A DNA stretch of 53,936 nucleotides from Thermoflexales bacterium. GTDB taxonomy: Bacteria > Chloroflexota > Anaerolineae > J036 > Brachytrichaceae. The translations under genes were made by a program, and so were the position numbers. Shown in pieces: positions 1-53,936 of the stretch. The number at the start of each line of letters is the position of its first letter. Position 1 is the stretch's first letter. Below the pieces are notes generated by a model that was given only the letters and a program-made list of their open reading frames with translations, did not search any database and was not told the DNA's origin. Location of the stretch: the NCBI GenBank assembly GCA_025056895.1, contig JANWVJ010000007.1, positions 1-53,936 of the forward strand, in the 5' to 3' direction.

Positions 1-1
1 A

Positions 2-385
2 CTGAAACACATCCACAACTACAGTGATCGGGGAGCGCCATTCTCCGCCTGGCTGTATCGCATCGCGCATAACGTTGTGGCCAACTTTCATCGCGACAAT
101 CGTCGTCATCCTGCCGTTTCGCTCGATGACGCCCGCATGGAGCTGCACAGCGCCCCTTACGACGATCCTGATGCGCGAATTGACGTAGACCGCCAGCGTG
201 ATCGGTTGATCCGGGCCATTCGACAGTTGCCGGAAGAGCGCCAGCAACTGGTCGTGTTGAAGTTCGTCGAGCAGATGCCAAACGCAGAAATCGGACAGAT
301 TATGAATCGCAGTGAGGGCGCGATTAAGTCACTTTATCATCGCACGTTGGCCCAACTGCGCGAAGTGCTGGATAGAATGGAATGA
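2..385 (+). CDS. RNA polymerase sigma-70 family (ECF-like) factor, 5' truncated by window edge
   Basis: Frame is open to the window start (LKHIHNYSDRGAPFSAWLYRIAHNVVANFHRD, region 2); region 4-like LPEERQQLVVLKFVEQMPNAEIGQIMNRSEGAIKSLYHRTLAQLRE. Confidence 0.88.
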   Translation: MKHIHNYSDRGAPFSAWLYRIAHNVVANFHRDNRRHPAVSLDDARMELHSAPYDDPDARIDVDRQRDRLIRAIRQLPEERQQLVVLKFVEQMPNAEIGQIMNRSEGAIKSLYHRTLAQLREVLDRME

Positions 386-618
386 CACCGAGCAAGCTCA
401 CTGCCGAAGACATTGCCTGGCTGGAACAGCGGATTCAGGCGGCTGTCGGCTCAGTCTCCCCACGTCCGCAGTTTGTGCGCGAAGCTAAAGCAGCCTTACT
501 GCGTGAGGCTACGCGTGCGCAAGGAGGGCGCAAAGGGTGGCATCGGGCAGCTTGGTTCATGCTGTGGCTGGCTGCTTTGTTGCTGCTTGCATTGGCAATT
601 CGACGCACACTCAAATGA
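382..618 (+). CDS. small single-TM protein downstream of the sigma factor (possible anti-sigma/accessory)
   Basis: ATGA overlap with the sigma factor stop; C-terminal hydrophobic segment AAWFMLWLAALLLLALAI. Confidence 0.55.
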   Translation: MTPSKLTAEDIAWLEQRIQAAVGSVSPRPQFVREAKAALLREATRAQGGRKGWHRAAWFMLWLAALLLLALAIRRTLK

Positions 619-628
619 CACGCCCGCT

Positions 629-937
629 TCATCGGCGCACTCGGCGAGGGAAGAAGCGCGCGCCGGCCCGTGCGCGGATAGAAGCAATCACCGCCCAGAG
701 CTGGTCGGCTGTCATATGAGCGCGGATCAACGGCTCAACAATCCGGTTCGAGACCGTGTGAGTGGTTCGCGCAGCTTGGGCCGTAAATCCTTGTGCTTTG
801 GGCAACGCCTGGGCAAGCCCTTGTCGCGCCTTGCGCAGGCCATAGACCAGACCGATCAGAATGCCGAGCGGCGCAAGGGTGCAGATCAGCGCTTCGATCA
901 TCAAGAGAATTAGGGCAATGCTTGCTGCGGTGCTCAT
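629..937 (-). CDS. small membrane protein, unknown function
   Basis: N-terminal hydrophobic stretch MSTAASIALILLMIEALICTLAPLGILIGLVYG; internal Met chosen to avoid overlap with the mce gene. Confidence 0.5.
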   Translation of the reverse strand: MSTAASIALILLMIEALICTLAPLGILIGLVYGLRKARQGLAQALPKAQGFTAQAARTTHTVSNRIVEPLIRAHMTADQLWAVIASIRARAGARFFPRRVRR

Positions 938-950
938 GGCGCTCCACCGC

Positions 951-1379
951 TTAATCTTGATGCGGCGCCGGCTTTTCATACAACTCGATCAAAACGCCAA
1001 ACGCGCTTTTAGGGTGGATGAAGGCGTACCGTGTGCCGTCTGATCGTTGAGCCGGCTGCGGATTGATCAGCTCGACGCCGTGCGCAGCCAAGCGCGCCAG
1101 GGCCGCTTGAATGTCGTTGACTTGGATGCACACATGATGCATGCCGGGGCCGTGCTTGGCCAGCCACTTAGCCACACCGGTGTCATCGCGTGTCGGTTGA
1201 ATGATCTCGATGTCATGGCTGCCATCGCCAAGCGGCAGAAAAGCCACCTTAACTGCCTCACGCTCGACTTCTTCAATGCGTTCGACTTGTAAGCCGAGCG
1301 CATCTCGATAGAACACCAGCGCCGCATCGATATCAGCAACAGCGATGGCTAAGTGATTGAAGTTGGGTCTTTTGGACAT
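951..1379 (-). CDS. mce: methylmalonyl-CoA epimerase (glyoxalase/VOC family)
   Basis: NHLAIAVADIDAALVFYRDALGL, GPGMHHVCIQVNDI, FIHPKSAFGVLIELYEK. Confidence 0.85.
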   Translation of the reverse strand: MSKRPNFNHLAIAVADIDAALVFYRDALGLQVERIEEVEREAVKVAFLPLGDGSHDIEIIQPTRDDTGVAKWLAKHGPGMHHVCIQVNDIQAALARLAAHGVELINPQPAQRSDGTRYAFIHPKSAFGVLIELYEKPAPHQD

Positions 1380-1383
1380 ACGA

Positions 1384-2646
1384 TTAGTCTGCTTGGACAC
1401 CGATGCTTTGGCCGCTGCGAATCATCTCGCCGGTAAAGTAGTCATCGTTCAAGTCGCTGCCGATGACCACGTTATGCCCCACTTTGAGGTTCGGCGGGAT
1501 AAGGGTGTTCTTGCCGATCACGCTGAGGCCGGTGCTAAGATTGAAGTCGCGATTCTCGGTAAAGTCGGCGCCGAATCCGATATGCGCCCCGCGCCCGATC
1601 ACAACCCGCTTGTCGATGATGGCGTGATCGACCATCGCGCCGGCCTCAATGACTGCATCGGTCATGATGATCGAATAGCGCACGGCTGCCCCACGCTGCA
1701 CACGCACGCCCGGGGACAAGACCGAATACTCCACCGACCCTTCGATCACGCAGCCATCGGTAATCAGACTGTGATTAACGGTGGCGCCGGTGCGGATGTT
1801 GACCGGCGGACGCTCTTCGCTGCGGGTGTGGATGACCCATTCGCGGTCGAGCAGATCGAGGCTGGGAGTGTCGGCCAGCAAGTCCACGTGCGCCTCCCAG
1901 TACGCCTGGATCGTTCCCACATCGACCCAGTAGCCGCCGTAGGGAAAGGCAAACACGCGATACTTGCTCTCGATCATCTTCGGGATGATGTTGTGACCGA
2001 AGTCGTGGGCCGACGACTCATCATGGGCATCCTCGCGCAACACCCGCTCCAGCGCCTCATAGCTAAACACATAGATGCCCATTGAGGCCAGCGTGCCTTT
2101 GGGTTGCTTGGGCTTCTCCTCGAAGTGAATCACGCGCAGGTCTTTGTCGGTTTGCAAAATGCCAAAGCGGCTGGCCTCCTCTGGAGTAACCTGCAAGGTA
2201 GCGATCGTCACATCGGCCTGTTTGTCCTGGTGAAAGCTGACCAGGATGCTGTAGTCCATCTTGTACACGTGATCGCCGGCCAAGATCAGCACATAGTCGG
2301 GTCGGTGATTATGGATAAAGTCCAGATTCTGATAGATGGCATCGGCAGTGTTGGCGTACCAATCCGAATCTTTACGACCTTGGTAAGGTGACAGAATGAA
2401 TACGCCGCCGTTCAGCCGGTCGAGGTCCCACGGCGCGCCATTGCGGATGTGATCCATCAGCGAACGCGGGCGATATTGCGTCAAGATACCCACAGTGGTG
2501 ATGCCACTGTTGACGCAGTTCGACAGCGGGAAGTCAATGATGCGGTATTTGCCCGCAAAAGGAACGGCAGGTTTGGCGCGTTTGTCAGAAAGCACACCCA
2601 GGCGACTCCCTCGGCCACCGGCCAGAATCATGGCGATCGTTCGCAT
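1384..2646 (-). CDS. glgC: glucose-1-phosphate adenylyltransferase
   Basis: [61 protein letters not shown]-terminal beta-helix repeats. Confidence 0.95.
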
Positions 2647-2729
2647 AATTAACCTTTGCCCCGCTCTTAGATTTCGATTGTAGATTTTGGATCAGCCGTC
2701 AAGGCACTAACATGGCATCGTCAGCAGAC

Positions 2730-5621
2730 TTAATTATCCGATACTTTGTCCGGTGTTTTGCTCAGCCAGTGCCTGACCGCTCTGCCCAATTCGCTGACGG
2801 GGCCGCGCTGAATGGTTGGGTCGGGTAAGCTGTTCAGAAACGCCGGCCCATACCCTTTTGTGATCACGCGCTTGTCCAACACAACCACCACACCGCGATC
2901 GGTCTTCGAGCGGATCAGCCGGCCGAATCCTTGACGAAAGCGCAGCACAGTCTCAGGCACCGAGTACTCATTGAATGGATCGCTGAACATTTCACCGCGC
3001 GCCTCGAAAATCGGATCGTTGGGCACGTCGAACGGCAGCTTACAGATGGCGACCGCGCTCAGCTTCTCACCTTGGATATCGACGCCTTCCCAGAAACTGC
3101 GCGTGCCGAGTAAAACAGCCTTGTCTGCGGCGCGGAACTGCTCCAAGAGAACGCGCCGCGAAACGCCGTCCGATTGGTCATACACCAGGATACCGTCTTG
3201 CATCAATATCGGCGTGATGGCGCGCGCCGTAGCGCGCAACTGAGAGTAACTGGTGAACAGCGCAAGTCCGCGCCCTTGCGAGGCGCGAAACAGCTCCACC
3301 AGCGCGCGATCCAGGATGCGCTGGTAGTCAGTTTGGTTCGGCTCCGGGATATCGGTGACGATGTACATCAAGGTGGAGGCGGTGTAATCAAAAGGTGAGC
3401 CAACGGCCAGCGTCGTAGCATCAGCAGCGTTTAGGCGCTCTTGGATGTAGTCAAAGGTGGGCCGGTTCTTCGTGGCCGGCGTGGCCGTGCGCAACGTGGC
3501 CGAGGTGAGCACCACTGCTTTTTTGGCCTCCCACACGTGTTTGCGCAGCAATGGCCCAATCCGCAACGGCGCTGTGTGCAGCGTCAAACGGGGCGACGCA
3601 GCGCGGAAGCGGCCGGCGCGTTCCGCCTCCATCTCTGCCCAGTAGATCATTTGGTCGTTGGGCTTGCTGATCATACCGGTCATGTTTTCGATGGCTTCGG
3701 TGAAATAACGCATTGCGTCTTTGATGCGCGCCAGTAACACGTCTAGGTCGCCTTGGCCGGCTGCATCCAGTTCATTTACAGAACGGAACAAATTGTCCAA
3801 GCTGCGCAGCAGCGCATTCAGCTCACGTTGCAGGGCATCGAAGGCCAGCTCGACGCGCGTCCAGCCGGGTCTGTTGCGCAATGCGCGCGTGATGCGGATG
3901 CGCCGCGCGTATTCGGATGCATCGTCCTTGACTTCATCGCTGAGAAAGGCCACAAACTCATCAAAGAAGAGATCGAGCTGAACGGTTGCGTGCGTAACGG
4001 TTTGCGCTGCGGAGTCGGTGAGATGGATCAACAAACCGCTTTGATTCGCCGGCAAACTATGTTTGGCCTGAGTCGCTATATCGGCCAGCAAGCCGGTGGG
4101 TCGCCGGCCAGATGGCTTGTGCAAATCCTCCAACTGCCGAATCATTTCCAGGCGGTCGATGCTGAAGGACAACGAGTCGGTGGCTGCCATCTCCAAATGG
4201 TGTGCCTCGTCAATGATCAGGTAGCGGTATTCGGGCAGCGCGCGGTTCTCGACGGCAATATCGGCCAGCAATAAGGCATGGTTAATGATGACAACATGGG
4301 CGCTTTCGGCCAGCCGGCGCGCTTGGTGAAAGTAACAATCCGCAGCGCTGCACATGTTGAAATTGCAGGCCGGGTTTTGGGCCGATAGATTGTTAAAAGC
4401 AGCGCGCTCGCCGGCGGCAGGCATGAACAACTCGTCGCCGTCGCCAGTCAACGTGTTCGGCAGCCAAATGAGAATCTTGGCCAACAGGCGCGCCTCGTCC
4501 AACGTCTTCGGACCGTTCCGCCGCAGCTCTTGTAATCGCAAGGGGCATAGATAGCGCGCGCGCCCTTTCATGACTGCGACGCGCGCTTCCAGCCCAAGCG
4601 CACGGATGACAGCCGGCACGTCCTTCTCGAAAAGCTGCTCTTGCAAATTGATGGTGTTCGTGCTGACGACGACGCGCTCCCCGTTCTGCACAGCCCACAG
4701 CATGGCAGGGATCAAGTAGGCCACCGATTTGCCGGTTCCTGTGCCGGCCTCAATCAGCGCATGACCCGACTCATTGAAGGCAGTGGTCACCAACTTCAGC
4801 ATGTCGATCTGCTGAGGACGCATCTCATAGCCCTGGAAACTACGCGCGAACGCACCACCTTCATTCAGCGTGGCCGCAACGTATTCGATATCTAACGGAC
4901 GAATCTCTTCACGCGGCTCCAGGGGTTTGGCGGCCAGTTGGGCTTTCAGCGCGGCTTTGCGCGCCAGCACGGTTTGGCCCGATTTGGTGCGCTTAAGCTG
5001 TGCGCCGATGGTAGTGGTGAACACGCCTCGCGCGTGCTGCTCGAGCGCATCACGCCAGAACTCGACCAGCGTCCATCCACTGCGCTCGGCAAAGGCAACG
5101 ATTTCCTCCAGAGTGTCTTTGGGCAACTCAATCGCGCGTTCGAACATCTTCATGTACAGACGATGGGCCACCCGCGCATCATCCAGCGCGCGATGGGTCG
5201 CCGGCGACTCGATACCCAGCTCTTTACCGAGCGCCCCAAGACCGTAGCGCCCGGCATGCGGAACCAGAATGCCGGCCAGATCAAACGTGTCGATGGAAGG
5301 GTTGCTCAAAAACTGATCCTGCTTTCGCAGAAAGCTCAAATCGAAAGCAATGTTGTGGCCGATAATCGGAGCCTGGCCGACGATGCGCTGCGCTGTACGC
5401 AGGGCATCCCATAACGAAACGCCCTCTGCTTCGACCATGTGCTGAGTGATGCCGGTCAATTCGGTGATCTTTTGCGGAATGGGCCGGCGGGGATTGACCA
5501 GACTGCTCCATTCTTCCAGCACCTCGGAACCGCGAAAGCGCACAATGCCGATTTCGATAATCGCATCGCGTTCGGGATCAAGGCCAGTCGTTTCTAGGTC
5601 TAGGGAGGCCAGAATGCGCAT
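2730..5621 (-). CDS. dinG: DnaQ-like 3'-5' exonuclease fused to DinG-family helicase
   Basis: N-terminal ASLDLETTGLDPERDAIIEIGIVRF (exonuclease), AGTGTGKSVAYLIPA (Walker A), DEAHH, C-terminal QGFGRLIRSKTDRGVVVVLDKR. Confidence 0.9.
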   Translation of the reverse strand: MRILASLDLETTGLDPERDAIIEIGIVRFRGSEVLEEWSSLVNPRRPIPQKITELTGITQHMVEAEGVSLWDALRTAQRIVGQAPIIGHNIAFDLSFLRKQDQFLSNPSIDTFDLAGILVPHAGRYGLGALGKELGIESPATHRALDDARVAHRLYMKMFERAIELPKDTLEEIVAFAERSGWTLVEFWRDALEQHARGVFTTTIGAQLKRTKSGQTVLARKAALKAQLAAKPLEPREEIRPLDIEYVAATLNEGGAFARSFQGYEMRPQQIDMLKLVTTAFNESGHALIEAGTGTGKSVAYLIPAMLWAVQNGERVVVSTNTINLQEQLFEKDVPAVIRALGLEARVAVMKGRARYLCPLRLQELRRNGPKTLDEARLLAKILIWLPNTLTGDGDELFMPAAGERAAFNNLSAQNPACNFNMCSAADCYFHQARRLAESAHVVIINHALLLADIAVENRALPEYRYLIIDEAHHLEMAATDSLSFSIDRLEMIRQLEDLHKPSGRRPTGLLADIATQAKHSLPANQSGLLIHLTDSAAQTVTHATVQLDLFFDEFVAFLSDEVKDDASEYARRIRITRALRNRPGWTRVELAFDALQRELNALLRSLDNLFRSVNELDAAGQGDLDVLLARIKDAMRYFTEAIENMTGMISKPNDQMIYWAEMEAERAGRFRAASPRLTLHTAPLRIGPLLRKHVWEAKKAVVLTSATLRTATPATKNRPTFDYIQERLNAADATTLAVGSPFDYTASTLMYIVTDIPEPNQTDYQRILDRALVELFRASQGRGLALFTSYSQLRATARAITPILMQDGILVYDQSDGVSRRVLLEQFRAADKAVLLGTRSFWEGVDIQGEKLSAVAICKLPFDVPNDPIFEARGEMFSDPFNEYSVPETVLRFRQGFGRLIRSKTDRGVVVVLDKRVITKGYGPAFLNSLPDPTIQRGPVSELGRAVRHWLSKTPDKVSDN

Positions 5622-5640
5622 GGTTTTATTTCATCAGCGA

Positions 5641-5668
5641 TTGTACATGCAGACGGGCGTTATATACT
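5641..5668 (+). promoter_or_regulatory. putative sigma70-type promoter upstream of the DRTGG gene
   Basis: TTGTAC (5641-5646), 16-nt spacer, TATACT (5663-5668), 30 nt before the ATG at 5698. Confidence 0.45.
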
Positions 5669-5697
5669 GTGTCCGCCGGCGAGGTTGCACAACACCT

Positions 5698-6054
5698 ATG
5701 GAACTCAAGCAGGTCATCGATTTGGTCGAAGGCGAGGTGCTGACCAGCGGGTTTGATATCAACCGCGACGTCAAGGGCGGCTGTGGCGCAGACCTGATGA
5801 GCGACGTGCTGGCCTACATCGGGCCGGGAGCGTTGCTGTTGACCGGCCTGTGCAGTGCTCAGGTCGTGCGAACTGCCCAAATGGCCGACGTAGCCGCTAT
5901 CGTATTTGTGCGCGGCAAGCGCCCTTCCCTCGAAACCATTCAGCTTGCCAATCAAGAGCGCATCCCATTGATCACCAGCGTGCACGGCATGTTCGAGCTG
6001 TGCGGCCGCCTGCACGAAGCCGGCCTGCCCAGCTTGGAGACGCCGGCTTCATGA
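5698..6054 (+). CDS. DRTGG-domain protein
   Basis: MELKQVIDLVEGEVLTSG...GPGALLLTGLCSAQVVRTAQMADVAAIVFVRGKRPSLETIQLANQERIPLITS; internal ATG of the 5446-6054 ORF. Confidence 0.75.
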   Translation: MELKQVIDLVEGEVLTSGFDINRDVKGGCGADLMSDVLAYIGPGALLLTGLCSAQVVRTAQMADVAAIVFVRGKRPSLETIQLANQERIPLITSVHGMFELCGRLHEAGLPSLETPAS

Positions 6055-7124
6055 ACGGCGCCATGAGCGAAGGCCCCATCCGAACCGACCGTGTGATCAC
6101 TGACGGCGCAGCCGGCCTGATCACCCGCGTCGAAGAGCTGGCTTATGAACTCAAAGTCCATGAGGTCATGACCAGCCCGGTCAAAACCGTCACGCCGGAC
6201 ATGCGCATGTCCGAAGTGCTGGTGCTATTCCGCGACGCAAAGGTGTCCGGCGCGCCGGTTGTAGCGCATGGCGATCTGGTGGGCATCGTCAGCATCGCTG
6301 ATCTGATCCGCGCCCTGCAAGAGAACAACACCGATGCAGCGGTCAGCGAATACATGACCATGCAGGTGACGACGCTGGAGGCATCCAGCCCGGTGATCGA
6401 GGCGCTGAAGCTGTTCAAAACCACGCGTGTAGGCCGGCTGCCCGTAGTAGACCAGGCCGGCAAGCTGGTGGGGATCATCACCAAAGGTGATATTACACGC
6501 GGGGTGTTGCGCGCACTGGAGAACGACTATCAAGAAGAAGAAGTGCGCAAGTATCGCGCCAGCCACCTGTTTGAGGATATCGTCTCCGACCGCACCAGCT
6601 TGATCTTGCGTTATCGGATCAAGCAGGGTGACTTTGCACATGGCGGCAATGCCTCCAGCCATATCAAGCGCGCCCTGCTGCGCTTGGGTGCATCACCGCA
6701 GATCGCCCGCCGCTGTGGCATCGCCATCTATGAAGCCGAGATGAACCTGATCATCCACACCACCAACGGGGGGACAATCCGTGTCGAAATCGAGCCGCAT
6801 CAGATTCTGATGGAGACCATCGATGACGGGCCGGGCATTGAAGACATCGACCTGGCCATGACACCTGGCTACTCGACAGCGCCCGATTCGGTGCGCGAGT
6901 TGGGCTTTGGCGCCGGCATGGGCTTGAAAAACATTCAACGGTGCGTCGATGACATGTACATTGACTCGACGGTGGGGCGCGGCACGCGACTGGAGATGCG
7001 GATTTTCATGAAGCCGGAGGAGCAACTGGGAGATGCCAACTCCACAGGAGAGTGGGCCGCCCGCGCCGGAGCGGCGCGGGCGGCGGCGCGTGAGGCGGCG
7101 CGCGAGAAGGAGACAATCCCATGA
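6051..7124 (+). CDS. CBS-domain pair fused to anti-sigma-type HATPase domain
   Basis: VHEVMTSPVKTVTPDMRMSEVLVLF and second CBS; HATPase motifs YEAEMNLIIHTTNGG, DDGPGIEDIDLAM, LGFGAGMGLKNIQRCVDDM; ATGA overlap with previous gene. Confidence 0.8.
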   Translation: MNGAMSEGPIRTDRVITDGAAGLITRVEELAYELKVHEVMTSPVKTVTPDMRMSEVLVLFRDAKVSGAPVVAHGDLVGIVSIADLIRALQENNTDAAVSEYMTMQVTTLEASSPVIEALKLFKTTRVGRLPVVDQAGKLVGIITKGDITRGVLRALENDYQEEEVRKYRASHLFEDIVSDRTSLILRYRIKQGDFAHGGNASSHIKRALLRLGASPQIARRCGIAIYEAEMNLIIHTTNGGTIRVEIEPHQILMETIDDGPGIEDIDLAMTPGYSTAPDSVRELGFGAGMGLKNIQRCVDDMYIDSTVGRGTRLEMRIFMKPEEQLGDANSTGEWAARAGAARAAAREAAREKETIP

Positions 7125-7465
7125 CGCTACAAGACATCATCCAGCAACTCGATTTGACCGTGTTGACTCAGCAGAAAGACTTCAGCGCAATTGCGCCGGC
7201 CTCCGGTTATGCTTCTGACTTGCTCAGTTGCGTGATGGCCGGCGCCAAGCGCAAATCGATCTGGGTCACCCTCCAGGCCCACGCCAACATCGTGGCGGTT
7301 GCCGCTTTGCTCGACCTGAGCGCCGTGATCGTCACCGAAGGCGCTTTGCCGGACCCTTCGGCCATCGTTAAAGCCAACGAGGAAGGCATTGTGCTGTTGT
7401 CCACTCCCAGGCCCACGTTTGAGATCGTGGGCCGGCTGTGGGAGATGGGGCTGAGAACCGAGTAA
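7121..7465 (+). CDS. DRTGG-domain-like protein
   Basis: MTLQDIIQQLDLTVLTQQKDFSAIAPASGYASDLLSCVMAGAKRKSIWVTLQAHANIVAVAALLDLSAVIVTEG; ATGA overlap with previous gene. Confidence 0.7.
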   Translation: MTLQDIIQQLDLTVLTQQKDFSAIAPASGYASDLLSCVMAGAKRKSIWVTLQAHANIVAVAALLDLSAVIVTEGALPDPSAIVKANEEGIVLLSTPRPTFEIVGRLWEMGLRTE

Positions 7466-7555
7466 GAGAAGAACACGGAATACAGATGACAGAGCATAGA
7501 GAAAGTCTGCCGGCGGCTAATCGTCTGTGTTCTGTGTTCTGACATCTGCAATCTG

Positions 7556-8308
7556 ATGAAATCCTACATCGCCGAGTTGCACGTGCACACCTGTTTGTCG
7601 CCGTGCGCCGAGGTGGAGATGATCCCTCCCCTCATCGTGCAAGCCGCGCATGAGCAGGGCATTAACCTGATTGCCATCACTGACCACAATGCCAGCGCGA
7701 ATGCCGAAGCAGTCATGCGCGCCGCAGCCGAGGTGGGCGTGACCGTCCTGCCCGGCATGGAATTACAGACTGTCGAAGAGGTGCACCTGTTGTGCCTGTT
7801 CGACACCCTCGACCAGACACGCGCCTGGCAGAGCTATGTGGACAACCGCTTGCCGGCGTTGGAGAACGATGCCGAACATTTCGGAGACCAGTTCATCGTG
7901 GATGAAAGCGGCGATTTCGTGCGCCGTGAAACCCGCCTGTTGCTGGTCTCGGCAGAGATCGCCCTGGGTGAAGCTGTGACAGTCGTACACGAGTTGGGCG
8001 GCTTGGCCATACCTGCCCACGTGGATCGCAAGGCATACAGCCTCATTCAAAACCTTGGCCTGATTCCCGAAGACGTGCCCTTTGACGCACTGGAAATCTC
8101 ACGCCACCTGACGCCGGAACAGGCGCGCCAGAAATATCCTCAACTCAAGCTGTTTCCGTTAATTCAGAGCGGCGACGCCCATCGCCTCGATGAATTGTTG
8201 GGCAAGAATCTGTTTCGTCTGCAAAAGCCGACCATAGCCGAGCTGAAGCTGGCCCTGCACGGCCAAGAGGGGAGATCATTTCGATTGCGCTCGACACGCA
8301 CCGAATGA
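7556..8308 (+). CDS. PHP-domain metal-dependent phosphoesterase family protein
   Basis: AELHVHTCLSPCAEVEMIPPLIVQAAHEQGINLIAITDHNASANAEAV. Confidence 0.85.
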   Translation: MKSYIAELHVHTCLSPCAEVEMIPPLIVQAAHEQGINLIAITDHNASANAEAVMRAAAEVGVTVLPGMELQTVEEVHLLCLFDTLDQTRAWQSYVDNRLPALENDAEHFGDQFIVDESGDFVRRETRLLLVSAEIALGEAVTVVHELGGLAIPAHVDRKAYSLIQNLGLIPEDVPFDALEISRHLTPEQARQKYPQLKLFPLIQSGDAHRLDELLGKNLFRLQKPTIAELKLALHGQEGRSFRLRSTRTE

Positions 8309-8400
8309 TCAAATTGAGCCTGCCTGCCGCGCTGACAAACTGCCGGATGAAACGGTGACATTTGACAGATGACTTTTTGCAGCGCAGCGATACAATCCTC

Positions 8401-8414
8401 GTGAAAATTTTCAC
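8401..8414. promoter_or_regulatory. Rex-like operator palindrome GTGAAAATTTTCAC upstream of hydrogenase nuoE
   Basis: Perfect 14-bp palindrome matching the Rex core GTGAANNNNTTCAC, 4 nt after a TACAAT (-10-like, 8391-8396) and 62 nt before the ATG at 8477. Confidence 0.5.
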
Positions 8415-8476
8415 CATGCCGAGCGACGCTGACACACGATCCAGCCCGCCGGCACCGGTCGAACAGCAGGCAAACC

Positions 8477-8983
8477 ATGGTAGTGTCAGTTCAGGAGATT
8501 CCCAAAAATGATCCGCTTGCCGTGCCGGAGCAAAAGGCCATCATCGACCGCATCCTGGCCGAAAACAAGAATCTGCCCGGCGCAGTGATGGTGGTGCTCA
8601 ACGAGTTGCAAGCGCAAATCGGATTTGTGTCGCCGGCCATGCAAGCGTACGTCGCGCGACAACTGCGCGCTCCGTTACAGCAAGTGCGCGGTGTGATCTC
8701 GTTCTACTCCTTCTTCACCACTATGCCGCGCGGGAAACACACTGTGAAGTTCTGCATGGGCACGGCGTGTTATGTGGGCGGGATGCCCCAGTTGATCGAG
8801 AAAGCCAAGCAAGTGCTGAACTGCGACATCGGCAAGACCACTGCCGACGGCATGGCGACGTTGGAAGTGTGCCGTTGTGTGGGCGCATGCAGCCAGGCGC
8901 CGGTCATCGTGATCGACGAAGAATTGCACGGTCGCGTGCGCCCCAACAAGTTGCCGCAGATTTTGAAGAAAGCGCAGCAGTGA
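8477..8983 (+). CDS. NuoE/HydC/HoxE-like [2Fe-2S] subunit, copy 1
   Basis: GVISFYSFFTTMPRGKHTVKFCMGTACYVGG...VCRCVGACSQAPV. Confidence 0.92.
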   Translation: MVVSVQEIPKNDPLAVPEQKAIIDRILAENKNLPGAVMVVLNELQAQIGFVSPAMQAYVARQLRAPLQQVRGVISFYSFFTTMPRGKHTVKFCMGTACYVGGMPQLIEKAKQVLNCDIGKTTADGMATLEVCRCVGACSQAPVIVIDEELHGRVRPNKLPQILKKAQQ

Positions 8984-9008
8984 AGGTCGATTTAGTACCA
9001 GGTTGATG

Positions 9009-9031
9009 ACTCAACAGCCGAAGGGCTGAGT
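9009..9031 (+). other. intercistronic hairpin
   Basis: ACTCA-ACA-GCC-GAAG-GGC-TGAGT stem-loop 26 nt after the nuoE1 stop. Confidence 0.5.
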
Positions 9032-9042
9032 GGCCAACTTCC

Positions 9043-9621
9043 ATGCGTGAGCTTGCCCTGCACATTCTGGACATTGCTGAGAACAGCGTAGCGGCCCAAG
9101 CCCGGCGCGTGGAAATCGGCGTCGAGGAGGACTTGCACCGCGACCGACTGCGCATTTGGGTTAAGGATGATGGACACGGCATGGATGAAGAGATGGTAGC
9201 GCGAGTGACCGACCCGTTTGTCACATCGCGCACGACGCGCAAAGTCGGTCTGGGCATCCCACTGCTCAAGGCGGCTGCCGAGAGCTGTAACGGCCATTTG
9301 CGGATTAGCTCGGCAATTGGGCGAGGCACGTGCCTGGAAGCCGAGTTTCAGCACAGTCACATTGACCGTATGCCGTTGGGCGACCTGGCCGGCACGCTGT
9401 ACGCGCTGGTTGTGGGTTGGCCCGATGTGCGTTGGACGCTGCGGTACCGCGTAAACGACGCCACTTACGAGTTCGACAGCGGGCCGATCAAACAGGAACT
9501 CGGAGATGTGCCGCTGAGCGAGCCGGCAGTGTTAGCTTTCATCCGCGAGTCCTTACAACAAGGCATCGCCGAATGCCAACAAAACGGTGCTGAGTTCTAT
9601 GGGATAGCGCAGTCGGCATGA
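9043..9621 (+). CDS. HATPase-domain (histidine kinase-like ATPase) protein
   Basis: HILDIAENSVAAQARRVEIGVEED, VKDDGHGMDEEMVARVTDPFVTSRTTRKVGLGIPLLKAAAESCNGHLRISS. Confidence 0.88.
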   Translation: MRELALHILDIAENSVAAQARRVEIGVEEDLHRDRLRIWVKDDGHGMDEEMVARVTDPFVTSRTTRKVGLGIPLLKAAAESCNGHLRISSAIGRGTCLEAEFQHSHIDRMPLGDLAGTLYALVVGWPDVRWTLRYRVNDATYEFDSGPIKQELGDVPLSEPAVLAFIRESLQQGIAECQQNGAEFYGIAQSA

Positions 9622-9660
9622 AATTCGTTCGCTATAGACACAGCCACAGGAGGAACAGCC

Positions 9661-10032
9661 ATGCCAGCAGTGAAGTCTCTTGAAGAATTGAGAAAGCTGC
9701 GCGAAGAAGCGATTCAAAAGCGCAAGGCGAAGACAACCAGCGGCGACGTTCAAATCACCGTGGCGATGGGCACATGCGGCATCGCCGCCGGCGCGCGCGA
9801 CACCATGCGCGCTGTGCTGGACGAGATCGAGGCTAACAACCTAACCGGCGTGATCGTCAAACAGACCGGCTGCATCGGCTTGTGCGAACTCGAGCCGATT
9901 GTGATGGTCGAAATCGGCGGTCAACCGAAAGTCACTTACGGCAAAGTCAACGTTGAGCGGGCGCGCCAGATCATGAAAGAGCACGTCGTCGGCGGCAAAG
10001 TCTTGTCGGAATATGTGATCCAGAGCGCTTAG
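9661..10032 (+). CDS. thioredoxin-like [2Fe-2S] ferredoxin (HndB-like)
   Basis: VAMGTCGIAAGARDTMRAVLDEI...KQTGCIGLCELEPIVMVEIGGQPKVTYGKV. Confidence 0.85.
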   Translation: MPAVKSLEELRKLREEAIQKRKAKTTSGDVQITVAMGTCGIAAGARDTMRAVLDEIEANNLTGVIVKQTGCIGLCELEPIVMVEIGGQPKVTYGKVNVERARQIMKEHVVGGKVLSEYVIQSA

Positions 10033-10052
10033 GGCAACCCGGACTACCGGTT

Positions 10053-10080
10053 CCGAATGCCGGACTGAAGCCGGCATCGG
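10053..10080 (+). other. intercistronic hairpin
   Basis: CCGA(A)TGCCGG-ACTGAAG-CCGGCATCGG. Confidence 0.5.
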
Positions 10081-10128
10081 GCCGGCAATCCAAAGTTGGA
10101 CCGTCTAAATCCAAACCCGTCAATTGCC

Positions 10129-11907
10129 ATGAAATACTTCCGCAGTCACGTCCTTGTGTGCGTCGATCCGGAGTGCTTGTCTAAAGGGGCGCATGATGTG
10201 ATGGATGCGCTCAACGACGAGCTGGTTGCTCAGGGGCTGATCGACGAAGTGCAAGTTTTGGAAACTTCACGCATTGGTGACTGTGCCATTGGGCCAGAAC
10301 TGATGGTGTACCCCGAAGGCGTTCATTACGCCGGCCTATCTGTCGATGACATTCCGTTCCTGGTGGAAGAGCACTTCCTCAAGGGCCGCATCGCCAAAAA
10401 GTTCGTTGCACCGCCTAAAGTCGTCACCGACGAAGAGCTGGGGGCGCCGATGGCGAAAGAGGTGCGCGTGGTGTTGCGCAATTGCGGCAAGATCGACCCG
10501 GAAAACATCGACGATTACATCGCCGAAGACGGCTATGCTGCGCTGGAGAAGGTGCTGGGCAGCATGACGCCGGAGCAAGTGATCGAAGAGATTCTGGCCT
10601 CCGGCTTGCGTGGGCGCGGCGGCGCCGGCTTTCCAACCGGTCGCAAGTGGCAGTTTGCCCGCGCCTCCAAAGCGACGCCCAAATACATGATCTGCAACGC
10701 CGATGAAGGCGACCCGGGCGCATTCATGAACCGGCGTGTGCTGGAAGGCGATCCGCACTCCGTTTTAGAAGGCATGATCATCGGCGGGTATGCTGTCGGC
10801 GCCAGCCGAGGCTATATCTATTGCCGCGCCGAATATCCCGTTGCTGTGCGTACCCTGCGCATCGCGATCGATCAAGCGCGTGCATATGGCTTGCTGGGCG
10901 AGAACATCTTGGGCAGCGGTTTCTCGTTCGACATCGAAGTGCGCGTGGGCGCCGGCGCGTTTGTATGTGGTGAAGAGACGGCGCTAATGGCCTCGATCGA
11001 AGGCCGGCGCGGTGAACCACGCCCCCGTCCCCCCTTCCCCGCCGTGAGCGGCCTGTGGGGCAAGCCCACCAACATCAACAATGTTGAGACCTATGCCAAC
11101 GTGCCGCAAATCATCCTGAAAGGTGCGCACTGGTTCGCCGGCATGGGCACCGAAAAGAGCAAGGGCACCAAGACGTTTGCCTTGGCCGGTGATGTGAATC
11201 ACACCGGCCTGATCGAAGTGCCGCTGGGCATCAACCTGCGTGAAGTGATCTACGACGTAGCGCAGGGCATCAAGAACGGCAAGAAACTCAAGGCCGTGCA
11301 GATCGGCGGGCCGATGGGCGGTTGCTTGCCTGAAGAGTATCTCGATCGGCCGATCGACTACGAGTCGCTGGCAGCAGCCGGCACCATCATGGGTTCGGGC
11401 GGCTTCGTCGTGATGGATGAAGACACCTGCATGGTCGATATTGCCCGCTTCTTCATGGAGTTCACCCAGGACGAAAGCTGCGGCAAGTGTACGCCTTGTC
11501 GGGTAGGCACCCGACGCATGTTGGAAATCCTCCAGCGCATCTGCGACGGCGACGGACGCGACGGCGATATCGAGACCCTCGAATACCTGTGCAAGTGGAT
11601 CAAAACCACCAGCCTATGCGGTTTAGGCCAAGGCGCGCCGAATCCGGTAGAAAGCACGCTCAAGCACTTCCGCCACGAGTACGAGGCGCACATCTACGAG
11701 AAGCGCTGTCCGGCTAAAGTGTGCAAGGGCCTGATTCGTTACGAGATCGTGGATGCTTGCACTGGCTGCACCGTGTGCGCGCGGAATTGCCCGGTCAACG
11801 CCATCACCGGCCAGCGCCGCCAGTTGCACGTGATCGACCCGAATATCTGCATTCGCTGCGGCATCTGCCAGCAGGTGTGTAACTTTAACGCCGTCGTCAT
11901 CCGTTGA
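10129..11907 (+). CDS. NuoF/HydB-type NADH-binding flavoprotein with C-terminal 2x[4Fe-4S] domain, copy 1
   Basis: GLRGRGGAGFPTGRKWQFA, NADEGDPGAFMNR, ESCGKCTPCRVGTRRM, C-terminal CTGCTVCARNCP...CIRCGICQQVC; ATG at 10129 preferred over TTG at 10096. Confidence 0.93.
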   Translation: MKYFRSHVLVCVDPECLSKGAHDVMDALNDELVAQGLIDEVQVLETSRIGDCAIGPELMVYPEGVHYAGLSVDDIPFLVEEHFLKGRIAKKFVAPPKVVTDEELGAPMAKEVRVVLRNCGKIDPENIDDYIAEDGYAALEKVLGSMTPEQVIEEILASGLRGRGGAGFPTGRKWQFARASKATPKYMICNADEGDPGAFMNRRVLEGDPHSVLEGMIIGGYAVGASRGYIYCRAEYPVAVRTLRIAIDQARAYGLLGENILGSGFSFDIEVRVGAGAFVCGEETALMASIEGRRGEPRPRPPFPAVSGLWGKPTNINNVETYANVPQIILKGAHWFAGMGTEKSKGTKTFALAGDVNHTGLIEVPLGINLREVIYDVAQGIKNGKKLKAVQIGGPMGGCLPEEYLDRPIDYESLAAAGTIMGSGGFVVMDEDTCMVDIARFFMEFTQDESCGKCTPCRVGTRRMLEILQRICDGDGRDGDIETLEYLCKWIKTTSLCGLGQGAPNPVESTLKHFRHEYEAHIYEKRCPAKVCKGLIRYEIVDACTGCTVCARNCPVNAITGQRRQLHVIDPNICIRCGICQQVCNFNAVVIR

Positions 11908-11912
11908 TGCCG

Positions 11913-11940
11913 GTCCCGAAGATGGAAAAGATCGGGAGAC
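11913..11940 (+). other. intercistronic hairpin
   Basis: GTCCCGA...TCGGGA(G)AC directly after the nuoF1 stop. Confidence 0.4.
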
Positions 11941-11999
11941 GTTCGAGCAACTTGTTTATGGGCTTCGTGCCCTGGTGGTGAACGAGATGGAGGTCATCG

Positions 12000-12551
12000 A
12001 TGTCTGTGGAGACGACCGAAGTCGAAGGGATTGAGCCGGCTGTCGTTCATCCGCCGCGCCATGCTTGGAGCGAAGAAGAAGTGCGCGCCGCCGTGCAGGC
12101 AGCGATCGCGCGCCGCGCCGGCGCCGCTTCGGACCCACTTCAGATGCGCGAGGAGCTGATCCCGATCCTCAGCGACATCAACCAAACTCTGGGTTACCTG
12201 CCGCCGGAGGCATTCGTCGAGGTCGGTAAACAGTTGCGCATGCCGGTCAGCCAGTTGTTTTCGGTGGCCAGCTTCTACCAGATGCTGTCCACCAAGCCCC
12301 GCGGCCGGCATGTCGTTCAGTTTTGCGAAAGCGCGCCCTGCCATGTGGTTGGGGGACGGCAAGTTTGGGCGGCATTACAGGAGGCGCTCAAACTCGGCCC
12401 GGGCGAGACCAGCCCCGATGGCAAATGGACGTTGCAGACCACCAGTTGCATCGGCATTTGCGCCGTCGGGCCGGTGTTGATTGTGGATGCAGACATCTAC
12501 GGCAACGTGACGCCAGCGCAAGTGACGGAAATCCTGGCCAAGTATCGCTAA
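12000..12551 (+). CDS. NuoE/HoxE-like [2Fe-2S] subunit, copy 2
   Basis: SVASFYQMLSTKPRGRHVVQFCESAPCHVVGG...TSCIGICAVGPVLIVDADIYGNVTPAQV. Confidence 0.92.
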   Translation: MSVETTEVEGIEPAVVHPPRHAWSEEEVRAAVQAAIARRAGAASDPLQMREELIPILSDINQTLGYLPPEAFVEVGKQLRMPVSQLFSVASFYQMLSTKPRGRHVVQFCESAPCHVVGGRQVWAALQEALKLGPGETSPDGKWTLQTTSCIGICAVGPVLIVDADIYGNVTPAQVTEILAKYR

Positions 12552-12561
12552 GGAGGCGACC

Positions 12562-14202
12562 ATGAAAGCAGTTCGCTCGCTTGTCCTGGTCTCGAACGAT
12601 CCCGATAGCGTCGCGCGTGGGGCGCAGGAAGTGTACCGACGCATTCAGGAGGAAGTGAAAGCGTTCGGCTTGCAGGATGAGGTGGCCGTCACGATGGTGG
12701 CCGACATCGGGCGGCATGACGCCGTTCCGATGGTGATGGTGTATCCAGAGGCCGTCGTGTACGGTCCGATCAGGCCGGATGATGTCAAAACGCTGGTCGA
12801 AGAACATCTCTACAAAGGTCGTATCGCGCCCGGCTTGATGGCGCCGACGCGCGAGCTAACCGGCCGCATCGCTTGGCTGTCGGCGCGCAAAGGCACGCTG
12901 CCGGCCGAACAGCGCATCGTTCTAGAGCGCGCCGGTGTGATCGATCCAGAAGATATCGAGGACTACATCGCCCACGAGGGCTATGTGGCGCTGGGCAAGG
13001 CCCTGACCGAAATGCAGCCGGCCGATGTAATCGAAGAGATCGCCCGCTCCGGCTTGCGGGGGCGTGGTGGCGCGGGGTTCCCCACCGGCACCAAGATGAA
13101 AATGGTGGCCCGCGAGCAGCACCCCAAAAAATACGTGATCTGCAATGCAGACGAAAGTGAGCCGGGCACGTTCAAAGATCGTCTGATTCTGGAAGGCGAC
13201 CCTCACAGCATCATCGAGGCGATGGTGCTGGCCGCATACGCTGTGGGCGCGGATGAAGGCTTCGTCTATGTGCGCGGCGAGTATGTGTTGGCTCAGGCGC
13301 GGTTGAAGAAAGCCATCGCCCAAGCCGAGGAAATGGGCTTTCTGGGACAAGATATCTTCGGCAGCGGCTTCAATTTCAAACTGCACATCCACTCAGGCGC
13401 CGGCGCGTATGTGTGCGGCGAAGAGACTGCGCTGATCGAATCGATTGAAGGCAAGCGCGGCGAACCGCGCCCACGTCCACCTTATCCCACCCAAGTTGGC
13501 TTATGGGGCAAGCCGACGCTGGTCAATAACGTCGAAACGCTGGCCAATCTGCCACCGATTATTCGCAACGGCGCATCTTGGTTCAAACAGTTCGGCACGC
13601 CGAACAGCACCGGCACGAAGGTCTACACCATCCTAGGCAATGTCAACATGACCGGCCTGGTGGAAGTGCCGATGGGCATCACCTTGCGCGAGGTGATCTC
13701 TATCTATGCCAAAGGTATGCGCGATGGGCGCACCTTCAAGCTGGCCCAAACCGGCGGATCAAGCGGTTCGATCATTCCGGCTGCGTTGCAAGACACGCCG
13801 ATGGATTTCGACTCCTACGCCAAAGCCGGCGTGTCGCTGGGTTCCGGCGCATTGCTTATATGCGATGAGGATACCTGCGTTGTGGACTTGGCCAAGGTAT
13901 TGATGAATTTCTTCAGGAGCGAAAGCTGCGGGAGGTGTGGCCCATGCCGTATCGGCACCGAACGCGCCCACCAGATTTTGGATGCGATGTCGCAGGGCGT
14001 TGGCAAACTGAGCGACCTGAACGACCTAGAGATGTTGGCAAACGGCCTGAATCAATTCTCGAACTGCGGCCTAGGGCAAACGGCAGCCGTGCCAATCCGC
14101 GATATGTTGCGCCATTTCCGCGCTGAAGTAGAGGCCCATATCAAGCTCAAGGTGTGCCCGGCGGGTGCGTGCGCCATGTCCGGTATTGCCGGCCGCCATT
14201 GA
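12562..14202 (+). CDS. NuoF/HoxF-like flavoprotein lacking C-terminal ferredoxin domain, copy 2
   Basis: GLRGRGGAGFPTGTKMKMV, NADESEPGTFKDR, ESCGRCGPCRIGTERAHQILDAM; ends KVCPAGACAMSGIAGRH. Confidence 0.92.
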   Translation: MKAVRSLVLVSNDPDSVARGAQEVYRRIQEEVKAFGLQDEVAVTMVADIGRHDAVPMVMVYPEAVVYGPIRPDDVKTLVEEHLYKGRIAPGLMAPTRELTGRIAWLSARKGTLPAEQRIVLERAGVIDPEDIEDYIAHEGYVALGKALTEMQPADVIEEIARSGLRGRGGAGFPTGTKMKMVAREQHPKKYVICNADESEPGTFKDRLILEGDPHSIIEAMVLAAYAVGADEGFVYVRGEYVLAQARLKKAIAQAEEMGFLGQDIFGSGFNFKLHIHSGAGAYVCGEETALIESIEGKRGEPRPRPPYPTQVGLWGKPTLVNNVETLANLPPIIRNGASWFKQFGTPNSTGTKVYTILGNVNMTGLVEVPMGITLREVISIYAKGMRDGRTFKLAQTGGSSGSIIPAALQDTPMDFDSYAKAGVSLGSGALLICDEDTCVVDLAKVLMNFFRSESCGRCGPCRIGTERAHQILDAMSQGVGKLSDLNDLEMLANGLNQFSNCGLGQTAAVPIRDMLRHFRAEVEAHIKLKVCPAGACAMSGIAGRH

Positions 14203-14227
14203 TGGCAGATCACAGACGACGGATCAT

Positions 14228-14246
14228 AGATGACAGACAGTCATCT
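14228..14246 (+). other. intercistronic hairpin
   Basis: AGATGAC-AGACA-GTCATCT perfect 7-bp stem between nuoF2 and nuoG. Confidence 0.5.
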
Positions 14247-14302
14247 CCGATTTCTGACTACTGACTACCGGCCACTGACTACTCATAAAGAGGATTTGCA
14301 AG

Positions 14303-16159
14303 ATGGTCAACCTCAAAATTGACGGACAAGAGATCAGCGCACCCGAAGGGACGACTGTGCTGCGCGCTGCCGAGGCCGCCGGCATTGCGATCCCCAAGCT
14401 GTGCGACCACAAAGAGTTGACGCCGTATGGCGGTTGCCGGCTGTGCCTGGTGGAAGTGGAAGGCGCGCGCACGTTGCAGCCTTCGTGCACGCTGCCGGTC
14501 AGCGACAAGATGGTGGTATGGACGAACACGCCCCAAGTGCGCGAGGCGCGCCGGTTTGTGCTGTCGCTCATCTTTAGCGAGCGCAACCACTTTTGTATGT
14601 ACTGCCCGGTGAGCGGCGGGGACTGCGAGCTGCAAAATGCGGCCTACGCCGAAGGCATGACGCACTGGCCGTTGCAGCCCAACTGGCAGCCCTATCCGGT
14701 AGATGCCTCGCACAAAGATTTTGTGCTGGACAACAACCGCTGCATCCTGTGCCGGCGGTGCATCCGCGCATGCGGCGAGCTGGTGGGCAACTTCACCCTC
14801 GGCGTTGAGGAGCGCGGCGCGCGCACCATGGTCATCGCCGACCTGGGCGTGCCCCTGGGCGAAAGCACCTGTATCGCCTGTGGCACGTGCATCCAAGTCT
14901 GCCCGACCGGCGCTCTGATCGACCGCGCCGGCGCCTATCGCGGCCGCGAAAAGGACAGCCAGAAGACGGCTTCGATCTGCGCCGGCTGTAGCATCGGGTG
15001 TGGCGTCGTCTTGATCACACGCGACAACAACCTGTTGCGCATCGAGGGCGACTGGGACGCGCCGGTGAATCAAGGGCTGTTATGCGAACTGGGCCGCTTC
15101 AGACCGTTAGATGACCCTGGACAGCGCATTTTGACGCCGCTGGTCAGGAAAGACGGTGCATTAAAAGCAGCAACCTGGGAAGAGGCCATCGGCGTGACAG
15201 CAGCAAAATTGCAACCGCTGGCCGGCAAGAACGGCAGCGGAATGGCAGCAATTGCCTCGCCGCGCCTGACCGCCGAAACGTTGTGTGCATTCAGCGAGTT
15301 GTTTGCGACCAAACTGGGCAGCGCCCAGCTCGCCACAACGGACGACCCAGCGCCGGCTCCGGTTCCTTCTACCGGAACGTTGGCCGACCTGCACCAGGCA
15401 GATTGTGTGGTGGTGGCCGGCGCAGATTTAGTCGCCAATCATCAGGTGGCCGGATTCTTTATCAAGCGCGCCGTGCCGAAGGGGACCCGACTGATCGTGA
15501 TCGACGCCGGCGAGAGCCAGATGAAAGCGCTTGCCGACTGCGCGATCACACCCAATAAAGGCGGTGAGCCGAGCGCCATCGCCGGCATTGTGGCGGCGCT
15601 GAAGAATCAGGCCGTTGACGTTCTCGCGGCGCACAGCGGCGCGCCGGCAGACGCGCTGGCCAAAGCGGCCTCCATGCTGGCAGCAGCTAAAACGCCCGTG
15701 ATCGTAGCCGGCCCGCATAAGCACTTGGCGGGGGCGCTGTCCGAACTGGCCGACACAGTCGCGGCGAAGATTGTAAGCGTCTACGGGAAAGCCAACACCC
15801 GAGCCGCCCTGGCTTACAAGATAGATGGCGCGTTTGATCCAAAAGGAAAGCAAGCCGTATTCGTTGCTCTGGGCGACGAAAAGCCCACTCAGAAGCTGAT
15901 CCAGCAAGTGGAGCATGTGCCGTTCGTGGTGGTCCAGGCAGCTTACACGTCGCAACTAACGGCCGTCGCCGACGTCGTCTTTCCGGTCGAGACATGGGCC
16001 GAACAGGAGGGTCACTTTGTCAACGTCGAGGGCGCCGTTCAGCGTGTACAGCGCGGCTTGATTCCGCCGGATGAGGTGTGGTCGAGCGCTCGGGTCCTGC
16101 ACGTCTTGGCGCAGAAGATGGGTTATGAGCTAACTGCCGATTGGCAGAGATCGCTTTAG
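14303..16159 (+). CDS. NuoG/HoxU-like iron-sulfur subunit with C-terminal molybdopterin-oxidoreductase-like domain
   Basis: CDHKELTPYGGCRLCLVEVEG, NHFCMYCPVSGGDCELQ, CILCRRCIRACGE, CIACGTCIQVCPTGAL, CAGCSIGCGV...GLLCELGRF. Confidence 0.9.
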   Translation: MVNLKIDGQEISAPEGTTVLRAAEAAGIAIPKLCDHKELTPYGGCRLCLVEVEGARTLQPSCTLPVSDKMVVWTNTPQVREARRFVLSLIFSERNHFCMYCPVSGGDCELQNAAYAEGMTHWPLQPNWQPYPVDASHKDFVLDNNRCILCRRCIRACGELVGNFTLGVEERGARTMVIADLGVPLGESTCIACGTCIQVCPTGALIDRAGAYRGREKDSQKTASICAGCSIGCGVVLITRDNNLLRIEGDWDAPVNQGLLCELGRFRPLDDPGQRILTPLVRKDGALKAATWEEAIGVTAAKLQPLAGKNGSGMAAIASPRLTAETLCAFSELFATKLGSAQLATTDDPAPAPVPSTGTLADLHQADCVVVAGADLVANHQVAGFFIKRAVPKGTRLIVIDAGESQMKALADCAITPNKGGEPSAIAGIVAALKNQAVDVLAAHSGAPADALAKAASMLAAAKTPVIVAGPHKHLAGALSELADTVAAKIVSVYGKANTRAALAYKIDGAFDPKGKQAVFVALGDEKPTQKLIQQVEHVPFVVVQAAYTSQLTAVADVVFPVETWAEQEGHFVNVEGAVQRVQRGLIPPDEVWSSARVLHVLAQKMGYELTADWQRSL

Positions 16160-16160
16160 A

Positions 16161-16186
16161 TGCAGGATTTTAAATAGCATCCTGCA
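16161..16186 (+). other. intercistronic hairpin
   Basis: TGCAGGAT-TTTAAATAGC-ATCCTGCA perfect 8-bp stem right after the nuoG stop. Confidence 0.6.
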
Positions 16187-16211
16187 CGTCGAAAGCGGAA
16201 GAGAGGTTGGT

Positions 16212-16754
16212 ATGGCAAAACCAAAAGTGTGCGATGACTGGCTGGCCGGATGCGCCGGCTGTGAAATGTCGCTGCTCGATATCGACGAGCGGATTCTGCA
16301 ACTGGTCGATCTGGTCGATCTGCGCTCGACGCCGATCACCGATTTAAAAGTGCCGGATGAAAGCGGCGTGGATGTCGGCATCCTTACCGGCGCAATCAAC
16401 AACACCTACAACGAAGAAGTGGCCCACACCATGCGCAAGCGCGCCAAAATCTTGGTGGCGTTGGGCGACTGCGCGGTGTTTGGGGGGGTGGTGGCCATGC
16501 GCAATTTCTTCAAACTAGAAGATGCGCTGAAAAGAGCCTACGTGGACACGGAAAGCACCGAGCCGGGCAGCAAAGTCCCGTCTGATCCAGAACTGGCGCG
16601 CCCGACAGTGGTGAAAGCGGTGGGCGAAGTAGTTAAGGTGGACGTGAATGTGCCAGGTTGTCCGCCGGATGCGGATGTCATCTTCTACGTGCTGAGCGAG
16701 TTGGCGCAAGGGCGCATGCCGGAATTGAAGGGCGAATTGTTGCACTGGCATTAG
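16212..16754 (+). CDS. hoxY: [NiFe]-hydrogenase small subunit
   Basis: KVCDDWLAGCAGCEMSLLDIDE; VALGDCAVFGGVVAMRN; VNVPGCPPDADVIFYVL. Confidence 0.93.
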   Translation: MAKPKVCDDWLAGCAGCEMSLLDIDERILQLVDLVDLRSTPITDLKVPDESGVDVGILTGAINNTYNEEVAHTMRKRAKILVALGDCAVFGGVVAMRNFFKLEDALKRAYVDTESTEPGSKVPSDPELARPTVVKAVGEVVKVDVNVPGCPPDADVIFYVLSELAQGRMPELKGELLHWH

Positions 16755-16845
16755 TTGAGATTGGGGAGTGCGTTTTGGGTGTTCGACTGCGCTGCACCAT
16801 CGCCGAATCCGAAATCGCACAGCTTCCATTTACACGGGAGAAGAA

Positions 16846-18276
16846 ATGAGCGCGCAAAAGATCACTATTGAGCCGGTCACCCGCATCGAAGGGCACGCCA
16901 AGGTGACCATTCATCTTGATGAAGCCGGCAATGTCAAGCGGGCCTACTTGCACATCAACGAATTTCGCGGCTTCGAGAAATTCTGTGAAGGTCGCATGTA
17001 CTTCGAGATGCCCAGCATCACGCCTCGCATCTGCGGCATCTGCCCGGTCAGCCACCACCTGGCTTCGGCCAAAGCGTGCGATCAGATCGTGGGGGCTGAG
17101 CCGCCGCGTCCGGCCAACTTGCTGCGCGAGCTGATGCACATGGGCCAGATCATCCAGAGCCACGGCATGCATTTCTTCGAGCTGGCCGGTCCGGACTTGT
17201 TGCTCGGCTTTGACGCCGATCCGGCCACCCGCAACGTCGTCGGCCTGATTCAAGCCAACCCAGAACTGGCCGTGAAAGCGGTGCGCCTGCGCAAGTACGG
17301 CCAGGAAATTATCAACACGCTGGGCGGGCGCAAAGTACATCCGAACTTTGCCATCCCCGGCGGCGTGAATAAGGCGTTGAAGCCGGCCGAACGCGACCAG
17401 ATTCTGGCCGGCTGGCAAGAGGCCCTGGAAACCACTCAACTTGGCATTGCCATTATCAAAGACTGGGCAGCGAAAAACAAAGAAGACATCGACAAGTTTG
17501 CCGTCTTCCCGACCGGTTATTTCGGTTTGGTCACGCCGCGCGGCAGCCTAGAGCTGTATCAGGGCGATTGCCGGCTGATCGACCAGAAGGGCAATCTGCT
17601 AGAGCAATTCCCGGCCAGCAATTACCTCGACTACATCCAGGAGCATGTGGAAGACTGGTCTTATCTCAAGTTCCCGTTTTACAAAAAGCTGGGCTGGCCA
17701 AAAGGCGTGTATCGTGTCGGGCCACTGGGTCGGTTGAATGTGGCCGACCGCATCGATACGCCTCTGGCCCATGAAGAATGGAAACTGTTTCGCAGCCTCA
17801 ACGGCGGCAAGCCGGTCGAGAACACCCTGCACTATCACTACGCTCGTCTGATCGAGACGCTGTTTGCCATCGAGAAGGTTCAACGGTTGCTAGACGATCC
17901 AGACATCTTCAGCACCGACATCCAAAACACCAAGCGAGAGTTTCACCCTGAAGCAGTCGGCGTTATTGAAGCCCCACGCGGCACACTGTTCCACCACTAC
18001 TGGGTGAGAGAGAACGGACAAATCGAGCGCGTGAATTTGATCGTTTCGACCGGCCACAACAACTACGCGATGAGCACGGCCGTCGATAGCGTGGCCAAGA
18101 CCTATATCAGCGGCCGGCAGGTGCGAGAGGGGTTGCTCAACCGCGTCGAGGCAGCCGTGCGCGCCTATGATCCGTGTCTGTCCTGCTCTACACATGCGCT
18201 AGGCCAGATGCCGATGATCATCGATATCGTCGGGCCGGACGGGCAGCTTGTGGAAACGTTGCGCCGCGATGGCTGA
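16846..18276 (+). CDS. hoxH: [NiFe]-hydrogenase large subunit
   Basis: [39 protein letters not shown]-terminal [12 protein letters not shown] plus extension; start at [11 protein letters not shown]. Confidence 0.96.
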
Positions 18277-18308
18277 CGGCGTCAGCAGCCTGCTGACGGC
18301 GTCAGCAG
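18273..18308 (+). repeat. tandem 17-bp repeat of an imperfect palindrome, can fold as a ~15-bp hairpin
   Basis: GCTGACGGCGTCAGCAG-CCT-GCTGACGGCGTCAGCAG; second copy is CTGCTGACG-G-CGTCAGCAG. Confidence 0.6.
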
Positions 18309-18326
18309 TTTGAAGGTACACCAAAC

Positions 18327-18367
18327 AACAAGAGGGAGCAGGTATGGAAACGCTCCCTCTTGTTTTG
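18327..18367. terminator. bidirectional intrinsic terminator between convergent hoxH and PPIase gene
   Basis: AACAAGAGGGAGC-loop-GCTCCCTCTTGTT (13-bp perfect stem) followed by TT; A-rich on the other side. Confidence 0.85.
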
Positions 18368-18381
18368 AGCGATTGAGGCAG

Positions 18382-19695
18382 TTAACGTGCGTCTAGCAGG
18401 TTGTTGCGGCGGAACTCTTGGACGGCATTGCGAACAGCAGCCGGCACCAGCGTGCTCGGATCGATCAAACGCTGTACGCGAGACGAATCATTCTGAGCAC
18501 TGCGCAACCAGTCTGTGTAAGCTTGTTGGCGGGCGCTGGCCAGCTCGCTTGGTGAGCGGTCGCGAATCTCTCGACCGGCTGGCAACAGCAAGTATGCGCC
18601 GCCCAAGCTTGAGGTGATGACAGGAGACGGTTGATTGAGGGGCAAGCGATCCAGCGCGCCCAGCACATCCACACCGAACTCTTGCTCCACGGCAGAGGCG
18701 CTGCGCCAATCGCGGAAGCCGCCTGAACCGACCACTGCCGGCTGAGTGATCGCATTCGTCTGACTGATCAGCGCTTCGAATGTGATGGCGCCGGAAGTCA
18801 ATTGCTGCAACCCTTGTGTAGCCGATTCGACCGTGTTAAAGCGGATGTAGCTGAATTGGTAGTGCATTGTGCGCGTTGGCACCTCGCTGCCGATGGCTTC
18901 TTGCAAGCGCTGAGCAAAGAGGTTGCTTTCATAGGCGCGTTCGAATTGCGATTCAGGATAACCCATCGAGGTATAGAACTCACGTCCGCGCTGCTTAATC
19001 TGATCTAGCTCAGCCTGACTGATCGAAGTCGGTTGAGCCGGCGGGGCCAACGTCGGAATCACAACGGGGGTTGCATCTGTCTGAGTCAGGACAGCCGTAT
19101 CGGTCGGGGTCGGGGAAGGCGTGGGTGTAGGCGCAGGTGTGTAGGTAGGGAACGGCGTCAATGTGACACGGAAGAAACCGTTCTGGCGTTCAATTTCAAC
19201 TTGCACTTCATCCGGGGTGACGACAATTCCGCGCCGTTGCGCTTCCTGGCGGATCAACGCATCTTGAATCAGGGAGTCGAGCGCCGCGTTTGCGATTTGG
19301 GCTGCGTCGATGGTGTTCGCAATCTGTTGCAACTGCTGCTGATAGAACTGGATCAGGAAGTCATTTCCGCCTTCTGTGTTTTGTTGTTGAGCGGCTTGTA
19401 TTTCCTGTGCCAGTTGGCTGTAGCTGAACGTTGCCTGCGCCAGCTCAATGCGCATGCGTGTCTGCACGTCTGACACTGTGATCGTTTGCCCACCCACAAT
19501 CGCCACAGGCCGCGACGGATTGATCACAAACTCTTGCACCACAAAAGCTGCCACCAGCAAGGTGACTAAAACGGCGACAACCATAACGCCGATGACGACC
19601 CCTCGGCGGATTCTTTGCTCGCGCTGGTAGCGCGAGTCACGCGCTTGAACCAGGTCAGAGATGTTGGATTGGGAAACTTTGGGCTTGTACGGCAT
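18382..19695 (-). CDS. SurA/PrsA-like peptidyl-prolyl isomerase, membrane-anchored
   Basis: N-terminal TM GVVIGVMVVAVLVTLLVAAFVV; SurA-N-like IVGGQTITVSDVQTRM; rotamase-like C-terminus; TPTPSPTPTD linker. Confidence 0.72.
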   Translation of the reverse strand: MPYKPKVSQSNISDLVQARDSRYQREQRIRRGVVIGVMVVAVLVTLLVAAFVVQEFVINPSRPVAIVGGQTITVSDVQTRMRIELAQATFSYSQLAQEIQAAQQQNTEGGNDFLIQFYQQQLQQIANTIDAAQIANAALDSLIQDALIRQEAQRRGIVVTPDEVQVEIERQNGFFRVTLTPFPTYTPAPTPTPSPTPTDTAVLTQTDATPVVIPTLAPPAQPTSISQAELDQIKQRGREFYTSMGYPESQFERAYESNLFAQRLQEAIGSEVPTRTMHYQFSYIRFNTVESATQGLQQLTSGAITFEALISQTNAITQPAVVGSGGFRDWRSASAVEQEFGVDVLGALDRLPLNQPSPVITSSLGGAYLLLPAGREIRDRSPSELASARQQAYTDWLRSAQNDSSRVQRLIDPSTLVPAAVRNAVQEFRRNNLLDAR

Positions 19696-19768
19696 GAGGT
19701 TTTGAAGCAGGTAAGCTGTCAGAAATCAACCACCGGCACGGCAACGAGAACAACCAGAGCGGGCTGGC

Positions 19769-20188
19769 CTAGAACGGAAAGCGATCTTCGTTATTGGAGG
19801 CTACGCCGGCGTCGTCTTCTTCGTATTCGTCGAAGTCATCATGCGTCGAGGGCAGCCGGCGCTCGCCCAACAAGATCATCTCGCTGGCGACAATTTCTGT
19901 GCGGTAGTGGCGTTTGCCCTCGGCGTCCTCCCAGCCACGCGTTTGCAAGCGCCCCTCGATATACACTTGCTGGCCGCGCGTGAGATGCTGTTTGCAAATC
20001 TCGGCCAGGGCACCCCAAGCAACCACATTAAACCATTCGCTGTCCTCGCGGCGCTCGCCTTCTGGGGTCACCCAAGTGCGGCGTGTTTCGACAGCGAAAG
20101 AGGCAACGGCCTTGCCACCGGGGGTATATCGCAGCTCTGGGTCGCGCCCGAGTTGGCCGATAATCAAGACCTTGTTCAGACCGCGCAT
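19769..20188 (-). CDS. ssb: single-stranded DNA-binding protein
   Basis: MRGLNKVLIIGQLGRDPELRYTPGGKAVASFAVETRR...EWFNVVAWGALAEIC...GRLQTRGW. Confidence 0.92.
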   Translation of the reverse strand: MRGLNKVLIIGQLGRDPELRYTPGGKAVASFAVETRRTWVTPEGERREDSEWFNVVAWGALAEICKQHLTRGQQVYIEGRLQTRGWEDAEGKRHYRTEIVASEMILLGERRLPSTHDDFDEYEEDDAGVASNNEDRFPF

Positions 20189-20261
20189 GATGTTCTCCAA
20201 ATGGTGCGCAGGTGGACACAAGCACATTCCGCGCACACATGTACGACCCGACCTGACAGAT

Positions 20262-20687
20262 TCATTGCGCGGCAGTCACCCGCTCGCCGGCCTCTTCAGC
20301 AGAACTCGGCTCTGCAACTTCCGTTTCCTGCCCTCCAGTGGGAGCAGCTTCAGCGACCGGCTGGGATTCTGTCTCCAGCAAACGGGCCACATCTAGATCA
20401 TCATCGGCGCGGATCAACAGAAATCGGATGACGTCTTCCATGAGCTTCAGGCGACTCTCAAGACGCGAGACAGCTTTAGCCTCTAGGTCAAGCACACTGA
20501 ACACATAGCGCCCTTCGCGGTATTTGCGAATGGGATACATCAGCCGGCGCATGCCCCAGGAAGTGGTCTTGAGCACCTTCCCGCCCTCGGCGGCGACAAA
20601 CCCGGCGACGCGCTCCACCAACGCGCCGGTAGCGGCTTCGTCGATATCAGGCTTGATGATAATCGTCAACTCGTAGTAGCGAGACAT
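20262..20687 (-). CDS. rpsF: 30S ribosomal protein S6
   Basis: MSRYYELTIIIKPDIDE...WGMRRLMYPIRKYREGRYVFSVLDLE. Confidence 0.92.
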   Translation of the reverse strand: MSRYYELTIIIKPDIDEAATGALVERVAGFVAAEGGKVLKTTSWGMRRLMYPIRKYREGRYVFSVLDLEAKAVSRLESRLKLMEDVIRFLLIRADDDLDVARLLETESQPVAEAAPTGGQETEVAEPSSAEEAGERVTAAQ

Positions 20688-20732
20688 GATGTTATTGAAC
20701 TCCTTTCCTCGGTATATTTGCCCCTGTTTCTC

Positions 20733-20794
20733 ACTCAGCGGGCGCCTGAGGCGCCAAAAAAGCGGACACGCTCAACGGCGCGCCCGCGCTGAGT
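20733..20794 (-). promoter_or_regulatory. structured 5' leader of rpsF
   Basis: Long-range arms ACTCAGCGGGCG / CGCCCGCGCTGAGT plus competing GGCGCC-TGA-GGCGCC hairpin. Confidence 0.4.
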
Positions 20795-20894
20795 CGCAGG
20801 AGCGGAAAGCTTTATTGCTGCCTCGGTGTACCTCGGCAAGGCCTCAATCATATCACGATCAGGACACTTTCAAAACCGTTTTAGAATGGACTGC

Positions 20895-22106
20895 ATGAGC
20901 ACATCGCCCGACATCATGTCTCCTGCGCAGGCCGAGGCGAACGAAGTTGCCGGCGCATCGTCTGAACCTGTACAGATTGCCGAGTGTCGCACACGCGCAG
21001 AACGGCGACAGTTCATCGAGTTTCAGTGGGAAATCTATCGCGACGATGCCTACTGGGTGCCACCGCTGGTCAGCGAACGTGAAGCGTTCTACGACCCGGC
21101 CAAAAATCCCTTCTTCGAGCACGCCGAGGTTGGCATGTTTGTCGCTCGGCGCAAGGGCAGAATAGTCGGTACCATTTTGGCCATCCTCAATCATCGCCAT
21201 AACGAGTTTCATCAGGAAAGAACCGGCTTCTTTGGCGGCTTTGAGTGCATCAACGACTTCTCTGTGGCCAAGGCCCTGTTCGACACAGCCCGCGATTGGC
21301 TGCGTGGGCGGGGCATGACCGTGATGCGCGGGCCGGCGACGATGAGCAGCAATGACGAATGGGGCCTGCTCATAGAGGGCTTCGATTCGGAGCCGGTCGT
21401 GCTCATGCCGTACAACCCGCGCTATTACATCGATCTAATCGAACAGTATGGCTTCCACAAGGCCATGGACTTGCTGGCGTGGTGGGTGCCGATCGATGTC
21501 GCCCAAGACAAAGTATTGAAAGGCAAGTTCGAGCGCGTTGTCAACGCTGTGCTCAAGCGCGGCAAGTTCACCGTGCGCAACGCCGTCCTAAAAGACTTCA
21601 ACACAGAGATCGAGCGACTCAAGAAGATTTACAACGGCGCGTGGGAGAAAAACTGGGGCTTTGTCCCGCTCACCGATCACGAGCTGCAACACCTGGCAAA
21701 CAACCTGAAACAGTTTGCCGACGAGGACTTTATCTTTGTTGCAGAAGTAAACGGCGAACCAGTTGGCTTTTCGGTGTCATTGCCGAACGTCAACCGCCCG
21801 TTACGCAAAGCCTACCCAAATCCCAAAACACCGGAATGGTGGACGTTGCTCAAGTTCTTGTGGTATCGCCGCACCATGGTCAACAGTGTGCGCGTCATCC
21901 TACTGGGTTTGCTGCCACAATACCGCGCCAGCGGCATGGACGCTGTGATGATCTACAAGACCCTGGAGACCGGGATGCGCAAAGGCGTTATCGGCGGGGA
22001 GATGTCGTGGATTCTCGAAACCAACGAGGATATGAACCGCATCAACAAACTGGTGGGGGGCAAGATATATAAAAGGTATCGCGTGTATGACATACCAATC
22101 GTCTAG
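20895..22106 (+). CDS. GNAT-like acyltransferase family protein
   Basis: IAECRTRAERRQFIEFQWEIYRDDAYWVPPLVSEREAFYDPAKNPFFEHAEVGMFVARRKGRIVGTI; start at 20886 or 20895. Confidence 0.65.
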   Translation: MSTSPDIMSPAQAEANEVAGASSEPVQIAECRTRAERRQFIEFQWEIYRDDAYWVPPLVSEREAFYDPAKNPFFEHAEVGMFVARRKGRIVGTILAILNHRHNEFHQERTGFFGGFECINDFSVAKALFDTARDWLRGRGMTVMRGPATMSSNDEWGLLIEGFDSEPVVLMPYNPRYYIDLIEQYGFHKAMDLLAWWVPIDVAQDKVLKGKFERVVNAVLKRGKFTVRNAVLKDFNTEIERLKKIYNGAWEKNWGFVPLTDHELQHLANNLKQFADEDFIFVAEVNGEPVGFSVSLPNVNRPLRKAYPNPKTPEWWTLLKFLWYRRTMVNSVRVILLGLLPQYRASGMDAVMIYKTLETGMRKGVIGGEMSWILETNEDMNRINKLVGGKIYKRYRVYDIPIV

Positions 22107-23592
22107 CGCCGGCCTGGATCAGCTCAGGACAAACCCACGTCCAGTTGGTCGGAACCGGGCCAGAAATGGTGTGACTCAACGCATGGTTACCAGAAGCCGG
22201 CCTCTCAACCTACTGATCGATGCCATTGTCATCAACGTCAGCTTTGTGATCGGCTACATCATGCGCTATGAATGGCAGTGGTTCCGAGAGGTAGGCTTTG
22301 AGGCTCGCCTGAGCGACTACTGGCCGATCCAAGTGGCTTTCACTTTGACCCTGCTCATCCTGTACCAGCTCGACGGAGTCTATGCCAACCGCCGCGCACC
22401 TTCTTGGCTGGATCAAATGTACGCCATTATCAACGGCACAGCCAAAGGCATCATTATCGTGTTGGCTTTGATCTTCATCTTCCGACCATTAACGTACTCG
22501 CGCTTGTTGATCTTGCAGGCCGGGATCATCACTATCGTTTTATTGGGGGCCACTCGTTGGGTGCGTGGGCTGATTGAGGCTCGCTTGCGGCGACAGGGAG
22601 TGGGCGTCGCGCGTGTACTGATCGTCGGCGCAGGGGAACTCGGTCGAGCGGTCATGCGCGTCATTGTTGCTCGTCCTGAGCTGGGCTATCAATGCGTCGG
22701 CTTTGTGGATGATGATCCAGAGCGCGGCGCAACCAACATCGGGCGGTTTGCCGCGCTTGGCTCACTGAGTTGCCTGCCCGATATCCTAGAACGTCGCCCA
22801 GTTGATGAGGTGGTGGTCACCCTACCCTGGTCGGCTCAACCCAAGATCATGCAAGTAGTTCGTTTGTGCGAAGCGCGCGGGGTGCGCGTCCGCGTTGCGC
22901 CGTCGTTGCTCCAACTCAACCTGAATCGCATAGACGTGGACGACTTCGGCGGCATTCCCTTGCTAACCGCCGGCGGACGAACAATGGGCAGCGCCGATCT
23001 GTTGGCCAAACGGTTGTTTGATCTGTTCGGCGCAAGCTTGGCGCTGTTGCTCACGTGGCCGATCATTCTGCTGACGGCGATCTTGGTGCGCTTGGAGTCA
23101 CCTGGCTCGCCGATCTTTTCTCAAGTGCGGGTCGGGCAGGATGGCCGGCGCTTCAAGATTTACAAGTTGCGCTCGATGCGCGCCGACGCCGATGCGTTGA
23201 AGAACGAGTTATTGCAATTCAATGAGGCGGATGGCCCGCTGTTCAAGATGCGCAATGATCCTCGTTTGACCAAAATCGGGCGCATTATCCGCCGGCTGAG
23301 CATCGATGAGCTGCTGCAATTTTGGAATGTACTGCGCGGCGACATGAGCATTGTCGGGCCGCGTCCTAATCTACCGGAAGAAGTGGCGCGTTACGCCGAC
23401 TGGCAGCGCGAACGCCTGCGCGTCAAGCCGGGCATCACGGGTCTCTCGCAGATCAGCGGGCGCAGCGAGTTGACGTTTGACGAAACGTGCCTGCTTGACA
23501 TCTACTACATCGAAAACTGGTCGTTGTCGTTGGACATCAAAATTGCCCTCAAGACCATTCCGTACTTGTTGTCGGCGCGCGGCGCGTATTGA
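22087..23592 (+). CDS. undecaprenyl-phosphate sugar phosphotransferase (bacterial sugar transferase family)
   Basis: KRLFDLFGASLALLLTWPIILLTAILVRLESPGSPIFSQVRVGQDGRRFKIYKLRSMR...LPQFWNV-type core, VKPGITGLSQISGRSELTF. Confidence 0.9.
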   Translation: MTYQSSSAGLDQLRTNPRPVGRNRARNGVTQRMVTRSRPLNLLIDAIVINVSFVIGYIMRYEWQWFREVGFEARLSDYWPIQVAFTLTLLILYQLDGVYANRRAPSWLDQMYAIINGTAKGIIIVLALIFIFRPLTYSRLLILQAGIITIVLLGATRWVRGLIEARLRRQGVGVARVLIVGAGELGRAVMRVIVARPELGYQCVGFVDDDPERGATNIGRFAALGSLSCLPDILERRPVDEVVVTLPWSAQPKIMQVVRLCEARGVRVRVAPSLLQLNLNRIDVDDFGGIPLLTAGGRTMGSADLLAKRLFDLFGASLALLLTWPIILLTAILVRLESPGSPIFSQVRVGQDGRRFKIYKLRSMRADADALKNELLQFNEADGPLFKMRNDPRLTKIGRIIRRLSIDELLQFWNVLRGDMSIVGPRPNLPEEVARYADWQRERLRVKPGITGLSQISGRSELTFDETCLLDIYYIENWSLSLDIKIALKTIPYLLSARGAY

Positions 23593-23734
23593 GTGTTTGC
23601 AAGACAGATTTTATCTACCCGAGCAATTCGGCTTCGACAGTCTCCTCGCTCATTCCCTGTCTTTCTCCTTTTTGAAGAGCAGCCCATTGGGTGCGCCGTT
23701 ATAATCCGCGCGGCGAATTAGAACAGGTGTGCAA

Positions 23735-26356
23735 ATGGCGTCCAAATCAACCACAACTCGAACAACTAAAGCGGCAAAAGTGACCAAATCGGCGCCGGCG
23801 GCTCAGGAAAACAGCAACACACCACCCAAGAACGGCAAATCCGGGCCGGCGCAATTAGCGTTGGAGATCAGCCCCTTCGGACGAATCCGCGCAGTGGACA
23901 TCGACGCGCAGATGAAGGACGCTTATCTGTCCTACTCGATGAGCGTGATCGTCTCGCGCGCGCTGCCCGACGCTCGCGATGGTCTGAAGCCGGTGCAACG
24001 GCGCATTCTGTATGTCATGCACGACACCGGTCTGCGCGCTGACTCGCCTTACCGTAAAAGCGCGCGCATCGTGGGCGACGTGCTGGGCAAATACCACCCG
24101 CATGGCGATCAGTCGGTCTATGACGCCATGGCACGTATGGCGCAGGACTTCTCAATGCGCTATCCGTTGGTGGACGGCCAGGGCAACTTCGGCAGTGTGG
24201 ACGGCGACCCGCCGGCGGCCATGCGCTACACCGAGGCGCGCCTGAGCCGGCTGGCGATGGAGATGTTGGCCGACATCGACAAGAATACGGTTGATTTCCA
24301 AGAGAATTTCGACGGCACATTGCAAGAGCCAACCGTATTGCCGGCTGCCGTTCCGAATCTGATCATCAACGGCGCAACGGGCATTGCCGTCGGCATGGCC
24401 ACCAACATCCCGCCGCACAATTTGGCGGAGATTTGCGACGCTACGGCATTCGTGATCGACCGGATGCTCGCAACCAAAAAGCGTTGGGCTGCCGACGATC
24501 CACTGCCGGATGTAGAAGTCGATGTCGATGAGTTGATGAAGTTCGTCAAAGGCCCGGATTTCCCCACCGGAGGCATTGTCTTCCGCTACAACGATAAGAT
24601 CGAAGGGGGCGATGCCCTGCGCATGATGTATGCCACCGGTCGCAGCAAGTTTATCGTGCAGGCCAAAGCACACATCGAAGAAGGCCAACGCGGCAAGACG
24701 CATATCATCGTCACCGAGCTACCCTACGAAGTGAATAAGTCGGCGCTGATTGAGCGGATTGCCGAGCTGGCGCGGGATGAAAAGATCACCGGCATCACCG
24801 ACATCCGCGACGAAAGCGACCGGCGCGGGATGCGCATTGTGATTGACGTCGGCAAGGGCGAAGACCCGCGCAAAACCCTGGCCGGCCTGTACAAATACAC
24901 GGCTATGAAAGGCACCTTCGGCGCGACCATGCTGGCGCTGGTCGAGGGCGAGCCGCGCGTGTTGCCGTTGCGCCGGCTGCTCCATGTATTTATCGGCCAT
25001 CGCCGCGAGATCGTTCGCCGGCGCAGCGAGTACAATCTGGCGCGCGCTAAAGAACGCGCTCACATCCTTGAAGGGCTGGTCAAAGCCCTCGACATCATCG
25101 ATGAGATCATCAAGTTGATTCGTGGTTCGCGCGACACGGATGCTGCGCGGCACGGCCTGATCCACAAGTTCAAGTTCACCGAGCTGCAAGCCAACGCCAT
25201 CCTGGACATGCAATTGCGCCGGCTGGCCGCCCTAGAACGCAAAAAGCTGGAAGAGGAGCTGGCCGAGAAGCGCAAGTTGATTCACTATCTGGAAGACTTG
25301 TTGGCGCATCCGAACAAAATGCTCGGCGTCATCCGTGAGGAATTGATGGCGCTCAAAGAGCGTTTCGGGGACGCGCGGCGCACGGTCATCATCGGCGACA
25401 AGAAGCGCAAAGGCGCCAGCGCCGATGCCGTGTTGACTACGCACGAATTACTGCCGAATGAAAAGGTGACAGTAATCGTAGGGCAAAACGGGAAGATCGG
25501 CCGTGTGAGCGACTCGATGCGCGTGACGGCCTCGGCGCAGGTTTTGCCGGCGGCAGTGGTGAAGTGCACAACGAAAGATTTGGTGTACGTGGTCGGCTCG
25601 TCGGGCAAGGCAGCAGTCATCTCGGTGGCCAATCTGCCGGCAGAAGATGTGACTGCCGGCGGCGGCGCAGCGCTCACGGCGATGGCCTCCTCGTTCCCCT
25701 CCCAGGATGACATTGTCGGCGCGTTTGCGTTGGGGCGAACCGACAGCGCCGGCTTCGTGATCTTAGCAACCGGCAACGGCATGGTCAAACGCAGTGAACT
25801 GGCAGCGCTGCCGGGCGCAAGCGGTGTGGTGTTCCCGATCATCGGCGTTAGCGAGGGCGATTCTGTCGTGAGCGTAGCCGTGACGCAAGGTCACGAAGAC
25901 ATTGCACTGTTCACCCAGCAAGGGATGGCCATTCGCTTCAAGCAAGATGAAGTGCGCCCGATGGGCTTGCCGGCAGGCGGCGTTGTGGGCATCAAACTGG
26001 TCGAGGGAGACCTGGTGATTGCTATGGCCGCTCTCGATCCGAAGGATAAAGAGCACGAGGTTGTGCTGGCTACGACCGACGGCAAAGCTAAGCGCTTGGC
26101 CGTGAAAGAATACCCCGTGCAAGGGCGGGCCGGAAAGGGTGTTGTGACGGCCAAGTTGACGCGCGATGTCACGGTGGCGGATGCCGTAATGGCGACCGGC
26201 GAGGACACGATCGTGTACGTCACGCTCAAAGGTGCAGCCAAATCGCTGAAAGCCAAGAACCTCACGCGGCGCGGCCGGCCGGCCGGCGGCGACGAAGCGA
26301 TTGCCCTCAGCGGCAGCGATCGACTCACAAAGATGTTGGTGATGAAAGCGCTGTAG
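23735..26356 (+). CDS. gyrA: DNA gyrase/topoisomerase IV subunit A
   Basis: [75 protein letters not shown]; start GTG 23729 or ATG 23735. Confidence 0.93.
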
Positions 26357-26378
26357 AGCGACGGCTATAATCCTGCGC

Positions 26379-27260
26379 ATGGCCTCCGATCCTCGCATTG
26401 CCCTACAAGTCGGCCCATTTGCCGTGCATTGGTATGGTTTGATCATCACCGCCGGCATGTTAGTCGCCATCTACATGGCCGGCCTGGAAGCCAGACGGCG
26501 CGGCGAAGACCCAACTGTCGTCTGGGATGGGGCGCTGCTGGTGATTGTCCTGGGGTTGATCGGGGCGCGTTTATATCACGTATTCTCTTCGCCTAACGAC
26601 GGGAGCGGCAGCGGTTGGGCCTATTACTCACAAAACCCGCTCGAAATCATTGCCATTTGGCGAGGAGGGCTGGGCATCTTCGGCGGATTGGTCGGCGGGC
26701 TGATTGCGATTGCCTGGGTCGTGTGGCGCAAACGGCTGCCGTTGTTGCGCTGGCTCGACATTGTGACGCCGGGCGTGTTGATTGCACAAGCAATCGGGCG
26801 CTGGGGCAACTATGCCAATCAAGAGCTGTACGGCGGACCAACCGGCTCTTCGTGGTGGGGGATCACCATCGCGCCAGAGTACCGCATTCGCAGCGGCAAG
26901 ATCGACTTCACCGATCTCAGCATCTATCCGCCGGAAACACGCTTTCACCCCACCTTCTTCTACGAATCGGCGTGGAACGTGATCGGCTTCATTCTTTTGT
27001 TGTGGATCGGACGGCGATTCGAACATCGGCTGCGCGACGGCGACATCCTAGCCGGTTATCTGTTCTGGTACGGCCTCGGCCGAGGCTGGATCGAGTTGCT
27101 GTTCCGCCCAGACGCTTGGACGCTTGGCGCGCTGCCTACCGCAGTATGGGTGTCGCTTGGGTTTATCGGCGCAGCGGCGGTCATCGCGCTGATCAATCAC
27201 GCTGTACTGCCTCGGCTCCAGCCGATGGACGCGCGCGCGTCGTCCTCCGTCCAACCCTGA
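26379..27260 (+). CDS. lgt: prolipoprotein diacylglyceryl transferase
   Basis: VHWYGLIITAGMLVAIYMA; IGRWGNYANQELYGGPTGSSWWG; RFHPTFFYESAWN. Confidence 0.93.
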   Translation: MASDPRIALQVGPFAVHWYGLIITAGMLVAIYMAGLEARRRGEDPTVVWDGALLVIVLGLIGARLYHVFSSPNDGSGSGWAYYSQNPLEIIAIWRGGLGIFGGLVGGLIAIAWVVWRKRLPLLRWLDIVTPGVLIAQAIGRWGNYANQELYGGPTGSSWWGITIAPEYRIRSGKIDFTDLSIYPPETRFHPTFFYESAWNVIGFILLLWIGRRFEHRLRDGDILAGYLFWYGLGRGWIELLFRPDAWTLGALPTAVWVSLGFIGAAAVIALINHAVLPRLQPMDARASSSVQP

Positions 27261-27309
27261 TGCACCCACAACCGCTTGCAGAGCAATTGCCTGACGCTCT
27301 GTTTAAACC

Positions 27310-28107
27310 ATGAGACGGATCGCCGATCAGTATGAATTGCCCGACTACGATGAGCCGGATGAAGGTTACATCGGCGCTCTGTTGCGCCGACCTCGGCGAC
27401 CGTGGGGACGCATCTGGGCCGTCGTTGGCATTGTTCTGGCGCTGGCCGGCTTACTCACCAGCCTGATCTACGTAGATCGCGCCGAACGTGAGGATGCGTT
27501 TTGCATCGGCTGCCATACCGTGCCGGAACAGACCTACTTTGATCGCGCCGGCGCGGCCATGGCCGGCGCGCTGGCAGTTGATCTATCCAGCTATCACTAT
27601 CAACAGATTCGGGGGGCCGGCGGCGTCATCCATTGCATCAACTGCCACGAAGGCGACGGCAGCGCCGGTCACGTCCTGGACAAGCGGCTGTTGGGCCTGC
27701 GTAATCTGATCGAATGGTTTATCGGCCGCAATGACCCAAGCGTGGAAAAGCTGCGCGTCCGCGCGCCCCATTTATCGAACGACGGCTGCGTTGCCTGCCA
27801 TCAAGAGACAATCCTGGTGGCCGGCTTAGACAATCACTATCACAACATGCTGCCGATCAGCTATGTCTTGTGGAAGAACGGCGCGCGTCTCATCCCGCCC
27901 CGCAGTGCTGAAGATGTGCAAGCCATCATCGCTGCCGGCTTGGTCAGTTACAACACCGATGTTCAGTGCTCAGACTGCCACCAAACTCATCGCACCTTGG
28001 AAACGACGCTATACCTGGACGTGGGCGTGGTACAGCGCAGTTGTGTGCAGTGTCACCTTCAGGTCGGGCAAGGGCCGCTCGAAGTGACCGTAACACTGGA
28101 AGAATAG
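27310..28107 (+). CDS. membrane-anchored pentaheme cytochrome c (NapC/NirT-like)
   Basis: N-terminal TM WAVVGIVLALAGLLTSLIYV; five CXXCH motifs: CIGCH, CINCH, CVACH, CSDCH, CVQCH. Confidence 0.85.
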   Translation: MRRIADQYELPDYDEPDEGYIGALLRRPRRPWGRIWAVVGIVLALAGLLTSLIYVDRAEREDAFCIGCHTVPEQTYFDRAGAAMAGALAVDLSSYHYQQIRGAGGVIHCINCHEGDGSAGHVLDKRLLGLRNLIEWFIGRNDPSVEKLRVRAPHLSNDGCVACHQETILVAGLDNHYHNMLPISYVLWKNGARLIPPRSAEDVQAIIAAGLVSYNTDVQCSDCHQTHRTLETTLYLDVGVVQRSCVQCHLQVGQGPLEVTVTLEE

Positions 28108-28140
28108 AGGGGACACAACAGGCATAGGCAGCACTTTCGT

Positions 28141-28575
28141 CTACGCTTGCCCGTTTGATGAATGATTGACCTCCGGCGACCGGTGCAGTGTACTTGGTGA
28201 TGACGCCGCGCAGGCTGCTGAAGCACCTGGCAGGCGGTGGCGGTTGCGCGCTACCCAGCGATAGGCAGCGTCCTCTAGGTGTCGAATGCCGGGCATCCTG
28301 TAGAACAACGCGAGCAAGCGCCACATGCCGCCCAGTTCGTGCAGGGCGCGATTGATGGCGGCAGCAGCTCGATACTGCCGGCCATCCGGGTATACAAACC
28401 AGGCCGCTTCGGCGCACTGGGCAGCCGTCAGGCCGGTGCGTTCGAGCAGCCCCGGCGTCTGGTAGGGCAACACCTCTATGCGCGCATGCCGATCCCAGCG
28501 CAACACGGCGCCGGCTGCGCGCTGTCAAAATCCGCAATCGCCGTCGTATATCAGCACAGGTTTCAGATCGGTCAT
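28141..28575 (-). CDS. DCC-family (DUF393) thiol-disulfide oxidoreductase with in-frame TGA (candidate selenocysteine) at codon 17
   Basis: MTDLKPVLIYDGDCGF[TGA]QRAAGAVLRWDRHARIEVLPY...GGMWRLLALFYRMPGIRHLEDAAYRWVARNRHRL; TGA at 28525-28527 replaces the second Cys of DGDCxxC. Confidence 0.7.
28495..28514 (-). promoter_or_regulatory. candidate bacterial SECIS-like hairpin downstream of the TGA
   Basis: CCGGCGC-CGUGUU-GCGCUGG; 7-bp stem (one G-U), hexaloop at nt 21-26 counting U of UGA as 1, loop contains GU. Confidence 0.4.
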
Positions 28576-28585
28576 CGTTCGTTGT

Positions 28586-29536
28586 TTACCCGGCCAGAAT
28601 GCGCTCGATCTCCGCGAGGTGCTCCGCCGACAACACCAAGTCGCTGGCTTGCGCCGTCTCGTTCACCTGGGCTGCATTGCGAGCGCCAACGATGGCCGAA
28701 GTCACTTCAGGCCGGCGCAACACCCAAGCGATCGCCAGTTGTCCAACCGTGCAACCGTGCTTCTGCGCGATGGGGCGCAGCCTGTCCACAATCGCTAGGT
28801 TGGCCGACAACTGCGGCTCGATGAAGCGGAGGTCGTTGCGGCGATGATCGTTGGCCGGCAGCGCCTCGGTTCGCTCGCGGGTCCATTTGCCACTCAATAG
28901 ACCTTTGACCATCGGGCTATAGACCACCACGCCGATATTGTGCGCAGCACAGAACGGCAGAAGGTCACACTCTATGTCACGGTTTAACAAATTGTAGGGC
29001 GGCTGCACGGACGCCACTGGATGAATGGGCATGATGCGCTGAAGTTGTGCCACGTTGAAGTTGCACACACCGGCATAGCGCACTTTGCCGGCTTTCACTG
29101 CGTCGGCAATCGCGCCCCACCCTTCTTCGATATCCTCTTCCGGCTGTGGCCAGTGAATCTGATACAGATCAATCACATCCACGCCCAGCCGCTTTAGGCT
29201 GGCATCCAGCTCGGCCAGCACACTGGCGCGTTTCAAGTGCGCCATCGGCGCGCCATCCGGCCCTTTCACACGCCCGCATTTGGTAGCAATGAAGGGACGT
29301 TGACTGAGACCCTTGAGGGCGCGCCCAACTACTTCCTCGGAGTGGCCGAAGCCGTACACTGCTGCCGTATCAATCCAGTTGACACCCAAATCCACGGCGC
29401 GGTGAATCGCTGCGATTGAGTCGTTGTCATCCTGAGGTCCCCAGCCAAACTTCCAGTCACCGCCGCCGATCGCCCATGCGCCGAAACCGATTGCGCTGAA
29501 CTGGAGGTCGGTATGGCCAAGCGTCCGTGTGCGCAT
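28586..29536 (-). CDS. aldo/keto reductase
   Basis: MRTRTLGHTDLQFSAIGFGAWAIGGGDW...WIDTAAVYGFGHSEEVVGRAL...YQIHWPQPEEDIEEGW...VYSPMVKGLLSGK. Confidence 0.92.
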   Translation of the reverse strand: MRTRTLGHTDLQFSAIGFGAWAIGGGDWKFGWGPQDDNDSIAAIHRAVDLGVNWIDTAAVYGFGHSEEVVGRALKGLSQRPFIATKCGRVKGPDGAPMAHLKRASVLAELDASLKRLGVDVIDLYQIHWPQPEEDIEEGWGAIADAVKAGKVRYAGVCNFNVAQLQRIMPIHPVASVQPPYNLLNRDIECDLLPFCAAHNIGVVVYSPMVKGLLSGKWTRERTEALPANDHRRNDLRFIEPQLSANLAIVDRLRPIAQKHGCTVGQLAIAWVLRRPEVTSAIVGARNAAQVNETAQASDLVLSAEHLAEIERILAG

Positions 29537-29544
29537 GTCTCCCT

Positions 29545-30900
29545 CTAATACACAGGCAGATAGCGTTCCAACTCCCACTCGCTCACGTACAGGCGATATT
29601 CGTCCCATTCTTGGGTCTTGGCGTCCACATAGCGTTCGAAGAGGTGATCACCGAGCGTTTGGCGCATCAGCTCACTGCGTTTGAGTTCATCGATGGCTTC
29701 GCCAAGCGAGCCAGGCATGGCAACCATTTGCTGGCGCGCCTGATGATCGAGATGATACAAGTCTTCCTCGGCTGCCGGCGGCACAGGCAAATCGCGTTTG
29801 ATACCATCCAGACCGGCCATCAAAATCGCAGCAAACACCAAATACGGATTGGCCGACGGATCCGGGCAACGCAATTCGATGCGCGTAGCCGTTGCAACAC
29901 GGCCGGGACTGACTTTGGGAACGCGGATCAGCGCCGAGCGATTGGTGCGCGCCCAACTGAGGTACACCGGCGCTTCATAGCCGGGCACCAGCCGTTTGTA
30001 GCTGTTGACCAATGGGGCAATGATCGCCGACATAGCCCGCGCGTGATGCAACTGGCCGGCGATGAATTTCTTCGCCACCGCACTCAGGCCATACGCATCG
30101 CTGGGATCGGCGAAAGCGTTCTTGCCATCACTCCACAAGCTCTGATGGGTGTGCATGCCACTGCCATTGATGCCGGCGATCGGCTTGGGCATGAAGGTAG
30201 CATACAGGCCGTTGCGCTGCGCCACAGCCTTCAAAGTTTGCCGCAAGGTCACCGCATTGTCCGCCGTGCGCAAGGCGCGGTCATATTTGAAATCAATCTC
30301 ATGCTGGCCGGTGGCGACTTCGTGATGCAGGGCCTCTACACGAATGCCCAGCGCAGTAAGCGCCATCACCATCTGCCGGCGCACGGCATGTCCCAGATCG
30401 GTGCCATCGTCAAAATAGCCGGCCTGATCGTGCGGCTCCAGCGGCAACAATGTCGGCACGCTGCCGTTGCCAACTCCATGTGGTCGGAACAGAAAGAACT
30501 CTAGCTCCGGTCCGGTGAAATATTCGTAACCCATCTCAGCCGCTGCTTTCAGCGCCCGCTTCAACACATTGCGCGGGTCGCTGTCGAACGGTTCGCCGTT
30601 CGGTGTATACACATCGCAGATCACACGTGCCGTCGGTGCGTCGGTCACCCACGGCAGAACGGCAAATGTGTCAAGGTCGGGATACAGCAGCATATCGCTT
30701 TCGGCAATCCGCGCGAACCCCTGGATTGACGAACCGTCGAACCACTGGCCGTGCTCTAACACGTCCGGCCACATCTCAACAGGCACGCTGACCGTCTTGA
30801 CGATGCCCATGATGTCGGTGAACTGAAGGTTAATGAATTGAACGCCGGCGGACACAATACGCTCTTGGACGCGCTCGACGTTGACAGGGTTGTGATCCAT
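29545..30900 (-). CDS. glnA: glutamine synthetase, type I
   Basis: FTDIMGIVKTVSVPV, WFDGSSIQGFARIAESDMLLYPD, TGPELEFFLF, KPIAGINGSGMHTHQSLW, NRSALIRVP. Confidence 0.95.
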   Translation of the reverse strand: MDHNPVNVERVQERIVSAGVQFINLQFTDIMGIVKTVSVPVEMWPDVLEHGQWFDGSSIQGFARIAESDMLLYPDLDTFAVLPWVTDAPTARVICDVYTPNGEPFDSDPRNVLKRALKAAAEMGYEYFTGPELEFFLFRPHGVGNGSVPTLLPLEPHDQAGYFDDGTDLGHAVRRQMVMALTALGIRVEALHHEVATGQHEIDFKYDRALRTADNAVTLRQTLKAVAQRNGLYATFMPKPIAGINGSGMHTHQSLWSDGKNAFADPSDAYGLSAVAKKFIAGQLHHARAMSAIIAPLVNSYKRLVPGYEAPVYLSWARTNRSALIRVPKVSPGRVATATRIELRCPDPSANPYLVFAAILMAGLDGIKRDLPVPPAAEEDLYHLDHQARQQMVAMPGSLGEAIDELKRSELMRQTLGDHLFERYVDAKTQEWDEYRLYVSEWELERYLPVY

Positions 30901-31136
30901 TGTTGTCTCCTCAATGTTAGTTCGAAGGAACGGTCTGCAACATGTGAAGACGGACGACAACAAGGAGAAATGACCGGTTTGGCCGTAGTCGCCCGTCTTG
31001 GTGATGACATGGCGGGTATTCTACGCCGATCCATCGCCGTCGAAACGTTTATCGTTACGTTGTCACACAGCCCCTCGCATTATCGCTAACCGCTACGACA
31101 CATTGTGCTACAATCCTCTTGCTTCTGATCCGACTG

Positions 31137-31211
<75 letters not shown>

Positions 31212-31224
31212 CTGGCAACGACAC

Positions 31225-31260
31225 AACCGAAGGGAAAAGCCACCCTTCGGTTTTGTTTTG
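31225..31260 (+). terminator. intrinsic terminator after tRNA-Pro
   Basis: AACCGAAGGG-AAAAGCCA-CCCTTCGGTT followed by TTGTTTTG. Confidence 0.85.
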
Positions 31261-31456
31261 GGCATTTGGGTACTTGACGTGCGATCGACAAAGCGCTTGT
31301 GGGTTTGGGTTGCTGGGTTCTCCTGTGATGAGGGCTTGTGCGCCGCTCACAAGCCCTCACGGTCAGGAGGAGTTAAGGAGGAGAAGTCCCATCGGACTGA
31401 TCATTAGGATACCAAGCGCCCGATCATGCGCATGACGATCGCCTGCGTTTTGACCA

Positions 31457-31501
31457 ACGGTTGCCCAATGACTCACCGAAACATATCTGACGGTTGCCCA
31501 A
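31457..31501 (+). repeat. 12-bp direct repeat ACGGTTGCCCAA upstream of the Lgt-like gene
   Basis: Copies at 31457-31468 and 31490-31501, 33-bp period. Confidence 0.6.
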
Positions 31502-31510
31502 CGATGAACT

Positions 31511-32302
31511 ATGCCCACGCACGTTAGTATCGGCGCGCTGTCAATCAACACTTACACATTCTGGATCGGCCTGTGCGCGATTGTGGGCGTTGCACGGATC
31601 ATGTGGCAAGGCGATCTAGTCTGGCGTGACCGAGTGCGCACGTTGGACGGCGCGCTGCTGATCGGCCTGTGCGCGCTGGCAGCCGGACGGGTTGGCTACT
31701 TAGCATTGAATGCATCGTACTTCGTCGAGCGCCCAAGTGACATCACTTTGGCGCCGGCAGCGGGTGTGTCTGAACAAACGGCTATTCTGGGTATGTTGGC
31801 CGGCTGGCGCCTGACCGGCCGACTATCCTGGGCAGTTAGAAGGCCCTCTGCACTTCAGCTCATCGCATTCGCGTCGCTGATCGGCATCGGCGCATCGATC
31901 GGTTGCGTGTCGAATGCGTGCGCGTATGGGCACGAGGTGTTCTGGAGAGATGGGGTGGTATGGCATCTGCGAGTGGACTGGCCGGATGCATATTGGAGAA
32001 GCAATCCACGCTTGCCGACCCAGGTGTTCATGGTCGTGTGGCTGGTTATCTGCGTCGGATTGACGAAGTGGCTCACTCGGGGCGCTCAGCGCGCAAACAG
32101 CATTTTAGGGCACTGGTTGCTTTGGTTGAGCGCCGGCGACTTCGTCCTTCAATTCGCCCGCGCCGACGCGATGCCCACCCTACTCGGTCTGCGCGCAGCA
32201 CAGGCGCTAGATATCGTGCTATTCGTTATAGGCTATCTGGCCGTTCGGCTTGACAGGCGCGCCGGCGCCCTCAGCCCATCCTACCGGTCGGAAATCCTGT
32301 AA
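31511..32302 (+). CDS. divergent prolipoprotein diacylglyceryl transferase-like membrane protein
   Basis: Lgt-like layout: FWIGLCAIVGVARIM, GALLIGLCALAAGRVGYLALN, IGASIGCVSNACAYG, RLPTQVFMVVW; canonical HG/RHPSQ residues altered. Confidence 0.6.
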   Translation: MPTHVSIGALSINTYTFWIGLCAIVGVARIMWQGDLVWRDRVRTLDGALLIGLCALAAGRVGYLALNASYFVERPSDITLAPAAGVSEQTAILGMLAGWRLTGRLSWAVRRPSALQLIAFASLIGIGASIGCVSNACAYGHEVFWRDGVVWHLRVDWPDAYWRSNPRLPTQVFMVVWLVICVGLTKWLTRGAQRANSILGHWLLWLSAGDFVLQFARADAMPTLLGLRAAQALDIVLFVIGYLAVRLDRRAGALSPSYRSEIL

Positions 32303-32372
32303 AATCTTCACCCTACCGGCAACTCTTCCAGCCTGGCAGAGCACACCGCGCTCTGCGTTATGGTAAATCTCT

Positions 32373-33461
32373 GTGCGCCACACTCGCCAGCTTTTATATC
32401 AAAGAGAAACGCTGAAGCTCGAGGCGCTGAATACGCCGATCAACGAGCTGGGGCTGTCTATCGAGGGCAGCTACCTGGAAGAAGCGATCGCGATTGTGCG
32501 CGCCGATCTGAAACGCGCCGGCATTCGACGCTTAGAGCCGGTGTTTTATCTATCAACCGGGTATGGTTGCATTGCCGGCTCGCCGATCATCTCGCTCGGC
32601 TTCTATGACGCCGATCCCTTACTGCAGGAACTCAACGCCGAATTTCGCGGTTGGCGCTACAGCGAGCAACAGATTGTGGATGTGCTGCGCCACGAAGTGG
32701 GCCATGCGTTTTGCTACGCATACAAGCTGTATCGCACGCCAGAGTTCCGCCGGTTATTTGAAGTGCAAGGCAACTTCTTCGGCACCTACCCCGATGGCGA
32801 CGACTTCGAGTACAACCCTTGGAGCCGCAGCTATGTGAATCCCAACGGCGACCACTACGCCCAGAAACACCCCGACGAAGATTTTGCCGAGACGTTTTGC
32901 GTGTGGCTCACGCCGCGTTCAGGGTGGCGACGCAAATACAAGAACCGCCCACTGGCGCTGGAGAAATTGACCTATGCAGACCGAATCATCAAAGAATTAG
33001 GCCGCCAAGCGCCTTTGGTCGAAGCCAAGCTATCGTGGATGTACGAGCGCGTCGAAGACGTTAAAGAGACGGTAGCGCAATTTATGCGGGCCAAGCCGGC
33101 GCGCTACTATCGCAAGGCAACCGGCTACATCGATCCCGATCTAAAGGCGCTCTTTCGCAAGCAGCCGCGCATCACCAGCCGGCGCGCCTTGTTCCGCGAC
33201 TACGAGCGAGCAGAGCATTTCATCCGCGCTCAGAAAATATCGTTGACCAATCGCGTAGCGCAGTGGGTGGGCGTGGATCCTGTCGTACCGCACGACTTGA
33301 TCGACAAATGCATCCACCGCGCTAAGGCGTTGAACCTGTGGGTGGAGCGGGCGCAATCAGACAAGAAGTTGATGGAACTGACTGCATACGTAACCACCTT
33401 GTGCGTCAACTACAAAAACACCGGCTATTACATGCGGCCTGGACGATCCAACCAGGGCTGA
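32373..33461 (+). CDS. putative zinc-binding metallopeptidase
   Basis: VDVLRHEVGHAFCYAYKLY (HExxH) and downstream HPDEDFAETFCVWLTPRSGWRRKY; GTG start. Confidence 0.65.
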   Translation: MRHTRQLLYQRETLKLEALNTPINELGLSIEGSYLEEAIAIVRADLKRAGIRRLEPVFYLSTGYGCIAGSPIISLGFYDADPLLQELNAEFRGWRYSEQQIVDVLRHEVGHAFCYAYKLYRTPEFRRLFEVQGNFFGTYPDGDDFEYNPWSRSYVNPNGDHYAQKHPDEDFAETFCVWLTPRSGWRRKYKNRPLALEKLTYADRIIKELGRQAPLVEAKLSWMYERVEDVKETVAQFMRAKPARYYRKATGYIDPDLKALFRKQPRITSRRALFRDYERAEHFIRAQKISLTNRVAQWVGVDPVVPHDLIDKCIHRAKALNLWVERAQSDKKLMELTAYVTTLCVNYKNTGYYMRPGRSNQG

Positions 33462-33567
33462 CCACCAGCCGGCACGTCATCTCGTGACCATTCAGCCTGT
33501 TCCGTAAGAAAAGCGCAGTTACCGCACTGCCGCATAGCGCTCGAAATCGCTGAAGAGGAGACCATTC

Positions 33568-35418
33568 TCAAGGTACCTCCGTTAACGGCGCTGGTGCTCG
33601 GTCAGGCACCGGCTCTGATGGCGCCGGCTCCGATGATGTTGGAACGCTCTCTTCATCCAGCCAATCTTGGCGACGCGCTTCCTGATCACGGTATTGCAGC
33701 TCGTACAGGCGCGCATACTCGCCGCCCAACGCCAGCAGTTCGGCATGTGTGCCTTCTTCCGCCACGCGCCCGTCTTTCAACACCACGATGCGATCGGCGT
33801 TCTTCATCGTACTCAGGCGTTGGGCAACGACAATAGCCGTTCGGCCGCGCATGACTTCGGCCAGCGCTGATTGGATGGCGTGCTCGGTGGCAGTATCCAC
33901 TGCTGAAGTAGCCTCATCCAAAATCAGGATGCGGGGATTCATCAGGACAGCGCGCGCTAACGCAACGCGCTGACGCTGACCACCGCTAAGTCCTACCCCG
34001 CGCTCGCCTATTTTGGTGGCATAGCCCTGCGGCAGGGTGCGGGCAAATTCATCCACTTGTGCAATCCGCGCTGCGGCAATCACTTCTTCGTCGGTTGCAT
34101 CCGGCTTACCAAACACGATGTTATCGCGCAACGAGGCAGAGAAGAGAAAGGTTTCCTGCGGCACGATGCCGATCTGCGCGCGGAGCTGTTTCAGGGGGAT
34201 ATCGCGCACATCGACGCCGTCGATCAACACCCGTCCACCGGTCACGTCATAGAAGCGCGGCACCAGACTGATCACCGATGACTTGCCGGAGCCGGTGCCG
34301 CCCAGAATGGCAACCGTCTCGCCCGGCTTGATCGATAAGGTAAAGCCGTTCAAGACCGGTGTTGAAGGGTCGTCGGGGAATGCAAACCGGACATTCTCAA
34401 AATCGACCTGCGCCGGCGTGTTCGAATGCGCCGGCAAGGCAGCCGGCGTCGCCGGGTCACGAATGGTCTCTTCAGCCTGCAAAATGGCCCACAGACGCGG
34501 AATCGATGCCACCGCTTGACGCATGATGCTGACCAGCCAACCGGTGATGCGCACCGGCCAGATGATCGACCAGATATACCAGGTAAATGAGAAGAACACA
34601 CCTAGGCTGAGTGAGCCTTCTACCAAGCGCACTGCGCCGACGGCCAACATGACCAGAAAGGACAGGCCGGACACAAAATCCATCATCGGGAAAGCGCCGG
34701 CCTCCAGGCGGGCGCGTTCGACATTCCGGATGCGGTTCAGGGCATTTTGCTCGTCGAAGCGGCGCATGGCATATGGCTCGCGGCTAAACGCCTTGACCAC
34801 CCGCACGCCGGCGATGTTCTCTTGCAAGACCGTGGTCAGCCGGCCCATTTGCTCGCGTACGGCCGCCCAGGCCGGGTCGATTTTCAGGCGAAAGCGCACG
34901 ATGGCGATCGCCATGAGTGGCATGGGCAGCAGTGCCGCAAGCGTCAACGGCCAGTCCAGCATGAGCAGAATCACGAATGTCAAAAAGAATGTGGCGCCCT
35001 CGGTCAGCATCGTTGTGAATCCCCACGCCACGAATTGTTCCACAGCATCCATGTCACTGAGCATTCGCGACATAATTTGACCGGTTGGCATGGTGCTGTA
35101 CCAGCTAAAGGGCAGATATTGCAATTTGCGATAGAGCGCATTGCGCAGATCGCGCACCACATCAGCCGCCACAATGCCTTGCAACAACGACTTCACGTAG
35201 TTGCCCACGCTGAACAGAACGGCAGAAGCAACCAACAGGCCGCTGTAGAGCACGACTGCGTTCAAGTCCTGCTTTGCAACGCCTTGATCGATCGCCAAAC
35301 CGAAGAAGTAAGGTTCGAGCAATACGCCGATCAGACCGATGATGGACACGATGGCCAACAGGACCAGCCGGCCGTGATAGGGCTTGACAAACGGCAACAG
35401 TCTTTTGAGTTCATTCAT
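33568..35418 (-). CDS. ABC transporter, fused permease/ATPase (MsbA/YheI-like exporter)
   Basis: ILGGTGSGKSSVISLVPRFYD, GERGVGLSGGQRQRVALARAVLMNPRILILDEATSAVDT; TM domain; start at MNELKRLLPF. Confidence 0.93.
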   Translation of the reverse strand: MNELKRLLPFVKPYHGRLVLLAIVSIIGLIGVLLEPYFFGLAIDQGVAKQDLNAVVLYSGLLVASAVLFSVGNYVKSLLQGIVAADVVRDLRNALYRKLQYLPFSWYSTMPTGQIMSRMLSDMDAVEQFVAWGFTTMLTEGATFFLTFVILLMLDWPLTLAALLPMPLMAIAIVRFRLKIDPAWAAVREQMGRLTTVLQENIAGVRVVKAFSREPYAMRRFDEQNALNRIRNVERARLEAGAFPMMDFVSGLSFLVMLAVGAVRLVEGSLSLGVFFSFTWYIWSIIWPVRITGWLVSIMRQAVASIPRLWAILQAEETIRDPATPAALPAHSNTPAQVDFENVRFAFPDDPSTPVLNGFTLSIKPGETVAILGGTGSGKSSVISLVPRFYDVTGGRVLIDGVDVRDIPLKQLRAQIGIVPQETFLFSASLRDNIVFGKPDATDEEVIAAARIAQVDEFARTLPQGYATKIGERGVGLSGGQRQRVALARAVLMNPRILILDEATSAVDTATEHAIQSALAEVMRGRTAIVVAQRLSTMKNADRIVVLKDGRVAEEGTHAELLALGGEYARLYELQYRDQEARRQDWLDEESVPTSSEPAPSEPVPDRAPAPLTEVP

Positions 35419-35489
35419 AGCGCGCTCAGAAATCAGCAAATACAGATGGGAAATCGGCCCAACCGCGCAAAAGCAGCTTGAAACACACA

Positions 35490-35528
35490 AATAAAAAGGC
35501 CACGAGCCGCGGATGCTGCTCATGGCCT
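35490..35528 (-). terminator. intrinsic terminator/attenuator upstream of the ABC exporter
   Basis: Minus strand AGGCCAUGAGC-AGCAUCCGCG-GCUCGUGGCCU then UUUUAUUUG. Confidence 0.75.
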
Positions 35529-35562
35529 CTCTGCGCTGGTGCACTGATGCGTGTTCGGGCTT

Positions 35563-35670
35563 TCAGCCGAGGCGATCTAGTTTGCTCCTTGTCCCGCCGA
35601 GGTGAGAGACAGCAGCCGCATCGCTATCGGGCGGCCGTTTCGGTACAAGATAGAAGCTCTGTCTGATCAT
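35563..35670 (-). CDS. 35-aa leader peptide or microprotein
   Basis: MIRQSFYLVPKRPPDSDAAAVSHLGGTRSKLDRLG; AGGAGG (35679-35684) 8 nt before the ATG. Confidence 0.5.
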   Translation of the reverse strand: MIRQSFYLVPKRPPDSDAAAVSHLGGTRSKLDRLG

Positions 35671-35695
35671 GCCTCTCGCCTCCTGCGACAGCCGC

Positions 35696-35724
35696 ATTTT
35701 AGTCTGCCGGCATTTGGCTGTCAA
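35696..35724 (-). promoter_or_regulatory. sigma70 promoter for the 35-aa ORF
   Basis: Minus strand TTGACA, 17-nt spacer, TAAAAT. Confidence 0.7.
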
Positions 35725-35790
35725 ACGAGCGCAAACCCTACCTTCGCCGGACGGCAACACGATCGTCAATCTGCTCCAGCAAGCAGTGCG

Positions 35791-36705
35791 CTAAGCGTCA
35801 TCGCCGAATAAATCTTTTAGTCCGCGTTCCCACACATCGAGCGGCATGAAGGGTTGCTCGGTGAAGTCGGCGCTGATGCGGGCCATAAAGTCACGAATCC
35901 CCAGTTGAGGCAGCCGTTTGTCAATCTCGTCGATCTTCTGGGCGATGGATGCAGTCAGTTTGCTGCTTTCGCGCTCCAGCTCGGACAAATCCAGACCCAA
36001 CTTGAACATGTGATTGATGCGGCGCATCAAGTCATGCCAGGCTTTAAAGTCACTTTCCACACGCAGGCCCTGCAACTGGTCACTGAGCTGTGAGAAATCG
36101 TAAGCCGGCACGAAGGCATACATCACCACCACCTCAACGCCGGCTGCTTCCGCATGGTGGGCGATATACGTGCCGATGCTGACGCCGCCTTCATAATTCG
36201 AGAAGGTGACGGCATAGCGTTCCAGCTCTGCCTTCATGCTCGGCAAGCTATACACGCAGGACACGGCGCGCTCTCGATCATAGGGAATGGCGCCGTACAC
36301 GCCCCCCACAATGACCACGCGCTTGACATTCAACGCCTTGGCCGCGTCGAGGAAAGCAGCAGCATACCGCTCACCGTTCATGTGCGGCTCTTGCCCCAAA
36401 AAGATGACCAAGCCGCGTTCGTCATCGCCGCTGTAATAGAACTCATTCGTGTGGGATGACATGCTCTTGCGATAGCCCTCTTCCAGCTTGACCTCTGGCC
36501 TCAGAAAGCCGTGCGTTCCGGGGAGCTGGAACAAGTAGAAACCGTGCGGGGCGATGTCGGCAATCTTTTTGGCTTCGGTGAGGTTAATCAGGTACAAGGG
36601 CAGCATCGACGATACGGCGCCAGCATCGGCCCATTGCTGCCAGCCGGCCACCATGTAGATTTCGTGGGCGGACGGCTTGTCGTAGATGGTGACCAACTCA
36701 TCCAT
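35791..36705 (-). CDS. PAC2-family (proteasome assembly chaperone-like) protein
   Basis: MVAGWQQWADAGAVSS..., RVVIVGGVYGAIPYDR, SNYEGGVSIGTYIAHHAEAAGVEVVVMYAFVPAY. Confidence 0.75.
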   Translation of the reverse strand: MDELVTIYDKPSAHEIYMVAGWQQWADAGAVSSMLPLYLINLTEAKKIADIAPHGFYLFQLPGTHGFLRPEVKLEEGYRKSMSSHTNEFYYSGDDERGLVIFLGQEPHMNGERYAAAFLDAAKALNVKRVVIVGGVYGAIPYDRERAVSCVYSLPSMKAELERYAVTFSNYEGGVSIGTYIAHHAEAAGVEVVVMYAFVPAYDFSQLSDQLQGLRVESDFKAWHDLMRRINHMFKLGLDLSELERESSKLTASIAQKIDEIDKRLPQLGIRDFMARISADFTEQPFMPLDVWERGLKDLFGDDA

Positions 36706-36765
36706 GGCACACTCCTTATACGCATCTTCACAGGAATTGCCCGGCAGAGATCACAGCCGGCGCAG

Positions 36766-38721
36766 TCAACGCCCCCATTCCCAGGCATTCCACGAGAGAA
36801 TGCCGAAGCCGGCGTAGCGCAGGCCGGTGATGCCGCGCACGGGCATCGCCCACACCGGCGTGTAGAGCGGTATCAGCGGCACAGCGTTCGAGATCGTCGC
36901 CAGCGCAGCTTGAACGGCTTGTACCCGTCCTGCGGCGGAGATCACGCTTTCTCCTTCGGCAGCTTCGATCATCAGGGCATCGGCCGACGGGTCGCAGTAA
37001 CCGGCAGCATTGCCTTGCGCAGGGCTGTGGTTCTGCTGATCCGGGATGGCGGCACAATCGAAGACGCCGAAGAAATCTGTCAGGGCCGGCATCTGATATA
37101 AGGCTGCATCAAAGTTGCGGGTCAGCAAAATGCCGCCTGCTTCATATGGGGCAAACAACTTGCCGGCTTTGCCCACGCCGCTCACAATCAGCAGATCGAC
37201 GCCAAAGCCAACTTGGGCGAGTTGCTTTTGAAGGATTTGACCAAGCGCATTGCGCGGGACGCGCTCGTTCGTCACCAGGGTAAAAGACAGGGTTTGGGTG
37301 AGGATGCTGCCGTTCGGCTGACGCAGCGGCCTCACACAGGGCGACACATCACACTGCCAGCCGGCTTGTTGCAACAGCGCCCGCGCTTGAGCCGGATCGT
37401 AGTGCGCAGCCAGTGCATTGTCTGCCACGCCGTAGAACAGGCCGGTTAGGTCAAGGGGGATCGCGGCCGTCACAACGCCCACCGCCGGGTCGGTGAGGAT
37501 GGCCGGCACGTCAACGGCCAGCCGCAGCGCCTGGCGCACTCGCACATCGTCGAAAGGCGGCCGGTTGAGATTGAGGGTAATTTGCTCAAAGCTGGGCATC
37601 GGCAAAACGAGCGCCTCAACGTCGGGGGTGCCGTTCAACCAGTGTAAGACATCGAGTGAGAGCGGCTGAGCGAGATGGGCCTCACCCTGGCGCACCCATT
37701 CGCTTGCCGTGCCGGGGTCAGGCGCGAATTTGAAGATGAGACCGAGTGCATTGCCGGCGGGGGTCAACGGGAACGGTTGCGCTGAACGGACGAGAATCAT
37801 CTCACGGCCTTTGCGCCACTCGACCATCTCAAACGCGCCATCGCCGACAGGACGCTCGGCAAACGAGCTGCGCCAGTGCTCGCGGGGTGGGATGTCAGCC
37901 AAGAGGTGAGCCGGCAGCCAACGCACAACGGCCCAGTAGCGGGCGTCTGAGAGCGGGTCAGACTGGCGAGCATAACGCGCATAGCTCCCTTGTTGACTGA
38001 AATACTCAAAGGCGACGGCGCCTTGCAGCGCGCCGGCAGCGGCAGCGCGCGCTTGCGCCGCGCTCATAAACCGGACAACAATCGTGCGCTCGTCGGGGGC
38101 CTCCATGGCATAGACTTTCTGAATCAGGGGGTCGTTCACTTGGGCTTCGGGGGCCATCAGCAGTTGCCAAGCAAACAAGGCATCTTCAGCAGTCACAGGC
38201 TGCCCATCCGTCCAGCGCCAGCCGGCGCGAATGCGAAAGGTCACTTCAAGATGGCGGGCATCCCCCTCACCGACGAAGCGCGCATCGCCATTTTCCAGCG
38301 TCGGCACACGTTCACACCCCAGCGCAACCGGCGCGCCGGTTTCATCTTGGCCGATGCAGCCCACGAACAAGGGAGCAAGTGCGATGCGGGCAGCTTGGCC
38401 GGTTGCGTATAGCGGGTGAAGCGTCTGCGGCTCGCCCACGATCGCCATCACAATCGGCGACGGCGGAACGGGTGAAGCGGTAGGCGTGGCGACGGCCGCG
38501 GTCGGTTGAGGGACGGCTGTGGACGTCGGAGGAATCGGCGACGGGATGGGCAAAGTCGCAGGTTGGATCGTTTCAGTCAGGGCCGGCGATGGAGAAGACG
38601 CGGCGTTGGCGCAGCCGGCTGTGACCAGCAGCAACCCACCTACCAGACCCATCAGAAGAAACCGATCCAGCGGCGCTGCAAGGAAGGAGCGCAGGATCAG
38701 GGCAGGGAGTGGTCGTTTCAT
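36766..38721 (-). CDS. ABC transporter substrate-binding lipoprotein, family 5
   Basis: Lipobox [60 protein letters not shown]. Confidence 0.85.
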
Positions 38722-39386
38722 GAGCTGATCTTCCGGCGGTGACGGGTGCGCAGTTCAGATTGCAGCCGGCGCCACTCTGCAATAGCTGCATGGTTGCCGC
38801 TCAACAGCACATCGGGCACGCGCCAGCCACGAAACTCGGCCGGCCGGGTGTAATGAGGATGTTCGATCATGCCGTTGGCGTGCGACTCATTTTCCGGCGC
38901 CCACTCCGGCAACACACCCGGCACCAAGCGCGAGACGGCATCGATGATCACCATTGCTGGCAACTCACCTCCGGTGAGCACGTAGTCCCCGATGCTGATC
39001 TCGTCGGTGCACAAGTACTGGCGCACGCGTTCATCCACTCCCTCGTAGTGACCGCAAATCAACGCAACGCGCGGATAGTGCGCCAACTCTCTGGCGATGG
39101 CATGAGTAAACGTACGGCCAGCAGGCGACATCAAGACGATCGGTATGCCTCGCGCGCCGGCCAACACCGACTCGACCGCCGCGAAGATGGGTTCCGGTTT
39201 CATCACCATGCCGCCACCGCCGCCGTAGGGATAGTCATCTGTCGTGCGATGCTTGTCGGTCGCGTAATCACGGATGTTGTGGGTATAGATTTCGATCAGG
39301 CCGGCGTCCACCGCGCGGCGCACGATGCTCTCCGAAAACGGGCCGACAAACATGCCGGGGAATAAGGTGAATACATCAAAGCGCAT
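38718..39386 (-). CDS. trmD: tRNA (guanine-N1)-methyltransferase
   Basis: [85 protein letters not shown]. Confidence 0.95.
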
Positions 39387-39430
39387 GGCCTTGCGAGATG
39401 GACGACGGTGCTGCGCGTCAGATGTGCGGC

Positions 39431-39763
39431 TCACTTGGCGCGACGAGCGCCTTGCCCGGAACGCTTTTCGCGCTCCACGCGCTGCATGAAGTCGAGCGGA
39501 TGGCTGATCGCAGCAGGAATGATGCGCACTTCTACGCCCTTAGCGACTTCAATGCGCGCGATATCCTCTTCTCGATTCAGATAGGTTAACTTGCCGACGA
39601 TGCCTCCGACCGTCACAATTTCTTCGCCGATCTTTAGCTCGGCAACCACTTGTTCTTGATTTTTGCGCGCGCGGTTCTGCGGCACGATGACAACTACCCA
39701 GACCAGCAGAAACACGAAGGCAATGGTAGAGAAAAAGACAACAATGGCAAACCCTGCATCCAT
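39431..39763 (-). CDS. yajC: preprotein translocase subunit YajC
   Basis: TM then [40 protein letters not shown]. Confidence 0.85.
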
Positions 39764-40147
39764 TCAGATTGCTCCGCATGACATGAGGCGCCGGCAAGAC
39801 GCACGCTCGCCGGCGATCGCCTCATTCAAAGTATACGTACGAGCTGTAGGCGACAGACGGCGGCAGAACAGCGGATGTAACGCAAACAGCCGCACAAACT
39901 TTCGCCGGCTGCGATTATACTTGCCGAAAAGTGTGCGGTTTTCAGTACGGTCTCTGGCTCGCAGCCGCTCGGAGAGGTCGGTGATCGAATTGCCAGGAAT
40001 CAAAAGACTCTGATGTCCTCCTGCCAAAATTGTGGGATACGAGCTGCGCAGACACTCGAGCGGTATATCTTGTCTACCTGGCCTGGATTTGAGGGGCCGG
40101 CGAGTTCGTTCGGCGGGTGCACCTATCACGAGACGGAAGGATAATCG

Positions 40148-40645
40148 ATGATCCAACGCCGCTATCGAGCGCTCCATTTCATGACTTTCGCACTGCAAGT
40201 ATTTGCGTGGGCGTCGTTGATTCTCGGTCTGTTGAGCGCCTCGGCGATCTTTCTGACTGGCGTCTTCGATTGGATACACCTCCCTTTTGTGCAGGAGCTG
40301 CCCGATGGCACTCCTCCGACCGGTATGATGATCGGGGTCATCGCCGGCCTAAGCATCGCGCTGTTTACCTTGATCCAGTTCGCCGTGTTGTTAGCAGCCA
40401 GCCAGTTGATCTCTCTGCTGATCGATATGGGACACAACACACGCCTGGCAGCCGACGCAGTACAACGTCTTCTAGCGCTACAAACGGCACTCTGGTCGCA
40501 AAGCCTGACTCCTTCTCCGCCACAGTTCCTGACAGACGACGGCCCACCTGGTTATGGGCCGGCTGAGGACTCACTCCCAGAGCAAGCGCCGGCAGAGCCG
40601 ACCATCACCGCTCCGGTCTCTTCTTCGTCAAATGCCCAAGATTAG
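40148..40645 (+). CDS. membrane protein of unknown function (2 TM)
   Basis: Two long hydrophobic segments and low-complexity acidic/Pro tail. Confidence 0.55.
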   Translation: MIQRRYRALHFMTFALQVFAWASLILGLLSASAIFLTGVFDWIHLPFVQELPDGTPPTGMMIGVIAGLSIALFTLIQFAVLLAASQLISLLIDMGHNTRLAADAVQRLLALQTALWSQSLTPSPPQFLTDDGPPGYGPAEDSLPEQAPAEPTITAPVSSSSNAQD

Positions 40646-40729
40646 GCTACCCACTAGCGGCCTACGCCTCCCAACCACCGGCTCTAGGGCGTCTTAGAGT
40701 TTGTATAATCGGCGCGCGCAGAGGGTTGT

Positions 40730-41899
40730 ATGCGTTATGACAACCGATTTGGGCGATTAAGCCGGTATCGATCCGGTGCGGGCAGACGCTCGCTTCGAGC
40801 CGGCATATCGCGTTATATCGCTCACTTCATCATTCTGGTCATTGCGGTCATTGCCGTGATACTCGCGACAGCTCAATTGCCTTTGGCAGCCACACCGGTT
40901 TCCAGCTCGGCTGCCACACCTCCGTCCAACCTTGGCCAACCCGGCTTGGTGCTCGCCCGACGCGAGGGTGCGCTGGGCGGAGGAGACGAAGGTTCTGTTA
41001 TACGGAACCTAGCGCCGTTGACGGAGACGGGGGCCTCGAGTGAGACAGCTAGTTCAGCCAACTCGTCGCGCGGCCTGATCTACTACTCGGTTCAGCCGGG
41101 CGATACGCTGTTCGGCATTGCGGCGGCCTTTGGGTTGACGCCCGAGACGGTGCTTTGGTCGAACTACAAAGCGCTCAAAGACAACCCAGACCTGCTGTCC
41201 ATCGGGATGGAATTGGTCATCCCACCTTCAAACGGCTTGGTCGTAGAAGTAGAAGCCGGCGACACCATCGAAGCAATTGCGCGTCGCTTTCAAGTTTCAC
41301 CAGAGTCAATCGTCGAACAGAAAGTCAACAACTTGAGCAACGTGAATCAGGTGCTGCAAGTGGGCCAAGAGCTGTTTGTGCCGGGCGGGCAACGCGAAAC
41401 TGTGATTTGGCAAGTGCCCAAGCCGGTGCAGGTAAGCCGCAACCCGGTTACCGGCGTGGCAGTCTATCGCGTCGGACGCTGTGGCGAAGTGGCCATTCCT
41501 ACGCTGGGCACGGGCAGCTTTATCTACCCCACCAACCGCCGATATCTCTCTGGGTACAACTTTAGCAGTTGGCATCCGGGGTTGGACTTCGCCGGCCGGC
41601 TGGGAGAGCCGATCTACGCCGTAGACAGCGGCACGGTGATCTATGCTGGCTATTCACTGAACGCGGCTGGCGTGCCGGTCGGCTATGGTCAGTACGTTGT
41701 GCTGGATCACGGCAACGGCTATCAGACTCTCTATGCTCATGCCAGCCAGTTATACGTGACGTGCGGGCAACAGGTGTTGCAAGGCACAGTGATTGCTGCA
41801 GTGGGGTCAGTAGGTCGCTCAACCGGCCCGCACCTGCACTTCGAGATTCGCGCCGGCGGCAGAGCAATCAACCCCTGGAGCGTGTTGCCAGCGCCATAG
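40730..41899 (+). CDS. LysM-domain M23 family peptidase
   Basis: YYSVQPGDTLFGIAAAFGLTPETVLWSN (LysM x2); HPGLDFAGRLGEPIYAVDSGTV...HGNGYQTLYAHAS...TGPHLHFEIR (M23). Confidence 0.9.
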   Translation: MRYDNRFGRLSRYRSGAGRRSLRAGISRYIAHFIILVIAVIAVILATAQLPLAATPVSSSAATPPSNLGQPGLVLARREGALGGGDEGSVIRNLAPLTETGASSETASSANSSRGLIYYSVQPGDTLFGIAAAFGLTPETVLWSNYKALKDNPDLLSIGMELVIPPSNGLVVEVEAGDTIEAIARRFQVSPESIVEQKVNNLSNVNQVLQVGQELFVPGGQRETVIWQVPKPVQVSRNPVTGVAVYRVGRCGEVAIPTLGTGSFIYPTNRRYLSGYNFSSWHPGLDFAGRLGEPIYAVDSGTVIYAGYSLNAAGVPVGYGQYVVLDHGNGYQTLYAHASQLYVTCGQQVLQGTVIAAVGSVGRSTGPHLHFEIRAGGRAINPWSVLPAP

Positions 41900-41998
41900 A
41901 ATGCGGTCAGCGCAGGCGGGACAATCGGTTGCAAGACGATCTCGCAGCCGGCGACACAAGACGCTGTACTATACTTCACCTCCTCAGAGTTTTCTATC

Positions 41999-43189
41999 GT
42001 GTTACCGACTCAACGCAGCAATCCATTCAGCATCACCGAACACTCGGCGCAGGTGATCAATCGCGTGCGTGCGACTCGGCGTCTGATCCGCCTTCAATTG
42101 CGCTCAGAGGAAATCCGCTGGCAACTGCTGGTGTTGATCGGGCGATACACCTCACACATAGCGATCGTGAGTGTAGCGTTGCTGGCCGTTGCGCTGGCCG
42201 GTATGCGGCTAGACAGCCTCGCTTCGGCCGGTAGATCGGCAGCAGAGACCAAGCCGGCGCTTGCCTCTGCCGGCGACTCGGCTGAATCCGACGTCGCCGA
42301 TCGGCCCGGCAGCGGCGGGGCGCTTCTCAAGCCGTTCTTTCAGACATACGCGGCGCTCAACAATCAGGACGGCGGGCTGATCGCACGGCTGGCTGTCGTT
42401 GAGACTGCCCAACTGGCCGAAGCGCGCACGGCAATCATCACCTACACCGTGCAGCCCGGCGACACGGTTGAGGCAATTGCCGTGCGATTCGGATTGCAGC
42501 CCTCGACGCTGGTTTGGTCGAACGAAGCCGTGGAAGAGACACCCGACCGGCTCGATATTGGCCAGGTGCTGTATGTGCTGCCGGTGGACGGCATCTGGTA
42601 CACCGTCCAAGCGGATGACACGTTAGAAGGGATCGCCACAAAGTTCAAGGCCAAAGTAGAAGACATCGTTTCCTTTCCGCTGAATGGGCTATCTGCTTCG
42701 GCTAACCTGTTGCCGGGCCAAAAAATCGTTGTACCCAGAGGTATCAAGCCATTCACACCACGTCCGGCGCAACCGACGACCACCTACTCCGCTGGGACAT
42801 ATAGCGCTGCGCCGGTGCGCACGGCCGGCAGCGGCGCATTTCTCTGGCCGACAACCGGTTCTATCTCACAGGGCTTTTGGTGGGGTCATCGCGCAATCGA
42901 CATCGCCAACGCCGTGGGCATTCCGATCGCTGCCGCCGACGGCGGCTATGTGAGCTTCGCCGGCTGGGATAACACTGGGTACGGCTACATGGTGATGATC
43001 GATCATGGCAACGGCTTTTCCACCGTATATGCTCACCTGAGCGCCTACTACGTTGATCCTGGCCAACCGGTCGCGCGCGGCCAGATCATCGCCGCCATGG
43101 GCAGCACCGGCCGCTCGACCGGCCCGCACCTGCACTTCGAGATTCGCTACGGGGGTGTTTTACAGAATCCGCTGTACTACCTCCCCTGA
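41999..43189 (+). CDS. LysM-domain M23 family peptidase
   Basis: YTVQPGDTVEAIAVRFGLQPSTLVWSN; HRAIDIANAVGIPIAAADGGYVSFAGWDNTGYG...STGPHLHFEIRYGG; GTG start. Confidence 0.9.
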   Translation: MLPTQRSNPFSITEHSAQVINRVRATRRLIRLQLRSEEIRWQLLVLIGRYTSHIAIVSVALLAVALAGMRLDSLASAGRSAAETKPALASAGDSAESDVADRPGSGGALLKPFFQTYAALNNQDGGLIARLAVVETAQLAEARTAIITYTVQPGDTVEAIAVRFGLQPSTLVWSNEAVEETPDRLDIGQVLYVLPVDGIWYTVQADDTLEGIATKFKAKVEDIVSFPLNGLSASANLLPGQKIVVPRGIKPFTPRPAQPTTTYSAGTYSAAPVRTAGSGAFLWPTTGSISQGFWWGHRAIDIANAVGIPIAAADGGYVSFAGWDNTGYGYMVMIDHGNGFSTVYAHLSAYYVDPGQPVARGQIIAAMGSTGRSTGPHLHFEIRYGGVLQNPLYYLP

Positions 43190-43258
43190 CGCAGAACCGG
43201 CCGGCACAGCGGACACAACCCCGCCGATCATGAAAGTAAGGGCGCACTTTGCCCTACG

Positions 43259-44428
43259 CTATTCGTAAAACGGGGCGGCGGTGTGGCGCAGATCGGCCAA
43301 GCGGAACTTTTCGCCGCTGTGGCTCAGGGCAGACAGGATGGCGATCTTGGCGTCGATCTCCTCGCGCGGATTGCCGAAGATGGCTTCCCAGCCTTGCTCG
43401 CTGGTGACGACAACGCCGCGCTCCGGCTCTTCGATCAAGCGGGTGATGGTGAGGCCCATGTCGGCCATGATGCGGCGCACGATCAATCGAGCGTCGTCAC
43501 TATATTCAGAACTACTTAAATCGACTCCCTGGGCCGGGCCGGCAACGCGGCCAGTCAAGTCTTGCAGCGTAGCCGGCTCAGGCAGGTCGGGCGGCTCGGC
43601 TGCGCCGAACACTTCCAAGAAGGCCGCATATTCCAAAGGCGTTAAGCGCTCCGGGGTTGTGTAATCGCGGTAGTGGATTTTGTTGACGAATTGATCGAAC
43701 AGCGCGTCCATCTCCGGTAGCTCAAACAAGAGCTTGCAGCGGTCGCTCAGCGCGCGGGCAGCCGGACTGTACGGCACCTTCAACAGGATCGGCAAGCCTA
43801 CCTGCGCCGCGAAGCGCTCGGCTACGCCGCTGCCATCATCACGGTTGAGCACCATGCCGATCACGCGCGACTTGCCGCCCATTGCAGCGAAATAGTTCAC
43901 GGCGCGCACAATGTTGTTGGCCGCATACAGGCTCATGCGGTCGTGCGAGGCGACGATGATGATTTCCTCGGCCATGCTCTTGGCAATCGGCGTAGCGAAG
44001 CCGCCGCACACCACGTCGCCCAAAAAGTCCATGACGATGTAATCGAGCGCCCATTCAGCCATGCCCCGTTCTTCGAGCAGGCCAAAGCCAAAAGAGATGC
44101 CGCGCCCGCCACAACCGCGCCCCACCTCCGGCCCGCCCAGTTCGGCGCCAAAGACGATATGCCCTCTGCCGGTCAGGTCGGTGCGGTAGATCAAGTGGCT
44201 GACATCCAGCTCTTTCTCACGGCCGGCTTCTTTCATCAGCCGCCACTGGTCGCCGATTGTGGGCAGACTGCGCCCATCGAACAAGGCATTGCATGAATCA
44301 TGCTTAGGATCACATCCCAGTTGCAACACGCGCAAGCCCTTCAAGGCCATCTTGCCCGTCAGATTGGCGGTGAAGAAGCTTTTACCGATACCGCCTTTAC
44401 CGTAGATCGCAATCATGCGCGGGGTCAT
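43259..44428 (-). CDS. bchX: chlorophyllide a reductase iron protein subunit
   Basis: IAIYGKGGIGKSFFTANLTGKMALKGLRVLQLGCDPKHDSCN; LGGPEVGRGCGGRGISFGFGLLEE; DFLGDVVCGGFATPIAKSMAEE. Confidence 0.9.
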   Translation of the reverse strand: MTPRMIAIYGKGGIGKSFFTANLTGKMALKGLRVLQLGCDPKHDSCNALFDGRSLPTIGDQWRLMKEAGREKELDVSHLIYRTDLTGRGHIVFGAELGGPEVGRGCGGRGISFGFGLLEERGMAEWALDYIVMDFLGDVVCGGFATPIAKSMAEEIIIVASHDRMSLYAANNIVRAVNYFAAMGGKSRVIGMVLNRDDGSGVAERFAAQVGLPILLKVPYSPAARALSDRCKLLFELPEMDALFDQFVNKIHYRDYTTPERLTPLEYAAFLEVFGAAEPPDLPEPATLQDLTGRVAGPAQGVDLSSSEYSDDARLIVRRIMADMGLTITRLIEEPERGVVVTSEQGWEAIFGNPREEIDAKIAILSALSHSGEKFRLADLRHTAAPFYE

Positions 44429-44550
44429 ACAAGCCTCCAGTAGACAGTGGTTACGCAACAAATCACAGATGACAAACTAAGAACGGTAGAACACGTCACA
44501 CACGATACGAGATACGCAAGACCCAACTTTCAACTTTCAACCTTCAAGCT

Positions 44551-45516
44551 TCAACTTTCAACCTCCACTCCGCCCCACTCCAGCACCAGCTTGACACAGG
44601 CGGGATCGTTAAAGGCAATCTCGAACGCGCGAGCCGGCTGATCGGCGCTTAGGCGATGGGTAATCAGAGAATCGACCTGCAAGCTGCCGGCGGCAATCAA
44701 GTCGCGGGCGCGAGCCAAGTCGCCGGCTGCCCATTCCTTACTGGCAACCAGCATCAGCTCACGCAGAAAGATCGGCATATAGGGCAGATGCACTGCGTCG
44801 TAATAGCCCAGCAACACGATGCGCCCACCTTTCTGCACCGACATCAGGAACGGCGCAATGGCGTCCATTTTGCCGGTGGCATCAATCAGCACATCGAAGG
44901 CCGGCTGAGAATGAACTGGCGGCGTCTCTTCGATCAACCATACCTCATCTGCCACAGACAAATTCAGGCGCGCGGCGATTCGATCGGTGACGGTAACCTG
45001 GGCGCCGCGCGCTTTGGCGATGCGGGCAGCCAGTTGGCCGACCACGCCCTGGCCGAGCACCAGCGCACGCGGCGCATTGCCAGCCTGAATCCCGGCCTGG
45101 TCCACGCCATGCAACGCCGTGGCCGCCAGCGCCAGTAGGACGCCCTGTGCGTCGGTCAACGGCCCCAACTCGGTCAAGTGGGACTGAGGCGCGACAATGT
45201 GCGCGCTTTGTCCGCCAAAGGCCGGGTTAACGCCGATAAAGCCGTAATTGCCGCCGACATAGACGCGCTTGCCGATCCAAGCACGCGCGCGAGTGCCGGC
45301 GTCAATCACCTGCCCAACCGTCTCGTAACCCGGCACGACCGGGAATTGCAACATCGGGTGGGGCATCACCCCGCGAAACAGCATGCGTTCTGTGCCGGCA
45401 CTAATCGAGGTGAGCGTGGTGTGCACCAGCACATCCTCGTCACCCAAGGGCTTCAATTCGACTTCGCGCAACTCAACCGTATGCGCAGCAGGGAAGACTA
45501 TCGCTTTGGTCTTCAT
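44551..45516 (-). CDS. bchC: bacteriochlorophyllide a dehydrogenase (zinc-alcohol-dehydrogenase-like)
   Basis: SISAGTERMLFRGVMPHPMLQFPVVPGYETVGQV; ALVLGQGVVGQLAARIAKARGAQVTVTD; bch operon context. Confidence 0.85.
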   Translation of the reverse strand: MKTKAIVFPAAHTVELREVELKPLGDEDVLVHTTLTSISAGTERMLFRGVMPHPMLQFPVVPGYETVGQVIDAGTRARAWIGKRVYVGGNYGFIGVNPAFGGQSAHIVAPQSHLTELGPLTDAQGVLLALAATALHGVDQAGIQAGNAPRALVLGQGVVGQLAARIAKARGAQVTVTDRIAARLNLSVADEVWLIEETPPVHSQPAFDVLIDATGKMDAIAPFLMSVQKGGRIVLLGYYDAVHLPYMPIFLRELMLVASKEWAAGDLARARDLIAAGSLQVDSLITHRLSADQPARAFEIAFNDPACVKLVLEWGGVEVES

Positions 45517-46169
45517 GTTATTCGCTTCTCCGATGGAAGTGTGTTCTCAACAAGCCGGCGATGCACTATCAGAACCACGCCGGCGGCCATCCCCACGCAC
45601 AGGCCGTATAACAAGGCAAACGTCAGGCGAATGGCAGCGGAGGAAGACAAGCCGATGGGGTCGTGTGGGTGCATGACCAGCGGTGTGTTGGAGATAAGCG
45701 CGCCGTATAGCGCCGCCGGCGCAAGGTAGAGCGCGCCCTTCAGGCGGGCCGGCAGCGGCCAGGTGGCTAAGGTCAACACAATCACCGAGCCGGCCAACAT
45801 GATCACATTGGCGCGCATGCGCGGCTCGGCCCAATACACGCCACCCCAGTTAACCCACGCGGCCAGCGCGCTGAGCGTCGCGCCAGCGCCGAAGCACACC
45901 GCTGCCACACAGCCGATGGCAAACGCCCAGGTTTGCCACGACGGGCGCCCAGTGAGCAGAACGACCAGGCCAAGAACAGCCAGCAAGGCAAAACCGGTCA
46001 GGCCGGCCCAGGTGCAGGCCACATGCCAGTACACCACCCGAATGCCATCGCCCAGGGTGCGCTCGGCAGGAGCCAGCACAGTGGTCAGTGCGCCGGCCAG
46101 CAAACAGAGGGCGAGCCAGCCGGCCTGCGCGCAGCCGGACTGCATGACAGCGGCAAGGCGCGCCATCAC
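45513..46169 (-). CDS. divergent CcmC/CcsA-like multi-TM protein inside the bch operon
   Basis: GIRVVYWHVACTWAGL (cf. CcmC RIMYVHVPxAW), WGGVYWAEPRMRANVIML (WWD-like), MHPHDP; six or so hydrophobic segments. Confidence 0.6.
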   Translation of the reverse strand: MMARLAAVMQSGCAQAGWLALCLLAGALTTVLAPAERTLGDGIRVVYWHVACTWAGLTGFALLAVLGLVVLLTGRPSWQTWAFAIGCVAAVCFGAGATLSALAAWVNWGGVYWAEPRMRANVIMLAGSVIVLTLATWPLPARLKGALYLAPAALYGALISNTPLVMHPHDPIGLSSSAAIRLTFALLYGLCVGMAAGVVLIVHRRLVENTLPSEKRIT

Positions 46170-49100
46170 GCGCGCACTCCTTCCAGTCGATCTTCCAGGT
46201 CAGCGTACAGCGCTTTAAGCTGATCGATGATGGCGTTGTCGGCTTGCCACAAACCGCGCCCATTTGCTTCCAACAAACGCCCTACGATGTTGCGCATGGC
46301 TTGTGGGTTCGCTTGGCTCAGCCGTTCGCGCATGGTTGGGTCCAGGGCGAAGGTATGGGCGGCCTGGGTGTACACCCAGTCATCCACACTGTTGCTCACG
46401 GCATCCCACCCCAACATATACGTGAAACGGTTACCGATCTCGGCAGCGCCGCTGTGGCCGTGTTGCAACATGCCTTCGTACCAGCGCGGGTTCAGCAGCT
46501 TGGAGCGATATTCCATGCGCAACACTTTGTCCACATCGTCGATGCGCGTCTCGGCCGTAAAGGATTCGATGTAATTGAGCTTAACCGGCGCGCCGTTGTG
46601 GTGTCGCCGGCGGGCAGCCAGGTGCAACGCGCCCGACGACGCGAAGTAATGATCGATGTCGGAGACGCCAAACTCAACGGAATCGATCTCTTGCACTACG
46701 CGGCCAACTGTGCCCAGCAAGCGTTGAAGAATTTCTGGGGCGTGCTGGCCATGCCGGCTGCCGCCGTAAGCGTATGCATTGCGACGCACAAACAAGGCAT
46801 CGAGATCCTCTTCACTCTGCCAGGCTGAATCTTCGATCATGTCATCGACATAGGTGCCGTAGGCGCCGGGCGCCTGGGTAAACAATCGCGCAGTGGCGCA
46901 GCCAAACTCTACGCCGGCAGCCATGTGTTCTTGCACGTGCTTCTTGATGAAGTTCATCTCGATCGGCTCGTCCGCCTGAGCCGCCGCCTGCACCAGACGG
47001 TCCAAATGATCCATCACCATGCCGAAGGTGTCGCGGAAGACCGGGCTGAGGTTCATCAGCACGTCGATGCGCGGGCGCCCCAGTTCGCTCAGCGGGATCA
47101 ACTCGTAATGGCTGATCTTGCCTTGGCCGTCGTAGGCGGGCCGCGCGCCGATCAAGCGCAGCACGGTGGCGACGGCTTCGCCTTTGGTCTTGATCGTGTC
47201 CAATCCCCACAACACCTGGGCGATGGTTTCAGGATAGGCGCCGTTGTTCTCTTGCAGGTGGCGGGCCAGCACAGCATCGGCGATCTGCGCGCCGCGCGCA
47301 TAGGCCAGTTCGGAAGGAATGCGCCAGGGATCGATGGCGTGGATATTGCGGCCGGTGGGCAACACGGTCATGCCGTCGCGGATCAGATCACCGCCGGGGC
47401 CGGAGGGCAAAAAGCCGCCGGCAAGCGCATGGGCGATCGCATCCAGCTCGGCGCGCTGGTCGGAGAGCCGACGGGCCAGCTCGCGTCCGGCGCGCGTCAT
47501 GGCATCTAGCGCGTGTGCGTCCTCTGCGTCGAGCTGCTGGGCGCCGGTCACGCGGCTGAAGGCAGGAGCAGGCTGTTCGCCGTTCAAGATGCTGCGGGCG
47601 ACGAATTCACGGCAGGCCAGATCGACCTGCTCGCGCTGTTGCAAAGCGAGCGGATCGCCCCGTCGGGCGCGAGCAGCCAGCTCGGCGTAAGCCGGCGCAG
47701 CAGGCCCGTGCAAGGCGCGGGTCACCAACGCGGCCAACGAGTGGCCGTTGCCGGCCGCTTTTAACCACTCGGTGATGGCCACTTCCTGCGTTTCGAGGGG
47801 CGCGGCCTCACCCAGCACGTGCAGCGCGCCGCTGATAAGCCGATTCTCCAACTCGCGCAGATAGGCGTGCAGGCGGGCGGCATACTCTTCGAAAGATTCG
47901 CCGGCCAGGCGCGGGCAATCGGCGTCTAGATTGGCCAGGGCCACTTTGTTGAGCACGGCCTCTTCAAAAGTGGGATCAAGCTCTGTGGCAGCAGCGCGGG
48001 CGTCGGCGGCGCGTTGGCGATAGTCGTCCAACATTTCCCGCAGCGCGCCGAGTTCCTTGTACAGGCCGGCGCGCGTCATCGGCGGCACAGCATGTGAGAT
48101 CATCGCAGCATAGCCGCGCCGTTTGGCAATATTGGCTTCGCTGGGGTTATTGACCGGGTACAGGTAGAGATGGGGTAGCTCGCCCAACAGTGCGTCGGGC
48201 CAGCACGTCTGCGTCATGCCGAGTTGCAGGCCGGGCATCCACTCCGCCGAGCCATGCATCCCGACATGAATCAGAGCATCGGCCTCAAAACCGCGTGCAA
48301 TCCAACGATAGAAGCTGATGTACTGATGATGAGGCGTATTGGCTTTGTCGAACAACAAGCGCATTGGGTCGCCCTGGACGCCAAAGCGCGGTTGCACGCC
48401 GATGTAGATATTGCCCAGGCGCAGGCCGCCGATGAACACGGCGTCTTTGCTGAGCGGAGCAATTTCGCCGGGGAACGACCCCCACCGCTCTTCGATGCGC
48501 GCACGCTCGTCGGTCGATACCCAGCGACGATAGTCGTCGGCGGTGACGGCGAAGCCGGCCTGCGCCGAGCCAAGCGGCATCTCGGTGGCTTGGTCGAGCC
48601 AGGCCAAAAGCTGTTCGGGTGTGGCAGGCAACGGGCCGGTTGTGTAGCCTTCAGCTTGCAAACGTCGCAGCACATTCAACAGACTGCGCGGCACATCGAG
48701 CAGAGCAGCCGTAGCTTTTTTGCCCAAGCCGGGCGGATAGTCGTACACCACAATGGCGATTTTCTTCTCGCGGTTGGGCTTGTGGCGCAGGGCGACCCAC
48801 TTTTTGACCAACGTGACCAGGCGCTCCAGCCGGTCGGGCGCGGTTTGGAAAGCACCGTTGTTGAGCGCGCCGATCACAACCGGATCAATCGCGCCGTCCA
48901 TCTCCGGCAACGCATACAGCACGGTAGATTGCATCGGCCCAACGCCAACGGTATGCCATGAAAGGAAGTCTTGCACGTAAAGCGGCTGAGCGACGATATA
49001 GGGCGCATCGATGCTGCCGAGAATGTCGTGGGCAATTTTGACGGACAGGCCTGGGGCGGTGGAGCCGGCCGGCCCGCCCACCAATGCAAAGCCGATCGTG

Positions 49101-50050
49101 CTGACCAAAGCATCGACTTTCTCTCTGGCCAGCCAGTCGCGCACGGCGACATGGCCTTCAATGCCGGCGACGAAGACGGGCAACACGTCCAGATCGGCCT
49201 TCTCGAAGGCGCGAATCACATCGTCAATGTAACCGCGCTCTTGAACCAGATGCTTGCGGAAGAACAGCAGGCCGACAGTTGATTTCGAGGCTTGATTTCT
49301 GGATTTGGCGCTGCGCCGTCGCCAATCGCGAAAAGATTTAACATCTTTAAAGAAGGCCGGCGCATCGGGGTGATACAGCCCCATCATCGGCACTTCGACC
49401 ACCGGCTCGACGACAAGAGCGCGGCCAAAGTATTCGCGCGCAATCAAACGGAACATATTGACGATGTTGTGCGGCAAGGGCTGGTTCCAGTAAATGTTGA
49501 CCGTCATCCAGTTCTTAAAGTCGCGCGCCTTGTCCGGCATGAAGCGCATCATGGTTTGCATCAGCTTCATCAGCTTGGTGTAGCCGTATAAGGTGTCTTC
49601 CTCGCGGCCTTTGACCAGCAAACGCGCGACACGCTTGATCGGCTCCGGCATACCTCCTTTGCCGCTTACGACGTAGTCGCCCACTTTGTTCAGCGCCATC
49701 ACCTCGGGCATCGACTCGTAAGCGAAGATCACCTGCGCGCGCGACCGAGCAACTTGTTCACACAACCAGTCCGCCTGTTCTTTAAAATTCACCATCGTGA
49801 TAAACAAGCAGTCGGCGTTGTGAATAGACTCGGCCACTTCGGGCGCTTTGCGCTCCAGGTCCAGGTCGGTCCACTGGCGGATAACGATCTCCGGCGCCAG
49901 TTCGGACTTGACCTGTTCCCAAACGCGGCGGTTGAAATGTTCCATGCCGACCACCGCCGTGATCGACAAAGGTGTGGATGGGGACGGGCTAACGGCAACC
50001 GTCTCAACGGGATGGGCAAGCGATTTGCCGTTTGTTCGAGCGCTTTTCAT
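46166..50050 (-). CDS. bchH: magnesium chelatase subunit H
   Basis: 1294 aa; ITAVVGMEHFNRRVWEQVK..., VGMHGSAEWMPGLQLGMTQTCWPDALLGELPHLYLYPVNNPSEANIAKRRGYA; QVLWGLDTIKTKGEAVATVLRLIGARP. Confidence 0.97.
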   Translation of the reverse strand: MKSARTNGKSLAHPVETVAVSPSPSTPLSITAVVGMEHFNRRVWEQVKSELAPEIVIRQWTDLDLERKAPEVAESIHNADCLFITMVNFKEQADWLCEQVARSRAQVIFAYESMPEVMALNKVGDYVVSGKGGMPEPIKRVARLLVKGREEDTLYGYTKLMKLMQTMMRFMPDKARDFKNWMTVNIYWNQPLPHNIVNMFRLIAREYFGRALVVEPVVEVPMMGLYHPDAPAFFKDVKSFRDWRRRSAKSRNQASKSTVGLLFFRKHLVQERGYIDDVIRAFEKADLDVLPVFVAGIEGHVAVRDWLAREKVDALVSTIGFALVGGPAGSTAPGLSVKIAHDILGSIDAPYIVAQPLYVQDFLSWHTVGVGPMQSTVLYALPEMDGAIDPVVIGALNNGAFQTAPDRLERLVTLVKKWVALRHKPNREKKIAIVVYDYPPGLGKKATAALLDVPRSLLNVLRRLQAEGYTTGPLPATPEQLLAWLDQATEMPLGSAQAGFAVTADDYRRWVSTDERARIEERWGSFPGEIAPLSKDAVFIGGLRLGNIYIGVQPRFGVQGDPMRLLFDKANTPHHQYISFYRWIARGFEADALIHVGMHGSAEWMPGLQLGMTQTCWPDALLGELPHLYLYPVNNPSEANIAKRRGYAAMISHAVPPMTRAGLYKELGALREMLDDYRQRAADARAAATELDPTFEEAVLNKVALANLDADCPRLAGESFEEYAARLHAYLRELENRLISGALHVLGEAAPLETQEVAITEWLKAAGNGHSLAALVTRALHGPAAPAYAELAARARRGDPLALQQREQVDLACREFVARSILNGEQPAPAFSRVTGAQQLDAEDAHALDAMTRAGRELARRLSDQRAELDAIAHALAGGFLPSGPGGDLIRDGMTVLPTGRNIHAIDPWRIPSELAYARGAQIADAVLARHLQENNGAYPETIAQVLWGLDTIKTKGEAVATVLRLIGARPAYDGQGKISHYELIPLSELGRPRIDVLMNLSPVFRDTFGMVMDHLDRLVQAAAQADEPIEMNFIKKHVQEHMAAGVEFGCATARLFTQAPGAYGTYVDDMIEDSAWQSEEDLDALFVRRNAYAYGGSRHGQHAPEILQRLLGTVGRVVQEIDSVEFGVSDIDHYFASSGALHLAARRRHHNGAPVKLNYIESFTAETRIDDVDKVLRMEYRSKLLNPRWYEGMLQHGHSGAAEIGNRFTYMLGWDAVSNSVDDWVYTQAAHTFALDPTMRERLSQANPQAMRNIVGRLLEANGRGLWQADNAIIDQLKALYADLEDRLEGVRA

Positions 50051-51882
50051 GGCGCGATCACCTCCGTAATTTGATGGGCCCGCGCATTCGGCAGATACAC
50101 GTAACGGGCGTTTAAATCGCCGGCCAGGGCGCGCGCTTCGCCGCGCGACAGATAACCGGCTTGTGTGTCGATCACTACGGCGTTTAGCCGATCGGCGGCG
50201 ATGCAGCGGGCAAGTTGATGAATCTCGTTTTGAATCTGTTCTTTGTCAGCAGAGCGTTCATCTGGGTGAGGATGCAGCGACACATTGGCGCGCCCGTCGG
50301 TCAACAAGACTAATGTGATGTTGTGGATGCCGCGCGTGCGGGCCTGACGGGCAGTTTGCCAAGCCAACCACAACGCCGAAGCCAGCGGCGTGCCGCCACC
50401 GGTCGGGAGCACGTCCAGTTCGCGGCGGGCGCGGTCGGGGCTGGAAGAGGGCGGCAAAAGGAGCTGCGCCGCCGGCCCGCGAAACGCGATCAGCGCCACT
50501 TGGTCGCGGTGCACATACGCGCTGCGCAACAAGCGGGCCACAGTCCCTTTGGCCTCACGCATCCGGTTCAGCGCCATCGAGCCGGAGGCGTCAACGACGA
50601 AGATGAACAACGTGCCGGCCTTGTCACGAAAGCGTTTAACACGCACGTCTTCTTTGCGTAACACGACGCGCGAAGCCGAGTGACCGTTGGCAGGCTGCTG
50701 GGCACGACGTAGGGTTTGCCAAGGGGCGGCGGCCAACAAAGTGGGTAGCAAGGCGATCTTGCGCCCGCGCGGTGCTCCGGGCACGGCGCGCACGTAACGC
50801 CCGCGCCGGTCGTTCAGAGCGATGCCTCGGCTGCCGGTTTTGCCGCGCCGCTGCACGGCAAACGGCAACTGGGTTAGCTCAGCCGGCAGCTCGGTCTCGA
50901 TGGCGCTCAGCAACAGTTCCTCGATGTGTTCCGGGGTCGGCGTCTGATCGGGTGACTTTTCCTCAGGTGTCTCTGCGGGATCGCGCGCCCCATCAGGGGG
51001 CGGCGCCGCTTGGGAGGGTTGGGAGGGCTGCTCCGCTGCGGTCGGTTGCGGAGGGCGGGTGGCGCGCGGCAACAAGACCAGCTTGGCAGCGATTTCCAGA
51101 TCGGCCTCGGTCACGTCGGCACGGCCGGCCAGAGCAGCACTGGCCAACGCGGCCTTGACGGCAAACACATCGACGCGATTTCCTTCTACACCTAAGCTGA
51201 GGGCTGCGCGGGCCAACGCTTCGATCTGCTCATCCAAGATGGCGACGTGAGGGAGCTGCTTGCGCGCCAGTTCAATGAGGGCGCGCAGCATGTCATCACC
51301 GTTTTCGTCAGGGCGATCACTGGCAGGGCGCACATTGCGGCGCACCACTTCTTGGCGCCGGTGCACATCACTCTGAGCAGACAGAGCAACGATCAGGCCG
51401 AGCCGGTCGAGCAGGCTGCCGGCCACCGGGCCGTCGCTAGGGTCAAAGGTGCCGATCAGCATGAAGTGGGTTGGGTACACGGCGCTCACGCCGTCGCGTT
51501 CCACGCGCACCACGCCGCGCGCCAGCGCATCCATGACGTGCGCTGCGGCGCCGGCATCGAGCAGGTTGAGGCTATCGACATACACTACGCCGCTGTGCGC
51601 GCGGGCCAACAGACCGGGTTCGATCACGCGCTCGCCGCGCGCCAGCGTGGCCTCTAAATCGAGTCCGCCGATCAAGCGATCTTCGGTCACGTTGATGGGC
51701 AGCTCGACGAAGGGTGCGCCGGCCGGCAACAAGGATGCAAAGGCGCGCGCCAGCGTGGACTTGCCGCTGCCGACCGGGGCGGCCAATGCCAGGCCGGCCA
51801 GCGACGGATCGACGGCCAGCAGGAGGAGGGCCTGCTTGGCGCGCTCCATGCCAACCACATCGTCAAAACTCAGCCGGTTCAT
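50047..51882 (-). CDS. bchD: magnesium chelatase subunit D
   Basis: AAPVGSGKSTLARAFASLLP; VWA domain FVVDASGSMALNRMREAKGTVARLLRSAYVHRDQVALIAFRG; LLPPSSSPDRARRELDVLPTGGGTPLASAL. Confidence 0.95.
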   Translation of the reverse strand: MNRLSFDDVVGMERAKQALLLLAVDPSLAGLALAAPVGSGKSTLARAFASLLPAGAPFVELPINVTEDRLIGGLDLEATLARGERVIEPGLLARAHSGVVYVDSLNLLDAGAAAHVMDALARGVVRVERDGVSAVYPTHFMLIGTFDPSDGPVAGSLLDRLGLIVALSAQSDVHRRQEVVRRNVRPASDRPDENGDDMLRALIELARKQLPHVAILDEQIEALARAALSLGVEGNRVDVFAVKAALASAALAGRADVTEADLEIAAKLVLLPRATRPPQPTAAEQPSQPSQAAPPPDGARDPAETPEEKSPDQTPTPEHIEELLLSAIETELPAELTQLPFAVQRRGKTGSRGIALNDRRGRYVRAVPGAPRGRKIALLPTLLAAAPWQTLRRAQQPANGHSASRVVLRKEDVRVKRFRDKAGTLFIFVVDASGSMALNRMREAKGTVARLLRSAYVHRDQVALIAFRGPAAQLLLPPSSSPDRARRELDVLPTGGGTPLASALWLAWQTARQARTRGIHNITLVLLTDGRANVSLHPHPDERSADKEQIQNEIHQLARCIAADRLNAVVIDTQAGYLSRGEARALAGDLNARYVYLPNARAHQITEVIAP

Positions 51883-52964
51883 GCGGACGGCGCAGGTGCA
51901 TCGAGCGTCAGCTTACTCAGTGCGCGCTCGATCTTTTCATCTGAATCAACGGTTTCCAGGGGGTCGCGACGCAAGCGATGACGCAAACAGGCCGGCGCGA
52001 CGGCAATCACATCGGGCCACACCACGCGGGCGCGGCCATGCAGGGCGGCGTGCGCGGCAGCGGCGCGGGCCAGGGTTAACTCGCCGCGATGGCCGTCAAT
52101 GCCCAAGTTCATGCACAATTCAGCGATGCGATTGAGGATCGGATCGGGCAGATCAACCGCAGAAACGGCTTTCTGCGCGCGGGTGATGCGAGTGCGCAAC
52201 GCGCGCTGTTCCTTTTCCCAAGCAGCGGAGAAAGCGAAGGGGTCGGCGTCGAAGGCGCGCCGGCGCTTCACGATCTCGACGCGCAGGGCCACGTCGGTGA
52301 TGGTTGTGATGCGGGCGTGCAGGCCAAAGCGATCGAGCAATTGGGGGCGCAAATCGCCTTCCTCTGGATTTCCGGAGCCGACCAGGACGAAACGGGCCGG
52401 ATGGCGCACGCTGATCCCTTCGCGCTCAACCACGTTCCATCCGCTGGCGGCCACGTCGAGCAGCACATCGACCAGATGATCGTCAAGCAGATTGACCTCG
52501 TCGATGTATAGAAAGCCGCGATTGGCCTGGGCCAACAAACCCGGCTCAAACGCTTTGACGCCGCGCGTGAGAGCCTGCTCGATATCGATCGTGCCGCACA
52601 CGCGGTCTTCAGTAGCGCCAAGCGGCAAATCGACCACCGGCACGGGGATGCGCTCGGTTTTGAGTTTAGGGGTGTGGGATCGCTCCGTATGGCCGTTCGC
52701 GCCGGCAGTAGGCGGAGCATCGTGCATCTCTTCCGGGGGGCGGTTGTACGGGTCGCCGGCGACGCGCGTAATGCGCGGCAACACGGCGGCCAGCGCGCGC
52801 ACGGTGGTGCTCTTGCCTGTGCCGCGATGTCCCATCACCAGCACGCCGCCAATGCGCGGATCGATGACGTTGAGCAACAGACACAGCTTCATCTCATCTT
52901 GGCCGACGATGGCGGTGAAGGGAAACGGCGGGGCAAGGGGTGAAGCGGCCGAGTTGGGACTCAT
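51879..52964 (-). CDS. bchI: magnesium chelatase ATPase subunit I
   Basis: PFTAIVGQDEMKLCLLLNVIDPRIGGVLVMGHRGTGKSTTVRALAAVLP; LLAQANRGFLYIDEVNLLDDHLVDVLLDVAASG. Confidence 0.96.
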   Translation of the reverse strand: MSPNSAASPLAPPFPFTAIVGQDEMKLCLLLNVIDPRIGGVLVMGHRGTGKSTTVRALAAVLPRITRVAGDPYNRPPEEMHDAPPTAGANGHTERSHTPKLKTERIPVPVVDLPLGATEDRVCGTIDIEQALTRGVKAFEPGLLAQANRGFLYIDEVNLLDDHLVDVLLDVAASGWNVVEREGISVRHPARFVLVGSGNPEEGDLRPQLLDRFGLHARITTITDVALRVEIVKRRRAFDADPFAFSAAWEKEQRALRTRITRAQKAVSAVDLPDPILNRIAELCMNLGIDGHRGELTLARAAAAHAALHGRARVVWPDVIAVAPACLRHRLRRDPLETVDSDEKIERALSKLTLDAPAPSA

Positions 52965-53452
52965 GACACAGTTGGGTCTGTTTGCGCAGCACGACGGGCG
53001 CTGCGCTTCTGCAAAGCCGTCTGAATGCCTCTGACCAAAAACTGGGTGAAGTTGGCCAGGTAGGTCAGGAACGCAACGCACATGATCCACATTTGCGTCA
53101 CCGGGTCTGCTCCTAGCCAGCCCGACACCAGAAAGGCGGTGTGGGCGATGAGGGCAATCAGGTTGACAAAATCTTCCCAGAAGAATTCTTTGGCCAGGAA
53201 CCAGGGGCCGAACACTTCATGCTCCCAGAACGCGCCGGTGACGGTCATGAAGTAGAGCATGAGCACTTTAACAACCGACACGGCGTGGGCCAGTTCGTAG
53301 TCGGCGCCGGTGGCAAGAAAACGGACAACCAACACAACGTTGACCAGAAAGACCAGTAATTGAATCGGCGCACCGATGGCTTGGACGGGCGTCCAGATCG
53401 AACGGTTGCGACGCTCAAGTTGTTCGGGGGTATATCGCATAGCACTTTTCAA
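52961..53452 (-). CDS. bchF: 3-vinyl bacteriochlorophyllide hydratase
   Basis: MRYTPEQLERRNRSIWTPVQAIGAPIQLLVFLVN...VTGAFWEHEVFGPWFLAKEFFWEDFVNLIALIAHTAFL. Confidence 0.88.
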   Translation of the reverse strand: MKSAMRYTPEQLERRNRSIWTPVQAIGAPIQLLVFLVNVVLVVRFLATGADYELAHAVSVVKVLMLYFMTVTGAFWEHEVFGPWFLAKEFFWEDFVNLIALIAHTAFLVSGWLGADPVTQMWIMCVAFLTYLANFTQFLVRGIQTALQKRSARRAAQTDPTVS

Positions 53453-53518
53453 TCGGGCCGATGCCGGCCTTCACCATCACGAAGGCCGACATCGGCGCGA
53501 GAGGGGACGAGCGCGCTT

Positions 53519-53936
53519 TTAGGCGGCCTCGAGGGTGAGCGCCATTTGTTCGCGCGTCATCTTCTGGAACTGTTCAACATTGACGTGTTGCACCAACCAG
53601 ATGGCAGTCGCGCACAGCACCGCAGAGAAACCGAAGATCAAGGCATAGGTGAGCGGCGCGTTGTCGCCGGTGAGGGCCAAGCCGACCTGCAACAGGAAGG
53701 TGCCGAGGAAGTTGGCCATACCGGTGGCAATAGCTTGCGCCATGCCCCACGCGCCCATCAATGAGCCGGTTTCGCCTGGCACTGTCATATCCATCATCAT
53801 AGACAGCGCGCCAATGTTAAAGACACCCATGCCTACGCCGAGCGTGGCGATGCCGAGGTACATGAGGGGCGCAACGTGAAAAGTGGCCGACAAGCCCAAG
53901 AACAGCAAACCGAAACCGGCAATGCCGGCGCCGAAG
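53519..53936 (-). CDS. PucC/BCH2-family MFS-like protein, truncated by window edge
   Basis: ATLGVGMGVFNIGALSMMMDMTVPGETGSLMGAWGMAQAIATGMANFLG; frame open to the window end. Confidence 0.8.
   Translation of the reverse strand, partial: FGAGIAGFGLLFLGLSATFHVAPLMYLGIATLGVGMGVFNIGALSMMMDMTVPGETGSLMGAWGMAQAIATGMANFLGTFLLQVGLALTGDNAPLTYALIFGFSAVLCATAIWLVQHVNVEQFQKMTREQMALTLEAA

Follow-up and report, generated by a model that had tools for sequence, protein, structure and literature searches.

The stretch analysed here (the window, 53,936 nt from a Thermoflexales bacterium) carries on its minus strand a frame that a single TGA interrupts at the second Cys of its YDGDCGFC (YDGDCxxC) redox motif, which raises the question of whether this codon is a lesion or is read as selenocysteine (Sec). 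Inspection of the reading frame bore out the original prediction: the frame runs from an ATG at 28575 and, apart from this TGA, stays open to a TAG at 28141, and the supplied ORF call, starting from a GTG at 28506, does lose the redox motif. The length given earlier, a 144-codon product, is right for the residues (144), but the codons number 145 with the stop. The features concerned are the following.

28141..28575, minus strand: predicted DCC1-like (PF04134/DUF393) selenoprotein gene, ATG at 28575, TAG at 28141, 144 residues, Sec17
28525..28527, minus strand: proposed selenocysteine codon, an in-frame TGA at codon 17, second position of CxxC (CGFU); homologous TGA in 15 CxxU and 24 UxxU genes, the window gene included
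28534..28536, minus strand: Cys14 codon (TGC), the first Cys of the motif and likely partner of Sec17

With TGA read as U, the product (MTDLKPVLIYDGDCGF-U-QRAAG...) matches PF04134 at 75.5 bits (cut-off 27.8, E = 9.8e-21, residues 8–117); a PF04134 search tolerant of in-frame stops gave the gene 65.6 bits. Like the DCC1-like thiol-disulfide oxidoreductases, it has the whole domain above the Pfam cut-off, the DxDGxCxxC motif and the invariant residues D11, Y105 and R112. This family (PF04134, DUF393) also goes by the names COG3011 and YuxK-type. In place of the two Cys of the PF04134 CxxC motif, the window gene has CxxU, i.e., an in-frame UGA where its homologues have a redox Cys, as is expected of a bacterial selenoprotein gene. 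It is thus a predicted Sec variant of PF04134, with one Cys swapped for its selenium analogue. In the AlphaFold2 model of the product (mean pLDDT 88), a strand (residues 7–10) is followed by a helix (residues 15–27) that starts right after Cys14. Fold matches in the PDB were weak (best E values of 0.02–0.2), with thioredoxin-like proteins among them, and a sequence search of the PDB found no solved structure related to the product.

The stop-tolerant PF04134 search covered 396 genomes from the class plus 400 from the phylum Chloroflexota. Many of its matches contained one or two TGA codons; TAA occurred in a single one, a weak fragment. Among the 111 distinct DCC genes with a readable motif, 63 were CxxC, 15 CxxU, 9 UxxC and 24 UxxU. 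The 48 TGA-bearing genes come from 48 Chloroflexota genomes in 17 family-level groups, and 47 of them, i.e., all besides that of the window, have UGA at the homologous Cys, at its partner or at both. Every TGA in these genes (72 of 72) falls on one of the two motif Cys codons, as opposed to none on the 5,213 other codons of the domain, so their position in the motif is more than chance. At codon 17 itself, where the original prediction had left it to the homologues to show either Cys or TGA, both congeners have Cys, and a neighbouring clade has TGA (10 genes from 10 genomes of one family-level group). Scattered extra stops in relatives, which had been set against a selenocysteine reading, were not seen. 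Additional TGA codons in L184, L193 and L194 were considered as further Sec and rejected, each being the natural stop after WW. Within one and the same gene, L187, L193 and L194 use TGA twice, for Sec in the motif and, after WW, for the final stop. A UxxU and a CxxC DCC gene coexist in genome G738 (L197 and L208). In viral contigs, the FDGxUxFU pattern had 98 matches at the DNA level; profile searches placed none of these in a DCC frame.

Bacterial SECIS elements have been modeled as hairpins with a loop of 3–9 nt, a stem of 4–16 bp, a G in the first two loop bases, a distance of 16–37 nt from UGA to loop, and an energy of −7.5 kcal/mol or lower (PMC13188914). The window gene has a hairpin within these limits, with CG as its first two loop bases:

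28495..28514, minus strand: predicted bacterial SECIS hairpin CCGGCGC-CGUGUU-GCGCUGG, 7 bp, 6-nt loop, GU at loop positions 2–3, 17 nt after UGA, −11.4 kcal/mol

At the UGA, the ribosome would cover the 10 nt that come next. When they are left out, the hairpin makes up 96% of the ensemble; when all 61 nt are free, a longer alternative stem beats it. Taken alone, the hairpin is unexceptional for the GC content (synonymous-permutation p = 0.20, shuffle z of −0.9); the assignment of a SECIS in the window therefore rests on position, form, and kinship, not on energy. Indeed, the hairpin coincides with the hairpin peak of the other Sec-DCC genes. In the TGA genes, mean hairpin energy peaks at a loop start of 16–18 nt after the UGA, a peak that the Cys genes lack. 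For hairpins with a loop start 15–20 nt after the UGA, the median is −9.3 kcal/mol in U genes versus 0 in Cys genes (p = 7e-10, uncorrected for kinship). By synonymous-codon permutation, p ≤ 0.05 was reached by 87% of the CxxU, 58% of the UxxU, 22% of the UxxC and 5% of the CxxC genes. Compensatory changes were also found: in one clade of 13 genes, both sides had changed at 5 of 8 stem pairs, and pairing was 92% versus 21–59% when the stem was slid. It was the fixed-position, ungapped hairpin test that separated TGA from Cys genes; a best-energy bSECIS search over the whole 66 nt discriminates poorly, as 47 of the 63 Cys genes also match in this GC-rich DNA. A kin-corrected pair test of hairpin against TGA had too few independent pairs and hence low power.

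The source genome is a draft metagenome-assembled genome (MAG) of 3.29 Mb. The original prediction depended on the Sec machinery of this genome, and all four genes are present: selA (517.5 bits), selB (313.7 bits across a whole single frame), selC, the tRNA-Sec (71.1 bits, anticodon TCA, i.e., UCA), and selD (373.6 bits), the last with one in-frame TGA at SCAG-U-ASK. Since its SelD carries an in-frame UGA, this genome uses Sec elsewhere as well. The SelD gene (L111, C311:6168-7100) is thus itself a UGA selenoprotein gene, and its apical hairpin, GGCGCA-CGUGU-UGCGUC, resembles that of the DCC gene, whereas the enzyme is unrelated and the loop lies 32 nt after the UGA, as compared with 17 in the DCC gene. 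The apical motif common to the two (GCGC.{1,2}GTGTTGC) occurs 43 times in the genome and 10 times in a reversed control, and its sharing is suggestive only. Presence of the machinery is a weak test, given how widespread selA is among genomes of the class (318 of 396), and within DCC genomes the association of the machinery with the TGA form reached only p = 0.08. Of the 48 genomes having TGA-DCC genes, 42, among them that of the window, yielded a tRNA-Sec. Among the other six, G313, G186 and G164, all of the class, carry selA; in the draft genome of G189 neither selA nor tRNA-Sec was found; and G685 and G673 lay outside the selA search. G189, G685 and G673 are drafts of 84–87% completeness.

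With the sel genes, the TGA homologues and the SECIS-type hairpin behind it, the selenocysteine reading put forward in the original prediction is supported: the gene in all likelihood encodes a DCC-family (PF04134, DUF393) oxidoreductase, probably thioredoxin-like, in its Sec form, with hairpin-directed Sec17. A recent nonsense mutation, or an early-stage pseudogene, in which the second motif Cys was struck by chance is improbable. One base change turns TGC or TGT into TGA, and Cys is what both congeners have at this codon; yet TGA stands at the identical codon in the 10 neighboring-clade genes, the 48 genes carry TGA at one or both motif Cys and never elsewhere in the domain, and the window gene has no further lesion, with its hairpin correctly placed. 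Its dN/dS values are 0.17 and 0.13 versus the two congeners, similar to the 0.11 between the congeners themselves, which argues that the product is under purifying selection, although such low values are also compatible with a very recent loss.

The draft state of the MAG (315 contigs, 87% complete) also brings to mind a one-base sequencing or assembly error, but such an error is hard to credit where dozens of independently assembled relatives have TGA at the codon in question, and we consider it even less probable than a nonsense mutation. Almost no weight can be given to the third possibility, namely that TGA is read as an amino acid throughout the organism, by a change of code or by general suppression. 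An in-frame TGA breaking an otherwise conserved frame is what this would produce, but TGA is the ordinary stop of 10 of the 20 large ORFs in the window and is therefore not generally reassigned; moreover, the double use of TGA in L187, L193 and L194, as described above, contradicts it.

Under the preferred reading, Sec insertion by way of the hairpin, the element whose loop lies 17 nt downstream of the UGA would recruit SelB with Sec-tRNA(Sec), which would then insert Sec at the UGA as residue 17. The product would be a small thiol-disulfide oxidoreductase with a Cys14–Sec17 selenenyl-sulfide, presumably cycling, where the first helix begins, between the reduced pair Cys14-SH/Sec17-SeH and the bonded form Cys14-S-Se-Sec17. 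Its gene has a close neighbor on the same strand:

28586..29608, minus strand: aldo/keto reductase gene, separated by 10 nt from the DCC start that follows it; gene order identical in both congeners

The aldo/keto reductases just upstream of DCC in the congener loci (L018 and L019) are 85–87% identical to that of the window. The two genes form a probable operon and may be expressed together.

Phylogenetically, the window gene falls together with its two Cys congeners (SH-aLRT 94), and the adjoining clade comprises ten CxxU genes plus a single UxxC gene. Over the whole tree, in which many deeper forks are weak, Sec and Cys states must have interchanged at least 11 times. In both congeners, a strong hairpin occupies the corresponding position (−12.0 and −10.0 kcal/mol; p of 0.08 and 0.04 by permutation); one of the two, G001, has neither selA nor tRNA-Sec, and the other, G002, has both. 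That the Cys congeners keep the hairpin, one of them in a genome lacking selA and tRNA-Sec, suggests that Sec was ancestral and reverted to Cys in the congeners, whereas parsimony alone would also allow a gain of Sec in the window lineage. The genus, in which one species carries Sec, a second carries Cys and has lost the machinery, and a third carries Cys and keeps it, offers a compact setting in which to ask which way Cys/Sec exchange has run. Elsewhere in the phylum, a CxxC gene (L206, from G578) is nested among UxxU genes and has a hairpin of −13.3 kcal/mol at the SECIS place; it is likely another Sec-to-Cys reversal.

The related UGA genes across the phylum are very probably a family of selenium-containing proteins. 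On a wider view, we think it likely that this is an unreported, phylum-wide selenoprotein family in which CxxC, CxxU, UxxC and UxxU forms have repeatedly shifted into one another under a SECIS loop 16–18 nt after the UGA, in which the double-Sec form implies a diselenide centre, as the UxxU members would form, and in which the congeners of the window have recently reverted from Sec to Cys, leaving fossil SECIS hairpins.

As known, the DCC1-like family is described with Cys, whereas here Sec replaces the second, the first or both motif Cys. To date, a CxxU redox motif with UGA decoding and a SECIS just downstream has been listed for other selenoproteins, including SELENOW-like (PF10262), AhpD-like, and GrdA proteins (PMC13188914, Table 1); these are distinct protein families, and DCC is absent from the table. 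Both redox Cys are likewise Sec in a Prx-like thiol:disulfide oxidoreductase (UxxC/UxxU) and in the metal-binding UxxU protein NF041115 (PMC13188914), although these too belong to other families. Among the Sec forms of DCC in Chloroflexota, double-Sec UxxU leads with 24 of 48 genes.

In the freely readable journal papers that the search covered, nothing was found linking selenoprotein or selenocysteine to DUF393, PF04134, COG3011 or oxidoreductase DCC. Neither PF04134 nor DCC appears in the 2026 table of prokaryotic selenoprotein families (PMC13188914), DCC-family names are absent from the texts of older selenoprotein surveys and of a prediction paper, and NCBIfam has no model naming a DCC selenoprotein. 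Within the searchable literature, DCC thus appears to be new as a selenoprotein family, and its Sec form a new variant of an already known protein family, as judged from sequence comparison over the Chloroflexota genomes that the search for TGA forms covered. A whole protein family would be added to the selenoproteome. Since gene callers stop at the UGA or start after it, DCC Sec genes are truncated or missed. The natural series Cys-Cys, Cys-Sec, Sec-Cys and Sec-Sec of one small protein would be useful for asking why evolution picks Sec.

Two further observations concern the rest of the window. Convergent with the DCC gene, positions 27310–28107 on the plus strand encode a NapC/NirT-like protein with multihaem CXXCH motifs. 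On the minus strand, positions 46166–53090 hold a CobN/BchH-like Mg-chelatase large subunit (PF02514 with DUF3479) and two ChlI/ChlD-like AAA/VWA genes; this chelatase cluster is of the bacteriochlorophyll type, so the source Anaerolineae may be phototrophic.
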